Origin: Halorussus halophilus
Lineage (GTDB): Archaea; Halobacteriota; Halobacteria; Halobacteriales; Haladaptataceae
Assembly (NCBI RefSeq): GCF_008831545.1
Contig: NZ_CP044523.1
Location: 3,100,001-3,164,000, forward strand
Length of the DNA stretch: 64,000 nucleotides
Reading direction: 5' to 3'
In this document: one piece after another, positions 1-64,000 of the stretch
Layout of the letters: every line of letters starts with the position of its first letter
How positions within the stretch are numbered: the stretch's first letter is position 1
Program-made: the position numbers and the translations under genes
Notes under the pieces: model-generated
Told to the model about the DNA's origin: nothing
Database searches by the model: none
The model's input: the letters and a program-made list of their open reading frames with translations, nothing else

Positions 1-58
1 ATAATCCGACACGAATGCAAGCTTATTTAGGTAACATGTATCAATGTGAGTTTGTGAC

Positions 59-1588
59 ATGGATCGGGGGAGTAGCGTGACCGAGTATCGGGTACTGTAC
101 GTAGACGACAGGCCGGAGTTAGTCGAGTTGGCGCAGTTGTATCTCGAACGAGAGGACCCTCGCCTCACGGTCGATACCGCCGAGACAGTCGAAGACGGAC
201 TCGAACTACTCGAAGAGCGTTCGTACGACGTGGTCGTCTCGGACTACCAGATGCCCGAGATGGACGGTCTGGAGTTTCTAGAGACGCTCCGCGGTGAGCG
301 AAACTGTGAAATCCCGTTCATCGTGTTCACCGGCAGAGGACGCGAAGAGGTCGCTATCGAGGCGCTCAACCTCGGCGCGAACCGCTACCTCCAGAAAGGT
401 GGCGACCCCTCCTCCCAGTACGGGGTGTTGGCCCAAGCTATCGAACAAGAGGTCGAGCATCACCGGTCGGAACTCGCTCGACGGGAGTCCGAACGGCGAT
501 ACGAATCGCTGTTCGAGAACAATCCCATCGTCTTCTGGGTCGAAGACTTCTCGGAGATGAAGGCGTACGCGGACCAACTCGCGGACGACACCGAGGACTT
601 GGAGTCGTACTTCGAGGAGCACCCAGACGAGGTGAAGGTTCTGCTCGACAAAGTGGATATCCTCGACGTCAACGAGAACGCGCTGGACTACTACGGGGCC
701 GAGACGAAGCAGGAACTGATGGAGAACATCGAGCAGATGTTCACCGAAGAGTCCTACGAGGCGAACAAGTCGCTGATGCTCAACGTCGCCAACGGAGAGA
801 CCCACTTCAGAACCGAGTCGGTGTCGAAGACGCTCGACGGCGAGCGGAAACACGAGATTCTCGAAGTGAACGTGCCGGACGCGTACGCCGACGACTATTC
901 GCGGGTGTATCTCACGGCGATGGAGATTACCGACCGGAAGGCCACCGAAGACCGCGAGGCGTTCCTCCACTCGCTGTTGCGCCACGACCTCCGAAACAAA
1001 CAGCAACTCGTGGCGGGCTACCTCGAAGAGATAGCCGAGCAGGACCTCGATACGGAGACGACCAAACGACTCCAGATGGCCAGAAGAGAACTCGACCAGT
1101 GTAACTCCATCATCGACAACGTCGATACGCTGTTGCGTGCCGACGACTTCGACCCGTGCGTCGAGGACGGCCACGAGCGCGACAGACTCCTCGAAACCGT
1201 CGTCGAGCGACACCGCGAACTCGCGGCGAAGAACGGCATCGAAATCGACCGTATCGACGGGCCGTCGGTCTCCGGCGGACCGCTCCTCGAAGAACTCTTC
1301 TCGAACTTGGTCGCCAACGCCATCACGCACTCCGAGGGGACGACAGTCGAAATCTCTAGTCGCACTCAGAACGGCAACGTTGTCGTTACCGTCGAAGACG
1401 ACGGCGTCGGCATCCCTGCCGAGCGGCGAGAACGAGTGTTAGAACGCGGGGAGAAGATGGGTCGAAACGCCGGGTCGGGACTCGGCCTCCACCTCGTCGA
1501 GGAAATCGCTCGCCAACACGGTGGGCACGTCGAAGTCGGCGAGTCGGACCTCGGCGGTGCCAGATTCGACGTGCACGTTCCGCAGTGA
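59..1588 (+). CDS. Response-regulator/PAS hybrid sensor histidine kinase
   Basis: Soluble two-component kinase of the haloarchaeal REC-PAS-HisKA-HATPase type; no membrane segment is visible. A receiver domain fills residues 8-125, with the acidic pair in YVDD and phospho-acceptor Asp62 in SDYQMPE. A PAS-like sensor region follows at about 145-300. The H-box RHDLRN gives phospho-acceptor His309. The ATPase part has an N-box (NAITHSE), G1 (DDGVGIP) and G2 (GSGLGLHL). An N-terminal receiver suggests input from another kinase or from phosphate flow. It is probably a stand-alone gene: the next gene on the strand starts 350 bases later and encodes another kinase. GTG at 77 is an alternative start, just before the receiver domain. 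The signal sensed is unknown. Confidence 0.9.
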   Translation: MDRGSSVTEYRVLYVDDRPELVELAQLYLEREDPRLTVDTAETVEDGLELLEERSYDVVVSDYQMPEMDGLEFLETLRGERNCEIPFIVFTGRGREEVAIEALNLGANRYLQKGGDPSSQYGVLAQAIEQEVEHHRSELARRESERRYESLFENNPIVFWVEDFSEMKAYADQLADDTEDLESYFEEHPDEVKVLLDKVDILDVNENALDYYGAETKQELMENIEQMFTEESYEANKSLMLNVANGETHFRTESVSKTLDGERKHEILEVNVPDAYADDYSRVYLTAMEITDRKATEDREAFLHSLLRHDLRNKQQLVAGYLEEIAEQDLDTETTKRLQMARRELDQCNSIIDNVDTLLRADDFDPCVEDGHERDRLLETVVERHRELAAKNGIEIDRIDGPSVSGGPLLEELFSNLVANAITHSEGTTVEISSRTQNGNVVVTVEDDGVGIPAERRERVLERGEKMGRNAGSGLGLHLVEEIARQHGGHVEVGESDLGGARFDVHVPQ

Positions 1589-1939
1589 CGGGGAAAAGGA
1601 GTCTCAGCGACTGTGAGGAGACTGTCCGCCATCTCCGAGAGTGACCTGCTCCTGCGGAGCGGTGTTTCGTGGTCCTGCATCGACCTGTCGCCTCCACCTA
1701 TCGACCAGCGACCCGTTGAGCTGAGACTCTCCAGAAGGTAGTGGCATATGGAGTCGCCCTCCCTATCACCACAAATACCTTTCGCTCAAAATACAATTTC
1801 CAATGATAGATAATTTATCCAGTACACCTTGATATCTAAGCAGAGAGCCTGTATCGTCCCGAACTGATCTGACGAGCGACGTGAACGACCACCATACATA
1901 TTTAGTCTCTGGTGAGAACGTCTCCGCCAGAACGTAGCG
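1589..1939. other. Intergenic region with promoter of the second kinase
   Basis: No convincing gene is seen in these 351 bases. The middle (about 1770-1850) is AT-rich compared with the surroundings, and a TATA-like stretch (catatttag) lies near 1895, about 45 bases before the start at 1940. Some short frames are open on the minus strand but they lack haloarchaeal codon bias. Confidence 0.5.
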
Positions 1940-3571
1940 ATGGGCACACACGTCAACTACTGGGGACTCGTCGTCGCGGGAATCGGGTTCTTCCTCACGC
2001 GATTCACCGTCACGCTCGCCATCTACGAAGAACCGCTCAACTTCTACCTCGCGGGCGTCGTGCCGCTGGTACTCGGACTCGGACTGGCGGCGTTCGGCGT
2101 GGCGTTGGCCGTCGCAGACGTCGAACGCTCGCTGGTCCGGACGACGGCGCTCTGGTGTGTCGCGGGTGCCGGGACGATGTTGGTCCTCGTACTGCTCACG
2201 CTACTTGGTTCGACGACCGGTGGTCTCCCCGACGTTGCGGGGATGCGCTCGCAGACCTACCTCTCGAACTTCCTCATCGGTGGGAGCGTCGGCGGCACGC
2301 TGACCGGACTGTACGCCTCGCGCAACCGCCGCCAGCGGGGCGAACTCCGCCACCAGGCGAACCGACTCGAAGTCCTGAACCGGTTGCTCCGCCACGAGAT
2401 ACTCAACTCCGTCACGGTGATTCGTGGGTACGGGTCGCTCGGTGCGGACGCGAATCAGAAGGCCGCGGACGTCATCGAACGGCGCTCGGACGCCATCGAA
2501 GAGACTATCGAAGAAGTGAACTACCTCACCCAGAGCGCGGGGAGTACCGAACTGTCGGGGGGTGTCGTCGAAGTTGAAGCCTGTCTGGAAGCGAGCGTCG
2601 AAGCCGTGCGCGAGCAGTATCCGGACGCGAACGTCGCGCTCGATTTAGAGTCGGAAACGCTGGCCGTGCGCGCCAACGAACGACTTGAGCAGGTCTTCAC
2701 TCATCTGTTGGAAAACGCCGTCGCTTACTCCGCGGACAAGAAGTCAGAGGACGAACGGCCAGACAGTTCGGACACAGCGGCGGTCGAAGTGTCTGTGTCG
2801 GCGACGGCGAACAGGGTCAGCGTGAGCGTGAGCGACGACGGCCCCGGGCTTCCCGAGAGTCAACAGGTGCTCCTCGAAACCGGCGACATCGACAAGTTCG
2901 ACAACCCGGACGTGGGGTTCGGCCTGAACGTCGTTCGACTGCTCGTGGAGAGCTATCAGGGTTCGATAGAGACCGAGGTGGACGACTCGGGAACGACGAT
3001 TACGGTCGTCCTACCCCGGGCGAGAATCGACGGCACCGACGCCGACGTGCGGCCGGTTCCGGCGACCCTCACCGGCGTCCGCCCGGCCATCCCGAATCTC
3101 GTCGTCACGCTCGGTGCGGCGATACTCGCGGGCGTCGTCTACGGTCTCGTGGCCGAACTTCTCGGTGGCTCCATCGGAATCATCGGCGTGCTGTACGGCG
3201 TCGAGAGTACCGTCGTCGGCTGGCTCACCCACGAGTTCCACAGCGCCGTCTTCGGATTCGTCTTCGCCGGACTACTCTCGCTGGCCCCGCCAGCGTACCG
3301 AACCCGACTCTCCGCGCACGTTGCCATCGGTCTCGCGTGGGGACTCTTCCTCTGGTTCGTCGCCGCCGGGTTCGTCTCGGCGGTCTGGTTGCGACTCGTC
3401 GGGATTCCAGCACCGCTTCCGAACCTCTCGATGCTCACGCTCGTGAGCCACGTCGCGTGGGGCGTCTCACTCGGTGCGCTCACGGCGATGGGTTACGAGT
3501 ACGGGACGCCGTGGCTAGCGGTTCTGGGCAATCGGCTCCGCGGAAGAACCGAGCGTTCGACCGCTCGCTAA
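1940..3571 (+). CDS. Membrane sensor histidine kinase with C-terminal membrane module
   Basis: Four hydrophobic segments (about residues 8-26, 36-58, 71-92 and 108-126) precede a cytoplasmic kinase core. The H-box RHEILNS places the phospho-acceptor at His152. The N-box is NAVAYS, G1 is DDGPGLP and G2 is GFGLNVV. The ATPase domain ends near residue 360. Unusually, about 160 more residues follow with four or five further hydrophobic segments, ending in a PLPNLS...SHVAWGVSLG motif. That motif resembles a free-standing haloarchaeal membrane-protein family with a PLPNL...GHLVYG signature. The kinase is thus bracketed by two membrane blocks. No response regulator is adjacent. The ATG at 1940 directly precedes the first membrane segment. 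Confidence 0.88.
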   Translation: MGTHVNYWGLVVAGIGFFLTRFTVTLAIYEEPLNFYLAGVVPLVLGLGLAAFGVALAVADVERSLVRTTALWCVAGAGTMLVLVLLTLLGSTTGGLPDVAGMRSQTYLSNFLIGGSVGGTLTGLYASRNRRQRGELRHQANRLEVLNRLLRHEILNSVTVIRGYGSLGADANQKAADVIERRSDAIEETIEEVNYLTQSAGSTELSGGVVEVEACLEASVEAVREQYPDANVALDLESETLAVRANERLEQVFTHLLENAVAYSADKKSEDERPDSSDTAAVEVSVSATANRVSVSVSDDGPGLPESQQVLLETGDIDKFDNPDVGFGLNVVRLLVESYQGSIETEVDDSGTTITVVLPRARIDGTDADVRPVPATLTGVRPAIPNLVVTLGAAILAGVVYGLVAELLGGSIGIIGVLYGVESTVVGWLTHEFHSAVFGFVFAGLLSLAPPAYRTRLSAHVAIGLAWGLFLWFVAAGFVSAVWLRLVGIPAPLPNLSMLTLVSHVAWGVSLGALTAMGYEYGTPWLAVLGNRLRGRTERSTAR

Positions 3572-4894
3572 TCAGTCGCGGAGTTCGTCGCCCACGTCGT
3601 CGCTCGCCGACGGAACGGCCCGCGCAATCTCGGTGGCGGTGAGATAGTTCACGACGTCTCTGTGGACCCAGTCCGCTCGGGGCGAACTGCGGATTCGGCC
3701 GAACTCTTCGTCTGCGTATTCGACGTATCCACTGAGGTCCCACGCCACCTCGCGTGCGAGTCGTCCGTACCGTGTCTGTGACGGCGCGTTCGAAATCGCT
3801 TCGACGGCCGTCGCTCGGAGCGACTTCACGTCGGCGGCGCTCTCGATTGTGAAGTTTCGACCGTCTTCGACCTGCTTGCGGAGCGACCGAAACGCGCGAA
3901 CTTCTGCGAGGTCCGAGTGTGCTTCTAAAACTGCGTGGGCGTACCGGCCCTCAGTTCGGAACTCGTCGAGGTTCGAGTAGCGTGCGTCTCGGAACAGTTC
4001 TTCGAGTGCGCGCTCGGCGAGCGTCTCGGAGATGTCACGCTCGACGAACGTCGCCTCGCCGTTCTCGGTAGTGGTCGGAAGCCGACTTCGGCGCTTTGCG
4101 AGCGTCTCGCCGAGGGACTCGCTCGTCTGCTCGAACGTGGGACGGAGATTTCGAGCTGAGTCGAGCGAACCCTCGAACTGGTCGTAGAGGTAGCTTGCGT
4201 CCGCGACGGCCGCGCGGGCTTCTTCGAGCCGACCCGCGAATTCGCCGACTGCGAGTGGATTCTGCGGGTCGGCGTACCGCTGTCGCTGGTTGCGCTCCGC
4301 GTGCCGGTCGGCGATACCGACCAACGATTCGATGGTCTCGTGGACGAACACTGCTTGAATCGGGTCGTCGCCGAGATACTGCCAGCGACCCCGAAACGCG
4401 TCGAGGTCCGACCGAATCTCGGGAATTTGTCTCGCTACGTCTCGGCGCGTGCGGTCCGTCGTGATGACCTCCCACGCAGTCGCGGCGAACTGGGCGTTTT
4501 CGCGAGCGCGACGAACGTCGTCCAGTGCCGCGACCGACGGTTCTGCGCCCGAGAGGGCGTCGAGTTCGTCGTTGGCTCGCTCGTAGGCACCCACGAGTCG
4601 CTTGCGAATCGCCTCGTTCGGAACGTCGTCGGAATCGAGCGGTGCTGGCACTGTTTCGAGGCGTTTCTCCACGCGGGCGACGCTCTCATCGAAGTACGAC
4701 TGCTCGACGGCGACGGGATTCGGCGGCGAAACGTCGGGCCCGTCCTCGCTCGCCATCGCTTCGAGTTCGCTCGCGTCGAGTTTCGGCGACTGCTGGTCTT
4801 CGGAGAACGGTTCCGGGAGCGCGTTACAGCCCGCGAGCGCGCCGGTCGCGGCGAGTGCGAGAAAACCTCGACGGGACAGGCGTTCGCTCGCCAT
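3572..4894 (-). CDS. Tat-exported lipoprotein, uncharacterised, helical
   Basis: The N-terminus has twin arginines (SRRGFLALAATGAL) and a lipobox AGC with Cys22, so it is probably exported folded by Tat and anchored outside by lipid. The remaining 420 residues are Glu/Arg/Ala-rich and look almost all helical, with no recognisable catalytic motif or domain. Its ATG overlaps by one base the stop codon of the upstream lipoprotein gene (TGATG), so the two are probably translated together and may act together. The membrane kinase gene is convergent and directly abuts: the two genes end at adjacent bases. Function unknown. Confidence 0.82.
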   Translation of the reverse strand: MASERLSRRGFLALAATGALAGCNALPEPFSEDQQSPKLDASELEAMASEDGPDVSPPNPVAVEQSYFDESVARVEKRLETVPAPLDSDDVPNEAIRKRLVGAYERANDELDALSGAEPSVAALDDVRRARENAQFAATAWEVITTDRTRRDVARQIPEIRSDLDAFRGRWQYLGDDPIQAVFVHETIESLVGIADRHAERNQRQRYADPQNPLAVGEFAGRLEEARAAVADASYLYDQFEGSLDSARNLRPTFEQTSESLGETLAKRRSRLPTTTENGEATFVERDISETLAERALEELFRDARYSNLDEFRTEGRYAHAVLEAHSDLAEVRAFRSLRKQVEDGRNFTIESAADVKSLRATAVEAISNAPSQTRYGRLAREVAWDLSGYVEYADEEFGRIRSSPRADWVHRDVVNYLTATEIARAVPSASDDVGDELRD

Positions 4895-5586
4895 CAGTTC
4901 TCCCCCTCCGTCTCGGTTGTCTGATTAGTCGTCCCGGTCGTCCGAGTCGCATTTTTTGTCTCCGTCTCTGCCCACGTCGTCGTCTCGCCGGTGGTCTGAA
5001 GCGGCGGCGGGTACCGACAGCCACCGCTACTGCCGCCGGAGCCGTATCCGGTCACTTCGTCGGGGTCGAGTGTGTCGGGAACCCGGATGAGTTGGGCGAC
5101 GGTATCGCGGACTTCGACGCTACACTCGACGTCGGCGTCCCGGTACCGGCGGCCGTAGCTGGTGTCGATTTCCGTCGCGCTCCACGAGACGTAGCAGAGT
5201 TCTTCCTCGAAACACTCGTTGACCCGGTTCTGTTCGACGTACAGCGTCTCGGTGTCGAAGTCCGTGTCGGCGACGAACTGTTCTGCTTCGGCTTTGCCGT
5301 CCACGTCGGCGAACACGAGCGACTTGGCGCTCGAAGCGTCCGCGAAGAGTCGTTGGGACAAGTGACGACGAGAGTCGCCCTCGTTGCCGTCGGCCGTCTC
5401 TCGGGTCCAGACGACCTGTTCGTCGCCCGAGTTGCGGAGCGGGTACTGTTCGGGGTTCTTCTCGACGTTTTCGAATCGATTGGCGGAGGACGACGACGTG
5501 GTAGTCGATTCTCCGCCACACCCCGCGAGGGTGGCGAGGAGAGCGGTCGTGCCGTGGAGGAGGTGGCGGCGAGTGAGGGGAGCCAT
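4894..5586 (-). CDS. Tat-exported lipoprotein, uncharacterised
   Basis: The twin-arginine signal (TRRHLLHGTTALLATL) and lipobox AGC mark a secreted lipid-anchored protein of 230 residues. Conserved-looking Cys residues occur in the body (NRVNECFEEELCYVS and DADVECSVE), which could form disulfides outside the cell. A Ser/Thr/Glu-rich tail of about 35 residues ends the protein. The first gene of a two-gene unit, it overlaps the next lipoprotein by one base. No family function is recognised; a periplasm-side redox or binding role is only a guess. Confidence 0.8.
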   Translation of the reverse strand: MAPLTRRHLLHGTTALLATLAGCGGESTTTSSSSANRFENVEKNPEQYPLRNSGDEQVVWTRETADGNEGDSRRHLSQRLFADASSAKSLVFADVDGKAEAEQFVADTDFDTETLYVEQNRVNECFEEELCYVSWSATEIDTSYGRRYRDADVECSVEVRDTVAQLIRVPDTLDPDEVTGYGSGGSSGGCRYPPPLQTTGETTTWAETETKNATRTTGTTNQTTETEGEN

Positions 5587-5672
5587 TCGTCTGGTGAGTA
5601 CTCGTGGTCGCCGACAAGTAAGTCTAGGTTCTCCGACGCGAGCGACCTGCGTCGCGTCTCGGTCACCCGAAT

Positions 5673-7118
5673 TCAGTCGTCCGCCGGAGTCGCGTCCGGA
5701 CCGAACGACTGGCTAATCTGCTTCCAGCGGCCGGTCGAGAACCGATAGTAGTTGATAGCCGCGGGAATCGTCGTCTCGGCGACGAACGTCAGCGAGAGGC
5801 CGACGAGTCCGAGCGAGGTAGTCGCGCCGAGATACGCCAGCGGAATGGCCGCGCCGAACATCCCGACGACCTGACTGTAGAACGGCCACTGGGTGTCACC
5901 GCTCGCGTCGAGCGGACCCGCCGCGGCCGCCTTGATACCCTGCGGGCCGATAGCGACGCAGGCAACGTAGACGAGCGCCACCGCGACCGGAACGGAGTCG
6001 TGGGTCGGGTCGCCGAGGAACGCGACGACGATTGGCTCTGCGAAGAGTCCGACGACGACTGCCGCGAAGGTGTACGTCGCCACCGAGAAAATGAGGACGT
6101 CGTGGGCGTACGACTCGGCGTCCTGTTCGTCGCCGGAGCCGAGTTTCTGGCCGACGAGGCTGCTGGACGCGAGACCGAAGCCCCAACCGGGCGTGTTCAT
6201 CAGGCCCCAGATTCGGCGGGTGACGACGTACGCCGCGACGACGCTCGGACCGAACAGCGCGACGATGGCCATCATGGGGAATTTCGCGACGGTCCACACC
6301 AGATTCCGACCGACGACGGGGAGGCCGATTTTGACCAACTGGCGCAAGGTTTCGCCGTCGAAGTACGAATCGAACGCCGAAATTTGCACGGGGAGTCTGC
6401 CGAGGCCCGGAAGCCACCCGGCGACGACGGCGACGGCGAACGTCGCAGTGACGACAACGTTCGCCAGCACCGTCCCGATTGCCGCGCCAGCGACACCGAA
6501 ATCGAACCCGAAGATGAGGACGGCACTGAACGCGATGTTCGAGAGCGCGCCGCCCGACCGGACGACCATCGGCGTCCACGAGTCGTCCGCGCCGATGAAG
6601 ATTCGACTGCCGACCAGATTCAGTCCAGCGAACGGGACACCCAACGCGACGATTTGAAGGTACTCAGCACCCAGTGCGACGGTCTCGGGGTCGTCGGTCA
6701 TGACCGCGACGAGTTCTGTCGGGAACGCCCAGAATAAGACGGCGACAGGCAGAGTCACCACGAGGACGAGCGCGACGCTTGACCGAATCGCTTGCTCTAA
6801 CTCCTCGCGCGCCTCCGCGCCGTAGCTCTGGGAGACGAGTGCGATGGTCCCGCCAGCGAAACCGCCGCCGAGCGAGAACGCGACGCCCCAGTACGGCGTG
6901 GCGAACCCGACGCCCGCGATGGCCACCGGGCCGACTGCCGCGCCGACCATCGCCACGTCCACGGCGCTCTTGGACATCCGCGCCACTCCGGTGAGGATAC
7001 GCGGCCACGCTAGCTCCGTGGTCCGTCGCTCGTGTTCCGGGTCGAGGAGGCCCAGACGGACGAGCAACAGACCGATAGCGTGGATGAGTCCCCGCACTGG
7101 GTTCGGCAGACGAGACAC
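5673..7118 (-). CDS. MATE family multidrug/Na+ efflux transporter
   Basis: This 481-residue integral membrane protein has about 12 hydrophobic segments in two similar halves, the usual size and layout of MATE (DinF/NorM-like) antiporters, which export cationic drugs or metabolites in exchange for Na+ or H+. The N-terminal region has the family pattern around ELAWPRILTGVARMSKSAVD. A GTG start at 7118 is used because the frame closes upstream. AT-rich sequence just upstream (gtatttcgaatcgaaac) may be the promoter. Neighbours are unrelated lipoproteins and an ABC exporter. The substrate cannot be predicted. Confidence 0.9.
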   Translation of the reverse strand: MSRLPNPVRGLIHAIGLLLVRLGLLDPEHERRTTELAWPRILTGVARMSKSAVDVAMVGAAVGPVAIAGVGFATPYWGVAFSLGGGFAGGTIALVSQSYGAEAREELEQAIRSSVALVLVVTLPVAVLFWAFPTELVAVMTDDPETVALGAEYLQIVALGVPFAGLNLVGSRIFIGADDSWTPMVVRSGGALSNIAFSAVLIFGFDFGVAGAAIGTVLANVVVTATFAVAVVAGWLPGLGRLPVQISAFDSYFDGETLRQLVKIGLPVVGRNLVWTVAKFPMMAIVALFGPSVVAAYVVTRRIWGLMNTPGWGFGLASSSLVGQKLGSGDEQDAESYAHDVLIFSVATYTFAAVVVGLFAEPIVVAFLGDPTHDSVPVAVALVYVACVAIGPQGIKAAAAGPLDASGDTQWPFYSQVVGMFGAAIPLAYLGATTSLGLVGLSLTFVAETTIPAAINYYRFSTGRWKQISQSFGPDATPADD

Positions 7119-7229
7119 GATACCTGAGTATTTCGAATCGAAACTAAAGGTCTTGCTATGTCGAGAGAAGAAGGTTCAGGGCCGAAACGGACGATAGAAC
7201 TCGGACGGAAGTTCGAGCGGAAAGAGACG

Positions 7230-8051
7230 TTACAACATATCTCGCTGTCGGAAGTAGGCGAGTCCGACCAGCGGCACGGAGATAGTCCAGCAGGCGAGCA
7301 CCACGAGCGCGAACTCGGGTGAGAGTATCACGCTGTCGAGTTCGGACGTCCGAGTAATCAGCGGATGGTACATCTCAGGCCGGAGTACGTCGGTGACGCG
7401 GATATAGGCGTTCAGCGGGTTGATCCGTCCGAACCAGAAGTACCACTCAGGCTTCGGGTCAGCGTAGTCCAAGTGACGCGTTCCGAGCCACTGAGCAACG
7501 GGCCATCCGGCGCGCAACACGGCGTAGATGCCGACGGCGAGGCTGACAGCCTGTGTGTCCGTGTCCGCCATCGCGGAGGCGGTCAGTCCGAATCCGACGA
7601 ACAACAGGGCGAGTATCGCGGAGACGAGTGCGATGACCGGGACGGCGGCGAACGACCCACCCTGATAGAACCCCTCGACGACGACGGTGGCACCAAACAT
7701 CCCGGCAGCGAGCGGTGCCAGAACGACGACGGAACGACTCACGAACTTACCGAGGAAGGCCTCTGCGCGCGAGTTCGGGAGCCCCAACAAGAAGCGAACG
7801 CTCCCGGTCGTCCGTTCACCGACGATGGCCGAATAACTGCTCAACAGTGCCATCAACGGGACGACGAACGAGAGAACCGAGCTGAGGACCAAGACGGCTT
7901 GGTCCGTGTCGGGCCGATACCCATTCGAGAGGTACGCCATGAGCGCGACCGAGCCGACGGTGAACGCGAGCGTGAGGATGGCGACGGCCGGTCCGAGACG
8001 GGAGCGATAGACGCTCCGGAGGTCACGGCGGGCCACGTCCTGCCACGTCAT
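7230..8051 (-). CDS. ABC-2 type transporter permease
   Basis: Membrane subunit of an ABC exporter: 273 residues with six hydrophobic segments, an N-terminal cytoplasmic stretch (VARRDLRS) and the ABC-2 pattern GERTTGSVRFLLGLP after the second segment, typical of NosY/CcmB-like permeases. Its ATG overlaps the stop codon of the ATPase gene by four bases (ATGA), so the pair forms one transport operon. The substrate is unknown; ABC-2 systems of this size export drugs, peptides or lipids, or serve in copper/NosZ maturation. No nos genes are nearby. Confidence 0.9.
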   Translation of the reverse strand: MTWQDVARRDLRSVYRSRLGPAVAILTLAFTVGSVALMAYLSNGYRPDTDQAVLVLSSVLSFVVPLMALLSSYSAIVGERTTGSVRFLLGLPNSRAEAFLGKFVSRSVVVLAPLAAGMFGATVVVEGFYQGGSFAAVPVIALVSAILALLFVGFGLTASAMADTDTQAVSLAVGIYAVLRAGWPVAQWLGTRHLDYADPKPEWYFWFGRINPLNAYIRVTDVLRPEMYHPLITRTSELDSVILSPEFALVVLACWTISVPLVGLAYFRQRDML

Positions 8052-8959
8052 CGCTTCGCCTCCGTGTACTCGGAGAACACGTCGCTCAGCGATATTTCCC
8101 GGACTGCGAAGTCTTGGAAGACGCCAGCGTCCGCGACGGTCGTCAGCGCGTCAAGTTTCGTCTGCCCGTCGCCCTCACAGGAGACGGCGATTTTCGACAC
8201 GTCCGTCGTCACGTTTCGGACGCCCTCGATATTTTGGAGGCGTTCCACCAAGCCGCTCGGAACGTACCCCACCTCGACTTCGAGCGTCGTGCCCGCGCCG
8301 AGTTGCCGACGGAGTTCGGTGATACTGCCCTCCGCTTCGAGGCGGCCGTCCAGCAAGATGCCCACGCGGTCGGCGACGGCCTGCACGTCTTCCAACACGT
8401 GCGAGGAGAAGAAGACGGTCGTGCCGTCTGCGGCCTCCTCGCTGACGATTCGCCGGAGCGTTCGCGCGCCGTTCGGGTCGAGTCCCGTCGATGGTTCGTC
8501 GAGGACGAGTAGGTCGGGGTCGCCGACGAGCGCGACGGCGATTGCCATCCGCTGGGCCATCCCCTTCGAGTACTCTTCGGCGCGGCGGTCCGCGTCCGCC
8601 GAGAGGTTTACGCGGGCGAGCAGTTCGTCGGGGTCGTCGCTCGCGTCTTTCGTCTCGATAGCGTGCTGGACGTGTTCGCGCCCGGTGAGTCGCGGGTAGA
8701 CGCCGTAGCCTTCCAGCAACGCACCGGTTCGGCGGCGTATCTCGCGGGACTCTTTCTGGGCGTCGCGTCCGAAGACGAGCGCCGACCCAGCGGAGGACTG
8801 CATGAAGTCGAGCATGATGTTGATGGTCGTGGATTTCCCCGCACCGTTGGGGCCGAGGAATCCGAACACCTCGCCTTCCTCGACGGTGAGGTCCACGCCG
8901 CGGAGCGCGACGAAGTCGCCAAACTGCTTCTGGAGGGACCGGAGTTCGATGGCGGCCAT
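8048..8959 (-). CDS. ABC transporter ATP-binding protein
   Basis: The nucleotide-binding subunit partner of the ABC-2 permease directly downstream. Visible motifs are Walker A GPNGAGKS, signature YSKGMAQRM, Walker B LLVLDEPSTGLDP and the H-loop SSHVL. The last 80 residues are a regulatory extension common in the CcmA/DrrA group. I start at ATG 8959 (MAAIELRSLQKQ), which fits family length (303 residues); the frame stays open 19 codons further upstream, but that stretch has no family match. The two genes overlap by four bases. Confidence 0.93.
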   Translation of the reverse strand: MAAIELRSLQKQFGDFVALRGVDLTVEEGEVFGFLGPNGAGKSTTINIMLDFMQSSAGSALVFGRDAQKESREIRRRTGALLEGYGVYPRLTGREHVQHAIETKDASDDPDELLARVNLSADADRRAEEYSKGMAQRMAIAVALVGDPDLLVLDEPSTGLDPNGARTLRRIVSEEAADGTTVFFSSHVLEDVQAVADRVGILLDGRLEAEGSITELRRQLGAGTTLEVEVGYVPSGLVERLQNIEGVRNVTTDVSKIAVSCEGDGQTKLDALTTVADAGVFQDFAVREISLSDVFSEYTEAKR

Positions 8960-9042
8960 ACGCGGTTCATCCAAGTCGAGCGACAAGTATTTTCTCACCG
9001 GCGAGCGGTCGTTCACTCTAAACGGAGTCGTAGCGTCGGTAG

Positions 9043-10035
9043 TCAGAAGACGAACCGAGCGACCAGTAGCGACACCACGCTGGCGAGGACGAGCGAGAGC
9101 AACAGCACGCCGACCGGTCGAAGCCCCGTCCGACGGAAGTCAGAGAGTTCGGTGTTCATGCCGAGACCGGCGAACGCCAGCAGAAACAGCCAGTGGTACG
9201 CGACTGACACTCGTTCGACGTCGGTGGGCGAGAGCAGACCGACGTTCGCGGCGACCAGCAGCGCGACGAACCCGAGGACGAACTTGGGGAACCGACGCCA
9301 CATGCGCCGGAGGTGGGAGAGACCCACCGACGAGTCGCCGCCGGTGTCGGTGTAGCGAATGGAGTACGCGACGACGACGACGCCGAGCAACACGTTTCGG
9401 GTCAGTTTGGTGAGCGTCGCCCACTGGCCGGCCACGTCGGAGTACGCGAATCCCGCGGCCGTGACGGGGCCGGTGCTGAACATGCTGAGCCCTGCCCAGA
9501 TGCCGAACAGTTGGTCGGAGAGGTGCAAAGAGCGGCCGACTACCGGGAACGCGAACAGTGTGACGGCGTCGAACAGGAGGACGGTGCTGGTCGCGTACGC
9601 GATGCTCTCCTCGTCGGCGTCGATACTGCCAGCGACGGCGACGACTGCCGAGACACCACAGATGCTCGCCCCTGCCGCCAACAGCGACCCGAGTCGGTCG
9701 GAGAGGCCGAACACGCGCCGAGAGAGTACCTCGACGACTGCGACGGTGAACGCGACGATGCCGACGACGGTGACTATGAGGGGAACGCCCGCCGCCAGGA
9801 CGGCGTCCAGCGAGACGCGAACGCCCATCAGGACGATGCCAGTTTCGAGCCAGAGTTTGTACGTCTCGACGCCGGACTCGAATCGGGACGGGACCCCGTA
9901 GCCGTTAGCCAGCAGGAGTCCACAGAAGACGGCGACCAGCAACGCGTTCGCGCCGACGAAGTGGGCGACCGCTTCGCTAACCGCGCCGATAGCGACTAAC
10001 AGGCCGATTCCGGGGAGGAGCGTTCGGAGAGACAT
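9043..10035 (-). CDS. YeiH/UPF0324 family putative sulfate exporter
   Basis: A 330-residue membrane protein with about ten hydrophobic segments. It carries the YeiH-family pattern: LLLANGYGVPSRFESGVE near the N-terminus, ETGIVLMGVRVSLD, GASICGVSAV and a C-terminal FAGLGMNTEL. Bacterial members are proposed to export sulfate or related anions, partly by context (often near LysR/CysB). I start at ATG 10035 (MSLRTLLPGIG). The frame continues 84 codons upstream, but that part is Ser/Gly-rich, unlike the family, and overlaps a better small ORF in another frame. The small ORF ends four bases before this start, so the two are probably cotranscribed. Confidence 0.88.
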   Translation of the reverse strand: MSLRTLLPGIGLLVAIGAVSEAVAHFVGANALLVAVFCGLLLANGYGVPSRFESGVETYKLWLETGIVLMGVRVSLDAVLAAGVPLIVTVVGIVAFTVAVVEVLSRRVFGLSDRLGSLLAAGASICGVSAVVAVAGSIDADEESIAYATSTVLLFDAVTLFAFPVVGRSLHLSDQLFGIWAGLSMFSTGPVTAAGFAYSDVAGQWATLTKLTRNVLLGVVVVAYSIRYTDTGGDSSVGLSHLRRMWRRFPKFVLGFVALLVAANVGLLSPTDVERVSVAYHWLFLLAFAGLGMNTELSDFRRTGLRPVGVLLLSLVLASVVSLLVARFVF

Positions 10036-10039
10036 CGGA

Positions 10040-10186
10040 TTAGAGGAGTGCGAAGACGAGGACGACGAGAAGCCCAAAGAACACGGCGCGCCAACCGCGT
10101 CCGAGGGAGTCCCACCCGCGTCCGAAGGAGTTCCAGCCGTGTTCGAGAGCGTCCAAATACGTTCGTAGCCACTGTATCCCGAGCAT
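10040..10186 (-). CDS. 48-residue single-span membrane protein (micro-ORF)
   Basis: ATG at 10186 to TAA at 10040 encodes 48 residues. The N-terminal half is amphipathic with a tryptophan-containing direct repeat (GWNSFGR, GWDSLGR, GWRA). The C-terminus is one hydrophobic span (VFFGLLVVLVFALL) running to the stop. Third positions are mostly C/G. It lies four bases upstream of the YeiH-type exporter on the same strand, so it could be a small accessory subunit. No known family is recognised. Confidence is limited because such short frames can occur by chance. Confidence 0.6.
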   Translation of the reverse strand: MLGIQWLRTYLDALEHGWNSFGRGWDSLGRGWRAVFFGLLVVLVFALL

Positions 10187-10306
10187 ACTCGACCTACGCG
10201 AATGTAGTCCTCAATCGCCAGCGACTGCCGTGTTGGTTCACCGCGATACCACCGAACGACGTTCGAACTGCGCGAGTTCGGCGGCACGGTTGCGGGTCAT
10301 TCTTAC

Positions 10307-10327
10307 GATAATCATTATCGTGATAAT
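10307..10327. promoter_or_regulatory. Palindromic GATAAT cluster resembling a Fur box
   Basis: Three copies of GATAAT occur within 21 bases: GATAAT, a single C, the inverted ATTATC, two bases, then GATAAT again. The inner part, with one flanking base each side, is a perfect 8-1-8 palindrome (10305-10321, starting acgataat). This arrangement is the hexamer pattern of bacterial Fur boxes and stands out in GC-rich surroundings. It lies about 120 bases upstream of the micro-ORF/YeiH unit and just past the end of hyuB. It may be an operator or promoter element of the exporter unit; a terminator for hyuAB is possible but there is no GC stem. Confidence 0.45.
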
Positions 10328-10342
10328 GACTTAGATGTTCGG

Positions 10343-11986
10343 CTATTCGCCCGACTCTCCGACCTTCTCGTCCCTGCGATCCTCCTCGATCGTCGACTTC
10401 GCGCGCTCTTTTGGGTCGCCGTAGCCGCCACCGCCGGGGGTGAGAATCGAGACGGTCGTGCCAGCATCGACCTCTCTCGTCGTCTTCGCACCGACTTCTT
10501 CGCCGTCGATTCGATTGACGCCCGGTTGGCCGTCTTCGCCGCCCTCTGCACCCCGCGGCCCGTACTTGCGGCGTTCCGTGAGCAACGAGACTACAGCGTC
10601 GGTTTCGACGGTGAGCGAGCGGACGAGTCCGAGGCCGCCACGATAAGTTCCTGCACCGCCGCTGTCCGGGCGGAGTGCGTACTCCTCGACACGCATGGGG
10701 TACTCCGATTCGAGTGCTTCGACGGGCGTGTTGAGCGTGTTCGTCATGCCGACCTGCACGCCGTCCATGCCGTCTTTCTCTGGGCGTGCGCCGAACCCGC
10801 CGCCGATGGTCTCGTAGTAGGTGAACCCGTCACCGTCACGGTTGCCGACGATGAGGTTGTTCATCGTGCCCTGTCCCTGCGCCGGGACTCGCTCGGGGGC
10901 CGCCTCGCCGAAGGCTTCGAGAACGACGTCGGTCACGCGCTGACTCGTCTCGACGTTGCCACCGACGACTGCTCTCGGTGGAGTGGGGTTGAGGAGGCAT
11001 CCCTCGGGCGCGGAAATCGAGATTGGCTCGTAGCAACCATGATTCGGCGGTATCTCGGGGTCCGTGACGGCTCTGACGGCGAAGTACACCGCGCTCTTGG
11101 CGACGGCGAGCGGCGCGTTGAGGTTGCCTGCGACTTCGTCGGCCGTGCCCGCGAAATCGACCGCGACGGAGGCTTCCTCGATGGTGATGGTTGCTTCGAT
11201 TGGCACGTCCTCGTCGGTGACGCCGTCGCCCTCCAACACGTCGTGGGCGTGGTAGGTGCCGTCCGGGAATTTTCGGAGTTCGGCGTCGATTCGCTGGCGC
11301 GAGTAGCCGATGACGGCGTCGAAGACCGGCTGTAGCGAGTCGTCCTCACAGTCTCTCTCTGCGAGCAACTCCCCGATTCGCTCTTCGGCACGCTCGTTCG
11401 CCGCGAGCTGAGCGCGCAGGTCGGCGCGGCGTTCGTCGGGGTTGCGCATGTTGGTCACGAGCAGTTCGAGTACGTCCTCCTCGACGGAGCCGTCCCGAAC
11501 GAGTCGCGTACCGGGAATTCGGACGCCTTCTTGGTAGATTTCGGTCGCGCCAGCAGGCATGCTTCCGGGAGTCATTCCACCTACGTCGGCGTGATGCGCT
11601 CTGGTGACGGCGTAGCCGACGATGCTTCCCTCTGGAGCGAGTGGCGAGACGATAGTGATGTCCGGGAGATGCGTCCCACCGAGGAAGGGGTCGTTTAGGA
11701 CGTACGCTTCGTCCGGTTCGGGGTTTTTGTCTCGTATAGCTTCGACCGCGGCGGGCATCGCGCCGAGATGCACCGGGATGTGTTCGGCCTGCGCGACCAT
11801 CCGGCCGTCGGCGTCGAACAGCGCGGCCGAACAGTCTTGGCGCTCCTTGATGTTCGGCGAGTACGCGCCACGGATGAGGACTTGGCCCATCTCCTCGGCG
11901 ATGCCTTCGAGTTGATTGCGGAGGATTTCGAGGGTTACCGGGTCGATATCGTGCTGTTGGTCAGTGTCGTCGCTCTCGTCGTTCAT
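10343..11986 (-). CDS. hyuB: Hydantoinase B / 5-oxoprolinase subunit B
   Basis: The 547-residue B subunit of an ATP-dependent hydantoinase/oxoprolinase, which opens cyclic amides (hydantoins or 5-oxoproline) together with subunit A. The start DPVTLEILRNQLEGIAEEMG is the family hallmark, as are AGVVDFAGT-like and GGVGLVRS-like stretches (AVDFAGTADEV, GGLGLVRSL) and the C-terminal TPGGGGYG. The length is normal. The gene starts four bases inside the end of hyuA (ATGA overlap), so the subunits are made from one transcript. The exact substrate is not decided by sequence; N-methylhydantoinase and acetophenone-carboxylase relatives share these motifs. Confidence 0.93.
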   Translation of the reverse strand: MNDESDDTDQQHDIDPVTLEILRNQLEGIAEEMGQVLIRGAYSPNIKERQDCSAALFDADGRMVAQAEHIPVHLGAMPAAVEAIRDKNPEPDEAYVLNDPFLGGTHLPDITIVSPLAPEGSIVGYAVTRAHHADVGGMTPGSMPAGATEIYQEGVRIPGTRLVRDGSVEEDVLELLVTNMRNPDERRADLRAQLAANERAEERIGELLAERDCEDDSLQPVFDAVIGYSRQRIDAELRKFPDGTYHAHDVLEGDGVTDEDVPIEATITIEEASVAVDFAGTADEVAGNLNAPLAVAKSAVYFAVRAVTDPEIPPNHGCYEPISISAPEGCLLNPTPPRAVVGGNVETSQRVTDVVLEAFGEAAPERVPAQGQGTMNNLIVGNRDGDGFTYYETIGGGFGARPEKDGMDGVQVGMTNTLNTPVEALESEYPMRVEEYALRPDSGGAGTYRGGLGLVRSLTVETDAVVSLLTERRKYGPRGAEGGEDGQPGVNRIDGEEVGAKTTREVDAGTTVSILTPGGGGYGDPKERAKSTIEEDRRDEKVGESGE

Positions 11987-14034
11987 CTTTTCTCACCTCG
12001 CGTCAGGACGAGCGTCCCGTCCCCTTGGACGACGCCGTCCCAATCGGGAGGAATCACGGTCGTACTCTCGGCCTGCTCGACCACTGCCGGGCCGTCGATT
12101 TCGGCACCGACTTCGAGCCCACGCCGACGGTAGATGTCCGTCTCGAACGCGTCACCACCGAAGAACGCGGTTCGACTGGCGCGATAGCTGTCGCCCTCGG
12201 GTTCGTAGGTCGGATTCGTCGTCTCGTTTTCTATCGACGCGGTGACCCGGAGGTTGACGAGTTCGATTGCTTCCTCGACGCTGTAGCCGTAGGCCTGCTC
12301 GTGAGCGGCGTGGAATCGCTCGCGGAGTCGAGACAGTTCGAGGCCGTCGCCGCCGGTATCGACCGGCACCGAGAGTTCGAAGCTCTGGCCCTCGTATCGG
12401 AGGTCTGCGGCGTATTCGACACTCGCATCGGCTTCGTCTGCGTCGGCCGCGTCTCCTGCTCCGTCGGCGAAGTTGTCGAGGACGCTCGCTTCGAGGTCGG
12501 CGAAAATCGACTCGATTTCGCCGCCTTCTGCCTCGCCCAGCGAGACCAGATGTGTCCGAACCTCGTCGTAGCGTTCGTCGGCCGCGAGCAGGCCGTACGC
12601 CGAGAGGACGCCACCTGCCAGCGGGACGACGACGGTGTCGATACCGAGGGCGTCGGCGACCGGTGCGGCGTGCATCGGTCCCGCGCCGCCGAAGGCGACC
12701 AGTCCGAACTCACGAGGGTCGTATCCTCGTTCGACCGTCACCGAGCGAACCGCTCTGCTCATGTTCGCGTTGGCCACGTCGTAGACGCCCGCCGCGACCT
12801 CGCGCGCCGAGTCGAGATCTGCTTCGTCGGCGAGCGATTCGAGGGCGTCGCGTGCAGCCTCGTCGTCGATGGTGAGTTCCCCACCGAGAGCGGCCGTGTC
12901 GCCGATGTAGCCGAGGACGACGTTCGCGTCGGTGACGGTCGGGTCGGTGCCGCCCTTGCCGTAGCAGGCCGGACCCGGTTCGGAACCCGCCGACTCGGGA
13001 CCGACGCGGAGCGCGCCACCGGCGTCGATTCGGGCGATGCTCCCACCACCCGAGCCGATGGTGTGGATATCGACCATCGGCAGTCGAATCGGCACGTCGG
13101 CTATCGTCGTGTCGGTCGTCTGCTCGGCCGCGCCCTCGCGGACGAGGCTCACGTCGCTCGACGTGCCGCCCATGTCGAGCGTGACGAGACCGTCGAGATT
13201 CTGTTCGTTCGTCGTCTCGCCTGCGATCTGATTCGCGCCGACGACGCCCGCCGCAGGTCCCGACAAAGCGGTCGTTGCGGCGTTCGACCGGGCAGTCTTC
13301 GCGTCGGTGATGCCGCCGTTCGACTGCATGATTCGGGGCGCTGGCACGCCTGCATCGAGTGCCCGCTGTTCGAGACGGCCGAGATACGAGTCGATTGTCG
13401 GCGTGACGTAGGCATCGACTGCCGTCGTCGCCGTGCGTTCGTACTCGCGGAACTCCGCGAGGACTTCGTGGGACGCCGACACCGGCACGTCGAGTTCGGC
13501 GCGAAGTCGCTCGGCGACCGCACGCTCGTTTTCGGGAGTCGCGTAGGCGTGCAGAAAGACGACGGCCACGCTCTCTACGTCGGCGGCGTGCAATTGTTCG
13601 GCGAGCGCGTCGATTTCAGAGTCGTCTACCGGTGCCCTGACTCCCTCCGCCGTCGCCCGCTCGGCGAGTTCGTAGCGGTGGCGTCGCGGGACGAGCGGGT
13701 CTGGCTTCTCGGCGTCTAAGTCGTAGAGGTCCGGTCGCGTCTGGCGACCGATTTCGAGCACGTCGCGGAACCCCTCGGTCGTGACGAGCGCGGTCTTCGC
13801 GCCGTCGCGTTCGAGCAGGGCGTTCGTCGAGACGGTCATCGCGTGCGCGAACTCGCGCAGGTCGGCGGGGTCTACGTCGCCTGCCTCACAGGCCTTCTCG
13901 ATGCCGTCGAGGACGCCGTCGCTCTGGTCGGCCGTCGAGGGGACCTTCGCGGTCACCAGTTCGCCGTCGGTCGTGAGCAGAGTCACGTCGGTGAACGTGC
14001 CGCCCACGTCAACGCCGATTCTGGGAGGGATCAT
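11983..14034 (-). CDS. hyuA: Hydantoinase A / 5-oxoprolinase subunit A
   Basis: The ATP-binding A subunit (683 residues), partner of hyuB. It begins with the acetate-kinase/actin-like phosphate loop IGVDVGGTFTDV. Further family signatures are STNALLERDGAKTALVTTEGFRD, a mid-protein LDMGGTSSDVSLV, and GAGPMHA (FGGAGPMHAAPVADA). I start at ATG 14034, directly before the phosphate loop; the frame extends 26 codons further but without family similarity. hyuA and hyuB overlap by four bases. No hydantoin racemase, carbamoylase or dedicated transporter gene is adjacent, so the pathway is not revealed by the neighbourhood. Confidence 0.93.
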   Translation of the reverse strand: MIPPRIGVDVGGTFTDVTLLTTDGELVTAKVPSTADQSDGVLDGIEKACEAGDVDPADLREFAHAMTVSTNALLERDGAKTALVTTEGFRDVLEIGRQTRPDLYDLDAEKPDPLVPRRHRYELAERATAEGVRAPVDDSEIDALAEQLHAADVESVAVVFLHAYATPENERAVAERLRAELDVPVSASHEVLAEFREYERTATTAVDAYVTPTIDSYLGRLEQRALDAGVPAPRIMQSNGGITDAKTARSNAATTALSGPAAGVVGANQIAGETTNEQNLDGLVTLDMGGTSSDVSLVREGAAEQTTDTTIADVPIRLPMVDIHTIGSGGGSIARIDAGGALRVGPESAGSEPGPACYGKGGTDPTVTDANVVLGYIGDTAALGGELTIDDEAARDALESLADEADLDSAREVAAGVYDVANANMSRAVRSVTVERGYDPREFGLVAFGGAGPMHAAPVADALGIDTVVVPLAGGVLSAYGLLAADERYDEVRTHLVSLGEAEGGEIESIFADLEASVLDNFADGAGDAADADEADASVEYAADLRYEGQSFELSVPVDTGGDGLELSRLRERFHAAHEQAYGYSVEEAIELVNLRVTASIENETTNPTYEPEGDSYRASRTAFFGGDAFETDIYRRRGLEVGAEIDGPAVVEQAESTTVIPPDWDGVVQGDGTLVLTRGEKR

Positions 14035-14244
14035 CTTCGACACGCTCCGGAAGTGCGTACGTTCTCTCGGAGAGGGTGAGGTCGCTGCATGTGTCTCGTT
14101 ACGTTTGACCACCCGTCGAACCCACTTGTATCGCCCGACAGTCGTTCACTACATAGCTTGACCGTCGTCTACTGTCCGACCAGGGACGTTCCTGCCCGGA
14201 CCCACAGTGGTTTTTGTCGTGACGTTCATCGTCCGAATCGAGAG

Positions 14245-14697
14245 ATGAATCTGGAGCCGCGGCGCGTCCGCAAGGGAGTCGCAGTCGGAGGCGGGGCGTT
14301 CGTTCTGTTCGGCATCGTCACGGGGCTGATTCCGAACCCGCTCTACGTCCGGATGATACCACGGACCGTGCTTGACTACCTGTTTCTGACCACTACGGCT
14401 GCCCTCGTCGGTGTGTACGCCGCTCAGCGACCGGTGAGCGAAGAAGAATCGGGGCATCTCGCAATCGGAAGCACGGTCGGTGGCTTCCTCGCGTTCGGTT
14501 GCCCTATCTACAACGTCTTCCTGCTGGCACTGTTCAGCAGTTCCGCGCTGATGACGTACTTCGACCCGTTGCGGCCCCTGCTCGGCGTCGTCTCGACTGG
14601 ACTGTTGGGCGGTCTCGTCTACTACAGGAGCCAGAACGACTGCGAGACCTGCGGCACGGACGCCACAGCGGAAGAGCCCACAGAGAACCACTCCTAA
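14245..14697 (+). CDS. Conserved haloarchaeal membrane protein
   Basis: A 150-residue protein with four hydrophobic segments and a short, Cys-containing acidic tail (NDCETCGTDATAEEP). A GCPIYN motif sits at the start of the third span. The ATG at 14245 follows a TTTTTG-rich stretch and gives a normal cytoplasmic N-terminus; upstream in-frame codons look non-coding. The CxxC in the tail (DCETCG) could bind a metal or form a disulfide. No function is recognised. The TIM-like gene starts 26 bases downstream on the same strand, so the two may be cotranscribed. Confidence 0.72.
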   Translation: MNLEPRRVRKGVAVGGGAFVLFGIVTGLIPNPLYVRMIPRTVLDYLFLTTTAALVGVYAAQRPVSEEESGHLAIGSTVGGFLAFGCPIYNVFLLALFSSSALMTYFDPLRPLLGVVSTGLLGGLVYYRSQNDCETCGTDATAEEPTENHS

Positions 14698-14723
14698 GAC
14701 GCTCCGGAGTGAAGTCGGGGGCG

Positions 14724-15410
14724 ATGACGCTCCCCTACCCCAGTTTTCTCGTTAATTTCAAGGTGTACGACGGAACGAGCGCCGAGGACGGCGTGGCGCT
14801 GGCGAAGACCATCGAAGCAGTACAGGAGGCGACGGCGGCCAACTTCGTCGTCGCGCCACAGACGCCGGACCTGCGACTCGTCGCCGAGAACACGTCGCTC
14901 CCGGTGGTCGCACAGTCGGTCGATGCCGGTGGGACGGGCCGGGGGAACGGCGCGATTCTGCCCGAGACAGTACGGAAAGCGGGTGCTGATGGCGTAGTTG
15001 TGAATCATCCGGAATCGCAAGCGACGCTAGCAGAGATGGAGGAGACTGTACAGGCCTGCACAGACTGCGACTTGGAGACCATCGTCTGCGTCGATACGCT
15101 GGAGAAAGGGCGCGCTGTCCTCTCGTTCGACCCCGACTGTCTCCTGTTCGAGAATCCCGACGACATCGCGACGGGGAACTCGCTTCCCGAGTCGAATCCC
15201 GAACTCGTCCGGGAGTTCGTGGCGATGGTCGAAGAAACTGCACCGGAGACGAGAGTGCTTCTGGGCGGCGGCATCAGCGAGCGAAGCGACGTCGAGCGCG
15301 CCTTCGAACTAGGTGCGGACGCAGCGGGTGCGGCCTCTGCGGCGGTGCAAGCCGACGACCAGCGGAAGTGGTTTGAGTCAATTGCGAGTGCGTTCGAGGT
15401 GGCGGATTAG
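14724..15410 (+). CDS. Triose-phosphate isomerase-like protein (divergent paralogue)
   Basis: A 228-residue TIM-barrel protein of the archaeal triose-phosphate isomerase family. Catalytic-site equivalents are kept: Lys13 in VNFK, His95 and Glu97 in NHPES, and the loop-6 Glu143 in FENPDDIATG. It departs from canonical archaeal TIM: NHSE is NHPE, the loop-6 EPPELIGTG is ENPDDIATG, the phosphate loop GAGI is GGGI, and the C-terminal LLASG is GAASA. It is short like archaeal tetrameric TIM. It may isomerise a different sugar phosphate or be a degenerating paralogue. Whether the genome also has a canonical tpiA cannot be seen here. Confidence 0.8.
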   Translation: MTLPYPSFLVNFKVYDGTSAEDGVALAKTIEAVQEATAANFVVAPQTPDLRLVAENTSLPVVAQSVDAGGTGRGNGAILPETVRKAGADGVVVNHPESQATLAEMEETVQACTDCDLETIVCVDTLEKGRAVLSFDPDCLLFENPDDIATGNSLPESNPELVREFVAMVEETAPETRVLLGGGISERSDVERAFELGADAAGAASAAVQADDQRKWFESIASAFEVAD

Positions 15411-15560
15411 CGTTGCTGTGCGGTACTATGCGGTAGTGGTGCTGTGCGATTGCGGGACTGTGCGGTCGGTCGAAGTATTTGTGCCGCGAGCGAAGCGAGC
15501 GGGCCAAGCGACGACCAACGGGAGGAGCGCAGTGCTTTTCATCAACGTTTTGCCAGCGGA

Positions 15561-15587
15561 GAAACGCGAGCCGACGGCTCGCGTTTC
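15561..15587. repeat. 12-bp perfect hairpin with 3-base loop
   Basis: Positions 15561-15572 (gaaacgcgagcc) pair exactly with 15576-15587 around the loop gac. An outer TTTTGC/GCAAAA pair (15548-15553 with 15596-15601) extends the fold. It lies about 150 bases past the TIM-like gene and may be a terminator or a small interspersed repeat. Confidence 0.65.
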
Positions 15588-15607
15588 GGAGCGCAGCAAA
15601 AGGTTGT

Positions 15608-15634
15608 ATGGGATCGCCCGGATTCTGAACCTGG
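15608..15634 (-). repeat. Partial duplicate of the tRNA-Pro 3' end
   Basis: This segment repeats the 3' terminal part of the intact tRNA-Pro at 15748-15820: atgggatcgcccggatt followed by an almost identical T-arm, with one inserted base and one substitution. No 5' half in the right place could complete a tRNA. Such tRNA 3'-end copies are typical attachment-site scars of elements that integrate at tRNA genes, but only about 140 bases separate the two copies. Confidence 0.6.
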
Positions 15635-15682
15635 GCAAGACGGTCCGGGCATGCGACTTGCTGGGTTCAAATCCTCGTTACG

Positions 15683-15750
15683 CCATTTTCCAGCGGCGGC
15701 GTTCGTTCGCGCCGCTACGCGACGCTCACGAGTTTGCCGCTGGAAAATGG
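15683..15750. repeat. 15-bp inverted repeat abutting tRNA-Pro
   Basis: The arms 15683-15697 (ccattttccagcggc) and 15736-15750 are perfect inverted copies separated by 38 bases. The right arm overlaps the last bases of the tRNA-Pro gene. The spacer itself contains a GC-rich fold (agcggcg with cgccgct). Confidence 0.7.
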
Positions 15751-15820
15751 GATCGCCCGGATTTGAACCAGGGTTATCGGCACCCAAGGCCGAAAGGATA
15801 CCAAGCTACCCCACGATCCC
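15748..15820 (-). tRNA. tRNA-Pro (anticodon TGG)
   Basis: On the minus strand the 73 bases fold into a full cloverleaf. The acceptor is GGGATCG paired with CGATCCC plus discriminator A. The D-arm region is GGGTAGCTTGGTATCC. The anticodon stem TCGGC/GCCGA encloses the loop CTTGGGT (anticodon TGG). The T-arm is CCTGG-TTCAAAT-CCGGG. No intron is present and CCA is not encoded. Confidence 0.95.
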
Positions 15821-15886
15821 GCGTTCATCAGTAGCCGGGTGTGCGTGTAAAACGTTTCGTTTGTGGAACCAGCGTGCGTGCGAGAG

Positions 15887-17698
15887 TCACACGCCCCAAA
15901 TCGCCGCGATGCCGACCGTCGTCACGACGGCGAAGACCAACTGCAGGGGCGTGCCGACCTTCACGTAGTCGGTGAACTTGTACCCGCCGGGACCATAGAC
16001 GAAGAGGTTCGTCTGGTAACCCACAGGCGTCATGAATGCCGTCGAGGCGGCGAACGTTACCGCCAGCACGAACGCGAAGGCGTTGGCATCGAGTTGTCTG
16101 GCCGCTTCGGCGGCGACCGGAATCATCAGCACGACGCTGGCGTTGTTGCTGACGATGTTCGTCAGAATCGCCGTCACGAGATAGAAGACCCCAAGAACGG
16201 CGACTGCGGGGAGGAAGTCTGCACTCGCGACTACGAGGTCCGCCAGCAGGTTCGCCGCGCCGGTCTGCTCCATGGCGATGCCGAGCGGAATGACGCCCGC
16301 GAGCAGGAAGATAACGTCCCACTCGACAGCGTCGTACACTTCCGGCGGTTTCAGCACGCCAGTGACGACCATGACCAGTGCGCCCGCGAGCGCGGAGACC
16401 ATGATAGGAAGAATGTTTAGTGCCGCAACCGCGACGACGGCGGCGACGATACCGATTGCGAGCGCGATTTTGCCCTCGCGGTAGTCGGGGCGCTCGATTT
16501 CTTGGGCGACGATAAAGTCGCGATTGACGTTCAGCCGAGAGATGCTCTCGGGCGTCGCCTGCACCAGCAAGGTGTCGCCGACTTGCAACTCGGTGTGGTC
16601 CATCCGTTTCCGGATGAGTTCGGGACCGCGACGGAGCGCGAGGACGGTGGCGTCGTAGCGGTCCCGGAAGTTCGCGGTTGCGAGCGTCTCGCCGACGAGC
16701 GAGGAGCGCGGCGAGATGACGACTTCGACGAGGCTTCGCTCGGTATCGTTGCCTTCTAACTCCTCGTCGCTCACGTCGAACTCCGAAATAAGCGAGAGAC
16801 CCTCGGCGTCGAGGAGTTCGACCAGCGTATCCCGGTCGGTTCGAACTGCGAAGATGTCGTCGGGGCGAATCTGTTTCGGGCGGAGCGGTTCGACGAACGT
16901 TTGGCCGTCGCGGATGAGTTGAACGAGGTCTACGTCGAGGTCGGTCTCCGTGAGTGCCTCGCCGACGGTCTGGCCGACGAGCGGGGAGTCTTCGCGGACG
17001 ACGACTTCCGTCAGGTAGTTCCCCATCTCGAACTCTTCGGTGAGGTCTTCTTTCGGCGGGATTCGTTCGGGGAGAAGCCACCGCCCGACGGTCATCAAAT
17101 AAACCGTGCCGATGACGGTGACGACGAGACCGAGACCGGTGAACTCGAACATCGAGAACGCGTGTAGTTCCGGGAAGACCTGCGGTTGGTCGGCGGCGAG
17201 TCGGGCCACGAGGTCGCTCGCGAGGATGTTGGTCGAGGTGCCGACGAGTGTCAACATGCCGCCGAACATCGACGCGTAGGACAGCGGAATGAGCAGTTTC
17301 GACGGCGATGTCTTGCCCTCGTGGGCGAGGTCGGTCACCATCGGCAACAGAATCGCCACCGCGGCGGTGTTGTTGATGAACCCCGAAATCGGCCCGACGA
17401 CGCCGATAGTCGCGCCGAGTTGCTTCGTCTCGTCGTCGCGGGTGAACGCCGCAATCTTCTGGCCGAGAATCTGGACCGCACCGGTTCGCTGGACGCCGTA
17501 GCTCAGGACGAACATCGCCAGTACCGTCACAGTCGCAGTGCTGGCGAATCCCGAAACGCCCTGTGCTGGCGTCACCTGCGTCCACGGTTCGAGCACCATC
17601 AGCGACACCATGATGCCGATAGCCGTGATGTCGATAGGAACCGGTTCCGTCGCAAACAGGACGAGCGCGACGAGGATAATGGCGAACACTACGAGCAT
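15887..17698 (-). CDS. SLC13/DASS-type anion transporter with two TrkA-C domains
   Basis: A membrane transporter of 603 residues. N- and C-terminal blocks of hydrophobic segments carry the DASS signatures FINNTAAVAILLP and LVGTSTNILA in the first half, and SNNASVVLMIPVA and VGYQTNLFVYGPGGY in the second. Two soluble RCK_C/TrkA-C regulatory domains lie between them, at about residues 222-297 and 321-388. Family members move Na+ or H+ with sulfate, phosphate, dicarboxylates or silicate-like anions. I take ATG 17698. The frame runs further upstream into the HalOD1 gene, so the longer version is unlikely; GTG 17737 is an alternative. Confidence 0.9.
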   Translation of the reverse strand: MLVVFAIILVALVLFATEPVPIDITAIGIMVSLMVLEPWTQVTPAQGVSGFASTATVTVLAMFVLSYGVQRTGAVQILGQKIAAFTRDDETKQLGATIGVVGPISGFINNTAAVAILLPMVTDLAHEGKTSPSKLLIPLSYASMFGGMLTLVGTSTNILASDLVARLAADQPQVFPELHAFSMFEFTGLGLVVTVIGTVYLMTVGRWLLPERIPPKEDLTEEFEMGNYLTEVVVREDSPLVGQTVGEALTETDLDVDLVQLIRDGQTFVEPLRPKQIRPDDIFAVRTDRDTLVELLDAEGLSLISEFDVSDEELEGNDTERSLVEVVISPRSSLVGETLATANFRDRYDATVLALRRGPELIRKRMDHTELQVGDTLLVQATPESISRLNVNRDFIVAQEIERPDYREGKIALAIGIVAAVVAVAALNILPIMVSALAGALVMVVTGVLKPPEVYDAVEWDVIFLLAGVIPLGIAMEQTGAANLLADLVVASADFLPAVAVLGVFYLVTAILTNIVSNNASVVLMIPVAAEAARQLDANAFAFVLAVTFAASTAFMTPVGYQTNLFVYGPGGYKFTDYVKVGTPLQLVFAVVTTVGIAAIWGV

Positions 17699-17820
17699 AC
17701 CCGTCGTCAACTCGGCGAGTACCACGAGCGTTACAACTCGGCGAACAGTCAAAAAGTGTGTGGGAACGAGGGACGGAGAAAGCGCGAGCGACAACGAGTC
17801 GAGAATCGAATGAGTAACTA

Positions 17821-18108
17821 CTATTCGAAGACAGTGACGAAACCGTCGCCGTCCACGATGACGGTGTACCCACCAGCAGTGAACTCGAACCGCCATCGCT
17901 CGCCGGACGGCCGGTGTTCGAACAGCGTCTCGACTGCCTCTAAATCTACAGATTCGTACAGACCGAGGTCTTCGCACATCGGGTCGATTTCTTCGACCGC
18001 CGCGATTGCGTCGATTATCGTTACACCGAGTGACGTGTCGTCGTCGTGTCGCGTCTCGTACAACGGTGCTGAAACACCGTATCCCACTTCAGTTTCTGCC
18101 GTACCCAT
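17821..18108 (-). CDS. Stand-alone HalOD1 output-domain protein
   Basis: A 95-residue acidic protein made of one HalOD1 domain: helix (IIDAIAAVEEIDP), LGLYESVDLEAVETLF, then strands ending in GYTVIVDGDGFVTVFE. HalOD1 occurs in haloarchaea either fused to response regulators or alone, and is thought to be an output or interaction module; the biochemical role is not known. A similar protein is at 50500-50826. Same strand as the SLC13 gene, 122 bases upstream, so cotranscription is possible. Confidence 0.85.
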   Translation of the reverse strand: MGTAETEVGYGVSAPLYETRHDDDTSLGVTIIDAIAAVEEIDPMCEDLGLYESVDLEAVETLFEHRPSGERWRFEFTAGGYTVIVDGDGFVTVFE

Positions 18109-18249
18109 TGACGCTGATTTTGGCCGAATGATATATTAATGTTGAGCAGACGAGCGTCAGACGTTCGTCAGAAAACGGGGTTGAGACCTGATATAGAAAG
18201 CATGAACTCGGCCCGAAAGCACGAGTTGCTCCGCGTCGCGCAGAGTCGC

Positions 18250-18414
18250 ATGGCACCCGAAAAATCGAACGAAACTACCGACGCAAACGACCAGCCTCGC
18301 GATACGTTCGAGTGTTCGAACTGCGGTTACCGAACCCAAGCGGAACACAACCCCGGCGACTGTCCCGAATGCGGCGGCGAGATGCAGAACATCAGTCGTG
18401 GACGCGATACGTAG
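18250..18414 (+). CDS. Small zinc-ribbon (rubrerythrin-like domain) protein
   Basis: A 54-residue protein with four cysteines in ECSNCGYR...DCPECGGE, a one-knuckle zinc or iron ribbon as in rubredoxin-like domains, followed by MQNISRGR. Haloarchaea have many such short proteins annotated as rubrerythrin-like. I use ATG 18250; ATG 18202, 16 codons upstream, is possible. It ends three bases before the convergent helicase gene. The role (electron transfer or protein/nucleic-acid binding) is not decided by sequence. Confidence 0.75.
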   Translation: MAPEKSNETTDANDQPRDTFECSNCGYRTQAEHNPGDCPECGGEMQNISRGRDT

Positions 18415-18417
18415 TGG

Positions 18418-20475
18418 TCACTCTTCGTCGCCGTACAGTTCGAGGTCGGCGACGATTTCGAACGGCGTCTTCTCCTTGCGGACGCCGTCCAGAATCCGGA
18501 ACGCCTCGTCCGGCGCGAGGAAGTGGGTGGTGACGACGCGGCCTAAGTCGGTCGGCGAAAGTCCCTCGATGAAGTCGTACTCAAGCAGTTTGCCGACTGC
18601 GTGTTTCGTCGGCACGTCGCCTATCATCCGGCCGTTGAGTCGCTTGGCTTGGGACCCACCAACAGTGAGGTTCGCCAAGGTTTCCTCGATAGCCGCACTC
18701 TCGTCGTAGAGGGTCTCGACGTTCTCCATCTCGCCTTTGAGGAGTTTGAACGCGACTTCGTCCTCGGTCATCTCCATGCTGTTGTGGTACGAGCAGTCGG
18801 GTTCGACGAGGACGTACACCTTCCCGCGGTCGTGGTAGTCCGGGCGTCCCGCGCGGCCGAGCATCTGGTGGAACTCCTGGACGGAGAGCCATTCTATACC
18901 CATCGCTAGCGTGTCGAAGACGACCTGCGAGGCCGGGAAGTCCACACCTGCGGCGAGCGCGGCAGTCGTCACGACTGCCGCCAAATCTTGGTCGGCGAAC
19001 ATGCGCTCGACCTTCTTCCGGCGGCCGTAGTCCAGTCCGGCGTGGTACGGCGCGGAACTGTACTCCAGTCTCCGGGAAATCTCGTGACAGCGCCGCCGCG
19101 AGTTCGTGAAGATGATGGTCTGGCCGCGGTAGTCCTTGGAAGATTTCCGGTCGTACTCGCGCCTGACCAGTTTGTTCTCGATTTCGGGCTTCTCTTGGCC
19201 GTCGGCGAAGGTGACGTGGCGTTCGAGCGGGACCGGGCGCTCTTCGAACTCCACGAGATTGGCTTCGAGTGACTTGGCGAGCGAACCGGGGTTCCCGACC
19301 GTCGCGGAGAGGTAGACCCATTGGGCACCGCCGTAGTCGTTCTGCTTCTTCGCTCGGGTCTCGCAGTAGTGTTTCAGGCGCGCGATGAGGCCGTCCAGAC
19401 GGTGACCGCGCTCCTGCTCTTTGAGCGTGTGCACCTCGTCGATGACGACGGTGCCGATGTCGCCCAAGTTTCTCCCTGTCCGAAGGGCGTGGTCGATGCC
19501 TTCGTAGGTCCCCACTATCACGTCCGCGCTCGGGTCGAAGGCGTGGCCGTCGTCGCGGACCCTGCTCGCGCCGACGCGAATCGTCACGTCCACGAGGTCG
19601 CCGTACTCGTCTTCGAAGTCCTCGTGCTTCTGGTTGGCAAGCGCGACGAGCGGCACCAAAAAGAGCATCTTGCCCTGTCCGTTCAGCACGCGGTCGATGC
19701 CGGTCATCTCGCCGACCAGCGTCTTGCCTGTCGCCGTCGCGCTCACGACCAACTGGTCGTCGCCGTCGAGCAGGCCGTTCTCCACCGCGAGGCTTTGCAC
19801 TGGAAGGAGTTCCTCGAACCGGCTTTCCAACAGGTTCTGGATACCGGGGTGGAGGTCTAAGTCGGGGACCGGAACGGGGTCCACGTCCTCGACGTTCGCG
19901 CTGATTTCGTCGAACTTCGTCAGGTCCGGGTCGAGTTGCCCTTTCAGCAGGTTCGTGATGCGTTCGAGGTCTTGGACCTCCAGCAAGAGGTCTTCGAGGC
20001 GGTCCTTGGCGGCCCGCGTCAAGTCGCCTTGGAAGGCGAGTTCTCGTTCCAGTTCCTCTTTCGCGCAGTCGGGGCAGATGTACTCCTTACCCGCGTCGAT
20101 TGCGGTGTCGGACGTAATCGGCGAGTAGTAGCCGTCGGAGGCGCAGAACCGACAAGTCCGGACTGCCTTCGCGTCCAGTTGGTAGCCGTCGAGCATCTCT
20201 TGGAACTCCTCGCGTGCTTGCTCGGAAGTCTGCTGTGAGATGCGGATGCGCTCGGCTCTGCGAGCGATTTCGATAAACTGGTCGGGACTCCGTGGCTCCT
20301 CGCTCGTTCCTTCGAGGACGCGGAACTTCGCCGGACGCGGCCCGGCGTTCGTCTCCTTGAGCTCTAGCTTCGCTTGCAACACGCGCTCCCGGTCTCGGTT
20401 CACGACTGCGACGTAGTCGCCGCTGACCGACTCGTGGAGGAACAGCGTATCGACCTGCGGGACCTGCTTTGACAC
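18418..20475 (-). CDS. DEAD/DEAH-box helicase, DUF5814 (Hel308-like) family
   Basis: A superfamily 2 ATPase of 685 residues. A haloarchaeal N-terminal region (DUF5814-type) holds a four-Cys zinc site, C108/C111 and C134/C137. The helicase core follows: Walker A ATATGKT (246-252), DEVH (346-349), SAT (YLSAT), TIIFTNSRRR (motif IV) and QMLGRAGRPD (motif VI). The core resembles Ski2/Hel308 helicases. Substrate and polarity are unknown; a DNA-repair or RNA-processing role is inferred from the family only. GTG start at 20475 (MSKQVPQVDTLFLHE). It is alone on its strand with 574 bases of non-coding DNA upstream. Confidence 0.9.
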   Translation of the reverse strand: MSKQVPQVDTLFLHESVSGDYVAVVNRDRERVLQAKLELKETNAGPRPAKFRVLEGTSEEPRSPDQFIEIARRAERIRISQQTSEQAREEFQEMLDGYQLDAKAVRTCRFCASDGYYSPITSDTAIDAGKEYICPDCAKEELERELAFQGDLTRAAKDRLEDLLLEVQDLERITNLLKGQLDPDLTKFDEISANVEDVDPVPVPDLDLHPGIQNLLESRFEELLPVQSLAVENGLLDGDDQLVVSATATGKTLVGEMTGIDRVLNGQGKMLFLVPLVALANQKHEDFEDEYGDLVDVTIRVGASRVRDDGHAFDPSADVIVGTYEGIDHALRTGRNLGDIGTVVIDEVHTLKEQERGHRLDGLIARLKHYCETRAKKQNDYGGAQWVYLSATVGNPGSLAKSLEANLVEFEERPVPLERHVTFADGQEKPEIENKLVRREYDRKSSKDYRGQTIIFTNSRRRCHEISRRLEYSSAPYHAGLDYGRRKKVERMFADQDLAAVVTTAALAAGVDFPASQVVFDTLAMGIEWLSVQEFHQMLGRAGRPDYHDRGKVYVLVEPDCSYHNSMEMTEDEVAFKLLKGEMENVETLYDESAAIEETLANLTVGGSQAKRLNGRMIGDVPTKHAVGKLLEYDFIEGLSPTDLGRVVTTHFLAPDEAFRILDGVRKEKTPFEIVADLELYGDEE

Positions 20476-21049
20476 GCTCGTGGGTAGTTGCTGGCGCTAT
20501 TTTAGCAATTCGGAATGGCGGTTGGTGTTCGGGAGTGCGTGGCGTTCGGAGGAGCGAGTTGGAAAGGGACAGAGCGACAGCGAGTAAGATGAGACCCCGG
20601 CGAAGCTAGCTACTCCCGATACCGAGGAGACCGCAACCGCACAGCACCGCCAACGCACGCGACTGCCACGTCCCTCTCCACCCGACTACGCGACTCGGAG
20701 TCGGAGGAAGCGACCGAAGGGAGCGAAGGGAGGCGTGTGGCTGAGGCGGTGCTGTGCGGGGGTGGTCTCCTTTGTGACGGCGTTCTGCGGTTCACCTAGG
20801 CTGTTCGACTGACAAATCGAGCAGTAACAGCGTTTGTCTTGCAATCAGCAACAACTGCGGACGATCAGGCCTCCCGGCTCAGAAAGAAGCGATCTCCCGC
20901 GACCTTTGTCGGAGGAAATGAGACAATAACCCAGTATAAGCTCAAAATAACGTCTTGAGACAGGAGTTATTCTCAGAATACCTTCCTACAACCGGCAAAT
21001 AACAAAGGCCGTCTCGGGGTAAGCGCGGGATGAACAGCGCATCGAAACC
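20476..21049. other. Long intergenic region with inverted repeats
   Basis: No supported gene lies in these 574 bases. Near 20947-20972 an imperfect palindrome has AATAAC and GTTATT arms around a GTCTTGAGAC core; it may be an operator for the small gene at 21050. The 20500-20800 part is GC-rich with simple Ala/Arg/Ser-like shadow frames only. Confidence 0.4.
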
Positions 21050-21223
21050 ATGAGAGGGCGTCACAATCAACGATTACCCGGGCGGTTCGACGACGAAGTG
21101 CAACTCGAAATCGAAGACAGCGAGGACGGACGACCGATAGTCCGGATACAGGACCGTTCGGTACCGGAGGCGTGGATTTCGGCAAAGATAGACGCCGTCG
21201 TCTCGCTTCCGGAGTGCGAGTAG
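21050..21223 (+). CDS. 57-residue acidic haloarchaeal protein
   Basis: ATG 21050 to TAG 21223 encodes 57 residues, acidic overall, with a PIVRIQDRSVPEAWISA core. Small haloarchaeal proteins with a similar 'value-then-AWI-then-acidic-end' layout are common and uncharacterised. Codon third positions are mixed, with several non-C/G. It stands alone between the helicase and the convergent cupin gene, with a possible palindromic operator upstream. Function unknown. Confidence 0.6.
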   Translation: MRGRHNQRLPGRFDDEVQLEIEDSEDGRPIVRIQDRSVPEAWISAKIDAVVSLPECE

Positions 21224-21229
21224 TTTCTC

Positions 21230-21604
21230 CTACTCCAGCAGTTCTATCTCGTCGTTACCGTTGGGAACCGCACAGAGGAAGGCACCAGCGTCGTCTCCCT
21301 CGTTGCGGTACCAGTGGACGACACCCGCCGGAATGAGTAGCGAGTCGCCCGCGCTGACGGTGTACTCCTCTCCATCAATTCCCACGACGTACTCGCCTTC
21401 GAGGACGTACTGTTCGTGTTCGACTTCGTTGGTGTGCTTCGGTACTTCCGCACCTGCGTCCAGTTCGAACCGCCGAATTGCGAAGTGGGGCGCGCCCTGC
21501 TCCTCGGAGATGAGGACGCCCTTCGACATGCCCTCCGCGGCACCGACCGACTCGTACTCGATGTCGTCTGCGCGTCGCACCAGTGGCTTGGGTGTCTGGC
21601 TCAT
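21230..21604 (-). CDS. Cupin-domain protein
   Basis: A 124-residue single cupin. The first motif, with metal-ligand histidines, is KHTNEVEHEQYVLEGE; the second is AGDSLLIPAGVVHWYRN. Such small cupins bind Mn/Fe/Zn or a sugar or amino-acid ligand and may be isomerases, dioxygenases or sensors. I start at ATG 21604 (MSQTPKPLVRRADD), the normal length; the frame extends into the TnpB gene upstream without family match. The stop is six bases from the convergent 57-residue gene. Confidence 0.87.
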   Translation of the reverse strand: MSQTPKPLVRRADDIEYESVGAAEGMSKGVLISEEQGAPHFAIRRFELDAGAEVPKHTNEVEHEQYVLEGEYVVGIDGEEYTVSAGDSLLIPAGVVHWYRNEGDDAGAFLCAVPNGNDEIELLE

Positions 21605-21635
21605 ACACCTCGCTACGAACGGCGGGTACAAAAAG

Positions 21636-22847
21636 TCAATCAGACCGCGGTGCGTCCGTGAGTTCCGCGTACGGCGTGAATCCGTCGTTGGGACTGATGA
21701 GACCCGAGCGAAGCGCGCAGGCCGACGCACCGAGACCACGGGAGGAGAGCGGGCCACGGCGCACACACCGGAACGCGATGTTCTTCGCGGCGTTGTAGTC
21801 GTCGTTGGCCGAGGCTTCGCACTTCAGGCACTCGAACTGCCCCTCGTCCAGATTTCGGTTTTCCGGGTGGGTAAAGCCACACTCCATGCAGCGTTGGCTC
21901 GTGTACTCCGGATTGACTTGCACGACCGAGATGTCGCGCGCTGCGGCGCGGTACTCTACCAGCGAGAGCAGTTGGGAGAACAGCCACTCGTGGAACGGGT
22001 CTGCTTCGGGCAGGATGTCTACGACCTCACTCAGTTCGCCGAACGCGACGAGTTGGCAGTCGTACTGCTCGGCTTCGTCCACGATGCCGTTCGCCACCTC
22101 GTGGAGTCGTCCGCGGACGAACTGGTCCACGCTGTAGCCTGCTTGCTTCAGCGTGCGCGAGGCGCTCCGCGTTCCGGTCGCCGAAAGCGACGCCCGGACT
22201 TGCTCGAACTGCTCGCGGCGGTGGTTCAGTTCGCCCGCCGAAAAGAATCGGGCGGTACTCGTCACCGCGAGGTTCTCGACGCCCAAATCGACGCCCAAGA
22301 CGGTCGCGCCCTCTGTCGGTGGTTCGACTTCCGGGCGCGGCGTGCGGAATCCCAAATGCAGGACGAACTCGCCGTCGCGATAGTGGAGGGTGCTCTTGGC
22401 GGGTTCCCACTGCTCGTCGTCTAGAAACTGCGCTTGATAGCCACCGTCGGCTGAAAGCGAGAGGTCACAACGCACGCGTTCGTCGGTCGTCGTCAGACTG
22501 ACCGTCCGGTCGTCGAAAACGGTCATCGTCCGGGTGTCGAACGTGACCGACGGGCTCGTAAACTCCGGTTTCGAGCCGTCTCGGTCCTGTGCACGCTTGA
22601 TAGCCTCCGCGGCTCGATGAGTCGCCAACACGACGTGCTGGCTCCCGAGCGTCGTCTCCTCGCGGAGCGTGTCGTAGGCGAGTTGCTGTACTTCGCTCCG
22701 GGTGTGACAGACACCCCACGCCTCGTTGACCGCGAGTTGACAGCCGCGTTTCCACTCTTCGATAAGTCCGCGAAGCCGCTCCGCTTCTGCGGGTCCGACA
22801 GAGAGACCGGTAACCGCCGTCCGTCTGAAATACTCGGTGTCCGCCAC
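21636..22847 (-). CDS. tnpB: TnpB-family RNA-guided nuclease-like protein, altered RuvC-II
   Basis: A 403-residue OrfB/TnpB protein of the haloarchaeal IS200/IS605 type. RuvC-I is GVDLGVENLAV (Asp187). The zinc finger is C320/C323...C340/C343 (CMECGF, CLKC). RuvC-III is NDDYNAAKNI (Asp350). At the RuvC-II site related proteins read AFEDL; here it is VAFGELSEV, so Gly270 replaces the catalytic Glu and Glu271 replaces the next Asp. The frame is intact and full-length. No TnpA gene and no obvious element ends were found. It may be a nuclease-weak or nuclease-dead domesticated copy, or Glu271 may substitute for the lost residue. Confidence 0.9.
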   Translation of the reverse strand: MADTEYFRRTAVTGLSVGPAEAERLRGLIEEWKRGCQLAVNEAWGVCHTRSEVQQLAYDTLREETTLGSQHVVLATHRAAEAIKRAQDRDGSKPEFTSPSVTFDTRTMTVFDDRTVSLTTTDERVRCDLSLSADGGYQAQFLDDEQWEPAKSTLHYRDGEFVLHLGFRTPRPEVEPPTEGATVLGVDLGVENLAVTSTARFFSAGELNHRREQFEQVRASLSATGTRSASRTLKQAGYSVDQFVRGRLHEVANGIVDEAEQYDCQLVAFGELSEVVDILPEADPFHEWLFSQLLSLVEYRAAARDISVVQVNPEYTSQRCMECGFTHPENRNLDEGQFECLKCEASANDDYNAAKNIAFRCVRRGPLSSRGLGASACALRSGLISPNDGFTPYAELTDAPRSD

Positions 22848-23165
22848 GGTATACGTCCATGTCTCAGGTGGGGTCTTGAATACTTTGGGTTAGAAGGTGG
22901 TACGTCAGACTGTCTCTCGCCGGACGACGAGAGTCGAGAGAGAATCGAACGACTCGAAAACCGCTATCCTGAAAGCCACTGCGTTCTAGAGGTGCGAGAT
23001 ATCGACCACCCAGCCTCCAAGCTCTTCTGACACGTGCTGGGTGCGGTAGGACGCTTCGAGACAGTTCGAGGCAGTTCGGCGTTCGAGAGAGCCACCCAAA
23101 TCGTCACACCGCGACCCCCCAAATCACCACGCACCCTTAAGATACTTCCAACAGTAGAGGGGAGT
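22848..23165. other. Intergenic region with possible element end and gene remnant
   Basis: Between TnpB and the protease gene (318 bases). The plus-strand frame ending at 23030 reads like coding sequence for about 50 codons (acidic, with ESRERIERLEN) but has no usable start, so it may be the 3' remnant of a gene. The last 50 bases before 23166 contain a TATA-like ccttaagatac, about 30 bases ahead of the protease ATG. Confidence 0.4.
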
Positions 23166-24335
23166 ATGAGGAGCTTCACGGTCGGTCGAGCGTTCGGTAT
23201 TCCCATCAAACTCGACCTGACGTTCCTGCTGATACTCCCTATCTTCGCGTGGATTATCGGCTCACAGGTCGGCCAGTGGGTCGATATCCTCAACCTACTC
23301 TGGGGAATCGACCTCCAAAACGGGACACTCACGGCAGGACCGATGCCGTGGATACTGGGCGCAGTCTCGGCCATCGGACTGTTCGCTGGCGTCGTGTTGC
23401 ACGAACTCGGCCACTCGCTGGTGGCGATGCGCTACGGCTTCCCCATCAACTCCATCACGCTGTGGATTTTCGGCGGCATCGCTCAACTCACCGACCAACC
23501 AGAAGACTGGCGACAGGAACTCGCCATCGCCATCGCCGGACCGGCTGTCAGCATCGCGCTGGGCGTCGTCTCGTACGTGTTCGCGCTGTTCCTGATTCCC
23601 AACGGATTTCCGACGGCGAGGTTCATCTTCGGCTATCTCGCGCTGATGAACCTCGTCCTCGCGGCGTTCAACCTCCTGCCGGGCTTCCCGATGGACGGCG
23701 GACGAGTCCTTCGAGCACTGCTGGCGCGCAATCGGTCGTTCGCCGACGCGACCCGAACCGCCGCCGAAGTCGGGAAGATGTTCGCCGTCCTGCTCGGCCT
23801 GTTCGGCCTGTTGCAGTTCAACATCATCCTCATCGGTATCGCGTTCTTCATCTACATCGGCGCGACGAGCGAGGCCCAACAGACGGTGATGTCCACGGCG
23901 TTTCGCGACGTGCGCGTGCGCGACGTGATGACCTCGACTACCGACCTCGACGTCGTCTCGCCGGACACGTCGATCGCGGACCTCTTCGAGACGATGTTCC
24001 GCCAGCGACACACTGGCTATCCGGTCTTAGACGACGGCCGACTCGTCGGCATGATAACGCTGGAGGACGCCCGCGAGGTGCCACAGGTCGAGCGCGACGC
24101 CTACCGAGTCGAAGACGTGATGACCACCGACCTGAAGACGATTCCAGCGGCCGGCGACGCCATCTCGGCCTTCGAGAAGCTCCAACAGCACGGCATCGGT
24201 CGGCTGCTCGTCATCGACGCTGACGGCGAACTCGCGGGCATCATCTCGCGGACAGACCTGCTGACTGCCTTCGACATTATCCAGAAGAGTGGCCGCATGG
24301 AAGAGGTTACGCCGGTCGAGAAGCCTTCGCAGTAA
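23166..24335 (+). CDS. Site-2 protease family (M50) metalloprotease with CBS pair
   Basis: An intramembrane zinc protease of 389 residues. HELGH (VVLHELGHSLVA) in the third hydrophobic region and NLLPGFPMDGGRVLRA provide the zinc ligands. About six membrane segments are followed by two CBS domains in the C-terminal 130 residues (VRDVMTSTTDLDVV and VEDVMTTDLKTI), which usually bind adenine nucleotides. Such enzymes cut membrane-anchored regulators or signal-peptide remnants. ATG 23166 is chosen over the longer frame because MRSFTVGRAFGIPIKLD is the conserved start. It follows a TATA-like box at about 30 bases, giving an almost leaderless mRNA. Confidence 0.92.
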   Translation: MRSFTVGRAFGIPIKLDLTFLLILPIFAWIIGSQVGQWVDILNLLWGIDLQNGTLTAGPMPWILGAVSAIGLFAGVVLHELGHSLVAMRYGFPINSITLWIFGGIAQLTDQPEDWRQELAIAIAGPAVSIALGVVSYVFALFLIPNGFPTARFIFGYLALMNLVLAAFNLLPGFPMDGGRVLRALLARNRSFADATRTAAEVGKMFAVLLGLFGLLQFNIILIGIAFFIYIGATSEAQQTVMSTAFRDVRVRDVMTSTTDLDVVSPDTSIADLFETMFRQRHTGYPVLDDGRLVGMITLEDAREVPQVERDAYRVEDVMTTDLKTIPAAGDAISAFEKLQQHGIGRLLVIDADGELAGIISRTDLLTAFDIIQKSGRMEEVTPVEKPSQ

Positions 24336-24392
24336 CGGCGTTAGTCGAGGAGCGACGGCACTGGTCACACTTGGATGCGTACCTGAGAACCA

Positions 24393-24416
24393 ACGCGCGG
24401 GGAGTTCCCCGCGCGT
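24393..24416. terminator. 11-bp GC-rich perfect hairpin
   Basis: Arms 24393-24403 (acgcgcgggga) and 24406-24416 are exact inverted copies with a two-base centre. It lies 58 bases after the protease stop. Archaeal terminators are usually T-rich, so this may instead be a repeat or part of an element end. Confidence 0.4.
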
Positions 24417-24539
24417 GGTGCAGTCCTGAAAGGAGATAGCGAGAATCGACGGCGTCCCGAAATGAGAACTTTCGTGGGAGGTTTGGTGACACGTTGATGA
24501 GATGCCAGCCCATCACCAGCGCCTCCGGCTACGTCGGGG

Positions 24540-24698
24540 GTGGCCGTGCGTTGCACGCTCTGCGCCCGAGCCGCCGGGCGCACTTCGGTCTATGCCGACC
24601 AACCACTTTGTTATGGACTCTATTATCGGGAACAGGACGTGTTTGAGTATGTTCATAAGACGGCCGGAACGGTTTCGTGGACGCGTGAAATGGTTTAA
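24540..24698 (+). CDS. Possible 52-residue Cys-containing small protein
   Basis: GTG 24540 to TAA 24698. The predicted protein has CTLCARAA near its start, then PLCYGLYYREQDVFEYV and a conserved-looking end KTAGTVSWTREMV. The layout is that of a small zinc-binding protein that lost or moved its fourth Cys. GC is lower than in neighbours and third-position bias is only moderate. A degraded gene or a horizontally acquired small protein are both possible. The remaining bases to 24828 are AT-rich (ttaacatattatattttt near 24695) with no gene seen. Confidence 0.35.
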   Translation: MAVRCTLCARAAGRTSVYADQPLCYGLYYREQDVFEYVHKTAGTVSWTREMV

Positions 24699-24828
24699 CA
24701 TATTATATTTTTGCGTAAGTAGTTGCCTAACTCCCGACCGTGAGAAGCAAAGAGCAGGGTTGAGAGGACCTTCGGCGTGAAACAGTCAGCAGACAACGAG
24801 AAGGGGAGTAAAACGAACCCGTCGCCAG

Positions 24829-25185
24829 TCACAAGCCGAGCGCACGGCGAAATCTCGTCAGAAGTCCGTCCGAATTCGGGAGTTCCCGGGCGAGTACGCT
24901 GAGTTCGTCGTCGCCGAACCGGTCGTCGTGGCGAACCTCGCGCAGCCACTGATCCCACTCGGTCGGTGTCAGCGTCCCGCGCGACTCCGACCCCCACTGT
25001 TCGACCAGCGCCTCCCGGTCACGGAACGGGATGTCCATGTCGCCACCGCCCCAGTGGAGCGGCGAGAGTTCGAACTCGTACTCCTCGTCGTCCACGAAGA
25101 CGACCCGGTACGGGTAGTTGTTGTACAAGAACACGTCCTCGCTCGTGACGGATTCGCCGTTGGGGAGTTCGAGCGTTCGAGCCAT
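24829..25185 (-). CDS. Conserved haloarchaeal hypothetical protein
   Basis: A 118-residue acidic soluble protein starting MARTLELPNGESVTS, with a strand-rich middle (YPYRVVFVDDEEYEFELSPLHW) and a helical C-terminus. The ATG at 25185 gives the best codon pattern; the much longer open frame upstream (to 25734) runs antisense to the next gene and is discarded. It is divergent from the gene at 25304 with about 118 bases between them. No function is recognised. Confidence 0.72.
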   Translation of the reverse strand: MARTLELPNGESVTSEDVFLYNNYPYRVVFVDDEEYEFELSPLHWGGGDMDIPFRDREALVEQWGSESRGTLTPTEWDQWLREVRHDDRFGDDELSVLARELPNSDGLLTRFRRALGL

Positions 25186-25303
25186 CTGCGTGTGTCGTCG
25201 TTCGAACTGTAGGTGCTTGAGGGTTCGCTCAGACTTTCGTCCGTGAGACGTGCGGGAGTCGAAACAAGGCTTATCGTCTGACACGCGGAACCGACGAGCA
25301 ACG

Positions 25304-25813
25304 ATGGCCGACACGCCTTTCCGTCGGGTCTCGGTTTCCCAAGTCTCCCAACCGACAGTCATCCCCGCCGAACTCTCCGTCGAGATGCAAAGGAGTGAGG
25401 TGACCAAGGACGATCCGGCGTCGCTTCGGGCCGAACTCCAGTGGGTCGGTGACGAGGACGTCACAATCAGCAGTGGGGCCGAGCAGCCGACGATGACGCT
25501 CCCGCTGGTGGATGACGTGTCGAACCAGACGATTGCGCTCGTTCCGAGCGGTCGTTTCGACCGCGACGAGACGCGACCGGAGTGCTGGCGCGTGGACAAG
25601 GGACCCGAAGAGGGCTTCGGATACCACCTCGCGGCGTGGTTCCACGAAGTCGAACTTGGCGATACCTTCTCCCGCGAGGCAGAAGTCTGGACTGACCACC
25701 GCGCCGATGGTTGTCTGCCGCCCGGTCGGTACACCTTCGAAGAGAGTTGCTATGTCGAGGAATGGGAAGCCATCGCGAAGTGGTCTTTCGAGTTGGAAAT
25801 CGAAAAAGCGTAG
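25304..25813 (+). CDS. Conserved hypothetical protein, beta-rich
   Basis: A 169-residue soluble acidic protein with predicted strands and a C-terminal PPGRYTFEESCYV...KWSFELEIEKA. The pattern of alternating short strands suggests an immunoglobulin-like or jelly-roll fold (inference). No signal peptide is seen. The start MADTPFRRVSVSQVSQPTV is chosen over an upstream in-frame codon at 25250. It is convergent with, and ends one base from, the membrane protein gene. Function unknown. Confidence 0.68.
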   Translation: MADTPFRRVSVSQVSQPTVIPAELSVEMQRSEVTKDDPASLRAELQWVGDEDVTISSGAEQPTMTLPLVDDVSNQTIALVPSGRFDRDETRPECWRVDKGPEEGFGYHLAAWFHEVELGDTFSREAEVWTDHRADGCLPPGRYTFEESCYVEEWEAIAKWSFELEIEKA

Positions 25814-25814
25814 C

Positions 25815-26846
25815 TCACCGCTGTGACTCCCGCAGAATCAGCGGCCCGATGGCGAGCGTACGCTTCGCTACCGTCGCAATTCGGAGGACGTAGGCCGTAA
25901 ACAGCAGGAACGGAATCGTCGTAATCGTGAACGCGACGGCGACGACCCAGAGCAGGTTGCTCACGCCGAGCGTCGAACCGGGGAACGACTCGCCACCGAC
26001 GAACCCGAGCATGACGCCCGCGACGAGGAGCGCGGGGACCGCCGCGTACAGAATCAGTTGCGAGAGGTCCACCAGCGCCCACTGGAAGTACAGCGTCTTG
26101 ACGTGTTCGCGGGCTGGCCCGAACATCACTAGCGAGGTGCGGAGGTCGGCCAGCGACTCGCGCTGGTCGTCAGTGAGCACGTCCTCGTACTCGTCGCGGA
26201 GGCGCTCGACTTGGAAGATTTTCCACGAGTAGTTGAAGTTCAGCGCGGCGAACAGCACGTCGAAGGTGCCGAACTCCGCCCCGTCAAGTTCGTCTTTGAC
26301 CTCCTCGGCGTTCCCGGTGATGCTGTCGGTGAACTCCTCGACTTCGTCTCGGAGTTCGGCGTCGTCGCTGTCGGCGATAGCGTCACCGAGCACCTTCGCC
26401 CGCTGTTCGCTCACGTCTACGATGGCCCGCAAGAACGTAGAAGGGTCCGACGGCGTCGTCTCCCCGAGCAGTTCCGAAGCGTAGGTCCGGAAGTCCATCG
26501 CGTCGCTCATCCGTTTACGCTGGTCGCCCAGCGGGCCGGTCTCCTGCGAGAGAACGAGTTGGTTGATAGTGACGACGAGCGTCGTGCCGGTGACGACGAC
26601 ACTGATCATCGTCGAGAAGATGGTCTCGACCACGTCGCCGGACAGCGCCGTCGAGCGAAACGTTGGGAAGACGAACTGCCCGGACAGCACGAAGAGGACG
26701 AAAATTGTTCCCGCCAGTACGCCGGTGACGGCGAGGCGATTCGACCGGAGCAGGAGGCGGAGTTTGAGACGACTCTCGTCCGTCCGCTCGCGCATCGTGT
26801 TCGCGGTGCTGATGTCGTGGTCGTTCTCGCCGTCGCCCTCACTCAT
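25815..26846 (-). CDS. Four-span membrane protein with large cytoplasmic loop
   Basis: 343 residues: two hydrophobic segments near residues 38-100 (LAVTGVLAGTIFVLFVLSG and MISVVVTGTTLVVTINQL), a charged loop of about 150 residues, then two more (LVDLSQLILYAAVPALLVAG and LLWVVAVAFTITTIPFLLF). The layout matches a haloarchaeal conserved family without assigned role. It overlaps by eight bases the end of the DUF4177-like gene upstream, so both are on one transcript. Confidence 0.78.
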   Translation of the reverse strand: MSEGDGENDHDISTANTMRERTDESRLKLRLLLRSNRLAVTGVLAGTIFVLFVLSGQFVFPTFRSTALSGDVVETIFSTMISVVVTGTTLVVTINQLVLSQETGPLGDQRKRMSDAMDFRTYASELLGETTPSDPSTFLRAIVDVSEQRAKVLGDAIADSDDAELRDEVEEFTDSITGNAEEVKDELDGAEFGTFDVLFAALNFNYSWKIFQVERLRDEYEDVLTDDQRESLADLRTSLVMFGPAREHVKTLYFQWALVDLSQLILYAAVPALLVAGVMLGFVGGESFPGSTLGVSNLLWVVAVAFTITTIPFLLFTAYVLRIATVAKRTLAIGPLILRESQR

Positions 26847-27057
26847 CGGTCTGCCCTACGGAGTCGTCGTTCGCCACTGGGACGGGTCGCTTGAGTATCA
26901 GGAACTTCGTCCCGCCGCCGACGTATTCGATGGTCGCCGTTAGTTCCCACCCCTCCGCGCCGAGTTCGTTCAGTTGGCGTTTCGGGTCCCGAGCCTCTTT
27001 CTTCGTCCCCTCCCGCGGCGGCCGGAGCGTCTCGTACTCCCATTCGTGGTCCCCCAT
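26839..27057 (-). CDS. DUF4177-like small protein
   Basis: A 72-residue soluble protein. WEYETLRPP..., LNELGAEGWELTATIEYVGGGTKFLILKRP is the DUF4177 pattern: a strand, a helix containing NxLGAEGWEL, and a hairpin. The family is widespread and uncharacterised. ATG 27057; a TTG two codons upstream is possible. The 3' end overlaps the membrane protein gene by eight bases. Confidence 0.8.
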   Translation of the reverse strand: MGDHEWEYETLRPPREGTKKEARDPKRQLNELGAEGWELTATIEYVGGGTKFLILKRPVPVANDDSVGQTDE

Positions 27058-27195
27058 AGACAACCGGGAATCGACACGGAGCGTGAAAGCAGTTGTCGCC
27101 GTACGAGGCAGTTCGCCCCGGTTCGGTCAGACCCCTCACTCGCCTGCGAAAACCTTCTTTTCCGCGCTCGTCGTCACTCGGCGTCGGGGGAAACA

Positions 27196-28020
27196 ATGAG
27201 CATACAACCTAGCCAGCACCAGCAGAGTTGGTTCCGGACCGCGAACGACCTGTCACCACAGACTAGAGCCTCGTCCGTCGAACTACTGAATCAGAGCCTC
27301 GCGGACACGACGGACCTGATGACGCAACTGAAGTACGCCCATTGGAACGTCAAGGGGCGGAACTTCTACCAGTTCCACCTGTTGTTCGACGAGATAGCCG
27401 AAGTGCTGGAAGAACACGCCGACGACATCGCCGAGCGCGCGACCGAACTGGGCGGGGAAGCGACCGGCACGGTTCGAATGGCGGCGTCGAGTTCGCGAAT
27501 TCCCGAGATACCAGAGCGCGTCACCACAGGACCGGAGTACGTCGCGGCACTCGTGGAACGGGTGGCGATTCACGCCGCGAACCTGCGAGCGAACATCGAC
27601 GCCTCGATGAGTTACGGCGACCAGGACACGGGCGACCTGTACGCCGAACTATCCCGTGAAATCGACAAACAACTGTGGTTCCTCGAAGCCCATCAGCAGG
27701 CCCGCGAGCGAGTCGAGACACCACAGGCGACGGGACAAGTGACGGGGAGCCAGCCGATGGCCGAGCAGACGGCGGGGAATCGACAGATGACGGGACAGGA
27801 GCAGATGGGCAGACAACAGACCGGCCAAACAGTTGGAGCGGCGATGGGCCAACAGACCGGAGTGGCCCGACAACAGACCAGTGAGACTGGACAGCAGACA
27901 GACACTACTGGACAACCGGTGAGCGTCGGCCAGACCGCGAGAGAGCAGTGGAACGTCTCGCAGGTCGGCAGCCAACAGCACGCACAGCAGCCACGGTACG
28001 GAGGGGGACCGATGTCCTAG
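27196..28020 (+). CDS. dps: Dps-family ferritin with long Gln/Thr/Gly-rich tail
   Basis: Residues 1-174 form a DNA-protection ferritin (Dps), which oxidises and stores iron using H2O2. Inter-subunit ferroxidase ligands are visible: His49 (YAHWN), His61, Asp65, Asp76 and Glu80 (FHLLFDEI...ADDIAER). Residues 175-274 form a low-complexity tail of TGQ/QQT-type repeats ending QQPRYGGGPMS, which normal Dps proteins (about 160-190 residues) lack. The tail is in frame, with no break. ATG 27196 follows a C/T-rich leader. The gene ends in CTAG, shared with the stop of the convergent HD gene. Confidence 0.9.
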   Translation: MSIQPSQHQQSWFRTANDLSPQTRASSVELLNQSLADTTDLMTQLKYAHWNVKGRNFYQFHLLFDEIAEVLEEHADDIAERATELGGEATGTVRMAASSSRIPEIPERVTTGPEYVAALVERVAIHAANLRANIDASMSYGDQDTGDLYAELSREIDKQLWFLEAHQQARERVETPQATGQVTGSQPMAEQTAGNRQMTGQEQMGRQQTGQTVGAAMGQQTGVARQQTSETGQQTDTTGQPVSVGQTAREQWNVSQVGSQQHAQQPRYGGGPMS

Positions 28021-29195
28021 TTATCGACCGCGGAGGCGTCGAGACCGAGGACCCGCTCGGCGGCCTTTCCGACTGCATCGACCTGTTCTTCCGGCGCGTA
28101 GACGCCGAAGCGCCACTGGGCACGGCCGGCGGCCCGCAACCCTTCGACCAGCGGCGACTCGTCGGCGAGTCGCCGTATCTCGCCGTCTACGACGACTCGC
28201 GTCGAGGTCTCGGGAATGTTGGGTTCTCCGGGCGTATCGACCAGTACGTACTCCGGGGCGACACCAGCGTCTGCCGCGATGTCGCGCTCGAACTCCCGAA
28301 CCGTCTCGTGGTCCGCTGTGACGACCGGTTCCGTTACGTCTTCGAGGTCCGCCCAGACCGCGCGCTTGTAGAGGTCCCGGTGTTCGAGTCGGTCGGCCGT
28401 CTCGGCGGTCGCTCCGTGGGCGCGAAACGCCGCGAGCAGTCGGTCGTCGGTCATCCGGGCGAACTCCTCGGGGTCGAGCGGCGCGCCGTCCAACAGTCGC
28501 TCTCCGGCGCGTTCTATCATCGCGCCAGTGACTCGGGAGACGTGGTGGCGGTACACCGTGGCGTTCATCAGGGTACGGGCGACGAGGACGCTTTCGGCGG
28601 TCTGAACGTTGCCCTCCGCGAGGACGAGTTCCCCGTCCCGAATTCTGAGTGCGGAGAGCAGGCGACCGTGGTCGATGGTGCCGTAGGGAACGCCGGTGTG
28701 GTAGGCGTCCCGAACGAGGTAGTCGGCGCGGTCCACGTCGAGTTCCCCGGCGACGAGTTGCCCGAGGTCACCTTCACCCGCGACGAGTGAGGCGACTCGT
28801 TCAGGGTCGAGACCGTGCGATTCGAGGACCTCGGGGAGTTCACCAGCGGAGAGCAGGCCTTCGATTTCGTCGTGGTGTCTGCCGAGTCGTCGCTGGATGA
28901 TGCCCTCGGTCTGGTGGCCGTAGGGACCGTGACCGACGTCGTGGAGGAGCGCGGCGGCGCGGACGGCCTTCGCTCGGTCGTCGTCGATGCTGAGCCAGTC
29001 GAGGGCTTGGCGCGCGAGGTGATAGACACCGAGGCTGTGTTCGAATCGAGTGTGGTTCGCGGAGGGGTAGACGAGTCGCACCGTACTGAGTTGCTTGATG
29101 TGGCGCAACCGCTGGAACTCCGGGGTCTCCAGCAGGTCGGCCGCGAGGTCCCCGACTGGTATGTGGTCGTGGACGCTGTCCTTGATGGCTTCCAT
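28017..29195 (-). CDS. HD-domain phosphohydrolase (dNTPase/SAMHD1-like)
   Basis: A 392-residue HD-superfamily hydrolase. Metal-binding residues appear in order: HTRFEHSLGV, LLHDVGHGPYGHQTEG, and DVDRADYLVRDAYHTG. The opening KDSVHDHIPVGDLAADLLETPEFQRLRHIKQL is the hallmark of the YdhJ/SAMHD1-like group, which cleaves deoxynucleoside triphosphates or other phosphoesters. I start at ATG 29195 (MEAIKDSVHDH); the frame runs 27 codons further upstream. Stop codons of this gene and dps share CTAG. Confidence 0.92.
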   Translation of the reverse strand: MEAIKDSVHDHIPVGDLAADLLETPEFQRLRHIKQLSTVRLVYPSANHTRFEHSLGVYHLARQALDWLSIDDDRAKAVRAAALLHDVGHGPYGHQTEGIIQRRLGRHHDEIEGLLSAGELPEVLESHGLDPERVASLVAGEGDLGQLVAGELDVDRADYLVRDAYHTGVPYGTIDHGRLLSALRIRDGELVLAEGNVQTAESVLVARTLMNATVYRHHVSRVTGAMIERAGERLLDGAPLDPEEFARMTDDRLLAAFRAHGATAETADRLEHRDLYKRAVWADLEDVTEPVVTADHETVREFERDIAADAGVAPEYVLVDTPGEPNIPETSTRVVVDGEIRRLADESPLVEGLRAAGRAQWRFGVYAPEEQVDAVGKAAERVLGLDASAVDN

Positions 29196-29323
29196 GGCCT
29201 CGGCGTTCGCAAGCGAGCGTAAAAACGCCGTCGTCACGCGCCCGTCGAACTCGCCACGTGACTCCCGAAGCGTCACGCGACTCCCGAAAACGTAATCTCG
29301 CCGACGCTCGAACGAGGCGAGGT

Positions 29324-30241
29324 ATGGGAGAGTCGTTCCGCGTCGAAACCGAGGGGAAACTGGACCCCGACGACGCGTTCACGCTGCTGGCCGACGAGAC
29401 GCGCCTGCGAATCGTCCGGGCGCTCGGCGACGCCGCCGACCCGATGGGCGTCGAACCGATACCGTTCTCTGAACTGCGTCGCCGAGCGGGAATCGAGGAG
29501 AGCGGCCGGTTCAACTACCATCTGGGAGAGTTGGTCGGGCATTTCGTGGAACAGCGAGACGAGGGGTACCGCCTCCGGTTTCCGGGCGTGCGCGTCTACC
29601 AGTCGATGCGGGCCGGAACGTACACCGAAGACGTGACGATTCCGCGGTTCGACCTCGATGCGGCGTGTCACGTCTGTGATGGAGCGATGCAAGGCCGCTA
29701 CGATAACTTCATCTTCAAAATCGACTGCCCGGACTGCGAGAGCGACTACTACCACCGCCACCTGCCGCCGAGCAGTCTCGCGCCGGAGTCGAAAACCGAG
29801 ACGCTCCGAATCGTGGACCAGCGGATTCGAGACCACCTCTCGACCCTCTCGAATCGCATCTGTCCGTACTGCGCTGGACAGATGCCGCCGCACCTGTTCG
29901 AACTCGACGAGGACCACAGGTACGGCGGCGAGGAGGTCAACGACGTGCTGGCACTGCAAACCTGTGACCACTGCGGCGCGTTCAACTACACCCGGGTCGG
30001 TGCCCACCTGCTGTTCGAACCGGCCGTGGTGTCGTTCTGCTACGAGCGAGACGTAGACCTCTCCGAGCGGCGAGTTTGGGCGGTTGAGTTCGTCTCTTCG
30101 GACAATCTGACGGAGGTGCTGGAAGTGGGTTCGGAAGATGACTTGGAGGGGTGGCGAGTCGCGGTGGACGTGGAAGCAGGTGGGGAAACGCTCCGGGTCG
30201 TGGTTGACGGAAGCTTGGACGTGGTGGAGATGGAATCCTGA
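29324..30241 (+). CDS. ArsR-type winged-helix regulator with zinc-ribbon C-terminus
   Basis: 305 residues. The N-terminal 80 are a winged helix (DDAFTLLADETRLRIVRALGD, then SELRRRAGIEESGRFNYHLGELV). The rest is a haloarchaeal sensor-like region with two CxxC pairs around FDLDAACHVCDGA / FKIDCPDCES and a further ICPYCAG...TCDHCGAF pair, so two zinc ribbons are likely. ATG 29324 is chosen over 29258. It is divergent from the HD gene and followed after 53 bases by a methyltransferase. The target and ligand are unknown. Confidence 0.85.
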   Translation: MGESFRVETEGKLDPDDAFTLLADETRLRIVRALGDAADPMGVEPIPFSELRRRAGIEESGRFNYHLGELVGHFVEQRDEGYRLRFPGVRVYQSMRAGTYTEDVTIPRFDLDAACHVCDGAMQGRYDNFIFKIDCPDCESDYYHRHLPPSSLAPESKTETLRIVDQRIRDHLSTLSNRICPYCAGQMPPHLFELDEDHRYGGEEVNDVLALQTCDHCGAFNYTRVGAHLLFEPAVVSFCYERDVDLSERRVWAVEFVSSDNLTEVLEVGSEDDLEGWRVAVDVEAGGETLRVVVDGSLDVVEMES

Positions 30242-30294
30242 CGGCGTGACACACCACCCGAGCGTATTTCCCGCGGCGGCGCAACCGACTTCGC

Positions 30295-31086
30295 ATGCGA
30301 AGTCTCGACGACGTAATTGCGACACTGCGGAGCCAAGACATCGAGGAAGGACACATGTACTCGTCGCTAGCTCCAGTGTACGACTTCGTCTACGAGCGCC
30401 ACTTCGACTACGACGACCAGTGTCGCCTCGTCACCGACCTCGCACCGGACGCTCAGCGCGTCCTCGAAGTCGGGTGTGGCACCGGGCGACTGCTGGCCCG
30501 ACTGGAGCAGGAATACGACACGGTCGTCGGTCTCGACCTGCACGAGTCGATGGCCGAACGAGCGCGAGCGCGAACCGACGACACGTCGGTCGTCGTCGGT
30601 GACGCGACCCAAGACAGTCTCGAGGCGACGTTCGACGCCGTGGTCGCACTCGGACGAATCACCGGTCACACGACGATAGACGAGGAGGTTCGGGGGTTAT
30701 TCGAGAACGTCCGCGCGCACCTCGAACCGGACGGCGTCGCGCTGTTCGACTACTTCCCGACCGAGCGGATGGAGGACGACCACGAGAAAGACGAGACGTT
30801 CGAGAGCGAGCGGTTTCGAGTCCGGCGACAGTCCCGAAGTACGACTTCGGACCACGACTCCGACACGGACCCGGACCGCCTCGACGCTGAATTTACGTAC
30901 GAACTGGCCGACCGCGAATCGGGCGATACGGCCAAGGTCACCGAGGAGATGTCGCTCCGAACGTTCACTGCCGAGGAGATTCGACAGCGTGTCCGTGACG
31001 CGGGGTTCGCCGACGTGAGAATCGACCTTGAAGGGGCCGACGGGTGGCCGCTCGTCGTCGCTCGGCAGACCGAACGAAACGATTGA
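30295..31086 (+). CDS. Class I SAM-dependent methyltransferase
   Basis: A 263-residue Rossmann-fold methyltransferase: motif I LEVGCGTGRLLARL, the acidic end of strand 2 in VVGLDLHESM, motif II-like VVVGDATQDSLEATFDAVVALGRI, and the usual LFDYFP post-motif. The N-terminal MYSSLAPVYDFVYER is typical of small-molecule (ubiquinone/sterol-like) methyltransferases. An ATG at 30355 would give that shorter conserved start. The substrate is unknown. The alpha/beta-hydrolase-like gene follows 26 bases later. Confidence 0.87.
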   Translation: MRSLDDVIATLRSQDIEEGHMYSSLAPVYDFVYERHFDYDDQCRLVTDLAPDAQRVLEVGCGTGRLLARLEQEYDTVVGLDLHESMAERARARTDDTSVVVGDATQDSLEATFDAVVALGRITGHTTIDEEVRGLFENVRAHLEPDGVALFDYFPTERMEDDHEKDETFESERFRVRRQSRSTTSDHDSDTDPDRLDAEFTYELADRESGDTAKVTEEMSLRTFTAEEIRQRVRDAGFADVRIDLEGADGWPLVVARQTERND

Positions 31087-31112
31087 AGCGGAGCGCCGAC
31101 CAACTATCGACC

Positions 31113-31913
31113 ATGCCGACTGCCACGAGCGACGGCGTGGACATCTACTACGAGACTGCGGGCGAGGGACTGGCAGACGACACACCGGTCGTCCTCGTGC
31201 CGGACGCCGGGTACGGCGCGTGGCTGTGGGGCTGGCAACACGCCGCACTCGCCGGGCCACACGAAGTCGTCACCTACGACGCTCGCGGAACGGGGAACTC
31301 AGACGCCAGCGAACCATACGACGTAGCGACCCTCGCGGCCGACCTCGAAGCAGTGCTGGCCGACCTCGGCACGCGAAACGCCCACCTCGTCGGCGTCGGA
31401 CTCGGTGGGATGGTGGCGCTCCAGTACGCTCTCGACTTCTCGCGTGCGCGGACGCTCTCGCTACTCGGCACCTCGCCGGGCGGCCCGCAGGCCACATCTA
31501 CAGCCCCCGAAATTCGGGAGCAACTCGCGGCCGACCCAGAAGACAGAGAATCGCTCCGCACGTCGCTCGAACCGGTTGCCAGCGACGAACTGCTGGAGAC
31601 CGAGGAACTGGTGGAGCAAATCGTTGGTTGGCGAGCGGCCGAAGACGCGAGTCGTGAGGTCCAACAGGCCCACTTCGCGGCGATGGACGACTTCGACGTG
31701 AGCGACCGCCTCTACGAAATCACGATTCCCGCGCTCGTCGGCCACGGCACGGCAGACCGAGTACTCCCAGTCGAGAACGGTCGCCTGCTGGCCGAGCAAC
31801 TACCGCGAGGCGAGTTGCAACTATTTGAGGGCGAACACTTCTGCTTCGTAGAACGCTCGAAAGCGGTCAACGACGCGCTCGTGGGCTTTCTCGAAGCGGA
31901 ACGCGACGACTGA
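31113..31913 (+). CDS. Alpha/beta-hydrolase-like protein lacking the nucleophile
   Basis: A 266-residue protein with the alpha/beta hydrolase layout: oxyanion-region VLVPDAGYGAWLWG, YDARGTGNSD, elbow LVGVGLGGMVALQYAL, acid Asp215 in HGTADRVLP and His242 in GEHFCFVE. At the nucleophile elbow, where families read G-x-Ser-x-G, this protein has G-V-G-L-G (Gly96), so ordinary ester hydrolysis is unlikely. The acid and His are kept. It may be a non-hydrolytic binding protein or use another chemistry. ATG 31113 is preferred over the longer frame. Cotranscription with the methyltransferase is likely. Confidence 0.85.
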   Translation: MPTATSDGVDIYYETAGEGLADDTPVVLVPDAGYGAWLWGWQHAALAGPHEVVTYDARGTGNSDASEPYDVATLAADLEAVLADLGTRNAHLVGVGLGGMVALQYALDFSRARTLSLLGTSPGGPQATSTAPEIREQLAADPEDRESLRTSLEPVASDELLETEELVEQIVGWRAAEDASREVQQAHFAAMDDFDVSDRLYEITIPALVGHGTADRVLPVENGRLLAEQLPRGELQLFEGEHFCFVERSKAVNDALVGFLEAERDD

Positions 31914-31959
31914 GCAGAAACCCGAAGTTTTCAGTATCAGGGTTAGTAACACGGAACTA

Positions 31960-32262
31960 ATGCCAGAGTCGATGTCGGCAGTCACTCTGTGGTTCGTGGC
32001 GGGACTCCTCGCCGTCCTCGGATTCTTCATCCGATTCCAGGGGCGAATGCACCTCGTCGCCGGGTTCGACTCTGAGACGGTCGAGAACGACGCCGCGCTG
32101 GCGAACCTCGTCGGTGGACTCACGCTGCTCGTCGGCGCACTGACTGCCGTCCTCGGCGGAGCCGTCGCACTGAAACTGACGACGGGGACGGTCTGGGGAG
32201 TCTACACAGCCGTCGTGCTGGTTTCGACCGCTGGCGTGGCACTCCGGGCGCGACGGTACTGA
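31960..32262 (+). CDS. Small three-span membrane protein
   Basis: A 100-residue protein with hydrophobic segments at about 6-24, 46-72 and 76-94, separated by RFQGRMHLVAGFDSETVEND. It resembles DUF3784-like small membrane proteins (two or three spans, conserved G-x-x-H...AGY/F in the loop). Function unknown. It follows the hydrolase-like gene by 46 bases, with a TTAGT-rich leader. Confidence 0.7.
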   Translation: MPESMSAVTLWFVAGLLAVLGFFIRFQGRMHLVAGFDSETVENDAALANLVGGLTLLVGALTAVLGGAVALKLTTGTVWGVYTAVVLVSTAGVALRARRY

Positions 32263-32300
32263 CCAGAAGAGACGTGTCGGCTAATTCGATATATCGACAC

Positions 32301-32532
32301 ATGCGCACCACAGAGCAGATACTGACCGGCATCTCCCTCCTCTTGGTTGCCGTCGGGGGACACGGTCTTCGGAACCCACGGGGCTTCTCGGATTTTTAGC
32401 GACGGACTGCTCACCGAGCGGGCCTGCCTCTCCAACCTGTTCTCCATGTTCGTCAGTTTGGTACTGCTCGGCACCGGCGTCCTCCTCGGACTCTTCGTCG
32501 TCGTGTTGCTCACCCGGCGACGATTGACCTGA
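32301..32532 (+). pseudogene. Frameshifted two-span membrane protein gene
   Basis: ATG 32301 opens a frame encoding MRTTEQILTGISLLLVAVGG, a clean first membrane span, but it stops at 32399. One base over, the other frame carries DTVFGTHGASRIFSDG, then LFSMFVSLVLLGTGVLLGLFV, a second span, and ends at 32532 with TRRRLT. A single base change in the G5 run at 32355-32359 would join them into one protein of about 76 residues. Either a real frameshift, a sequencing slip in the homopolymer, or programmed slippage. A TATA-like gatatatcg lies just before the start. Confidence 0.6.
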
Positions 32533-32604
32533 CGACCGCGACCACAACCGCGACCACCTCCGTCCGGGACAACGACTACGTACAGCCACGTTGTACTGCG
32601 TTCG

Positions 32605-34077
32605 ATGTCACTCTCGCTCGAACGCCGTGCGGCCCTCTGGGGCGACCGCACGGCCGTCGTAGACGTCACCGACGACCAGCGAGTGAGCTACGCCGAACTG
32701 GACGAGCAAGCCGAATCGGCCGCGCGCCGACTTGCTGCACTGGGCGTCGAGGCAGGCGACGCCGTCGCAGTCGTCTCGCGCAATCGCATCGAGGTACTCG
32801 CGCTCCTGTTCGCCGCTCGGCGTCTCGGAGCTATCTTTGCCCCGATTTCGCACCGCCTCACACCGGCAACAGTCGAGGGGCCGCTCGACACGATTTCGCC
32901 CGCAGTCGTCGTCCACGAGGCGGCCCAGCGAGACCTCGTTCGGGAGGTTCCCGACGAGCGAATCCACAGTTTCGAGGAGTTCGCTCGGTTGGAGACCGAG
33001 TCCTACGAGCGGCCGAATTCGAACTCCGGGACGTCACTCTACCTGCATCCGGACCCAACACGGAAAACGCGCACCGACTCCCGGAGTGGGCCTCGCCGTG
33101 CGCCTCCCGTCGTGGACGTACCCACTCGCGCCGCCGAGTGGAACTGCGTCACCGTCGGGGCCGCGTGGGGTCTCGGGCGCGCAGACTGTGCGCCCGCCCT
33201 GTTACCACTTTCCGACCCCGACGGACTGCTCAGGACGGCCCTACCTCTACTGTACGCCGGTGGCCGAGTCGTCCTTCTGCGAGCGTTCGACCCGAGCGAC
33301 GCGCTGGAGACGATACAGCACGAGGGAGTCACGTTCTGTCTCGCAGGCGCGACAGAGTACCGCGAACTCGTCGCCGACGAGACGTTCGAACGCACGGACT
33401 TCGACGGTCTCGACTGGGCGGCCACGCGGACAGGACTCCCGACAGACGTGCGCGAGGCGGTCGCTCGACGCGTGCCCGTCGTTCGAATCTACGCCAGCGC
33501 GGAGACAGGGGCGAACTGTTACGTTCCGCCGGAGCGCGCCGACAGAGCGATGGACCCCGACTACGTCGGGCGTCCGTTTCCCGACTGTGAACTGCGCGTG
33601 GTCCGAGAGAGCGAGGAAGACGCCGAGCGAACAGCGGACGGTGAAGTCGGCGACCTCGAAGTTCGCGGGCCAGTGGTCGCCGCGGGGTACGTGGAAGACG
33701 GCGAACCCTTCCCAGAGTGGGTCGCCACGGGCGACGTTGCCTACCGCGAAGACGGCGATTACTGCGTCCTCGGCAGTTCTTCGGAGGAAGTTCGAGCGGG
33801 GAGCGAGCGCGTCCACCCCCGATTGGTCGAGCGCACGCTGGAACGCCACGAGGGTGTGACTGCGGCAGGCGTCGTGGGGGGAGGCGCGGGCGGCACGGAC
33901 GACGAACTTCGAGCGATGGTCGTCGGGTCGGCCGACGCCGCCGACGTTCGGGGGTTCGCACGCGAACGGCTTCCGAACGGGGCTGTTCCGCGCGAGATTA
34001 CGACCGTAGAGAGCCTCCCGCGACGACCGACGGGCGAAGTGAATCGGGCGAAACTGCGGCGGCAGTTGGACGGGTGA
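32605..34077 (+). CDS. Divergent AMP-binding (acyl-CoA synthetase-like) protein
   Basis: 490 residues with the fold pattern of adenylate-forming enzymes: VSYAELDEQAESAARRL, GDAVAVVSRNRIE, the A5-like IYASAETG and the TGDVAYREDGD motif (A7-like). Core catalytic motifs are lost: the Thr/Ser/Gly P-loop (TSGTTGKPK in the family) is missing around residues 140-165, the hinge reads EEVRAGSERVHPRLVE, and the catalytic Lys of PRTxTGK is Glu478 (PRRPTGEV). It probably cannot adenylate normally. It may bind acyl or AMP ligands, or use a different mechanism. The ATG gives family length. Confidence 0.8.
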   Translation: MSLSLERRAALWGDRTAVVDVTDDQRVSYAELDEQAESAARRLAALGVEAGDAVAVVSRNRIEVLALLFAARRLGAIFAPISHRLTPATVEGPLDTISPAVVVHEAAQRDLVREVPDERIHSFEEFARLETESYERPNSNSGTSLYLHPDPTRKTRTDSRSGPRRAPPVVDVPTRAAEWNCVTVGAAWGLGRADCAPALLPLSDPDGLLRTALPLLYAGGRVVLLRAFDPSDALETIQHEGVTFCLAGATEYRELVADETFERTDFDGLDWAATRTGLPTDVREAVARRVPVVRIYASAETGANCYVPPERADRAMDPDYVGRPFPDCELRVVRESEEDAERTADGEVGDLEVRGPVVAAGYVEDGEPFPEWVATGDVAYREDGDYCVLGSSSEEVRAGSERVHPRLVERTLERHEGVTAAGVVGGGAGGTDDELRAMVVGSADAADVRGFARERLPNGAVPREITTVESLPRRPTGEVNRAKLRRQLDG

Positions 34078-34183
34078 GAGACCGGAGACCCAGAACGCGA
34101 CTGCAGACCCCATCCGAACGCAGATACCGGCAGAACTCCCGGTAGCGCAAGCCCTTTTTGAACAGGGTGGCTTCGTTCCTGTA

Positions 34184-34936
34184 ATGACGCGACTTCGTAT
34201 CGCCTTCATCAACGCCGCCCACGAGGGGACCATGACGCGGCGGAACTTCCGGCGCGAACTGGACGCCGACCTCGTGGAGTTCGACGCGACCAGCGGCCAT
34301 CTCCCCGAGACGACCGACTTCGACGGCGTCGTCGTCTCCGGGTCGCGGTCGTCGGTCTACTGGGACGAAGAGTGGATAGTACCGACCAAGCGATGGGTCG
34401 GCGAGGCCATCGATGCTGGCGTCCCGTGTCTCGGCATCTGTTGGGGCCACCAGTTGCTCGCGGACGTTCTCGGCGGCGACGTGCAGGACATGGGCGAGTA
34501 CGAAATCGGCTACCGCGAGGTCGAACAGACCGGCGACTCCCGACTGTTCGACGGCGTAGACGAGCGATTCACCGTGTTTACGACTCACTCCGACGCGGTG
34601 GTCGAACTGCCGCCCGATGCGGAAGAGATTGCGGCCAACGACTACTCCAACCACGGGTTCCGGAAGAATCGAGTCTTCGGCTTGCAGTTCCACCCCGAGT
34701 ACGACACCGAGACCGCCAGAGACGTGACCGAGGGCAAGGACCTGCCCGACGAGCGCAAACAGCGAGTGCTGGACGGCATCACCGACGAGAACTACGCGAA
34801 GGCCAGCGAGGCGAAACTCGTCTTCGACAACTTCTGTGAGTTCGTGCGCGAAGTTCGGGAAGACGAGACAGGTGCGAACGACGCAGACGAAGACGAAGAC
34901 GAAACAGACGCCGAACCCAGCGCGAAAGCGGCGTAA
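34184..34936 (+). CDS. Class I glutamine amidotransferase-like protein
   Basis: 250 residues with the GATase1 triad region: nucleophile Cys in CLGICWGHQLLADVLGG, and His/Glu in GLQFHPEYD. Stand-alone members hydrolyse glutamine or act on gamma-glutamyl compounds. The C-terminal 25 residues are a Glu/Asp-rich acidic tail (DEDEDETDAEP). No synthase partner is adjacent, so the ammonia acceptor is not identified. The similarity is to the GuaA/GMP-synthase amidotransferase half. Confidence 0.88.
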   Translation: MTRLRIAFINAAHEGTMTRRNFRRELDADLVEFDATSGHLPETTDFDGVVVSGSRSSVYWDEEWIVPTKRWVGEAIDAGVPCLGICWGHQLLADVLGGDVQDMGEYEIGYREVEQTGDSRLFDGVDERFTVFTTHSDAVVELPPDAEEIAANDYSNHGFRKNRVFGLQFHPEYDTETARDVTEGKDLPDERKQRVLDGITDENYAKASEAKLVFDNFCEFVREVREDETGANDADEDEDETDAEPSAKAA

Positions 34937-35002
34937 AGAGTTCTTCTCCCAGTTTTTCTGTCGGCGTTAAAATACTTATAGCAAGGCGAACAACTTCCCG
35001 GT

Positions 35003-35947
35003 ATGCGACGTAGTACCGCCCTGACCCTCCTCGTAGCCGCGATGCTCCTCCTCGCTGGCTGCAACAATCTCCCCAGCGGTGGCACCGCCCCGCCGACCAC
35101 CGCCGGAGAATCGCCATCAGGCACGACAATCGGTGCAATCGACAAGACGACCAGGACGGACGAAACGACCAGGACGACCCAGACGACAGGCGAAGCGAAC
35201 ACCACGAACGAATCGGAGTCCCAACTGGCCCCCGGACTCACTAAGTCCGGCGTGACCGACGCCACTCTCTTAGCCGACGCTCACGCCGCTGTCTTGGCCA
35301 ACACCTCCTACACGGCAGAGAGCCAGCGACTGGCGTCGAACGGGACCGGGAATCAAAACGCGACCGTCGTCGTCCTCTCCCGAACGAACACCACGACGAA
35401 GGTCGCACACGAACCGACGCGCGTCTTCTGGCGGTACGACTTTTCGGGCAACGCGTCGGTGACGCCTGCTTTCCCACAGGACATCGAGGTCTGGTCGGGC
35501 GAGAACGAGACCTTCGAGGCCGTCGAAGGGCAGAACGGCACGACCTACCGAGAGTCGAACGGTCGCGGCGTCTCGGTGGCTAGCGCTCGAACTGGGCGTG
35601 ACACGCTCAGCGTGCTGTTCGGTTCGCTGAACACGAGCGTCACCCGAACGACGACGCAGAACGGAACGACCCTCTATCGAGTCAATTCGACCGGCGTCGC
35701 CGACAACGCGACTCTCGCCTCGCTGTTCGGAGTCGAGTCGGCGTCGAACGTCTCGATGACCGCACTCGTCGATTCCGACGGCTTGGTCCACGAGTACCAC
35801 GTCGAGTACGACGCCACGTCGGGCAACCGGACGTGGCACGTCAGCCAGACGAGTCGGTTCACGGCGCTCGGCGAGACGACCGTCGAGCGACCGCCGTGGT
35901 ACGACGAGGCAGTGAACGCGACGGCGACGAACGAGTCGAGCAGGTAG
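35003..35947 (+). CDS. Secreted lipoprotein, DUF7537-like
   Basis: A Sec-type signal (MRRSTALTLLVAAMLLLAGC) with lipobox Cys marks an extracellular lipid-anchored protein of 314 residues. A Thr/Ser-rich linker (residues 25-75) precedes a strand-rich domain with many NxT/NxS glycosylation-like sites. It resembles a large haloarchaeal lipoprotein family (probably DUF7537) of unknown function. A TATA-like tacttatag lies about 25 bases before ATG 35003, so the leader is very short. Confidence 0.8.
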   Translation: MRRSTALTLLVAAMLLLAGCNNLPSGGTAPPTTAGESPSGTTIGAIDKTTRTDETTRTTQTTGEANTTNESESQLAPGLTKSGVTDATLLADAHAAVLANTSYTAESQRLASNGTGNQNATVVVLSRTNTTTKVAHEPTRVFWRYDFSGNASVTPAFPQDIEVWSGENETFEAVEGQNGTTYRESNGRGVSVASARTGRDTLSVLFGSLNTSVTRTTTQNGTTLYRVNSTGVADNATLASLFGVESASNVSMTALVDSDGLVHEYHVEYDATSGNRTWHVSQTSRFTALGETTVERPPWYDEAVNATATNESSR

Positions 35948-35959
35948 GGAGGCGAGCAA

Positions 35960-36478
35960 CTAATTTCCAGCGGGTGAACGCTCGCCGGTGTCGCCCTGCG
36001 GAGCGACGCCGGAAATCCGTAGCGCGTGGTTGCTGGCGAGCAAGCAGAGTATCGACGCGACGATGATTAGTGCGTCCAAGAGCGTGGGCAACAAGCCGAG
36101 CGAGACGATGAGCGTCGTCGCGCACGCTGGAGCGTGACGAAGGTCGGTAACGACCATACCGCCAGTCGTTAGCGTCACCGAAAGGATGCCACTGACAGCG
36201 AGCGACACGCCAGCGGGCGAGAGCGCAGGCGGTGGCGACGTGACGACGAGTCCGGGCGCGAGGACGTAGTAGGCGAGCAGGCCTGCGACGATGCCGACGA
36301 GGTGTCCGCCTGCGACGCGGCGCGGATGGCTCTCGGGCGCTCGCGGCTTCGTCGCCAGCAGATACGCAGAGGGACCGAGACTGGGGAAGAGGAAGGTCCG
36401 ACCGGTCGCCACGGCGAATACTCCTACGACGAGAAGCAAGAGACCCGCCGTCACGCTCGCACGTATCGCCTTGGGCAC
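35960..36478 (-). CDS. HPP family membrane protein
   Basis: 172 residues with about five hydrophobic segments, the GRTFLFPSLGPSAYLLATKPRAPESHPRRVAGGHLVG signature of the HPP family (a PSL...HP motif and a G-rich loop), and C-terminal LRHAPACATTLIVSLG. Some cyanobacterial HPP members transport nitrite into plastids or cells; the archaeal role is open. I use GTG 36478 because the frame upstream overlaps the promoter of the divergent gene. It ends 12 bases from the convergent lipoprotein gene. Confidence 0.8.
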   Translation of the reverse strand: MPKAIRASVTAGLLLLVVGVFAVATGRTFLFPSLGPSAYLLATKPRAPESHPRRVAGGHLVGIVAGLLAYYVLAPGLVVTSPPPALSPAGVSLAVSGILSVTLTTGGMVVTDLRHAPACATTLIVSLGLLPTLLDALIIVASILCLLASNHALRISGVAPQGDTGERSPAGN

Positions 36479-36572
36479 ACCTCCCCGTCTTCGCTCCGGA
36501 GGCTTAAGACTGCGGAAGGGGCCTCGTAGTGGGTGATTTCGCCGACAGCGTCGGGGTTCCGGGGTGAGATTG

Positions 36573-36580
36573 TATATAAA
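36573..36580 (+). promoter_or_regulatory. TATA box of the DUF7344 gene
   Basis: The sequence tatataaa lies 55-62 bases before the ATG at 36636, in an otherwise GC-rich divergent promoter region between the HPP gene and the DUF7344 gene. Confidence 0.6.
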
Positions 36581-36635
36581 TGCCTTTATCTGTGAACCAC
36601 CAGAGACACCCCCGGCAAACGCGTATCGCAATAAG

Positions 36636-37058
36636 ATGAAAGACGGAATCACGGACGGCAACGGGGCGAACGGTGGTTCGGAGTCGGTAACGACACCTCG
36701 CCAACCGGACATCGAGGCTCCGCCGCTGTCGCAGGACAACGTCTTCGACGCGCTCGCGTCGCGCCGGAGTCGGTACATCCTCGTCTACCTCCGCGACGCC
36801 GAGGAACCGGCGTCGGTCGAAACAGTGGCCGACACGGTGGCGTCGTGGGAGACGGGGAAGTCCATCGACCTCGTCTCCAACGAACACCGCAGTCGCGTGT
36901 TCACCTCGCTGTGTCACTCGCAGTTGCCGAAACTGTCGATGATGGGGCTGGTCGAGTACGACCAAGACGACCACGTCGTCAGTCGTGGGCCGCACGCCGA
37001 GCAAGCCGACGCGTATCTCGACGTCGCCGTGGCCCGCGACGAGAACGTCGAAACGTAG
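36636..37058 (+). CDS. DUF7344 winged-helix regulator
   Basis: A 140-residue haloarchaeal DNA-binding-like protein. After an acidic, disordered N-terminus, residues 30-130 match the DUF7344 winged helix: NVFDALASRRSRYILVYLRD, TVADTVASWETGK, RVFTSLCHSQLPKLSMMGLVEYD. Paralogues abound in haloarchaea and are thought to be transcriptional regulators; targets are unknown. It is divergent from HPP and upstream of an acyl-CoA dehydrogenase gene that starts 100 bases later. Confidence 0.85.
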   Translation: MKDGITDGNGANGGSESVTTPRQPDIEAPPLSQDNVFDALASRRSRYILVYLRDAEEPASVETVADTVASWETGKSIDLVSNEHRSRVFTSLCHSQLPKLSMMGLVEYDQDDHVVSRGPHAEQADAYLDVAVARDENVET

Positions 37059-37158
37059 CGGTTTCGAGCAGAGAGAAGGTCACGAGGGAGCAGCGGCGGA
37101 CGGTAATTCTTGCGAACGAGTAGGAGCGTTTTTCACGCTCGCTCGCCCACACAACGGC

Positions 37159-38322
37159 ATGCTCGATTACGTCTCACTCGAAGACGACCTCGGCCAAGAG
37201 GAGCGGATGGTCCGAGACACTGCCCGCGAGTTCGTAGAGGAGAAGGTTCGCCCCGACATCGGCGACCACTTCGAGGCCGGAACGTTCCCGAAGGAGATTA
37301 TCTCCGAGATGGGCGAACTCGGCTTCTACGCGCCGAATCTGGACGGCTACGGCCTGCCGAACCTCAGCGAGACGGCCTACGGTCTGTTGATGCAGGAACT
37401 GGAAGCCTGCGACTCCGGCCTTCGTTCGATGGCCAGCGTGCAGGGCGCGCTCGTGATGTACCCGATTCACGCGTTTGGCTCCGAAGAGCAGAAAGAGCGC
37501 TGGCTTCCGGACATGGGCGAAGGCAAAGCCATCGGCTGTTTCGGCCTCACGGAACCGGAACACGGCTCGAACCCCTCCAATATGGAGACCTACGCCGAGA
37601 AGGAAGGCGACGAGTACGTCCTCAACGGCTCGAAGACGTGGATTACGAACTCCCCGATTTCGGATGTGGCAGTCGTCTGGGCCAAAGACCGCTCGGCAGA
37701 GGAGAACCCAGTTCGTGGCTTCCTCGTCGAAACCGACAAGGACGGCGTGACGACGAACAAGATAGACGAGAAGCTCTCGCTCCGAGCGTCTATCACGGGT
37801 GAAATCGGCCTGAACAACGTCTACGTGGACGAGGCCGACGTGCTGCCCGGCGTCGAAGGGATGAAAGGCCCGCTCTCCTGTCTCACGCAGGCCCGCTACG
37901 GCATCGCGTGGGGTGCGGTCGGCGCGGCGCGGGACTGCTTCGAAACGGCACGGGACTACGCTACCGAGCGCGACCAGTTCGGCGGTCCCATCGCACGCTT
38001 CCAGATTCAACAGCAGAAACTCGCGGAGATGGCCACCCAGATTACGACGAGTCAACTGCTCGCCCACCGACTCGCCGAACTGAAAGAGCGCGGCGACCTG
38101 CGACCACAGCACGTCTCGATGGCCAAGCGCAACAACGTCCGGATGGCCCGCGACCAAGCGCGAATCGCCCGCGAGATGCTCGGCGGCAACGGCATCACGA
38201 CGGACTACCCACCGATGCGCCACATGGCGAACATGGAGACGGTGTACACCTACGAGGGCACCCACGACATCCACACGCTGATTCTGGGCCAAGACCTCAC
38301 CGGGATTGCGGCGTTCGAGTGA
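37159..38322 (+). CDS. Glutaryl-CoA dehydrogenase-like acyl-CoA dehydrogenase
   Basis: 387 residues, FAD-dependent acyl-CoA dehydrogenase fold. The sequence is closest in pattern to glutaryl-CoA dehydrogenase: FGLTEPEHGSNPSNMETYA, LNGSKTWITNSPISDVAVVWA, EKLSLRASITGEI, and YEGTHDIHTLILGQDLTG with the base-position Glu366. That enzyme oxidises and decarboxylates glutaryl-CoA to crotonyl-CoA. No CoA-transferase or other catabolic gene is next to it, so the substrate is only inferred. ATG 37159. Confidence 0.88.
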   Translation: MLDYVSLEDDLGQEERMVRDTAREFVEEKVRPDIGDHFEAGTFPKEIISEMGELGFYAPNLDGYGLPNLSETAYGLLMQELEACDSGLRSMASVQGALVMYPIHAFGSEEQKERWLPDMGEGKAIGCFGLTEPEHGSNPSNMETYAEKEGDEYVLNGSKTWITNSPISDVAVVWAKDRSAEENPVRGFLVETDKDGVTTNKIDEKLSLRASITGEIGLNNVYVDEADVLPGVEGMKGPLSCLTQARYGIAWGAVGAARDCFETARDYATERDQFGGPIARFQIQQQKLAEMATQITTSQLLAHRLAELKERGDLRPQHVSMAKRNNVRMARDQARIAREMLGGNGITTDYPPMRHMANMETVYTYEGTHDIHTLILGQDLTGIAAFE

Positions 38323-38369
38323 CCCTGTAGAGTCCGAGAACGAGTGTTCTCGAACGCAACTTACCGAAC

Positions 38370-38765
38370 CTACAGTTCGTACGTCGTAGTGCTTCCTTGC
38401 GCTGAAATTCGAACTTCGCTGACCGTGAAGTTCGTCGTGTCGAGACCACGGACGTCCTCATCGAGTTCGTTCGTCAGGTCGAACTTGGTCCGAGACGGAA
38501 CGTAGGTCAGATAGACCGTCTCGTCGTAGGGCATCGTCGCCATCTCGGTGAATTCTACGTAGCCGCCATCGACGGTGACGTGCGCTCCTTTCGGGAGGGT
38601 TTCGCCTTCGGGCGGCGTGATAGCGACGACTCGAATCTCCGAGTCGTTCACCGAAACCGACTCGACAGACACGTCGTACTGGGGTCCCGAATCGACCGGG
38701 AGGGCACTGCAACCGGAGAGTGCCAGAAATCCGAGGAGGACAGCGATCAGTATCTTGGAGGGCAT
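38370..38765 (-). CDS. Small secreted lipoprotein
   Basis: 131 residues: MPSKILIAVLLGFLALSGC is a Sec lipoprotein signal, followed by a 110-residue strand-rich domain (YDVSVESVSVNDSEIRVVAITP) that resembles a small immunoglobulin-like or PepSY-like fold only by eye. No cysteine other than the lipobox. Convergent with the dehydrogenase gene. Function unknown. Confidence 0.72.
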   Translation of the reverse strand: MPSKILIAVLLGFLALSGCSALPVDSGPQYDVSVESVSVNDSEIRVVAITPPEGETLPKGAHVTVDGGYVEFTEMATMPYDETVYLTYVPSRTKFDLTNELDEDVRGLDTTNFTVSEVRISAQGSTTTYEL

Positions 38766-38864
38766 CGGTCTGCCATTACGTAGACCGCCTGATAAAATGG
38801 CGGTGTGAAAGCGAGTGCAGTACCTCCGCCGACAGTTAAGTCACCACGCTCCGATACCCCAGTT

Positions 38865-39302
38865 ATGAACGGCACCGGAACCGTCGAAGCGATTCACGTC
38901 GCCGCCGAGGAGGGCGAAGCGACGGAAGGCATCGAATCGGTAGAGGCAGTCGCGGGCGAGGGACTCCGTGGGGACCGCAAGTTCGGCGGCGACAGTTTCG
39001 ACCTGTCGCTCATCGAGCAGGAAGCAATCGACGCAGTCGCCGAGGACGGCATCGAGATGAGCGACGGCGAACACCGCCGCCAGATTACCACCAGCGATGC
39101 CGCGCTAAACCATCTCGTCGGCGAGCGGTTTCGAGTGGGAGAGGTCGTCTGCGAGGGCATCGAACTCTGTGAACCCTGTAGTCACCTCGAATCGCTGACC
39201 GAGAAGGGTGCGGTGTCGGCGTTCCTGCACCGCGGGGGCCTGAACGCCGAAATCCTCGAATCTGGGACGATTCGAGCAGGCGACGAGATAGAAAAGTTGT
39301 AG
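38865..39302 (+). CDS. MOSC-domain protein
   Basis: 145 residues, the MOSC (molybdenum-cofactor sulfurase C-terminal) fold. GEGLRGDRKFG, LIEQEAIDAV, and the conserved Cys in GIELCEPCSHLE match the group that transfers sulfur or carries a Moco ligand. Stand-alone small MOSC proteins such as YiiM can reduce N-hydroxylated compounds; the role here is not determined. ATG 38865 is preferred over 38805, which lies in the promoter of the neighbour. Confidence 0.88.
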   Translation: MNGTGTVEAIHVAAEEGEATEGIESVEAVAGEGLRGDRKFGGDSFDLSLIEQEAIDAVAEDGIEMSDGEHRRQITTSDAALNHLVGERFRVGEVVCEGIELCEPCSHLESLTEKGAVSAFLHRGGLNAEILESGTIRAGDEIEKL

Positions 39303-39309
39303 CCCGAAC

Positions 39310-39675
39310 TTACTTCCTCGCTGGCGGGTTCGCGCTCACTATCTTCCCCCACCACGCGCGGTGGTCGGCGACCCACCGGTAGAGCGGTTCCCGAACGTAT
39401 TCTCGGCCGGGAATCTCGCTGAACGCCTCGGCGAAGGGGGTCGCGGGCGAGTCGATGCGACACAGAATCTCCTCGGTCGCCGCACCACAGGAGTAGACTC
39501 GCTCGTCGGTCAGCAAGTGAACGCACCGCTCGTAGTCGTCGGGCAGACGGGTGCGCTGGCCAGTCGTCAGTTCCGAGAAGCCCACGAGGTCGAAGTCGCC
39601 GTGACGGGCGGCGTACCCCGCCGACCACGTGCAGAAGCCACAGTCGTCGTCGTAGACGACGGTCGGGCGACTCAT
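39310..39675 (-). CDS. DCC-family thiol-disulfide oxidoreductase (DUF393)
   Basis: 121 residues, thioredoxin-like DCC family. The N-terminal VVYDDDCGFCTWSAGY is the family DxxCxxC motif (Cys in positions 12 and 15). PTTP-type residues follow. Members are proposed to reduce disulfides. Its ATG overlaps by one base the stop codon of the upstream FAD reductase gene (TAATG), so the two are translationally coupled and could form one redox chain. Confidence 0.87.
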   Translation of the reverse strand: MSRPTVVYDDDCGFCTWSAGYAARHGDFDLVGFSELTTGQRTRLPDDYERCVHLLTDERVYSCGAATEEILCRIDSPATPFAEAFSEIPGREYVREPLYRWVADHRAWWGKIVSANPPARK

Positions 39676-40730
39676 TATCCGAACCCCTCGCTCTCGGCGC
39701 AGTCGTTCGGCACGCCGATTCGAGACACCGTGTCGGTCAACCCTTCGACCATCGCGTTCGTGCCGCAGGCGTACACCTCCGCGTGGTCGGGGTCGATGCG
39801 AGCGTCGATGTCGTAGGCAGGCGACTCTTCGGCGACTGTTTCGGCACTTTCCGGGAGGTCGGCACCTCCGAGGGCGTCGTCTGCGACGTACTTCAACAGC
39901 GTCTGCTGGACGTAGGCCGTCTCGCCGTCCCACCCGGTGAGACAGTGTTCGCGCGAGACCGTCGGGACGAAGTGGAAGTTCTCGCATTCGTCGGCCAGTC
40001 GCTGAAACGCCTCGCGGTACGCGAGGTCGTCTTTCCACCCCGCGCCGAGGAAGAGCCACACGTCGCGTTTCCCTTTCTCGTACTCGTCGCGGCCCTCCTG
40101 AAACGTGTAGTCTATCATGCTCTTGAACGGCGCGACACCGGTGCCGGTGGCGAGAAAAACCACGTCGCGCGCCGACGGCTCCTGAAGCGTGAAGTCGCCG
40201 TTCGGCCCTCGCAAGACGACTTCGTCGCCCTCCTCGATTGTGTCTGCGAGACGTGGCGTGAGCGTTCCGCCGGGGACCCTGCGGACGCAGATTTCGACGT
40301 ACTCGTCGTTCGGCGAGGAGGCGATGGAGTAGGGCCGGGGCGTCCCGTCGTAGCGCACGGTGACGTACTGACCGGGAACGAAGTCGATGTCCGTCTCCTC
40401 TTCTTCGAACTCGATGCGGAGCAACGAGGGGTACGGTCGCTCGCTTCGGGCGCGGAGCGTCAAGAGCGTCTCGGTCAGTTCGGGCGGTTCGTCGGAGTTC
40501 TCCCAACACTCCGCGAGTACGTCCCAGTCGATTTCTTTGCCGTTGGCCGACTCGGCCTCCGCTAGCCAGTCACCACAGTCGTGGCGGTCCAGTAGCCGAC
40601 TGGTCACTTTGTGGACCTCCTCGTGGCGGTTGTGGTCCATCGTCTCGACGGCGACGACTCGCGCCCCCTCCGTTATCATGGGCAGTTCCTCGGCCGCCTC
40701 GTGTTGGGACATGTGGTCCCGGACCGTCAT
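39675..40730 (-). CDS. FAD/NAD(P)-dependent oxidoreductase (FNR-like)
   Basis: 351 residues. An N-terminal acidic region of about 110 residues precedes a ferredoxin-reductase-like module: FAD-binding RPYSIASSP, GGTLTPRLAD, then NAD(P)-binding GTGVAPFKSM and the conserved Cys region EVYACGTNAMVEG. It transfers electrons between NAD(P)H and an acceptor. Coupling with the DCC thiol protein downstream (one-base overlap) suggests that protein as acceptor. The N-terminal extension has no named domain. Confidence 0.87.
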   Translation of the reverse strand: MTVRDHMSQHEAAEELPMITEGARVVAVETMDHNRHEEVHKVTSRLLDRHDCGDWLAEAESANGKEIDWDVLAECWENSDEPPELTETLLTLRARSERPYPSLLRIEFEEEETDIDFVPGQYVTVRYDGTPRPYSIASSPNDEYVEICVRRVPGGTLTPRLADTIEEGDEVVLRGPNGDFTLQEPSARDVVFLATGTGVAPFKSMIDYTFQEGRDEYEKGKRDVWLFLGAGWKDDLAYREAFQRLADECENFHFVPTVSREHCLTGWDGETAYVQQTLLKYVADDALGGADLPESAETVAEESPAYDIDARIDPDHAEVYACGTNAMVEGLTDTVSRIGVPNDCAESEGFG

Positions 40731-40958
40731 ACCCTAAAATTCAGTGCGGGGCGGTATAAATCGGATGGAAGCCCGGTGTCGCTGATTCCACGGCTTCGCC
40801 GTTCCAGTACGAGGCCTTCGCTACTCGCGGGTCGCTCTCGCTCACTTCGTTCGCTCGGTTCTTCGAACATCGCTCCCCGCTCGTTTGGACGAGATTTCTG
40901 CGGAATCTCGCTCCCTCCGGTCGCGCACGCCTCGCTCCTTCCAATCGCTCACACCTCG

Positions 40959-41750
40959 CTAGTTCCACGCCGCGTCGTCGGGGTCCACGAGTCTCTCTTC
41001 TCGGTCGATGGCGTCGATTTGCGCCAGTTCGTCGTCGGTCAGTTCGGGGGGAGAGAGGTTCGCCCGGAGATGCTCCTCGCCAGTCGCTTTCGGGATGGGG
41101 ACGACGCCCTCACGAGCGTCCAGCCACGCTAAGCTAATCGCCTCTGGCGTGGTGTCGTACTGCTCGGCGAGGTCTACGAGTTCGTCTACGTCGCTCGCGT
41201 CACCTCGCATCAGTGGCGCGTACGCGACGACTGTGATGTCGTGCGCTCGGCAGTAGTCGAGCAAGTCGTCTTGCGGGAGCAGTGGATGCATCTCGACTTG
41301 GTTGGCGACGATAGGTGAATCCAGAATTTCGTCGGCTTCTTCCAGCAGTTCGACGGTGAAGTTGCTCACGCCGACGTTCTTGGTGACGCCGTCTTCTCGG
41401 AGTTCGTCGAACGCAGGGAGCGTCTCCTCGGCGTCGTAGGCCTTCATCGGCCAGTGGACGTAGAAGAGGTCTACCTGCTCGACGCCGAGTCGGTCGAGGC
41501 TCTCGTCGGCCGTCCTCAACACGTCCTCGGGGGCGAGATTTTCGGGCAGGACCTTCGTAGCGAGGAACACGTCCTCGCGGGGGACGTCGCTCTCGGCGAT
41601 GCCGTCGCCGACTGCGTCCTCGTTTTCGTACATCTGGGCCGTGTCGAGGTGTCGATACCCCAGTTCGAGCGCGGTCGCGACGCTCTCGGTACACTGGTCT
41701 GGGTCGTCGTTGCCGGAGGTTCCGAGACCCGGACTCGGGACGTGAGTCAT
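40959..41750 (-). CDS. Aldo/keto reductase
   Basis: 263 residues, AKR superfamily (beta/alpha)8 barrel. Catalytic residues are in DTAQMYENEDAVGDG (Asp, Tyr), VFLATKVLPENL (Lys) and YVHWPMK (His); VGVSNF and VPIPKATGEEHL are also family signatures. NADPH-dependent reduction of aldehydes or ketones, typically AKR5-like. It lacks a nearby pathway. The 220 bases between this gene and the FAD reductase hold no gene, only a short tandem of CTCGCT-like words. Confidence 0.93.
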   Translation of the reverse strand: MTHVPSPGLGTSGNDDPDQCTESVATALELGYRHLDTAQMYENEDAVGDGIAESDVPREDVFLATKVLPENLAPEDVLRTADESLDRLGVEQVDLFYVHWPMKAYDAEETLPAFDELREDGVTKNVGVSNFTVELLEEADEILDSPIVANQVEMHPLLPQDDLLDYCRAHDITVVAYAPLMRGDASDVDELVDLAEQYDTTPEAISLAWLDAREGVVPIPKATGEEHLRANLSPPELTDDELAQIDAIDREERLVDPDDAAWN

Positions 41751-41801
41751 ACTCGTGGAATGTCTGTGAGCGGGGAAAAAGCTACGCGCGTCGGCAAGGC
41801 G

Positions 41802-43031
41802 TCAGTCCGCAGTCGTCTCCCGGTCTCCGACGGCGACCGGCGAGGATACTACACGTACGACCACGATTCCGACGAGAAACACCGTACCCACGACACCGAC
41901 CGCAAAAAGCGCCGAGTACGCGTCTGCGACTACGCCGCCGAGCAGGTAGAAGGGAAGTTTGACCAGCGCGTACAGCATCGACGCCGCGCTGAGGACCGTC
42001 GCGCGGCCCACCGACTCGGCGTTGTCGTTGATGAACTGCGAGACGATGGGCCGGAGGAGCGTACTCGACCCCCGGAGAACGAAGAACGCCGGGAACGCGA
42101 GCAGGGGCCAGAGTAGCGGCGCGAGCAGGAAGACGCCGACCAACACCGGCACGACCAGCATCGCACCGCGGACGCCAAACCGGTCCTGCACCGCTCCGGC
42201 GTAGTAGCTTGTCACGGCAGAGACAGCAGTGAACGCGGCGTACAGCACACCCATCGACGCCTCCGGAACGCCCAGCGTACGGGTGCTGATAGGCTGGACG
42301 TAGGTGTTGACGGCCGCGACGACGCCGAAGAACAGCGCGGCGTAGACGACGAACGAGCGCAGTGGCGGGCGCGCGAGTTGCCGCCGGAGGACGGGGAGCG
42401 CTTCGAGGATGGTGAAGGTGTCTTCGCTGTCGTGCGCTCCCTCGACACCGTCACCATTCTCCGAGTACTGGCGGTTCTTCGGCAGTGTGAGCAGGACCAG
42501 CACTCCCGCACCGTTCAGGACCCCGGACGCGAGGAACGGCAGAGTCGGTTCGACGCTGTAGAGGACGCCGCCCGCGAGCATCGTGACGACGGTCACCGCG
42601 CTGTTGACAGACCCGCCGCGGCCCCGAACGTAGGCGAATCGGCCTTCGTCGAGTTCGGCTTCGAGCGTGTCGTAGAGCCACGCGTCGCCCGACCCGGAGC
42701 GGAACACCAGCGAGAGCGTCCAGAGGACGTAGAGGACGGCGAGACCGAGGTACGACTGGACGACGACGAAACCGAGGATGGAGAGGGTCATGAACGCCGA
42801 ACTCGCCAGCAGACTGTTTCGGCGGCCGATTCGGTCGCCGACGTAGCCGGTCGGAATCTCGCCAGCGACGGTCAGGACCGCGTAGAGCATCGAGAGCGTC
42901 GAAATCTGCGTGTAGTTCAGGTCACGACTCAGCAAGAAGAGCGTGAAGATGGGCGAGAAGAAGCCGAACGAAATCGTGGCCTGATAGAGATAGTACTTTA
43001 GGACGGGCGAAGAGGGGAGACGGTCAGACAC
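41802..43031 (-). CDS. MFS transporter
   Basis: 409 residues, 12 hydrophobic segments, major facilitator family: GYVGDRIGRRNSLL between segments 2 and 3 is the MFS loop motif, and VQDRFGVRGAML the half-molecule repeat. It resembles drug/sugar exporters; the substrate is unknown. GTG start at 43031 (MSDRLPSSPVLKYYLYQ). It ends 52 bases from the ATG of the aldo/keto reductase on the same strand. Confidence 0.9.
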   Translation of the reverse strand: MSDRLPSSPVLKYYLYQATISFGFFSPIFTLFLLSRDLNYTQISTLSMLYAVLTVAGEIPTGYVGDRIGRRNSLLASSAFMTLSILGFVVVQSYLGLAVLYVLWTLSLVFRSGSGDAWLYDTLEAELDEGRFAYVRGRGGSVNSAVTVVTMLAGGVLYSVEPTLPFLASGVLNGAGVLVLLTLPKNRQYSENGDGVEGAHDSEDTFTILEALPVLRRQLARPPLRSFVVYAALFFGVVAAVNTYVQPISTRTLGVPEASMGVLYAAFTAVSAVTSYYAGAVQDRFGVRGAMLVVPVLVGVFLLAPLLWPLLAFPAFFVLRGSSTLLRPIVSQFINDNAESVGRATVLSAASMLYALVKLPFYLLGGVVADAYSALFAVGVVGTVFLVGIVVVRVVSSPVAVGDRETTAD

Positions 43032-43150
43032 GGGAGACTCTCTTGGGGGGAGTTGTCGGCCGCTCGGTAAAAACGCTCGCTGAATCGAATTACTGTATTT
43101 TATTTGCCAGGATTGGAAACTGGAAAGTGGCCGTGCGAGAATTCTTCTCT

Positions 43151-43354
43151 ATGACCGAGCGCGACGTGCCGTGGGGACTGCTGGGCATCGGTGGCGTGGC
43201 GAGTCTCTGCTGTCTGGGCAGTGCGGCGGCAGTCGGCGGTGCCTCCCTCGCTGGTGGCGCAATCGCGGGCGGACTCGGCGCGAGTCTGGTGCAGATACTC
43301 GTGACAGTACTGACGGTCGGTGTCGTCGGCGCAATCTGGAAACGACGGAGTTAG
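43151..43354 (+). CDS. Small two-span Gly-rich membrane protein
   Basis: 67 residues with two hydrophobic stretches (WGLLGIGGVASLCCLGSAAAVGG, and LVQILVTVLTVGVVGAIW) joined by GASLAGGAIAGG, and a basic KRRS end. A CC pair lies in span 1. The layout is like haloarchaeal small mercury-transport-like or unknown membrane proteins; no function can be given. ATG 43151. Confidence 0.7.
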   Translation: MTERDVPWGLLGIGGVASLCCLGSAAAVGGASLAGGAIAGGLGASLVQILVTVLTVGVVGAIWKRRS

Positions 43355-43386
43355 TCGAAATAGCGGGATCAACTGAAGTAGCGAGG

Positions 43387-43854
43387 TCAGTCGAATCGAC
43401 CAGTTTCGGCGTCGCACTGCTCGCACAGGGTCACGATTTCCTCACCAGAGTCCGCCATCTCGATGCGGTTCGGCGTTCGTTCCCCACAGTTCTCGCACTC
43501 GCGTCGCATGTCGAGGTTGCCCGACTCCTTGGGCGCGCCGAGTCCGAGCGCGACGACGCGCTCGGACCCTTCGTTCGTCCCCTGCTGGTACTCGCCGGGA
43601 GCGAACCGAACGAGTTCACCCGCACCGACTTCGAAGTGTTCGTCGCCTGTTTCGAACGTTACGGTGCCGGACTGGACGTAGAAGACCTCTTCTTGGTCGC
43701 TGTGGGCGTGATAGCCGAAGGCGAAACTGTCGCCCGATTCGAGTTCGTAGTAGTTCAGCGATACGTCCGTCGTGCCCAGCGATTCCGTCAAGCGCTTTCG
43801 CACTGCCGCGGGACCCATCCGAGAGTTCACGTCCTCGATATCGACCTTCTCCAT
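43387..43854 (-). CDS. Cupin with C-terminal zinc ribbon
   Basis: 155 residues. A cupin domain (residues 30-110) with YHAHSDQEEVFYVQSGTVTFETG and PGEYQQGTNEGSE is followed by a C-terminal rubredoxin-like ribbon with two CxxC pairs: RECENCGER and TLCEQCD. This fusion joins ligand-binding and metal-binding modules. The ferredoxin gene is divergent 237 bases away, with a possible metal box between. ATG 43854 is the most conserved start; ATG 43860 is an alternative. Confidence 0.85.
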   Translation of the reverse strand: MEKVDIEDVNSRMGPAAVRKRLTESLGTTDVSLNYYELESGDSFAFGYHAHSDQEEVFYVQSGTVTFETGDEHFEVGAGELVRFAPGEYQQGTNEGSERVVALGLGAPKESGNLDMRRECENCGERTPNRIEMADSGEEIVTLCEQCDAETGRFD

Positions 43855-43993
43855 ATGTTTCATTTCGGACCATTCAGACAAAGTTGTGCCGGAGTCCTGC
43901 GGCGGTCGTCCGAATTACGTCGGCCGTCGAGGCCACTTAAAGCGAGTTCGGGAGATTCGACGACTCGTCAGTACACCCCTCGCCGTCCCGCGT

Positions 43994-44011
43994 TTTTAGC
44001 CTAGCCTAAAA
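43994..44011. promoter_or_regulatory. IdeR/DtxR-like iron-box palindrome
   Basis: The 18 bases TTTTAGCCTAGCCTAAAA form a near-perfect palindrome (one mismatch from TTTTAGGCTAGCCTAAAA), much like the DtxR/IdeR iron box (TTAGG...CCTAA). It lies about 80 bases before the ferredoxin ATG and directly upstream of a TATA-like tttaaatta (44030-44038), and about 140 bases before the divergent cupin start. Haloarchaea have DtxR-family iron regulators (Idr1, Idr2, SirR), so iron-dependent control of the ferredoxin is plausible. Confidence 0.5.
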
Positions 44012-44029
44012 CTGTTTCTGGACAGATAG

Positions 44030-44038
44030 TTTAAATTA
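44030..44038 (+). promoter_or_regulatory. Putative TATA box of the ferredoxin gene
   Basis: tttaaatta stands 53-61 bases before the ATG at 44091 and 19 bases past the iron-box-like palindrome. Confidence 0.5.
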
Positions 44039-44039
44039 G

Positions 44040-44411
<372 letters not shown>

Positions 44412-44484
44412 CTCCCTCGGAATAGTTCAAACGTTCTTTTGACTCTACTGAAAGCATATACCGGCAGGTTTAGAACTCGTTCGT

Positions 44485-45519
44485 ATGAACCGCCCTCCGC
44501 GTTCCCCCGAAGACACTTCTCGCGCGACAGACCGGCGCGGCTTTCTCGCACTCGTCGGCGCGGGCGCGCTGGCAGGTTGTCTCGGCGGGTCGTCTTCAGC
44601 CCCCGGCGAGACGACGGCTTCGACGACACCGACTACGACCAATTCGGACGAACCAATCTCGAACACGTCTCAAACGACCGAAAACGATACTGAAACGCCA
44701 GACTCCGAACCACTGCCTGTCGGTGAGTCGCGGTTCGAGGGCGACCCGTGTCCTCCGTTCTTCGGCGGCAACGGAACGTGCTACCACGCGCTCAGTAACG
44801 GCGTCCACGACGACGCCTACATCGTTCCCGAGAGCGAGGTGCTGGAGGGGCCGAGCGACGCGACGACGTTCACGCTCTACAACGGGAGCGAGGAGAGAAT
44901 CGGTATGAATCCCTACTCGTGGACGGTGGCGAAACGCCGTCAGGATGGATGGTCGTTCGTCGCGCCCCACGCGGTTCCGGAACCGTACACGTACGTCGAA
45001 CCAGGCGGGCGATTCGCGTGGCAGTTCGCCATCGGCGACGCGAGTGCCGACTCCGAAGCGATGGGCGGGTCCGCCAGGGTCGAAAAGCTCGGGCCGGGCG
45101 TCTACGCCTTCGTCCACGCGGGTGCCCTCGCGCTCTTCGAGGTGACGGGCGACCCGCTCGTCCTCGAACCAGACGACGTAACTGCGACCGAGCGCGATGG
45201 CGACGTGCTGACCGTCAGAACCGGCCGCGCAGAAGCGAGCGACGCACCGGAGACACTGGAGTTGGTCGAAGCGACGAACTCCGAAACTGCTGCACCCCTC
45301 GTCGCCGAGCAAGTAATTCAGTCTCACGGCCTCCGCAACGGACTCCCGTATCTACTGAGAGACGAGATAACGACCGTGCGAGTCGAGACGACGATGGGGC
45401 ACACGCCGATAGTACTCGGCAGCGCGTATCGCGACCCGACGCGAGAGATGGAGACGCCGCCCCGGTCGGAGCGCGTATACGAGTACGAAGGCGTCGCGTT
45501 CCGCGTGCCCCAGAAGTAG
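44485..45519 (+). CDS. Tat-exported lipoprotein, uncharacterised
   Basis: 344 residues. The signal region has DRRGFLALVGAGALAGC with the lipobox Cys (twin-arginine export, lipid anchor). A Thr/Ser-rich linker follows to about residue 85, then a strand-rich domain with a Cys-containing GDPCPPFFGGNGTCYHAL. That domain resembles no named family by eye; the C-terminus (RVYEYEGVAFRVPQK) looks complete. It abuts the DUF6757 gene with a three-base gap (convergent). Confidence 0.78.
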   Translation: MNRPPRSPEDTSRATDRRGFLALVGAGALAGCLGGSSSAPGETTASTTPTTTNSDEPISNTSQTTENDTETPDSEPLPVGESRFEGDPCPPFFGGNGTCYHALSNGVHDDAYIVPESEVLEGPSDATTFTLYNGSEERIGMNPYSWTVAKRRQDGWSFVAPHAVPEPYTYVEPGGRFAWQFAIGDASADSEAMGGSARVEKLGPGVYAFVHAGALALFEVTGDPLVLEPDDVTATERDGDVLTVRTGRAEASDAPETLELVEATNSETAAPLVAEQVIQSHGLRNGLPYLLRDEITTVRVETTMGHTPIVLGSAYRDPTREMETPPRSERVYEYEGVAFRVPQK

Positions 45520-45522
45520 TGG

Positions 45523-45687
45523 TCAGTCCGGGCGGTCGATGTCGAACTTGTGCCGAAGATAGGCGAGTGCGTCGTTCTCGGCGAGATACTCGAACTGCTC
45601 GCGGAAGTGCTGGTCGCAGAGTCCGACCTCGACGCCGTTGAGTTCAGGCGCGAACGAGGCCTCCCGGTCGCAGTAGTGACACCGCAT
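45523..45687 (-). CDS. DUF6757-like zinc-binding small protein
   Basis: 54 residues: MRCHYCDREASFAPELNGVEVGLCDQHFREQFEYL is the haloarchaeal DUF6757 pattern, a CxxC plus CxxH zinc site. ATG 45687 is chosen; the frame extends seven codons upstream. Function unknown. Confidence 0.8.
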   Translation of the reverse strand: MRCHYCDREASFAPELNGVEVGLCDQHFREQFEYLAENDALAYLRHKFDIDRPD

Positions 45688-45750
45688 AGCTATCCGTACG
45701 TTCTCCACGGTTATTGAACCCTGCGCATATTTCAGCGACGGTGACAGTAG

Positions 45751-46542
45751 TTAGAGCGACACCGCAGAGCGGAAGTGGCGATACTCCGGTTTCGACAGGC
45801 CCGCCTTACCGAGCGTGTGGTCGTGGGCGTCGCTCCCGCCGGTCGGCACGAGGTCGTGGTCGGCGATAGCGCGTTCGAGGGGGCGTGTATCGACCTCGCG
45901 GCCGTAGTCGTAGTAACGCTCCACTGCATCGAGATGCTCGGTCAGTTCCAGTGCGGCGGTCGGGTCCTCGTATCGGTAGGGATGAGCGAGTCCGATCAGT
46001 CCGCAGGCGTCGTTCAGTAGTTCGATACCGCGCTCGAAACTCGTCACTTCGCGGGCGACGAAGCATGGACCGCCGTTGCCGATGAGGTCGTCGAAGACCG
46101 CCCCGATTTCCTCGTAGTCGGTGTCGGGGTGGTTCACGACAGCGCGGGCGACGTGCGGACGGCCGAGTCCTTCGCGTGCTTCGAGTCCGAGGTCAACGCC
46201 GAGGTGGCCTTCGACGTTGGCGATTATCTTCCGGCCGCGTTCCTTGCGGTCGCTCTGTACTCGGTCCAACTCGTCGATGAGTTCCGGCGTCGGATTCGCG
46301 CCGTAGCCCAGAATATCGACGCGTTCCCCACCCTCGGGTTCGACGCGCAACTCGATACCGTGGACGATGGTGATGCCATCGACGACGGTAATCGGCGTCG
46401 GCAGGTCGGGATGCAGTCGGTCGTGGTCGGTAATCGCCACGACCGAAACGTCCGCGTCGCGGGCGGCGGCGGGAACCTCCGACAGTTCCATCTCGCCGTC
46501 GGAGTTCGTCGTGTGGACGTGGAGGTCCGCGAAAACGCTCAT
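45751..46542 (-). CDS. PHP-domain metal-dependent phosphoesterase
   Basis: 263 residues. The PHP fold signatures are DLHVHTTNSDGEM (HxH), AITDHDRLH (D/H), IVHGIELRVE, GLIGLAHPYRY and GGSDAHDHT. Relatives are YciV-type 3',5'-nucleotide bisphosphate phosphatase or RNase AM. The ATG at 46542 directly precedes the catalytic start; the frame upstream is not conserved. Substrate undetermined. It runs convergent to DUF6757 only by strand (same strand), gap 63 bases. Confidence 0.87.
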   Translation of the reverse strand: MSVFADLHVHTTNSDGEMELSEVPAAARDADVSVVAITDHDRLHPDLPTPITVVDGITIVHGIELRVEPEGGERVDILGYGANPTPELIDELDRVQSDRKERGRKIIANVEGHLGVDLGLEAREGLGRPHVARAVVNHPDTDYEEIGAVFDDLIGNGGPCFVAREVTSFERGIELLNDACGLIGLAHPYRYEDPTAALELTEHLDAVERYYDYGREVDTRPLERAIADHDLVPTGGSDAHDHTLGKAGLSKPEYRHFRSAVSL

Positions 46543-46677
46543 ACGCCCCGAAGGGCGGGGTGCGTGGAAAGTGTGTCTGTCTGGAGACGAGACCATCCCC
46601 ACGACATTATATTCCTTAAATTCTGGAATCTCACTTGGCGACAAAGTTTATCATTAACTTTGATGTACGAGCTGTTG

Positions 46678-46962
46678 ATGTCCCTGAAACAGGCGACAGA
46701 ACTGTTGGCCGACCACGACTATCCGGCGACCACCGAACAACTCGCCGCAACGCACGGCGACTACGAACTCGACCTCCCGAACGGGACCGAGACCATCGGC
46801 GAAGTACTCGGCCGCGTCGATTCGGAGACGCTTCAGTCGGCGGGCGAGGCCGAGACGACGCTATACTCGGCGGTCAGTAGCAAGGCCATCGGTCGGAAGG
46901 GGTACAGCGACCGCGACCCGACGGTGATGGGGACGAACGGTCCTGAGCAAGTGAGCTTCTAA
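46678..46962 (+). CDS. DUF5789-like protein
   Basis: 94 residues, acidic, helix-rich then strand: MSLKQATELLADHDYPATTEQLAATHGDYELDLPNGTETIGEVL, ending with the GRKGYSDRDP motif. This is the haloarchaeal DUF5789 pattern. ATG 46663 would add five residues. The promoter may be the AT-rich ttatattccttaaat near 46607-46621. Function unknown. Confidence 0.8.
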   Translation: MSLKQATELLADHDYPATTEQLAATHGDYELDLPNGTETIGEVLGRVDSETLQSAGEAETTLYSAVSSKAIGRKGYSDRDPTVMGTNGPEQVSF

Positions 46963-47055
46963 ACGACGCTTCCACCTTTTTTCGCGTCGGTGGCGACGGC
47001 ACGCTCTGCGCGCCTGCCACCCTCCGCCAAAAAATCTGGACCAAAAAACCGACGT

Positions 47056-47090
47056 CGAGAAATCTGGACGCAACGCGTCCAGATTTCTCG
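47056..47090. terminator. 16-bp perfect hairpin between convergent genes
   Basis: The arms 47056-47071 and 47075-47090 (cgagaaatctggacgc and its complement) are exact inverted copies around the loop aac. The word aaatctggac also occurs directly repeated at 47032-47041. It sits between two convergent genes and is A/T-containing, so it probably terminates transcription from both sides. Confidence 0.7.
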
Positions 47091-47154
47091 CGTCTTCTGA
47101 ACTCTTGTAACTTCTGCACCGGGAGACCCACACGCCACTGACGCGCTCAGGGTA

Positions 47155-48165
47155 TCACACCCACTGCAACGCCCGGTCCAAGTCGAGCGGCAGGTTCCCT
47201 TTTTGATAGCCCTCGACGTATCCGGACGGTCTAGCGCGGAAGACCACCGCAGGGCGGTGCCGAACGGCGGGTTTCTCGGCCGCCACCGCAGACCACTCGT
47301 CGTCGCGGAATCCCGAGCAGTCTACGAACAGCACCGCACCGCCACCGTGTTTCTGGAGTTGTCCCGAAGTCTTCGTCTCGGCCGTCTCCCGAACGGCGGC
47401 GATTGGCGTGTCGGCGTTCCGTCGCGTGGGTGGTCGTGGGCGCGTGACCTCCACGAGCGGCCACTCGTCTTGGTCTGGCGATTCCGCGCGGAAGTCCAGC
47501 GAGTGACCCGTCGTCACCTCGATTTCGGGCGTGACCTCGTAGTCGGCGTCCACGAGAATCTTCGCCGCGGTGAACTCGCTCATCGCCGAGGCCATTCGAA
47601 CCGGGTCCACGTGCGGACTCGTGCCGAGTTTCGAGGCCATCGTGTACCGATAGTCGTCCAGCGCGCCGGTCTGGAGCAGTCGCTCGTAGAAGTCCAACGC
47701 GGCGTCGCGCGGAGCGTCCGGGAACCCGGCAGCGTGTTCTTTGAAAAATTTTCGAGAGCTGTGTCGGCCGTCCTTCGAGAAGAGAACCGGGAGGAAGAAC
47801 CACGAGAGGTGGTCGTACTCGGCCAACCACGGGGCTTCGACTTGGAGATTGCCGAGCAGTTCGCGTTGCGCCCAGCGGGCGACTGAGTACGGAATCTCCT
47901 CGAAGGTGTACTTCTCTGTGCGCCAGAGCGCGGACGGCGTCTCGGTGTTTCCGAGCCAAAAGGCCTCGTCGTCGTCTCGGACGAACAGCGCGAGGTCGCC
48001 GTTCCCCATCTCGATGCGGAACGTGTCGTAACCGTTCGGACCGGCGTAATGCGGTGTCTCGTAGGTCGCGCCGAATTTCTCGTCGAGAGGAGAGAAAACG
48101 TCGCGTTCGACGCGGTCGTCGGTCCACCGCTCCGTAGAGCGGCGAAAGCGGAGCGGGCTTGCCAC
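47155..48165 (-). CDS. DUF5784 family protein, nuclease-like
   Basis: 336 residues of the haloarchaeal DUF5784 family: MASPLRFRRSTERWT at the start, IEMGNGDLALFVRDDDEAFWLGN, WFFLPVLFSKDGR, and a TAAKILVDADYEVTPEIEVTTG region. The C-terminal part has spaced acidic residues (TPEIEVTTGHSLDFR, WPLVEVTRP) as in PD-(D/E)XK nucleases (inference). I choose GTG 48165, the conserved start; GTG 48180 would add five residues. No partner system is adjacent. Confidence 0.8.
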   Translation of the reverse strand: MASPLRFRRSTERWTDDRVERDVFSPLDEKFGATYETPHYAGPNGYDTFRIEMGNGDLALFVRDDDEAFWLGNTETPSALWRTEKYTFEEIPYSVARWAQRELLGNLQVEAPWLAEYDHLSWFFLPVLFSKDGRHSSRKFFKEHAAGFPDAPRDAALDFYERLLQTGALDDYRYTMASKLGTSPHVDPVRMASAMSEFTAAKILVDADYEVTPEIEVTTGHSLDFRAESPDQDEWPLVEVTRPRPPTRRNADTPIAAVRETAETKTSGQLQKHGGGAVLFVDCSGFRDDEWSAVAAEKPAVRHRPAVVFRARPSGYVEGYQKGNLPLDLDRALQWV

Positions 48166-48546
48166 ATCTCTTCTTGCCACGGGAGGAATTTACGTGTTGT
48201 GCAAGCGAGAGCCCAGAGCAACGCGGAAGCGCGGAAGCGCGGAAGACGAACACCGTCCCGCCGTCGAGGCGTCGGAGAAGCCACTACGTGGGCGGTGCTT
48301 CACGCGGACGAGACGCCGGTTGTCGAATCGGAGTGTTGCAATCCCCGGAGATGGCCGTTCCTCTCTACGGGGGGATAGGGTTCGACACTGTCGGGATACC
48401 AGCACTTCGAGCCTGCGAACTGAGCGAGATACGGGACCACCTTCGAACCGACGCGCATGACAGCGAAAGCGCTGCATGAGATATAGCGGCCTAAGATGAG
48501 ACTATATCGTATATAACAATGCCTAAGCGAGTTTGGATAGATTACG
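48166..48546. other. Intergenic region with simple repeats and promoter
   Basis: No gene is supported in these 381 bases. It holds a threefold tandem gcggaagc word (48224-48245) and, near 48503-48516, an AT-rich tatatcgtatataac about 30 bases before the amphi-Trp ATG, which is the likely promoter. Confidence 0.45.
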
Positions 48547-48906
48547 ATGGCAAACATCGACGCCGAGATGGAAAAATCTCGCAAGGAAGTCGCCGAGTAT
48601 CTCAGAGAGTTCGCCGAGGAACTCGAACCGGCAGAGACGCCACCGACGCCGACGAACCGGCCGACGGACGAAGCGGAGAGCGACACGGCACGAGAGGACG
48701 AAGCGGAGACACCCAGCGGCGAAAAAGTCACGTTGCTGGTCGGCAACGAGAGTGCGACAATCAACCCACCCGGAACTGTGGACTTCGACGTTTCGGTCGA
48801 TTCAGATGCCGCGCTGGTGGGTAGCAGCGAGACTCAGCACGTCAGCTTCCAACTCACGTGGGAGGGTGAAGAAGTAGAGACGGACGACGAACTCCGCGTC
48901 GAGTAG
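48547..48906 (+). CDS. Amphi-Trp domain protein
   Basis: 119 residues: a charged N-terminal helical region (residues 1-60, with a PETPPTPT-like linker) and the amphi-Trp domain (EKVTLLVGNESATINPPGTVDFDVSVDSD, then VSFQLTWEGEEVE). The family is short, conserved in haloarchaea and uncharacterised. TATA-like sequence lies just before, giving a short leader. Confidence 0.85.
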   Translation: MANIDAEMEKSRKEVAEYLREFAEELEPAETPPTPTNRPTDEAESDTAREDEAETPSGEKVTLLVGNESATINPPGTVDFDVSVDSDAALVGSSETQHVSFQLTWEGEEVETDDELRVE

Positions 48907-48992
48907 CTCCTAACCTCTTTTTAGCTGCCGTAACTCGTGTGATTATCCGTTACATTCATAATGTGGTGTTTCGAACCATGAGTGTGGTTATC

Positions 48993-49169
48993 ATGTCAAT
49001 GGGTGCCTATGACGAAGACGAACACGAACGTCGCGAGCGGAAGAACAACAGCGTCGATGCGAGTTTCGACGACGAGCGGACGACCTACCACGGAAAAGTG
49101 GAGTACGATTCGGGCGACTCCACGGAAGACCTCCTCGAACAGTTCGAGCAAATCAAGTCCGATACGTGA
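48993..49169 (+). CDS. Small conserved haloarchaeal protein (DUF5786-like)
   Basis: 58 residues, very acidic: MSMGAYDEDEHERRER and YHGKVEYDSGDSTEDLLEQFEQIKSD. The pattern is common in haloarchaea, sometimes annotated death-domain-associated or DUF5786; I am not certain of the number. Convergent with the cysteine-cluster gene (18 bases). Function unknown. Confidence 0.78.
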   Translation: MSMGAYDEDEHERRERKNNSVDASFDDERTTYHGKVEYDSGDSTEDLLEQFEQIKSDT

Positions 49170-49187
49170 AACGGCGACAGTTCTGCG

Positions 49188-50096
49188 TTAGTTCCACCCC
49201 GGCGTAGCAGGCGCGCCGCGCTCTTCTTCGACTCGCTCGGCTACCGTCGAGTCTATCGCGTCTTCGCCGATAGCGTCGCCCGCATTCTCGCCAACGGCGC
49301 TTCCCCCGTCCTCGCCGACAGCAGTCGCCCGCGCTTCCCAGTCTTCGATAGCGCGACCAGCCCACGAGTCGGCGTTCGTGGCCTGCTCGAACGCTCGCTC
49401 GAAGTAGTCGTCGTTCACTGACGTCGTGCCCGGAGAACCAGAGACTGCGGCCGCGACGAACAGCGCACGGTCCTCAGCAGTGAGTTCGCCTGCTACGACG
49501 CGCTCTACGACACCGTCGAGTCGCTCGGCGTCGGGGAAGACGAACAGTTTCTGCCCGAGTGCCTGCGGGCCGAACAAGAGCGCCGAGAGTTCGTCCGGCG
49601 GTTCGTCGTCTAAGAGGCGCGGTCTCCCGAAAGCGCGTTCGACGCGCTCGCACTCCGTCTCCTGGTCGAGTTCGAGGTTGTGACCGGGGTACTCCGCGCA
49701 CTCCTCGGGGTAGAGTTCCGAGTCGTGAATCCGACACTGGAGAGTCGTCGGGTCGAGAAAGACGCAGGTGGGGAGCCACGTCGAGTCCCCGTCGAACGGC
49801 GCGACCGGCTTGGGCGGTTTTCTGAGGCCGAGAAAGAAGACGGGAGAATCATCGATAGCGGCGACAGAGACGCCGTCGATTTCGACGCCGTCCTCGTCGT
49901 GCCAGAGTCGCGGCGTCAGCGCGTCGGCGAGTCCGGCGGCGAGGAACTCCCGAGCGTCCTCGCGGGTCAGGGCCACGAGGTTGTACGCGTCGTCCAGCGG
50001 TCGTCGCGGGCCGCGACGCTCGTGGTCGCTGGGGTCGGGTGCGATGGCTCGCCAGTCGATGCAACAGCCAGCACAGCCTTGACAGTCGAGTTCCAT
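49188..50096 (-). CDS. YkgJ-type cysteine-cluster protein
   Basis: 302 residues. The CxxCxxCC cluster MELDCQGCAGCC opens the protein, and CVFLDPTTLQCRIHDSELYPEECAEYP gives further Cys/His residues: the CxxCxxCC/UPF0153 pattern (metal, perhaps Fe-S or Zn, binding). A low-complexity Glu/Gly-rich tail (GEDGGSAVGENAGDAIGEDA repeat) ends it. ATG 50096. It is not fused to a kinase or phosphatase. Function unknown. Confidence 0.85.
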   Translation of the reverse strand: MELDCQGCAGCCIDWRAIAPDPSDHERRGPRRPLDDAYNLVALTREDAREFLAAGLADALTPRLWHDEDGVEIDGVSVAAIDDSPVFFLGLRKPPKPVAPFDGDSTWLPTCVFLDPTTLQCRIHDSELYPEECAEYPGHNLELDQETECERVERAFGRPRLLDDEPPDELSALLFGPQALGQKLFVFPDAERLDGVVERVVAGELTAEDRALFVAAAVSGSPGTTSVNDDYFERAFEQATNADSWAGRAIEDWEARATAVGEDGGSAVGENAGDAIGEDAIDSTVAERVEEERGAPATPGWN

Positions 50097-50174
50097 GACC
50101 GTCTGCTGTATGGCGTGAGAGGACATAAACGACTGGGCTGGAACTTCTATTACCTATCCCGAGTAGTGAACAGT

Positions 50175-50486
50175 ATGGAAGAACGGACAGCGAACGACGG
50201 AGAGTCAGCGAACGAAGAGCAGACCAAGCGCGTCTGGTTAGTCGAACGAACCTTCTCCGACGACGAGCAAAATTTGGTCATCCTCGTCTACGCCACGCCC
50301 GACGGGGAGCAGTACCTCCGCAAGGAACGGGCGCTGACGAGTTTCGACGACGACCGGCCGACGACCGCCGCGTTGGACGCGCCGCTCCGGAACCTCGGAG
50401 CTGTGAACGATCCCGAAACCCGCGAGCGCTACGCCGAGGAAGCGTCCCGGATGGCGGCCGACCACGAACCAGACGACGAAGTCTGA
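50175..50486 (+). CDS. Conserved haloarchaeal hypothetical protein
   Basis: 103 residues, acidic, soluble: RVWLVERTFSDDEQNLVILVYATPDGEQYLRKERAL. One strand-rich core and charged ends; no cysteine. The ATG at 50175 is close to the start of an AT-containing promoter (ttctattacctatc). Divergent from the YkgJ-type gene. Function unknown. Confidence 0.72.
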   Translation: MEERTANDGESANEEQTKRVWLVERTFSDDEQNLVILVYATPDGEQYLRKERALTSFDDDRPTTAALDAPLRNLGAVNDPETRERYAEEASRMAADHEPDDEV

Positions 50487-50499
50487 TCGGGTCGCTCGA

Positions 50500-50826
50500 C
50501 TATCCCGTCTGCCGGACGAAGACGTGGCCGCTGGCGTGGACAGTCACGGAGTACGACCCGACCGTGAACCAGACGCGCCCGCTCAGCCGCTGGTCGGCGG
50601 CGTGCGTCGGTTGGAAGAGGTCGTTCAGCGCGTCGGGGTCGATGCTGTCGTACAAACAGACGCCCAGTCGCTCGGCCGGGCGGCCGGAGACGGCTTCGAG
50701 CGCGTCGAGAATCGTGTTCGCGATGTCGCCGTCGGTTTCGACGTCGTGGTAGGCTTGGTGGACGTTCGAAGAGTGCTTGCCGAGTGCTGCTGCGGTCGCC
50801 ATCGGTGAGTGCGAGTCGTGTGTCAT
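50500..50826 (-). CDS. Stand-alone HalOD1 output-domain protein
   Basis: 108 residues. The HalOD1 layout is clear: ANTILDALEAVSGRPAERLGVCLYDSIDPDALNDLF, then WFTVGSYSVTVHASGHVFV. A second such gene is at 17821-18108. The ATG at 50826 is chosen; the frame extends 15 codons upstream. It is convergent with the gene at 50175 (13 bases). Role unknown. Confidence 0.8.
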   Translation of the reverse strand: MTHDSHSPMATAAALGKHSSNVHQAYHDVETDGDIANTILDALEAVSGRPAERLGVCLYDSIDPDALNDLFQPTHAADQRLSGRVWFTVGSYSVTVHASGHVFVRQTG

Positions 50827-50956
50827 TTCTACCCAGTCGGGCCCCATCCCAACTATGCACACAGATACCACTGGCCACAGTTATATACGGTTTGGAATCG
50901 ATTTGTGAGGGTTGTCGGGCGCTACGACTTTAGGCGTCGCCACTCTCTTTCCCAGT

Positions 50957-51163
50957 ATGGCGACGGACCCGTGCGACGGCTGTGGCGAGCAGGTGCACAT
51001 CGCGGGCGGCATTTCGGGCCTCTGGTCGCTCGACCACGAATCGACCGGTGGGATGACCTTGGAGTTCGACTCTGACGGCTCCGAACACTTCCTCTGTTTC
51101 GACTGCATGGACCGTCTGCCGGACGACCCGACGGCTGAAGACGTGGCTGGACTGCGGTCGTAG
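50957..51163 (+). CDS. Small zinc-binding haloarchaeal protein
   Basis: 68 residues with CDGCGEQVHIAGG and EHFLCFDCMDRLPDD: two CxxC pairs make one zinc site. Similar to short haloarchaeal proteins (DUF7561-like; number not certain). ATG 50957, and the helicase gene follows 88 bases later. Function unknown. Confidence 0.78.
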   Translation: MATDPCDGCGEQVHIAGGISGLWSLDHESTGGMTLEFDSDGSEHFLCFDCMDRLPDDPTAEDVAGLRS

Positions 51164-51251
51164 TTGTGGTCACGTTCGGCGCGTATTCGTAGTCGCGCTC
51201 GGTTCGTAACTTCCGGAGGCTTTAGGCCCCCGGCTACCGTCGTGCCCGACA

Positions 51252-53084
51252 GTGAAGTCCGAGCGGATTTTCGACGAGTTCCCCGCGCCCTCCTATCGCG
51301 GCAACCAGAAGCAGGCCCTCGAAGACATCAAAGCTGCCTTCGACGGCGGCAACGACGTGGTGCTGGTGCGCGCACCGACCGGGAGCGGCAAGTCCCTGCT
51401 CGCCCGCTCCATCGCTGGCTGTGCCGACCAACCGGACGACGTGGCACCGAGCGAAGCGACCGGGGCGTACTACACCACGCCGCAGGTCTCGCAACTGGAC
51501 GACGTTGCGGAAGACGACCTGCTGACGGACCTCAAGATAATTCGCGGGAAGCGCAACTACGACTGCATCCTGCCGGGCGAGACCGACACCCCGGTCAATC
51601 GCGCTCCCTGTGCCCGCGAGAAGGGCTACGACTGCTCGGTCAAGCATCGCTGTCCGTACTTTTCTGATAGAGCTATCGCCAGCAATAGGGAGATTGCGGC
51701 GATGACGCTGGCGTACTTCATGCGCACCGCTGGCTCGGAGGTGTTCCGCAAGCGCGACGTTTGCGTCGTGGACGAAGCGCACGGACTCGCCGAGTGGGCC
51801 GAGATGTACGCGGCAATCGATCTGAACCCTCGGACAGTACCCATCTGGGACGAACTGAAGGTGCCCGAACTGACGGATTTGGACAGAGCAGTCCAGTATG
51901 CCGAGCGACTGGGCAACGTCTGCGAGCGCGAGAAAGACGACCTCATCACGAAACCCGAGTTGACGCCCGCCGAGGCCGCCAAGCGCGACCGCTTGCAGGA
52001 ACTCATCGGCGAGTTGGACTGGTTCGTCGAAGACTACCGCAACCAAGACAGCGCGACGACGTGGGTCGTGGACCAGCCAGACGGCGAGGGTGGCGGCATC
52101 ACGATCAAACCGATGAACCCCGAGCGGTACCTCAACCACACTGTCTGGGAACGGGGCAACAAGTTCGCGCTCCTCTCGGCGACGATTCTGAACAAAGAGT
52201 CGTTCTGCGGGCAGGTTGGCTTGGACCCCGACAACGTCGCACTCGTGGAGGTCGGCCACACCTTCCCCGTGGAAAATCGCCCGCTGTACGACACCACGCA
52301 GGGGAAGATGACATACGAACACCGCGACGAGACCCTCCCGAAGATTGCCCGCACGGTCGTCCGAATCATGCAACACCACCGCGGCGAGAAGGGCCTGATT
52401 CACGCCCACTCCTACGCGATTCAGGAGCGACTCGCCGAGCGACTCGACCAGATGGGTGTCGGCGACCGGATTCGCACGCATACGAAAGACGACCGCGACG
52501 ACGAACTGGAGTCGTGGAAGGCCACCGACGGCGAGGAGGTCTTCCTCTCGGTGAAGATGGAGGAAGCACTCGACCTGAAAGGCGACCTCGCGCGCTGGCA
52601 GGTGCTGTGCAAAGCTCCGTTCCTCAACACGGGCGACTCGCGGGTCGCCCACCGCCTCGAACACGGCCAGTGGGCGTGGTACTACCGCGCCGCGCTCCGA
52701 ACCGTGATTCAGGCCTGCGGGCGCGTCGTCCGTGCCCCCGACGACTACGGCGCGACGTACCTCGCGGACACGAGTCTGCTCCAGTTGTTCGAACGCGCCG
52801 AGCAGGACACCCCGCCGTGGTTCCGCGAGCAGGTCGAGTTGATGAGCGACCCAGACCTGCCGGAGTTCGACCCGCAGGCCGCGAGCAGAAGCCACAGTAG
52901 CGGGAAAAGTCGGACGAACAATCGACAGCGAACGCGGACTTCGCGGTCGTCGCAGTCGAACAGTAATTCGCAGTCGAGTAGCAACTCGCAGTCGGACGGG
53001 CAGTCACGTGACGAATCGGAGCGCAACGGGAAGTCCGGCCGCGACAAGAAGAGTCCGATGGCGGACGTGTGGGACGTAGAGTAG
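51252..53084 (+). CDS. XPD/Rad3-like ATP-dependent DNA helicase
   Basis: 610 residues, a superfamily 2 iron-sulfur helicase. Walker A VRAPTGSGKS, FeS-cluster cysteines (NYDC, APC, DCSVKHRC), the DEAH box VVDEAHGLAE and motif VI-like QACGRVVRAPDD are visible. XPD/DinG-type enzymes unwind DNA 5' to 3' in repair and replication. The start is GTG 51252 (MKSERIFDEFPAP). The last 90 residues are a Ser/Asn/Gln-rich low-complexity tail ending PMADVWDVE. The zinc protein gene just upstream may be cotranscribed. Confidence 0.92.
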   Translation: MKSERIFDEFPAPSYRGNQKQALEDIKAAFDGGNDVVLVRAPTGSGKSLLARSIAGCADQPDDVAPSEATGAYYTTPQVSQLDDVAEDDLLTDLKIIRGKRNYDCILPGETDTPVNRAPCAREKGYDCSVKHRCPYFSDRAIASNREIAAMTLAYFMRTAGSEVFRKRDVCVVDEAHGLAEWAEMYAAIDLNPRTVPIWDELKVPELTDLDRAVQYAERLGNVCEREKDDLITKPELTPAEAAKRDRLQELIGELDWFVEDYRNQDSATTWVVDQPDGEGGGITIKPMNPERYLNHTVWERGNKFALLSATILNKESFCGQVGLDPDNVALVEVGHTFPVENRPLYDTTQGKMTYEHRDETLPKIARTVVRIMQHHRGEKGLIHAHSYAIQERLAERLDQMGVGDRIRTHTKDDRDDELESWKATDGEEVFLSVKMEEALDLKGDLARWQVLCKAPFLNTGDSRVAHRLEHGQWAWYYRAALRTVIQACGRVVRAPDDYGATYLADTSLLQLFERAEQDTPPWFREQVELMSDPDLPEFDPQAASRSHSSGKSRTNNRQRTRTSRSSQSNSNSQSSSNSQSDGQSRDESERNGKSGRDKKSPMADVWDVE

Positions 53085-53089
53085 AATTC

Positions 53090-54007
53090 TCAACTCGCCA
53101 GTTCTGCGCGAACTCCCGACACCAAGTCGGCGAGTGCGCGGCGCTTGATGCAGGCGAATCCCGAGAAGATTACGACGAATCCTGCGGCCGTGAGCGGGTC
53201 CACGAGTTGGCCCAACAGCACCCAACTGAGGAGCGTCGCGGCCACCGGTTCGAGATAGCCGATCAGATTGATTTCCGTCGGGCCGAGCAAGTCGAGCAGT
53301 TCGAAGTAGATGAGGAACGCCCCCGCACCACAGACCAGTGCGAGGTAGACCAGCGAGGCCGTCGCGGTCGGCGTCCACTGGATGGCCGCGAACGTTTCGC
53401 CGCGGGCGAGACTCGCAAAGTGCAGAATCGGCGCACCGACGAGCATCCCCCACGCTTGGACGCTTCTGGCAGGCAAGTTCGACTCCAACGGCCTCGTCAA
53501 CACGGAACCGAGAGCGAAGACGGCCGCGGCGACGAAGACGATGGCGATGCCGCGAACGTTCGCCGAGAGTATTTTGTCGGGGTTCGGTTGCGCCACTAAG
53601 GAGACCCCGAGGAGCCCGAGCGCGAAGCCGACGACGCCGAGTCCCGTGAGTCGCTCGTCGAGCAGGAAAACCGAGAACACAGCGGTCAGGAGCGGACTCA
53701 GACTGATGACGACTGCGGCGACCGGTCCCGACACGTACTGCTGGCCGATGTAGAGCAACGCGTGGTGGCCTGCAATCATGAGCGCGCCGACGAGGACGGC
53801 GACAGTCCAGTCTGCTCGCGTCCGGGGTCGCCAGCGGTCAGTCGTCCAGACGGCGAACCCCAAGACGACGAGACCCGCGACGTAGTATCGGAGCGCGGCG
53901 AACAGCACCGGCGGGAAGAATTCGAGTCCGACGTCTATCGTGACAAACGAACTGCCCCAGAGCAGTCCGAGCAGGAGGAACATCGCCGCGACGGTGCGGT
54001 CTCTCAT
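53090..54007 (-). CDS. EamA/DMT-type transporter
   Basis: 305 residues, ten hydrophobic segments in two EamA repeats (LLGLLWGSSFVTIDVGLEFFPPVLFAALRYY, and the later YLALVCGAGAFLIYFELL...LEPVAATLLSWVLLGQ). Exports amino acids or metabolites (RhtA/YdcZ-like); the substrate is unknown. ATG 54007. It is convergent with the XPD gene, five bases apart, with no terminator seen. Confidence 0.9.
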   Translation of the reverse strand: MRDRTVAAMFLLLGLLWGSSFVTIDVGLEFFPPVLFAALRYYVAGLVVLGFAVWTTDRWRPRTRADWTVAVLVGALMIAGHHALLYIGQQYVSGPVAAVVISLSPLLTAVFSVFLLDERLTGLGVVGFALGLLGVSLVAQPNPDKILSANVRGIAIVFVAAAVFALGSVLTRPLESNLPARSVQAWGMLVGAPILHFASLARGETFAAIQWTPTATASLVYLALVCGAGAFLIYFELLDLLGPTEINLIGYLEPVAATLLSWVLLGQLVDPLTAAGFVVIFSGFACIKRRALADLVSGVRAELAS

Positions 54008-54226
54008 GGCCCCACCAACTGATTTAGACACAAATATTGCCGGATAAAGTTGCCAGTAATATCTAATATCTGTATTTTGTTCGGATTACAATTCAACTTC
54101 ACACGTCGAAGTCGTGTTTCACCCGTATTCAAACTTGCGTGCGGCAGTCGTGGCTGTGGTGACTGGACTGAAAGCGAGAACCAACGGCTACGGGCGTTAC
54201 AATTCGAATCGCGTCTCAGACCTCGT

Positions 54227-54319
54227 TCAGAAGAAACTCGCGGCGTATGCGACGCCGGAGGTCAGCATCAGCAGCACGAAGAATATCGAGATGAGTTTCT
54301 GGCGTGTGTTGTCGTCCAT
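54227..54319 (-). CDS. 30-residue small membrane protein (micro-ORF)
   Basis: ATG 54319 to TGA 54227 encodes 30 residues: MDDNTRQKLISIFF, VLLMLTSGVAYAASFF. One hydrophobic span with a charged, polar start. Codons fit haloarchaeal use, and small proteins of this length and layout are common in haloarchaea. It lies 98 bases after the Taw2/Trm5 gene on the same strand. Function unknown. Confidence 0.65.
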   Translation of the reverse strand: MDDNTRQKLISIFFVLLMLTSGVAYAASFF

Positions 54320-54416
54320 ACGAAACGCCTGCGATTCGAACAAAATAACGGTTTGGGTGTCGCCGAACGACGCGACGACTCGGTGCGACTCACTCGGCGC
54401 AGTCGTTCGTCACGGT

Positions 54417-55466
54417 TCACTCGACGCGGGCGTCTACGACGACGTGCCAGACGCCCTCACTGTGGCTCTTGACCTTGCGGCGGTCCAGAATCTCGACGGG
54501 ACGGTCGTGGGACGCCGCGGCGTCCCGCAACCGCGAAACCGGCCGGTCCCACAGCAGGTCTTCGGGCGTCGTCTCGTGCATGTGGACGACGCCACCGGAT
54601 TTCAACGCGCCGAGCGCGCTGTCGAGGTACTCGTGCGACTCGTAGTACCCCATCACCACGCGGTCGGCTTTCGGGTCGATTTCCACCTCGCGGCAGTCGG
54701 CGCGGAACGGTTCGACGCGGCCCTGCACGTCGTTGAGCATCGCGTTCTCGACCAGATACTTGAACGAGGCTGGGTTCTTCTCGACGGCGACGACGTTCGC
54801 GCCTGCGCGGGCCATCGGGAGCGTGAAGTAGCCGATACCGGCGAACATGTCGAAGACGCGCTCGCCCGATTCGACCACATCGCCCATCCGGGCACGCTCG
54901 GCCTTGTTGCCCGGCGAGAACATGACTGAAGCGAAGTCGAGTGCGTACCGGGTGCCGTGTTCCGTGTGTACCGTCTCGGTGTCGCCCTGTCCGGCGACGA
55001 CTTCCACGTCGGGTTCGCGGAACGTACCGGAGACGCCACCGCGAGCGAGAACCGTGTCGGTCTCGCCGTGAAGGTCGAGTAAGGCTTCGCCGACCTCCTC
55101 ACGTTTGTCGTCACCGAGAGCGTCGTCGAAGTCGGCATCGAAGTTGACGAGGACGATGTCGCCGACGACTGCCCACGAACTCGGCGCGCGTTCGACCGCC
55201 TCCTCGGACCACCTGCGGTCGAGGAGCAACGAATCGAGACCGGGCGCGCGTCGCTCCGGGTCGCGCTGTTCGACCACTTCGAGGACGGCCGTCTCCTGTG
55301 GCGGGTCAGTGACTGGGAGCGCGAGAGTCTGCTCGTCGTACTCCCGGACTTTTCGGGCGTCGTCGTAGACGCCCTCCGCTCGCAAGGCCGCGATGGTCGT
55401 CTCGCTGTCGGGTTTCGGTACGACTGCCGCGAGATGTGGTGGTTGCTCGTCCTGCTGGTCGGCCAT
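54417..55466 (-). CDS. tRNA37 aminocarboxypropyl/methyl-transferase (Taw2/Trm5 family)
   Basis: 349 residues: an N-terminal D1-like region and a SAM-binding core with motif I DMFAGIGYFTLPMA, then NPASFKYLVENAMLND. In this family Trm5 (m1G37 methylation) and Taw2 (wyosine-side-chain aminocarboxypropyl transfer on tRNA-Phe) are close relatives; the post-motif RVVMGYYESHEYL is more Taw2-like. I therefore favour Taw2, without certainty. The NMD3-like gene lies 11 bases upstream, on the same strand, so the two are probably cotranscribed. Confidence 0.82.
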   Translation of the reverse strand: MADQQDEQPPHLAAVVPKPDSETTIAALRAEGVYDDARKVREYDEQTLALPVTDPPQETAVLEVVEQRDPERRAPGLDSLLLDRRWSEEAVERAPSSWAVVGDIVLVNFDADFDDALGDDKREEVGEALLDLHGETDTVLARGGVSGTFREPDVEVVAGQGDTETVHTEHGTRYALDFASVMFSPGNKAERARMGDVVESGERVFDMFAGIGYFTLPMARAGANVVAVEKNPASFKYLVENAMLNDVQGRVEPFRADCREVEIDPKADRVVMGYYESHEYLDSALGALKSGGVVHMHETTPEDLLWDRPVSRLRDAAASHDRPVEILDRRKVKSHSEGVWHVVVDARVE

Positions 55467-55477
55467 TTTCTACCTCG

Positions 55478-56623
55478 TCACTCCTCCATCTCGGCGGCGT
55501 CCTCGGGGACGACGTGCAGTCCGGCGCGACTCTTGAACACCGGCACGGTGTCGGCATCGGCGTCCATGTACTCCGGGCGCGCAATCGTCTTCGAGCGGTA
55601 CGTCTCGGGGTCCAGCACCTGCACCGCGTGTTCGTCTTCGACGGTCACGACCGTCGTCTCCTCGGCCTCGTCTACGAAACCGAGTCGGCGCGCGTCGGGG
55701 GCGTCGCCCTCCTCGTAGGTGGCCTCGTACTGCTCGCCCGTCGTCAGTCGTCTCCCCTTCAGGTTGCCGCGGACGCTCTTGACGAGGACGGGGCCACCGT
55801 CGTCGTCTCGCAGGTCGATAATCTCGCCCGGCGCGTACGGTGGCAGTCGGACGGCGTAGGTCACGCGATACACTTCGTTGCCGTCCTCGTCCTCGGTGAC
55901 GAGCGTCTCCGAGTCGGAGTAACTCCCGCCGAACTCCTCGACCATCTTCGCGGCGATTTTCTTGCCGATGTTCGACGTGGAGACCTTGATGTCGATGCCG
56001 TCGTCGGTCTCCTTCGACTCGGTGACGAAAGCGTCCCGGTCGCCGGTGGCCTCCATCTCGGCTACGATATCGTGGGCGATGACGTCCGCGCGCTCGACTT
56101 CCTCTGGCGTGGGGTCGCGGTCTACGGCCCGCACCTGCACGATGCTGGCGTAGTAGTCGCCCGCGATGCGACCGCACCGCTGGCAGGTCTGCCGAGAGAT
56201 TTTCACGGGCACGACGACTTCCTCCTCGACTGCCGTGCCGCGCACGACCCCCGAGAAGTAACAGTGCATCCGAATGTTGTTCTGGTCCACCTGCTCGGGG
56301 TCCACCTGCCACGCAACGTCGTGGGCGTCGAGGTGGATACCCAAGGCTCCGCTGACCTCCTCGATAGCGATGTCCGTGTAGTCGTCAGCGTCCACGTCCA
56401 CCCAGCGGTTCCCACGGTAGAGGGCACCACATCGGGCACAGACTTGCACCTGAATCTCCTCGGGGGCGTCTACGAGGTCGAAGCGGTCGAAATAACACGC
56501 GTCGCAAAGCTTCTGGGCCTTGCCGCGCTGGCCGACCGCGTCGGGAAGGGGCGTCCGTTCGGCGGGGTCTACTTCGAGGGAGTCCCCGCACTCGGGACAG
56601 AATCCGCGGGCGTCAGTAGTCAT
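55478..56623 (-). CDS. NMD3-like protein
   Basis: 381 residues. N-terminal zinc-binding cysteines (CPECGDSLEV, CDACYF, CARCGAL, CQRCGRIAGD) followed by RAVDRDPTPEE and later beta domains match archaeal homologues of NMD3, the eukaryotic 60S export adaptor. In archaea it is thought to bind the large ribosomal subunit. The protein begins MTTDARGFCPECG (ATG 56623). Coupling with the tRNA-modifying enzyme suggests a translation-related unit. Confidence 0.88.
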   Translation of the reverse strand: MTTDARGFCPECGDSLEVDPAERTPLPDAVGQRGKAQKLCDACYFDRFDLVDAPEEIQVQVCARCGALYRGNRWVDVDADDYTDIAIEEVSGALGIHLDAHDVAWQVDPEQVDQNNIRMHCYFSGVVRGTAVEEEVVVPVKISRQTCQRCGRIAGDYYASIVQVRAVDRDPTPEEVERADVIAHDIVAEMEATGDRDAFVTESKETDDGIDIKVSTSNIGKKIAAKMVEEFGGSYSDSETLVTEDEDGNEVYRVTYAVRLPPYAPGEIIDLRDDDGGPVLVKSVRGNLKGRRLTTGEQYEATYEEGDAPDARRLGFVDEAEETTVVTVEDEHAVQVLDPETYRSKTIARPEYMDADADTVPVFKSRAGLHVVPEDAAEMEE

Positions 56624-56672
56624 GGAGGAGGCTAGGGCGTTCTCGCTTTTAAAGTTGTAGAAGCGGGGAGGG

Positions 56673-57383
56673 CTACTTTGTTGGGTCTGGTTGGTCGTCG
56701 GACTGCTCATCTCTGGAACGCGGTTCCATGCCTCCGTTGCCGCGATTCCGTAGGTCGTTGATCATTTCCCAGATTTTCTCTCGGCCGAAGAAGGCGACTA
56801 ATAGGCTGAGTATGGCGACAATTTCTGGGAGATATTCGACAATAAAGCCAATACCTCGCTCAGTTTGGCAGGCGAGAGAGCAAGGAATCTGTAGCTGATA
56901 CTCGTCTGTATCCAACGGTCGTCCATCTAAGGAAAAGACCGTCGCCTGAACATCGTACCTTCCTGTCTGAAACCGATTTTCTGGGGAGATAGAAACCGGG
57001 ACAAACACCGTATCGTGAGAGTCGAAATCTTGGACGACTGTGTACGCTCCGTGTTTCAACCACGGGTATGGTAGGTGAAACGGAACCACATCTTCGTCTT
57101 TAAATTCTCTCTCAGCCACATTCAATTCAGTCTTAATCTCAATCCTCAGTTCCTCGTAATCACTATCTGAGACATCAATTTTCAAGAAAAAGGTCTCGGT
57201 CTGGTCACGTAGGCTCTTGGCGTCATTGGGCTGGATTTCCACATTGACCGACCCGCTTCGTTCGAAATCTATCGGCACCGTCTGTTCGCTCTCGCTCTGT
57301 TCCCCAACCGACCCGATCACCACAGAACTCCCCATCGAAATCAGTAGTACACAAACCACGAGTATCGCGTGTGTTCGTTTCAT
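56673..57383 (-). CDS. Secreted membrane-anchored protein, atypical composition
   Basis: 236 residues. A signal peptide (MKRTHAILVVCVLLISMGSSVVIGSV) leads to a strand-rich extracellular part, a C-terminal hydrophobic span (FIVEYLPEIVAILSLLVAFFG) and a basic/acidic tail. Two Cys (IPCSLACQTE) near the span may pair. The composition is visibly less GC-rich than the neighbours and third positions include many A/T, so it may be horizontally acquired. No domain is recognised. Confidence 0.75.
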   Translation of the reverse strand: MKRTHAILVVCVLLISMGSSVVIGSVGEQSESEQTVPIDFERSGSVNVEIQPNDAKSLRDQTETFFLKIDVSDSDYEELRIEIKTELNVAEREFKDEDVVPFHLPYPWLKHGAYTVVQDFDSHDTVFVPVSISPENRFQTGRYDVQATVFSLDGRPLDTDEYQLQIPCSLACQTERGIGFIVEYLPEIVAILSLLVAFFGREKIWEMINDLRNRGNGGMEPRSRDEQSDDQPDPTK

Positions 57384-57489
57384 GCCCCATCCGCCGGGAC
57401 CCCACCCCGACTAACTCCCGGAGTACAACACGACAGAAGATTAGTCTTCTCTGGGAAAACTAGATAGATTACCAGAAAATCAAATCCCG

Positions 57490-58374
57490 CTACCTCACCA
57501 ACTCCGGCCCCTCAACCTCCTCGTCACCAGCCTCGTGCCACGAATGGTCAGGTTCCCAGTCCAGCACCTCCCGCGCTTTCGCCACCGACAATGCTCCGTC
57601 GTCGCCCGAGACGTTGCAGTCAGCGGGCAACTCCCCGAAGACCTCCTGCAACGCCTCCTCGATGGGCATCTCCAGATAGTTCTCGGCCGCCGCGGCGTGG
57701 AACGGTTCGTGACCGTCGAAGTCGGCCGCTAAACTGGCAGCCACGATGCTCGCTACGTCGCGCACGTCCACGTAGGACCAGAAGTTGCCAGCCCCCGCTT
57801 CGAGGTCCTCGCGGGCGTCGAGGCAGTTGTACTCGCCGGGGTACTGAATCCACGAGGGGCGAATCGAGGCGACCGGAACGTCGTACTTCCGCGTGACCAT
57901 CTTCGCAACTTCCTCGCCGACGACTTTCGAGGTGCCGTAGGGGTCCTCGGGCCGCAGGTCGGTCGCCTCCCGAATCGGCAGTCTGTCGGGCAGTCGCTTC
58001 TCGTCGGCGAAGGGGAACCCGTAGGCGCTCTCGCTCGACGCCCACGCGATTCGGGCGTCTGCGCGGCCAGCACCCACGAGAACGTTGTAGGTCGCCGTGA
58101 CGTTCGTCTCGAACACCCGCCCTCCGGCGTGGCGCGTCGGCGACGGCAGGGCGGCCCAGTGAACGACCGCGTCAGGGTCGAGTTCCGCGAGCAAGTCGAG
58201 TGCCTGCCCGCGGTCAGTCAGGTCGGCGGCGCGAAAGTCCACGTTCTCGTGGGCGTCGATTTCCCACCCCGGATGCGTCTGGTCGATGCAGACGACGAAA
58301 TTCTCGCGCGCGAGGTAGTCGGCTATCCAGCGGCCGGAGCGTCCGAGTCCGCCCGTGACGACGACGGTTTCCAT
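57490..58374 (-). CDS. NAD-dependent epimerase/dehydratase (extended SDR)
   Basis: 294 residues, Rossmann fold: METVVVTGGLGRSGRWIADYL (glycine-rich NAD-binding), catalytic SSESAYGFP (Ser) and PYGTSKVVGE (Tyr-x-x-x-Lys). A nucleotide-sugar epimerase or dehydratase. The frame continues upstream into non-family sequence, so the ATG at 58374 is chosen. It ends 106 bases from the odd secreted protein gene. Substrate unknown. Confidence 0.9.
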   Translation of the reverse strand: METVVVTGGLGRSGRWIADYLARENFVVCIDQTHPGWEIDAHENVDFRAADLTDRGQALDLLAELDPDAVVHWAALPSPTRHAGGRVFETNVTATYNVLVGAGRADARIAWASSESAYGFPFADEKRLPDRLPIREATDLRPEDPYGTSKVVGEEVAKMVTRKYDVPVASIRPSWIQYPGEYNCLDAREDLEAGAGNFWSYVDVRDVASIVAASLAADFDGHEPFHAAAAENYLEMPIEEALQEVFGELPADCNVSGDDGALSVAKAREVLDWEPDHSWHEAGDEEVEGPELVR

Positions 58375-58424
58375 GGCGGTACTATCGGCGGACCGCGAGT
58401 AAAGACTAGGTGTCCCGGAATTCG

Positions 58425-59174
58425 TCAGAATCCCGCGACCGCCATCGACTCGACGAGTCCCTGCGAGAGCGCGATGTAGGCCAGTGCGAACAACAGCGCG
58501 TCGTACAAGCCGTGGACGAGAATCGGCACGACGAGATTTTCCGTCCAGACGTAGAGGTAGCCCAGCAGAATCGAGAGACCGAAGAGGATGACCATCGTCA
58601 CGCCCACGGCGAAGAGGTCCGGTGTGGCGATGTACATCGTCGGGAAGTGGACGAGCGCGAAGAGGACGCTGGCGACGAGAATGGCAGTGACTTCCGAGAA
58701 CGTCTCGCCGAGGTAGCGTTGGATGACGCCGCGGAAGAGTATCTCCTCGGCGGGGCCGACGACGAGGATAGAGAGAGGGACGAGAACGAGCAAGGTTTCG
58801 AGAAGGCCCTCCTCCGCGAGTTGTGTGACGGAGTTGCCAGCGAGTGGCAGGCCGAGCGCTTGCGCTGCGAGGATGGCGACCAGTCGGAAGACGAACAGCG
58901 CGACGGTGCCGCCGACGACGAATCCGACTGCGCGAAGGGTCGGCATCCGAACGTTGAGGTACTCGAATTCGCGGTCGGTCAACCGGAGAAACACGAGCGC
59001 GGCCGCGACGAAGCCCAATTCCGAGAGGACGAACGCGGCGACGAACTGCGTGAGGACGTTCATCTGTACGAGAATCGCGGGAATAGACAGCAAGATTCCG
59101 AAGAGGATCCCGAGCAGTGAGAGACCGGTAGCGATCCCGACACGGCGAAGTGGACTGGCGGTGGTGTGGGACAT
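58425..59174 (-). CDS. CPBP family intramembrane glutamic protease
   Basis: 249 residues with about eight hydrophobic segments. The family catalytic motifs are AEEILFRG (EExxxR), FALVHF (FxxxH) and LVHGLYD. CPBP (Abi/Rce1-like) proteases act on CAAX or membrane substrates, sometimes in self-immunity. ATG 59174; the divergent HtpX gene starts 127 bases away. Its substrate is unknown. Confidence 0.9.
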   Translation of the reverse strand: MSHTTASPLRRVGIATGLSLLGILFGILLSIPAILVQMNVLTQFVAAFVLSELGFVAAALVFLRLTDREFEYLNVRMPTLRAVGFVVGGTVALFVFRLVAILAAQALGLPLAGNSVTQLAEEGLLETLLVLVPLSILVVGPAEEILFRGVIQRYLGETFSEVTAILVASVLFALVHFPTMYIATPDLFAVGVTMVILFGLSILLGYLYVWTENLVVPILVHGLYDALLFALAYIALSQGLVESMAVAGF

Positions 59175-59300
59175 CACAGTGGATGACAACACGCAGAAAC
59201 AAATACGTTCGTAGCGATTCGAATCGGATGGCGAGAACGACGCCCCGAAATCGCCCCTCTTGACTGAACGTTTAAACGGTGTGAAATCCTAGGGGGCGGT

Positions 59301-60173
59301 ATGAAATGGAAGTCAGACTGGGGTCTGCGGGCACGCATGGGACTGACGATGTTCCTGCTGTTCGCGCTGTACATCGTGTTCGTCGGTGTCCTGACCGAGT
59401 TCTTCAACGTCGGTATCTTCTTCGTCCTCCTGATACTGGGTGGCTTCTCGCTCGCCCAGTTCTTCTTCAGCGACAGGATTACGCTGTGGAGCATGGGGGC
59501 ACATGAAGTCGAAGAAGACGAGTACCCCGAACTCCACCGGATGGTCGGCCGACTGAGCCAGCAGGCAGACCTCCCGAAACCGACGGTCGCAGTGTCGCAG
59601 AGCCGCGTCCCGAACGCGTTCGCTACGGGACGCTCTCAGAAGAGTTCGGCCGTCTGCGTGACGACTGGCCTGCTCAACACGCTCGACAACGAGGAGTTAG
59701 AGGGCGTGCTGGCCCACGAACTCGCGCACGTCAAGAACCGCGACGTGATGGTGATGACCATCGCGTCGTTCCTCTCGACCATCGCGTTCCTCGTCGTGCG
59801 CTGGGGTTGGTGGTTCGGCGGCGGCGACGACGACAGTCCGCAGGTCTGGGTCGCCATCCTCGCCTCGCTCGTCGTCTGGATTATCAGCTTCCTGCTCATC
59901 CGCGCGCTCTCGCGCTACCGTGAGTTCGCCGCGGACCGCGGCGGAGCCAGCATCACCGGCAAACCTGCCGCGCTGGCGTCTGCGCTGATGACCATCGACG
60001 GCCGGATGGACAAGGTACCGAAGAAAGACCTCCGCGAGCAGTCGGAGATGAACGCGTTCTTCATCATCCCGCTGAAGGGCGACTTCATCGGCAAGGTGTT
60101 CAGCACGCACCCGAGTACCGAGGCCCGCATCGAGCGACTCCGCGACATGGAGCGCGAGATGGAATCGGCCTGA
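59301..60173 (+). CDS. htpX: HtpX-like zinc metalloprotease
   Basis: 290 residues: two N-terminal membrane segments, then HELAH (139-143) and REFAADR with the third zinc ligand. HtpX (M48B) degrades misfolded membrane proteins under heat or envelope stress. A TATA-like tttaaac lies about 30 bases before ATG 59301, so the mRNA is almost leaderless. In haloarchaea the gene is often near pspAB, as here (pspAB at 62209). Confidence 0.93.
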   Translation: MKWKSDWGLRARMGLTMFLLFALYIVFVGVLTEFFNVGIFFVLLILGGFSLAQFFFSDRITLWSMGAHEVEEDEYPELHRMVGRLSQQADLPKPTVAVSQSRVPNAFATGRSQKSSAVCVTTGLLNTLDNEELEGVLAHELAHVKNRDVMVMTIASFLSTIAFLVVRWGWWFGGGDDDSPQVWVAILASLVVWIISFLLIRALSRYREFAADRGGASITGKPAALASALMTIDGRMDKVPKKDLREQSEMNAFFIIPLKGDFIGKVFSTHPSTEARIERLRDMEREMESA

Positions 60174-60212
60174 GCGGAAGGTTTTTGGACTTTTCTGCGA
60201 GCTAACAGAGCC

Positions 60213-61097
60213 GTGAACAGACGGCAGTTCGTCGGGAGCGCGGGCACCGCGCTCGCTAGCGGATTTGCAGGCTGTGCAGGATTCGGTTCGGAAGCCGGTG
60301 GAACACCCTACGCGCTCGAATTGCACCACATCTCGCCGGACGGATATCGAGTCGAGTTCGCCGCGAACACCGGAGACCTGACCGACGAGATGCTCGACGT
60401 CTTCCTGAGCGCGCTCGACGGAAAGCACCGAACCTACGGGCACAGGCCGTTCAAGTACGTCCCGACGGCGGTGGAGAAAGGCGGCGAGTTCTATCGAATA
60501 CACGTCGAAGAAACTGGGCAGAAGACCCACCAGCGGACGACACTTCGTGGCGAAGTCGTCACGAGCGAGAGCGCCGAGCGACGTGCAGTGGATTTCGTAG
60601 AGTTCGAGAATGGCCCGGCCGTGAGGCAAGCTATCGAGTACGCGAAGAAAGACGACGCGACATCTGAGGACTACTACGTCTTCCACGACTCCGACCCGGA
60701 TTCGAGCGACCTGCTTCCCGAACCAGAACACGAGTTCGTGAGCTACGACGGCCAAGTTTTCCGTCTCGTCGTGGGTCAGTACCGCCTCATCGAAACGGAG
60801 TACACCCACACGACCGAGAAGGTCGCCGACACCGAGACGGCGTTCCGCGAGTACGTCTACGAGGAAGTCGTCACTGTCCAGTTCGACCGCTCGAAAATGT
60901 CGGAGAAACAGCGAGGGATTCTGCGGCAAGCCCGGAGAAACGACTATCGGGAACGAAAACAACTCTCGGAGGACTACCGTGCGCTCCTCAGTCGCATCTG
61001 GGGCGGGAAGATTCCCTCCGAGACGACAGGGAACCATCTCAAATACGAGAACGACGTCTGGAGAGCAACCCTACACGTCTCCAGTTACCCGCCCTAA
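60213..61097 (+). CDS. Tat-exported lipoprotein, uncharacterised
   Basis: 294 residues, GTG start at 60213. MNRRQFVGSAGTALASGFAGC gives a twin-arginine signal and lipobox Cys. The rest is strand-rich, with no recognised domain (ALELHHISPDGYRVEFAAN). It follows htpX by 39 bases on the same strand. It may serve in the same envelope process; this is inference only. Confidence 0.78.
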   Translation: MNRRQFVGSAGTALASGFAGCAGFGSEAGGTPYALELHHISPDGYRVEFAANTGDLTDEMLDVFLSALDGKHRTYGHRPFKYVPTAVEKGGEFYRIHVEETGQKTHQRTTLRGEVVTSESAERRAVDFVEFENGPAVRQAIEYAKKDDATSEDYYVFHDSDPDSSDLLPEPEHEFVSYDGQVFRLVVGQYRLIETEYTHTTEKVADTETAFREYVYEEVVTVQFDRSKMSEKQRGILRQARRNDYRERKQLSEDYRALLSRIWGGKIPSETTGNHLKYENDVWRATLHVSSYPP

Positions 61098-61132
61098 CAG
61101 GCCACCGGTCGAGTACTCTCCAAAAAGAGGCC

Positions 61133-61474
61133 TCACGGCGTCTTGACGTAGTTGTATCCCTCGTCTTCCCGTTTCACTAGTTCTCCCACGCCCGCGGGCA
61201 CCGTCTCGACGCCTTCCAGTACGTCCTCCGGCGTGAGGTCCCGGAGACCGAGACTGTTTCGACAGGCCCGGAACGAGACGCCTTTCTCGACTAACGCCAC
61301 GATTTCGTCTCGCTTCGTGGTCTCGTCCTCGGTCAGTAAGTACACGCCGTCGCCGTTCGCCACGAAGACGACGCTCTCGACCGTCGTGGAGTCGTCTTCG
61401 AGCAAATTTTCGACGTTCGCAATCGCGTGTGCCTGTTCGCCTTCGCCCCCGCTGAAGTGTAGTAGCGCGTCCAT
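61133..61474 (-). CDS. DsrE-family protein (cytoplasmic)
   Basis: 113 residues, DsrE/DsrF-like fold: MDALLHFSGGEGEQAHAIANVENLLED, SVVFVANGDGVYLL, and a conserved Cys in VSFRACRNSLG. The group includes sulfur-transfer proteins of unknown acceptor. ATG 61474 is chosen. The related lipoprotein gene lies 63 bases upstream, so the pair likely arose by tandem duplication. Confidence 0.85.
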   Translation of the reverse strand: MDALLHFSGGEGEQAHAIANVENLLEDDSTTVESVVFVANGDGVYLLTEDETTKRDEIVALVEKGVSFRACRNSLGLRDLTPEDVLEGVETVPAGVGELVKREDEGYNYVKTP

Positions 61475-61537
61475 GGTTTCCCTCACAGTGCATCGTGGGC
61501 AACCATACTGGACGTTTCGGCCACCCCGGTTCGACGA

Positions 61538-62077
61538 TCAGGGAATCTTGATGTAGCCGTAGCCCTCCGCCTGTAACTTCGTCAGTTCGCCGACGCCCGC
61601 CGGGACAGTCTCGGCCCCGGAGAGCAGGTCGTCTTCGGTCATCCCCTTCGCGTCGAGGCTGTTCTGACACGCGAGGAGCGACACGCCCTTTTCGGCCAGT
61701 TGCTCGACCTCTTTGGGCTGGTCAGAGTCGCTCGTCAACAGCGAGACGCCCGGTCCGTTCGCCACCAGAGCAACCGCATCGGTGTCGGTGGTCTCGTCCG
61801 CGAGGAGGTTCTGGACGTTCGAAACCGCGTGATTCTGCTGGCCTTTCTCGCCGCTGAAGTGGAGTACGACAGTCATATCTGAGTTCGTAGTGGTACTGGT
61901 CTCGTCTTCCGACGTCTGCTCGTCAGTCGTCGTTTCGTCGGTCGTCTGCGTGCTAGTTCGTGCGCTGGTCTGTTCGGTCGCCGCCGAAGAGCCGTCGCTG
62001 CCCGCACAACCGGCGAGCGCGACGACGGCCCCAGAGCCAGCGGCCGTCAAGAACCGACGGCGGCTACGGTGGGACAT
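61538..62077 (-). CDS. DsrE-like lipoprotein
   Basis: 179 residues: Tat signal SHRSRRRFLTAAGSGAVVALAGC with the lipobox Cys, a Thr/Ser-rich linker (to about residue 66), then the same DsrE-like fold as the next gene (MTVVLHFSGEKGQQNHAVSNVQNLL; LACQNSLDA; AGVGELTKL). It appears to be an exported, anchored relative of the cytoplasmic protein. No other DsrE-associated sulfur genes are adjacent. Confidence 0.85.
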   Translation of the reverse strand: MSHRSRRRFLTAAGSGAVVALAGCAGSDGSSAATEQTSARTSTQTTDETTTDEQTSEDETSTTTNSDMTVVLHFSGEKGQQNHAVSNVQNLLADETTDTDAVALVANGPGVSLLTSDSDQPKEVEQLAEKGVSLLACQNSLDAKGMTEDDLLSGAETVPAGVGELTKLQAEGYGYIKIP

Positions 62078-62208
62078 CGTACGCCATGGTTGGTCTGGGG
62101 GTTGCTTTATTACGCGCCAGATAAGCCCACTTTCGGAGACCCAAATAACTCCGGAAGGCACCGCAGTCGGAGCCGCCTCTTTTTATCCATGCGTGCGTAG
62201 ACCCGACC

Positions 62209-62853
62209 ATGGGACTGTTCGACGGACTGCGAGAGGTGCTGGGCATCCGCGCGGAAGCGGACGCGACGCGAAAGGCGGACCCCGAGGACCTCTTCGGGAT
62301 GAGTACCGCCTACATCACGATGGAAGCAGAGTTGGGCTACGCGGCCGTCGGCGAGGCCGCGCTCTGTTTCTCCGAGGTAGACAACACGGACTTCCGCGAC
62401 GCCGTCGAGGAAGTGCACGACATTCTGGAAGTCGGCGCGGAAGAGACGGGGACCGAAGCCGAAGGCCACACCGACGACTACGGCTACTCGTGGGTCGTTC
62501 TGCGCGACGACGACTTCGAGGACCTCGTGACGAGCCTCAACTTCGCGGCGGACACGCTGATGGAGCGTGGGTACGGCTCGCGTCTCTTGGCGGCTGTTTT
62601 TGCCTTCCGCGATGCTTCGGAGAACCATCGAAACGGAGGCGGTGGAACCGCCGACGGCAAGCCAGCCTACTGGGTCTACTCGTTCCGGCGCGGCGCGTAC
62701 TACCCCTTCGCGCCGAAAGGCGACCACGAGCGCGATTCGAGCGTGGAGTTCAAACTGGAGAGCAACTTGGACGGCGAACTCGACGTGGAGAGCGACAAGG
62801 AGTACTGGTATCCGCTGTGGCCCGACGCGCCGGGCGAACATCCGTGGGACTGA
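62209..62853 (+). CDS. pspAB: PspA-associated protein PspAB
   Basis: 214 residues, soluble, acidic: MGLFDGLREVLGIR, ADPEDLFGMSTAYITMEAELGY and a C-terminal YWVYSFRRGAYYPFAPKG. This is the haloarchaeal PspAB family, named for its link to PspA-type envelope-stress proteins. A TTTTTAT stretch lies about 30 bases before the ATG. It is one of a set with htpX (59301) and the CPBP protease, though no pspA gene is in this window. Confidence 0.85.
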   Translation: MGLFDGLREVLGIRAEADATRKADPEDLFGMSTAYITMEAELGYAAVGEAALCFSEVDNTDFRDAVEEVHDILEVGAEETGTEAEGHTDDYGYSWVVLRDDDFEDLVTSLNFAADTLMERGYGSRLLAAVFAFRDASENHRNGGGGTADGKPAYWVYSFRRGAYYPFAPKGDHERDSSVEFKLESNLDGELDVESDKEYWYPLWPDAPGEHPWD

Positions 62854-62874
62854 ACGAGTCCCGAGAGCCGAGAG

Positions 62875-63963
62875 CTAATTCGCCGAATGTCGCGGCAGTT
62901 CGACCTCGAAGACGGTACCGCGCGGTTCGTTGTCGGTGACAGAGAGACAGCCGTCGTAGGCAGAGACGAGAGTCTGTGAGAGGAACAGACCGAAACCGTG
63001 GTCGCCGTCCTCGGCCGGTTCGAACAGCGTCTCTTTCTCCTCTTCTGGAATTCCCGGCCCGTTGTCTGCGATGCAGACGGTCACCGTCTCGTCGTTCTCC
63101 TCGACGTGGAGCGAGACTTGGGCCACGTCTTTGTCGTTGTGCTCGACGGCGTTCGACAGCAGGTTGACGAACGCACGCGACAGCGCGTCGTTCGCAGTGA
63201 CGGTCAGGTTCGACGGCACGTCGGCGTCGAACTCCGCGTCTTCGAACGCCTGTTCGACCGTGTCGAGTTGCGACGCGAGCATCGGAGAGAGTTCGACGGA
63301 GTGTAGTTCCGCCTCGTCCATAACCGTCTCCGTGACCGTCCGAGAGGACTTGATTAGCTTCGTCGCGTCCTCGCTCTGCGTGCTGAGGGTGTCGAGCCAC
63401 GGTTCGCCTTCTTCGTCTACGTGGTCTTCGAGGATGGCCGCGTGACTCTGGATGACGGCGAGGTCGTTGAGGATGTCGTGGCGGAGCAGACGATTGAGGA
63501 ACGACATCGCGTCCCGGGTACGGCGCACCTCCGCAGTCTCACTACGGAGGCGAACGACGAGGACGCCAGAGATGAATCCGACGATAGCTCCAGCGTCTGC
63601 CGCGAAGAGCAGGCTGAACGCCGCTTCGCCAACTTGGTGTTTCTCTGCCAATCGGACGGCGATAGTGAACCCTTGGATACCGAGCATCGTGGCGAGTCCG
63701 CCCACCGTCCAGTAGAACGTCCGCCACTCCTGGTTGGGCGTCAGTTCACTTGTCGTGAGCCAGTAGCCAGCGTAGACGACTGAGCCCGACAATATGAGAC
63801 CGAAGAACAACGCGAGAATCGGGAATGCGAGAAAGTGAGTCGTTTCCAAGTCGGAGACGAGGTTCAACACTGCGCCACCCGAAAGTAGGAGACCGACGGC
63901 ACTCACCGCCCACGGAGCGACGCCAGGCCCGTCCTCGGTAGCCGGAGCAGGAGAGCGGTCCAT
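62875..63963 (-). CDS. Membrane sensor histidine kinase
   Basis: 362 residues: four hydrophobic segments in the first 135 residues, then the H-box FLNRLLRHDILNDLAVIQSHAAIL with the phospho-acceptor His, N-box LLSNAVEHND, G1 ADNGPGIP and G2 GFGLFLSQ. It is the usual small 4TM haloarchaeal kinase and has no added sensor domain. It is convergent with pspAB. No response regulator is next to it, as for the other two kinases in the window. Confidence 0.9.
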   Translation of the reverse strand: MDRSPAPATEDGPGVAPWAVSAVGLLLSGGAVLNLVSDLETTHFLAFPILALFFGLILSGSVVYAGYWLTTSELTPNQEWRTFYWTVGGLATMLGIQGFTIAVRLAEKHQVGEAAFSLLFAADAGAIVGFISGVLVVRLRSETAEVRRTRDAMSFLNRLLRHDILNDLAVIQSHAAILEDHVDEEGEPWLDTLSTQSEDATKLIKSSRTVTETVMDEAELHSVELSPMLASQLDTVEQAFEDAEFDADVPSNLTVTANDALSRAFVNLLSNAVEHNDKDVAQVSLHVEENDETVTVCIADNGPGIPEEEKETLFEPAEDGDHGFGLFLSQTLVSAYDGCLSVTDNEPRGTVFEVELPRHSAN

Positions 63964-64000
63964 GGAAGTATCTACGTCGGCCTTGTGAGAGGAGCATCTT

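Follow-up and report, generated by a model that had tools for sequence, protein, structure and literature searches.

A small single-span protein conserved directly upstream of YeiH-like transporters in haloarchaea, and its possible role as a detached first helix

A 48-codon open reading frame (ORF) that precedes a YeiH-like transporter gene in Halorussus halophilus belongs to a family of small proteins that is conserved among haloarchaea, linked to the transporter gene and under selection at the protein level, and a promoter-like signal is found before the small gene and not before the YeiH gene. That this ORF is a real gene, widely conserved and travelling with the exporter, is well supported by comparison of sequences. 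The product is probably a dedicated partner of YeiH and a subunit of it, which would act as a detached first helix. A broader proposal is advanced tentatively: in a haloarchaeal clade of putative sulfite exporters, the first scaffold helix may be the product of a gene of its own, a protein of 26-71 residues. The exporter would then be a natural 'split transporter', the detached helix of which apparently pre-dates haloarchaeal diversification, was lengthened by heptad (Trp) repeats in certain species and later disappeared from others.

The window analysed is a 64,000 nt stretch of the H. halophilus genome (NZ_CP044523.1, positions 3,100,001 to 3,164,000). The small ORF is on the minus strand at 10040..10186, with an ATG at 10186 and a TAA at 10042-10040, and predicts the protein MLGIQWLRTYLDALEHGWNSFGRGWDSLGRGWRAVFFGLLVVLVFALL. 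An in-frame TGA lies 27 nt upstream of the ATG with no further ATG, GTG or TTG in between, and the TAA is followed, after only the four bases TCCG, by the ATG at 10035 with which the YeiH-like gene starts. The window sequence thereby confirms the earlier note, which had described a 48-residue frame ending four bases before the YeiH-like start. The single C-terminal span claimed there is present as a hydrophobic segment, predicted from hydropathy to cover residues 34-48 (AVFFGLLVVLVFALL; 10043..10087, minus strand), and the highest 17-residue hydropathy of the protein, 2.47, is at the C-terminus. Arginines are found before this segment and none after it, which suggests an N-inside topology. The codon bias that had been reported is genuine and modest, the in-frame score being 0.17 per codon, compared with a mean of 0.52 (minimum 0.09) for 42 stretches of neighbouring genes and a maximum of -0.14 for 84 off-frame stretches. 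The gap behind a hydantoinase-type gene contains, approximately 110-145 nt 5′ of the small ORF, an AT-rich inverted repeat of 35 bp (10296-10330; 17-nt arms, 88% complementary), which is a candidate operator or terminator-like element.

The downstream gene (9043..10035, minus strand) predicts a transporter of 330 aa that belongs to Pfam PF03601, matching over residues 9-309 with 210.9 bits (curated cut-off 24.5). Its score of 112.3 bits against TIGR00698 is below the NCBIfam cut-off of 232.6, and the protein is therefore referred to as YeiH-like, being a non-member by that rule. The ORF in the YeiH frame opens further upstream at a GTG (10287) and overlaps the small ORF, as the earlier note had observed. 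However, this 84-residue extension looks non-coding, because in a comparison with 175 YeiH loci it has no relative beyond the window's own copy (next E value 0.53) and 126 of the 175 have a stop in the YeiH frame within 84 codons 5′ of the predicted start. A second YeiH is encoded in the same genome on a 219 kb contig (C3, 153863-155022) and is 58% identical to that of the window (genome G000; loci L065 and L174). It has its own small partner of 52 aa ending in PVPW, so both YeiH copies of this genome are partnered. With YeiH as the query, no match was found among solved structures, and a scan of viral contigs gave no relative.

Sulfite as the cargo of the haloarchaeal exporter is inferred from bacterial YeiH and from family membership. 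According to the available portions of PMC12880088, YeiH of Salmonella confers resistance to sulfite stress and is predicted to have nine helices and a pair of broken helices. Its membership of the same family favours a function of the large partner in relation to sulfite, but those portions do not mention a small partner protein, and the YeiH of the window falls below the TIGR00698 cut-off. On some haloarchaeal plasmids (L219, L227 and L229) YeiH adjoins either a pair of UxaA-family hydrolases (L219 and L229) or a sulfurtransferase (L227). These neighbours hint at the breakdown of sulfur compounds. A role in sulfonate breakdown was considered from them and dropped, the hydrolases having given only sub-threshold matches to the NCBIfam galactarate dehydratase model.

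When the single small-protein sequence was searched against 59 related genomes, matches beyond the window itself were weak (E 0.006 to 0.9), and many of them were located just 5′ of YeiH. Inspection of the DNA 5′ of YeiH at 30 loci revealed small ORFs with a shared core at most of them. An alignment of 27 small ORFs (A1), which includes that of the window, the second copy of the genome and one from a genome of the same phylum, was used as a profile against 391 genomes of the class. Matches at E ≤0.1 were found in 257 genomes, the weakest of which are likely to be due to chance. Among the best 150 matches (E up to 2.9e-9), all 150 are directly 5′ of a YeiH gene and on the same strand, and the synteny with YeiH in other haloarchaea that the earlier note had proposed as a check is thus found. 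In 103 cases the match adjoins a YeiH place already identified by the YeiH search (five of these from the 59-genome search). The other 47 were all YeiH-adjacent once their surroundings were fetched; 46 are in genomes whose YeiH ranked below those listed, and one is in a genome with a listed YeiH elsewhere. When the search was widened to 294 genomes from the phylum, a set that includes members of the class, it added one further good case beyond the class, a 26-residue version next to YeiH in G437 (MDRGWIAFLFGLIIISAILLGLKVPW), and one weak match with an internal stop in G641. No Pfam or NCBIfam model matched any of the 27 members scanned, the best E values being 0.026 (Pfam) and 0.062 (NCBIfam), for one member each. 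In nine haloarchaeal plasmid records the small ORF is annotated as 'hypothetical protein' in four and is missing from the gene table, which describes itself as incomplete, in five, bearing out an earlier expectation of annotation errors elsewhere.

Members of the family share the core W-x2-L-[DE]-R-[GD]-W-x-[AS]-V-x2-G followed by one span. Across 134 members picked by profile match, the first Trp is conserved in 94%, Leu in 95%, Asp or Glu in 96%, Gly or Asp in 100%, the second Trp in 98%, Ala in 81% or Ser in 16%, and the final Gly in 84%. A hydrophobic stretch with a 17-residue hydropathy of ≥1.6 follows the core in 127 of 139 small proteins, and 54 of the 139 end in PW. With start codons assigned by rule, lengths range from 26 to 71 residues (median 46). 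The window member is atypical in carrying a GW/GRGW/GRGW repeat, which the earlier note had pointed out. This repeat is real and is also visible in the DNA as a 21-nt tandem repeat of 3.0 copies with 76% matches (10091..10154, minus strand), which encodes the heptads EHGWNSF, GRGWDSL and GRGWRAV. Of the three repeated Trp residues, that of the last heptad, W32, is the one aligned to the second Trp of the core, which is near-invariant across the family. A separate heptad expansion, LDRGWRR-LNRGWRR-LDRGWQA, is present at the equivalent place in L092 (G066).

The small ORF frame is under purifying selection at the protein level. From 386 pairs of small ORFs that differ at 4-25% of their DNA, 36 disjoint pairs were sampled, and over the last 28 codons (34 of the 36 pairs usable) pN/pS is 0.33 (bootstrap 0.25-0.41), with 81, 56 and 161 changes at the first, second and third codon positions. 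The same DNA gives 1.37 and 1.97 in the other two frames, and the first ~80 codons of YeiH give 0.29 (28 usable pairs). A value of 0.49 over up to 60 codons takes in sequence before the start and was replaced by that for the last 28 codons, and an upstream control of 4 pairs was unused. Instead of the frame-disrupting changes between species that the earlier note had said to look for, the frame is therefore maintained.

An ATG start is assigned by rule at 132 of 139 loci. Averaged over 132 loci, AT content reaches 0.62 approximately 30 nt before the start of the small gene, compared with ~0.34-0.46 further 5′, a pattern that a TATA-like element of a leaderless transcript would produce; no comparable peak precedes the YeiH starts. 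The window's own copy has no clear TATA-like stretch at -30. The distance from the stop of the small ORF to the predicted YeiH start has a median of 11 nt, is ≤30 nt at 124 of 139 loci and is ≤0 at 22 of 139. The paired alignment of small proteins with YeiH comprises 113 pairs. Distances between small proteins track the distances between the YeiH proteins that they accompany (r 0.81; within YeiH clades 0.73-0.76, a level reached by none of 500 shuffles), a correlation that is expected from the co-inheritance of linked genes and is by itself no proof of contact.

YeiH genes were found in 234 of the 391 genomes of the class, and Haloferax volcanii has a PF03601 gene. The 155 YeiH places examined are the 150 best listed for the class and five from the 59-genome search; they represent the part of the class total that is closest in sequence to the YeiH of the window. 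The small ORF is intact at 125, degenerate or interrupted at 10 and absent from 20, which indicates that YeiH is able to do without the small protein. One of the top A1 matches is carried by each of 103 of the 155, and the frame is open over the core in 102 of these and interrupted in one (G019 contig 11). The other 52 loci include 23 with an intact small ORF, 9 with a degenerate one and 20 with none. Copies were classed as degenerate by eye on the loss of Trp or hydrophobic residues; next to YeiH these retain an open frame with Trp to Arg changes and missing hydrophobic residues, which looks like decay under relaxed selection. Degenerate copies were recorded at L008, L030, L032, L126, L133, L135, L136, L138, L141, L148, L149 and L167, and an interrupted one at L322. 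When hydrophobic ORFs were sought at the 20 loci without the small ORF, the one strong candidate was in L140. A common upstream hydrophobic frame (GAGDEWEVVG..VVVV) in L140 and L216, both without the small ORF, is perhaps a diverged or an unrelated ORF. In L152, L153 and L154 (G281, G419 and G395) YeiH is duplicated ~5 kb apart, with the small ORF next to one copy and absent at the other.

A tree of PF03601 proteins (43 rows, 18 of them haloarchaeal; unrooted and with no outgroup) resolves three groups, each on one side of a well-supported branch: the haloarchaeal proteins together with that of G437, the proteins with 11 spans, and the remaining proteins with 9 spans. The haloarchaeal and 11-span groups are joined by midpoint rooting only. 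YeiH of G437, itself accompanied by a small partner, branches as sister to all 18 rows from haloarchaea, and four rows that lack the partner are nested inside these, so the pair looks ancestral. This arrangement suggests that the small partner was present in the ancestor and was lost at least twice (three times on the tree as drawn, in which one fork is weak). An early transfer of the small protein/YeiH pair may instead account for the distribution.

Transporters in PF03601, the Putative Sulfate Exporter family, occur in a 9-span form and an 11-span form (PSE_2). According to PMC8396727, the 11-span form has two additional helices at its N-terminus and is otherwise like the 9-span form; a table of that paper predicts PSE_2 to be N-inside. 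Haloarchaeal YeiH is without both extra helices and starts at the first helix of the core, and so is not of the 11-span form. The small ORF could supply at most one of the two. The 11-span proteins of archaea and bacteria have a common start resembling W-S-S-L-W-K-K-E-D-W-W-A-F-W-L-G, in which the first extra helix reads EDWWAxWxG. The small-protein sequence W-x-x-L-E-R-D-W-Q-A-V-V-L-G aligns to this start after a gap of two residues, and HHalign gives the same alignment with a score of 18.5, a weak match (probability 21%). The N-terminal segment is the best of 23 along the 11-span protein (others ≤16.1), with a segment of haloarchaeal YeiH scoring nearly the same (18.0, one of 16). None of 200 column shuffles reached 18.5 (maximum 15.6), which is a lenient control because shuffling breaks up the hydrophobic block. 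Of five 11-span proteins, four have their single best profile match at the N-terminus, with E 0.14 to 1.3, whereas that of the fifth is at another site. In a comparison over the whole length of the 11-span proteins, the best local match was in the core (LDR-x2-AA, 17.2) and not at the N-terminus. Homology between the small protein and the first helix of the 11-span form is thus only suggestive. In L222, a plasmid of Hymenobacter volaticus, an N-terminus of the 11-span type and a transporter core are in different frames (1042-2475) with no CDS listed; judged by its reading frames, this gene is broken or misread.

In the preferred explanation, the small ORF would be translated as the first cistron, coupled to YeiH. 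The product would bind YeiH; its Trp-bearing N-terminal amphipathic helix would lie at the cytoplasmic face, and a single helix would cross the membrane from inside to outside. It would most likely be equivalent to, and replace, the first extra N-terminal helix that 11-span members of PF03601 carry in-chain, bracing the exporter scaffold. A small subunit of the transporter, as the earlier note had put it, is the best reading of this putative role, although 30 of the 155 loci have no intact copy. Two features of a small auxiliary transporter subunit, a predicted single span and genetic linkage to the large partner, are found.

Alternatively, the small protein may be a regulator that binds YeiH and tunes or stabilises it, much as AcrZ does with AcrB, and may have neither ancestry in the first helix of the 11-span form nor equivalence to it. 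Such a regulator would fit the linkage, the selection and the membrane span equally well. Its absence from some lineages is as expected of a modulator, and in statistical terms the small protein resembles the 11-span helix only weakly. Nevertheless, a detached helix accounts better for the position immediately N-terminal to YeiH, for the D/G-W-x-A-x-x-x-G motif and for the lack of the extra helices in haloarchaeal YeiH, and a regulator of this kind is considered unlikely. Still less probable is a leader peptide or coupling device, in which the ORF is translated to control yeiH or to deliver ribosomes to it and the product itself does little. The location of the ORF directly 5′ of YeiH, with no gap at some loci, and the promoter-like signal before it are in keeping with this. 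However, coupling alone needs no conserved Trp motif and membrane span at such a low pN/pS, the length of the ORF is variable, and its span is C-terminal, whereas known membrane arrest peptides have N-terminal spans. ORFs of ≥30 aa are common in G+C-rich DNA such as this, 55 of them overlapping the surrounding 6-kb stretch, and the mere presence of the small ORF is thus no proof of a gene; nonetheless, the conserved frame, motif and place refute a chance origin, the likelihood of which is negligible.

Titles and abstract openings within one paper collection do not name the small protein. The archaea section of PMC10903887 names only Sec61 subunits and lists most conserved archaeal small membrane proteins as hypothetical, and the family may be among these unnamed entries; the terms sulfate export, haloarchaea, halo and YeiH are all absent from the main text of that paper. 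The small proteins described here form a previously unrecognised family that occurs in a large proportion of the haloarchaea and is tied to a single transporter family. If the small protein does supply the N-terminal helix that YeiH lacks, a comparison of the split form with the 9-span and 11-span forms would provide a ready test of the role of that helix, and YeiH expressed alone from most of these haloarchaea would be incomplete.

AcrZ, CydX and KdpF are each smaller than 60 aa and have one membrane helix, and the genes for KdpF and CydX are linked to that of the large partner. The small ORF is similarly linked to the gene for its large partner, with no sequence relation to KdpF or CydX claimed. 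In the available portions of PMC7267776 (AcrZ) and PMC6005532 (CydX), these proteins are likewise small single-helix partners of transporters or membrane enzymes; again no sequence relation is claimed, and binding of the small protein to YeiH is putative. The N-terminal helix of PSE_2 (PMC8396727) is a further close parallel to the small protein. Both have W-x-x-L and then D/G-W-x-A-x-x-x-G at the membrane entry with one span, and both precede the core of a transporter of PF03601, the N-inside orientation being predicted for PSE_2 and inferred for the small protein. The PSE_2 helix differs in being in-chain and in its spacing, the second Trp being two residues further from W-x-x-L. It is also followed by the second extra helix, which is absent from haloarchaeal YeiH, and its profile similarity to the small protein is weak. 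Small single-span partners of transporters are already known as a kind, of which a separate protein replacing the N-terminal helix of a transporter family would be a new form.

What the first reader, a model, noticed from the sequence alone, without database searches (positions are those of the whole stretch)
21636..22847. Full-length TnpB whose RuvC-II Glu is replaced by Gly
Related haloarchaeal TnpB proteins read AFEDL at the RuvC-II site. Here it is AFGEL: Gly270 sits at the catalytic position and Glu271 at the next. Asp187 (RuvC-I), Asp350 (RuvC-III) and the four zinc Cys are intact, and the reading frame is undamaged. No TnpA gene is nearby. This fits either a weakened or dead nuclease of the TldR type (domesticated, RNA-guided repressors), or a nuclease in which Glu271 takes over.
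Basis: partly seen in the sequence, partly recalled or inferred. Interest (0 to 1): 0.75.

Follow-up and report, generated by a model that had tools for sequence, protein, structure and literature searches.

The report
Domesticated dead TnpB without guide RNA
A transposon's RNA-guided DNA-cutting protein has been kept as a single-copy ordinary gene by a whole family of salt-loving archaea, after losing its cutting residue, its transposon ends and its guide RNA, so it must now do something else that is still unknown.

Summary
In detail: window 21636-22847 (-) encodes an intact 403-aa TnpB with Gly270 at the RuvC-II Glu. It is no artefact. The same gene, always with Gly270, is single-copy in 27 of 28 genomes of the family (Halorussus, Halomicrococcus, a third genus); the exception is 62% complete. 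One insertion, between divergent M50-protease and cupin genes that are adjacent in other families, has been inherited vertically under purifying selection (median dN/dS about 0.17). The third genus also lost the RuvC-I Asp, and four of its members the RuvC-III Asp. Residue 271 is not a relocated catalytic Glu.

A covariance model of the omegaRNA of the nearest catalytic relatives finds an omegaRNA beside every full-length paralogue in this genome, but none at any of the 27 dead loci. In Halorussus the old scaffold region has lost its stems and codon-level constraint while its peptide is strongly conserved. Three near-complete genomes keep the dead protein with no other TnpB and no recognisable omegaRNA. 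Most likely this is a domesticated, nuclease-dead TnpB acting without its transposon guide, probably as a nucleic-acid-binding protein. The function is inferred; a trans-encoded or unrecognised guide is not excluded.

The parts
21636..22847 (-). domesticated nuclease-dead TnpB gene, 403 aa (GTG start 22847-22845, stop 21638-21636)
   Evidence: AlphaFold model has the whole TnpB/Cas12f fold
22038..22040 (-). codon 270, GGC = Gly in place of the RuvC-II catalytic Glu
   Evidence: G in all orthologues, E in 45/45 catalytic relatives
22035..22037 (-). codon 271, Glu; not a relocated catalytic residue
   Evidence: dead 24 E, 1 K, 1 D; catalytic relatives 28 D, 12 N, 4 E, 1 R
22287..22289 (-). codon 187, RuvC-I Asp, kept here; Ala/Ser in the 9 orthologues of genus g3
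21798..21800 (-). codon 350, RuvC-III Asp, kept here; His in 4 orthologues of g3
21801..21803 (-). codon 349, Asp, fixed in the dead clade (Ala in 44 of 45 catalytic relatives)
21819..21890 (-). zinc ribbon Cys 320/323/340/343, invariant
21639..21764 (-). C-terminal tail (codons 362-403): where catalytic relatives encode the start of the omegaRNA; here without the scaffold, peptide strongly conserved
22875..22885 (-). AAGTATTCAAG, private upstream element at about the TATA-box position, present in 27/27 orthologous loci, not a repeated motif in these genomes
21626..21635 (-). CTTTTTGTAC directly after the tnpB stop: probable TATA box of the cupin gene, so cupin need not be co-transcribed
   Evidence: sequence reading
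21230..21604 (-). cupin-domain gene downstream, conserved neighbour
23166..24335 (+). M50 protease with CBS domains, divergent upstream neighbour (ORF listed from 23034, likely start ATG 23166)
18418..20475 (-). DEAD/Hel308-like helicase, conserved next neighbour

Best explanation
This is a domesticated, nuclease-dead TnpB. One TnpB-type element inserted between divergent M50-protease and cupin genes in the ancestor of the family, lost both transposon ends, the RuvC-II Glu and its omegaRNA, and has been kept since as a single-copy vertically inherited gene (shown or strongly supported). It most likely works without its transposon guide, as a nucleic-acid-binding protein (a regulator or architectural factor) using the retained N-lobe and the very strongly conserved zinc ribbon and C-terminal tail (inferred). 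Its target is unknown; it need not be the neighbouring genes, because either neighbour can be lost.
For: Distribution: 27 of 28 family genomes, one copy each, 18/18 among good genomes. Gly270 in all; stepwise loss of D187 and D350. One clade, SH-aLRT 100; dN/dS median 0.17 over 180 pairs. Same place between M50 and cupin in all but a few genomes; empty site in 12 genomes of four other families. omegaRNA model R1 (13 covarying pairs) scores 66-190 bits at loci of catalytic TnpBs outside its training set, including all 6 full-length paralogues here, and gives nothing but noise at the dead loci, even with filters off. The tail has the highest codon-level constraint in catalytic relatives (obs/exp 2.30, above 121 of 121 windows) and nearly the lowest in dead Halorussus (1.17), with amino-acid identity 0.94. 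Stem 1 fully formed 37/38 against 2/16, second hairpin 33/38 against 0/16. Genomes G015, G017 and G019 have no other TnpB over Pfam's cut-off and no R1 match at E <= 0.001 (84 for G015 and G019). Conservation within the dead clade peaks in residues 312-395 (0.92-0.94) and is lowest around RuvC-II (0.69-0.70). The fold is intact: Z up to 23.7 to Cas12f and 18.2 to TnpB.
Against: No binding, expression or phenotype data exist here. In genus g3 the tail keeps above-average codon-level constraint (higher than 116 of 121 windows) and a partly formed second hairpin, so an RNA role there is not excluded; part of that signal overlaps the probable cupin promoter. A guide RNA encoded elsewhere, or changed beyond recognition, would not be found by R1. 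The N-lobe stays well conserved, which would also fit continued RNA binding. The RuvC lobe lost basic residues (net charge -2.3 to -11.5), which argues against unchanged nucleic-acid handling there.
Confidence: 0.5

Rival explanations
1. TldR-like RNA-guided repressor whose guide RNA is encoded in trans or has diverged beyond recognition.
For: Same kind of origin as TldRs: RuvC inactivation with the rest of the fold kept; N-lobe well conserved; g3 tail keeps some codon-level constraint.
Against: No omegaRNA in cis at 27/27 loci although R1 recognises it in TnpBs of only 38-48% identity; scaffold stems broken in Halorussus; protein kept in genomes without other TnpB or R1 match; sequence right after the stop codon differs completely among Halorussus species.
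Confidence: 0.28
2. Weakened but active nuclease in which Glu271 or Asp349 replaces the RuvC-II Glu.
For: D187 and D350 are kept in Halorussus and Halomicrococcus; D349 is fixed in the dead clade.
Against: 271 is D/N/E in nearly all catalytic relatives already and K in one orthologue; nine orthologues lack D187 and four also D350 yet are equally conserved; H230, E240 and R276, nearly invariant in catalytic relatives, drift freely; no guide RNA in cis.
Confidence: 0.04
3. Antagonist of active TnpBs: binds their omegaRNAs or targets as a dominant-negative decoy.
For: Most genomes of the family carry active-type TnpBs with omegaRNAs.
Against: Three near-complete genomes keep it with no other TnpB over Pfam's cut-off and no R1 omegaRNA; the RuvC lobe and tail lost basic residues.
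Confidence: 0.1
4. Decaying transposon remnant without function.
For: Transposon ends and omegaRNA are gone.
Against: No stop or frameshift in 27 genomes, dN/dS about 0.17, single-copy synteny, invariant zinc Cys.
Confidence: 0.01

Closest known systems
TldR (TnpB-like nuclease-dead repressors; PMC13418256, Wiegand 2024 cited there)
   Same: TnpB-derived, RuvC catalytic residues lost, rest of the fold kept, no longer in a transposon, long-term association with host genes
   Different: TldRs keep an adjacent guide RNA and base-pair with target promoters; here no guide RNA is found in cis and in three genomes no possible donor was found either; archaeal, chromosomal and a near-universal gene of a family rather than phage-linked
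IS200/IS605-type TnpB of haloarchaea (omegaRNA/sotRNA, PMC12558985)
   Same: 48-57% identity to the nearest catalytic relatives, same domains, zinc ribbon and RuvC fold
   Different: catalytic Glu lost, omegaRNA and element ends lost, vertical single copy
Cas12m and Cas12k, naturally nuclease-deficient type V effectors (Cas12m: PMC10442227)
   Same: RuvC without double-strand cleavage, used for binding instead (Cas12k from memory)
   Different: both are CRISPR-guided; no guide was found for this one
Nuclease-deactivated Cas12f (PDB 9n9c, 9n9m)
   Same: shared fold, Z 16.8-17.0
   Different: 12% identity, solved with a guide RNA

Membership tests
TnpB superfamily (protein fold) | NCBIfam guided_TnpB and Pfam Cas12f1-like TNB match; TnpB/Cas12f fold | tested here: met
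   NF040570 125 bits against cut-off 100; PF07282 69 bits against 26.3; fold Z 23.7 Cas12f, 18.2 TnpB
Active RNA-guided TnpB nuclease | D-E-D RuvC triad | tested here: not met
   G270 in all orthologues; D187 and D350 also lost in some
Active RNA-guided TnpB nuclease | omegaRNA at the 3' end of the gene | tested here: not met
   R1 finds it at all catalytic TnpBs tested, at none of 27 dead loci
IS200/IS605 transposon | right end (hairpin plus GTTGAC) and left end around tnpB | tested here: not met
   RE hairpin plus GTTGAC present in catalytic relatives, absent here; left end judged only by the shared hairpin
TldR | inactivated RuvC in an otherwise intact TnpB | tested here: met
TldR | domestication outside a transposon, vertical association with host genes | tested here: met
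TldR | guide RNA encoded next to the gene | tested here: not met
   a diverged or trans RNA is not excluded
TldR | RNA-guided binding and repression of a promoter | not testable with these tools
   needs RIP-seq and ChIP-seq

The most novel reading that the evidence does not exclude
A TnpB that has left RNA guidance altogether: a core gene of an archaeal family working as a guide-free DNA- or RNA-binding protein, a mode of use I do not know for this superfamily.
Probability: 0.45. Interest if true: 0.85.

Novelty: new variant of a known kind. Interest (0 to 1): 0.74.

Why it matters
Known domesticated TnpBs (TldR, Cas12) all keep RNA guidance, as far as the papers I could read and my own knowledge go. 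This clade appears to have kept the protein and dropped the guide, in archaea, as a near-universal single-copy gene. It gives a natural series of one, two and three lost catalytic residues for asking what a TnpB fold does without nuclease or omegaRNA. Automatic models still recognise it as an RNA-guided endonuclease, which is misleading. Halorussus species that have no other TnpB offer a clean background for a knock-out.

Tried and rejected
Rfam on the locus: no match, but Rfam also missed the omegaRNAs of catalytic relatives, so this is not informative. Folding the dead tails alone gave almost no covariation: 1 pair in Halorussus, 3 in g3. The upstream AAGTATTCAAG was tested as an operator shared by a regulon; it is essentially private to this gene in each genome, so no regulon was found. 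A first stem count for hairpin 2 used wrong offsets and was repeated. Residue-level mapping of RNA and TAM contacts onto solved TnpB structures was not possible without coordinates. The main TldR paper (PMC11702177) and Altae-Tran 2023 (PMC10691335) are not held. Search for literature on Halorussus TnpB: none.

Full report
What is there. The ORF at 21636-22847 (-) is an intact 403-aa TnpB with Gly at the RuvC-II Glu. The window is G000:C1:3100001-3164000. Named genomes of the same genus are Halorussus; the family also holds Halomicrococcus (g2) and an unnamed genus g3 (Haladaptatus, I believe, from memory).

Not an artefact, but a family-wide state. Protein searches found one orthologue (80-83% identity in Halorussus, 63-68% in the other genera) in 27 of 28 genomes of the family, counting this one; the exception is 62% complete. 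In 392 genomes of the order, nothing outside the family scores above 451 bits while family members score 540 or more. All 27 carry Gly at position 270. In 45 relatives that carry the Glu, position 270 is Glu in all. In genus g3 position 187 is Ala or Ser, and in four members position 350 is His. The tree puts all dead orthologues in one clade (SH-aLRT 100), so one loss of the Glu followed by further losses is the simplest reading. dN/dS is low (median 0.17 among 180 pairs with dS under 1).

Glu271. In the catalytic relatives this position is Asp 28, Asn 12, Glu 4, Arg 1; in the 26 aligned dead proteins Glu 24, Lys 1, Asp 1. It is an old acidic position, not a moved catalytic residue. H230, E240 and R276, nearly invariant in the catalytic relatives, drift freely in the dead clade. 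Asp349 is new and fixed; its role is open.

Locus history. tnpB sits between a divergent M50/CBS protease gene and a cupin gene, followed by a helicase gene, in nearly all 27 genomes; Halomicrococcus lacks the M50 neighbour and one Halorussus lacks the cupin neighbour within 9 kb. In 12 genomes from four other families M50 and cupin lie side by side with no tnpB. So tnpB came in once and stayed. Other Halorussus species have up to about 2 kb between tnpB and cupin, and cupin seems to have its own TATA box, so a fixed operon is unlikely.

Guide RNA. Catalytic relatives end in a hairpin followed by GTTGAC and then unrelated sequence, the expected right end and guide. An alignment of 19 such regions gives a consensus fold with 13 covarying pairs. 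The covariance model scores 66-190 bits at loci of catalytic TnpBs not used to build it (a few of those loci are the same elements as training rows), and finds an omegaRNA at all six full-length paralogues of this genome. At the 27 dead loci it finds nothing above noise, also with filters off on 12 of them. Independent support: in catalytic relatives the codons of the tail (362-394) are the most constrained of all windows at synonymous sites (obs/exp 2.30), as expected for an RNA inside the gene; in dead Halorussus the same stretch is among the least constrained (1.17) although its amino acids are the most conserved part. Stem 1 is complete in 37 of 38 catalytic relatives and 2 of 16 dead Halorussus; hairpin 2 in 33 of 38 and 0 of 16. 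Genus g3 is less clear: tail constraint above average and hairpin 2 partly formed.

Trans guides. Six family genomes with the dead protein have no match to the omegaRNA model at E <= 0.001. In G015, G017 and G019 no second TnpB was found with the protein (the second G017 row is the N-terminal piece of the same gene, which has an internal insertion) or over Pfam's cut-off for the TNB domain. For G015 and G019 the best omegaRNA scores are 12-14 bits, noise. This speaks against borrowing omegaRNAs from other TnpBs as a general need, and against a role only as antagonist of active TnpBs.

What it may do. AlphaFold2 gives a full TnpB-type model (mean pLDDT 79, pTM 0.57) that matches Cas12f (Z 23.7) and TnpB (Z 18.2). 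Within the dead clade conservation peaks in the zinc ribbon, RuvC-III and tail (312-395, identity 0.92-0.94; 0.70 in the catalytic set) and is lowest around RuvC-II. The N-lobe keeps its basic residues, the RuvC lobe loses about five. I infer a nucleic-acid-binding protein whose old catalytic lobe is now a scaffold. Binding, target and regulation are not shown.

Upstream element. AAGTATTCAAG lies about 30-40 bases before the start in 27/27 loci and is not a shared motif elsewhere in these genomes. It could be an unusual core promoter or an autoregulatory site; it does not appear in the empty sites.

Comparison with what is known. TldRs were described as inactivation of the TnpB nuclease domain without apparent loss of guide RNA and DNA binding (PMC13418256). 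This protein meets the first part and, by my tests, fails the adjacent-guide part. It is therefore filed as a new variant of exapted, nuclease-dead TnpB, not as a TldR. It may still work like one through an RNA I could not recognise.

Noticed in passing
window 22847-22900 (-): Not only AAGTATTCAAG but the whole ~45-nt leader up to the GTG is nearly identical among most Halorussus species while sequence just upstream diverges; unexplained.
   Followed up: partly
L003:1350-1392, L038:2771-2813: The omegaRNA model's terminal hairpin also matches weakly upstream of catalytic TnpBs (E 0.02-0.03): left and right ends of these elements seem to share a hairpin.
   Followed up: no
window 21801-21803: Ala to Asp at residue 349, next to RuvC-III Asp350, is fixed in all dead orthologues, even where 350 is His.
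   Followed up: no
window 15748-15820 (-): tRNA-Pro (TGG), the only tRNA gene in the window; the 3' end of the CitMHS/TrkA-C transporter ORF (15887-17977) is close by.
   Followed up: no
L077 (G017), about 8686-9942: One Halorussus orthologue has a short insertion in the linker near residue 90 of an otherwise intact protein.
   Followed up: no
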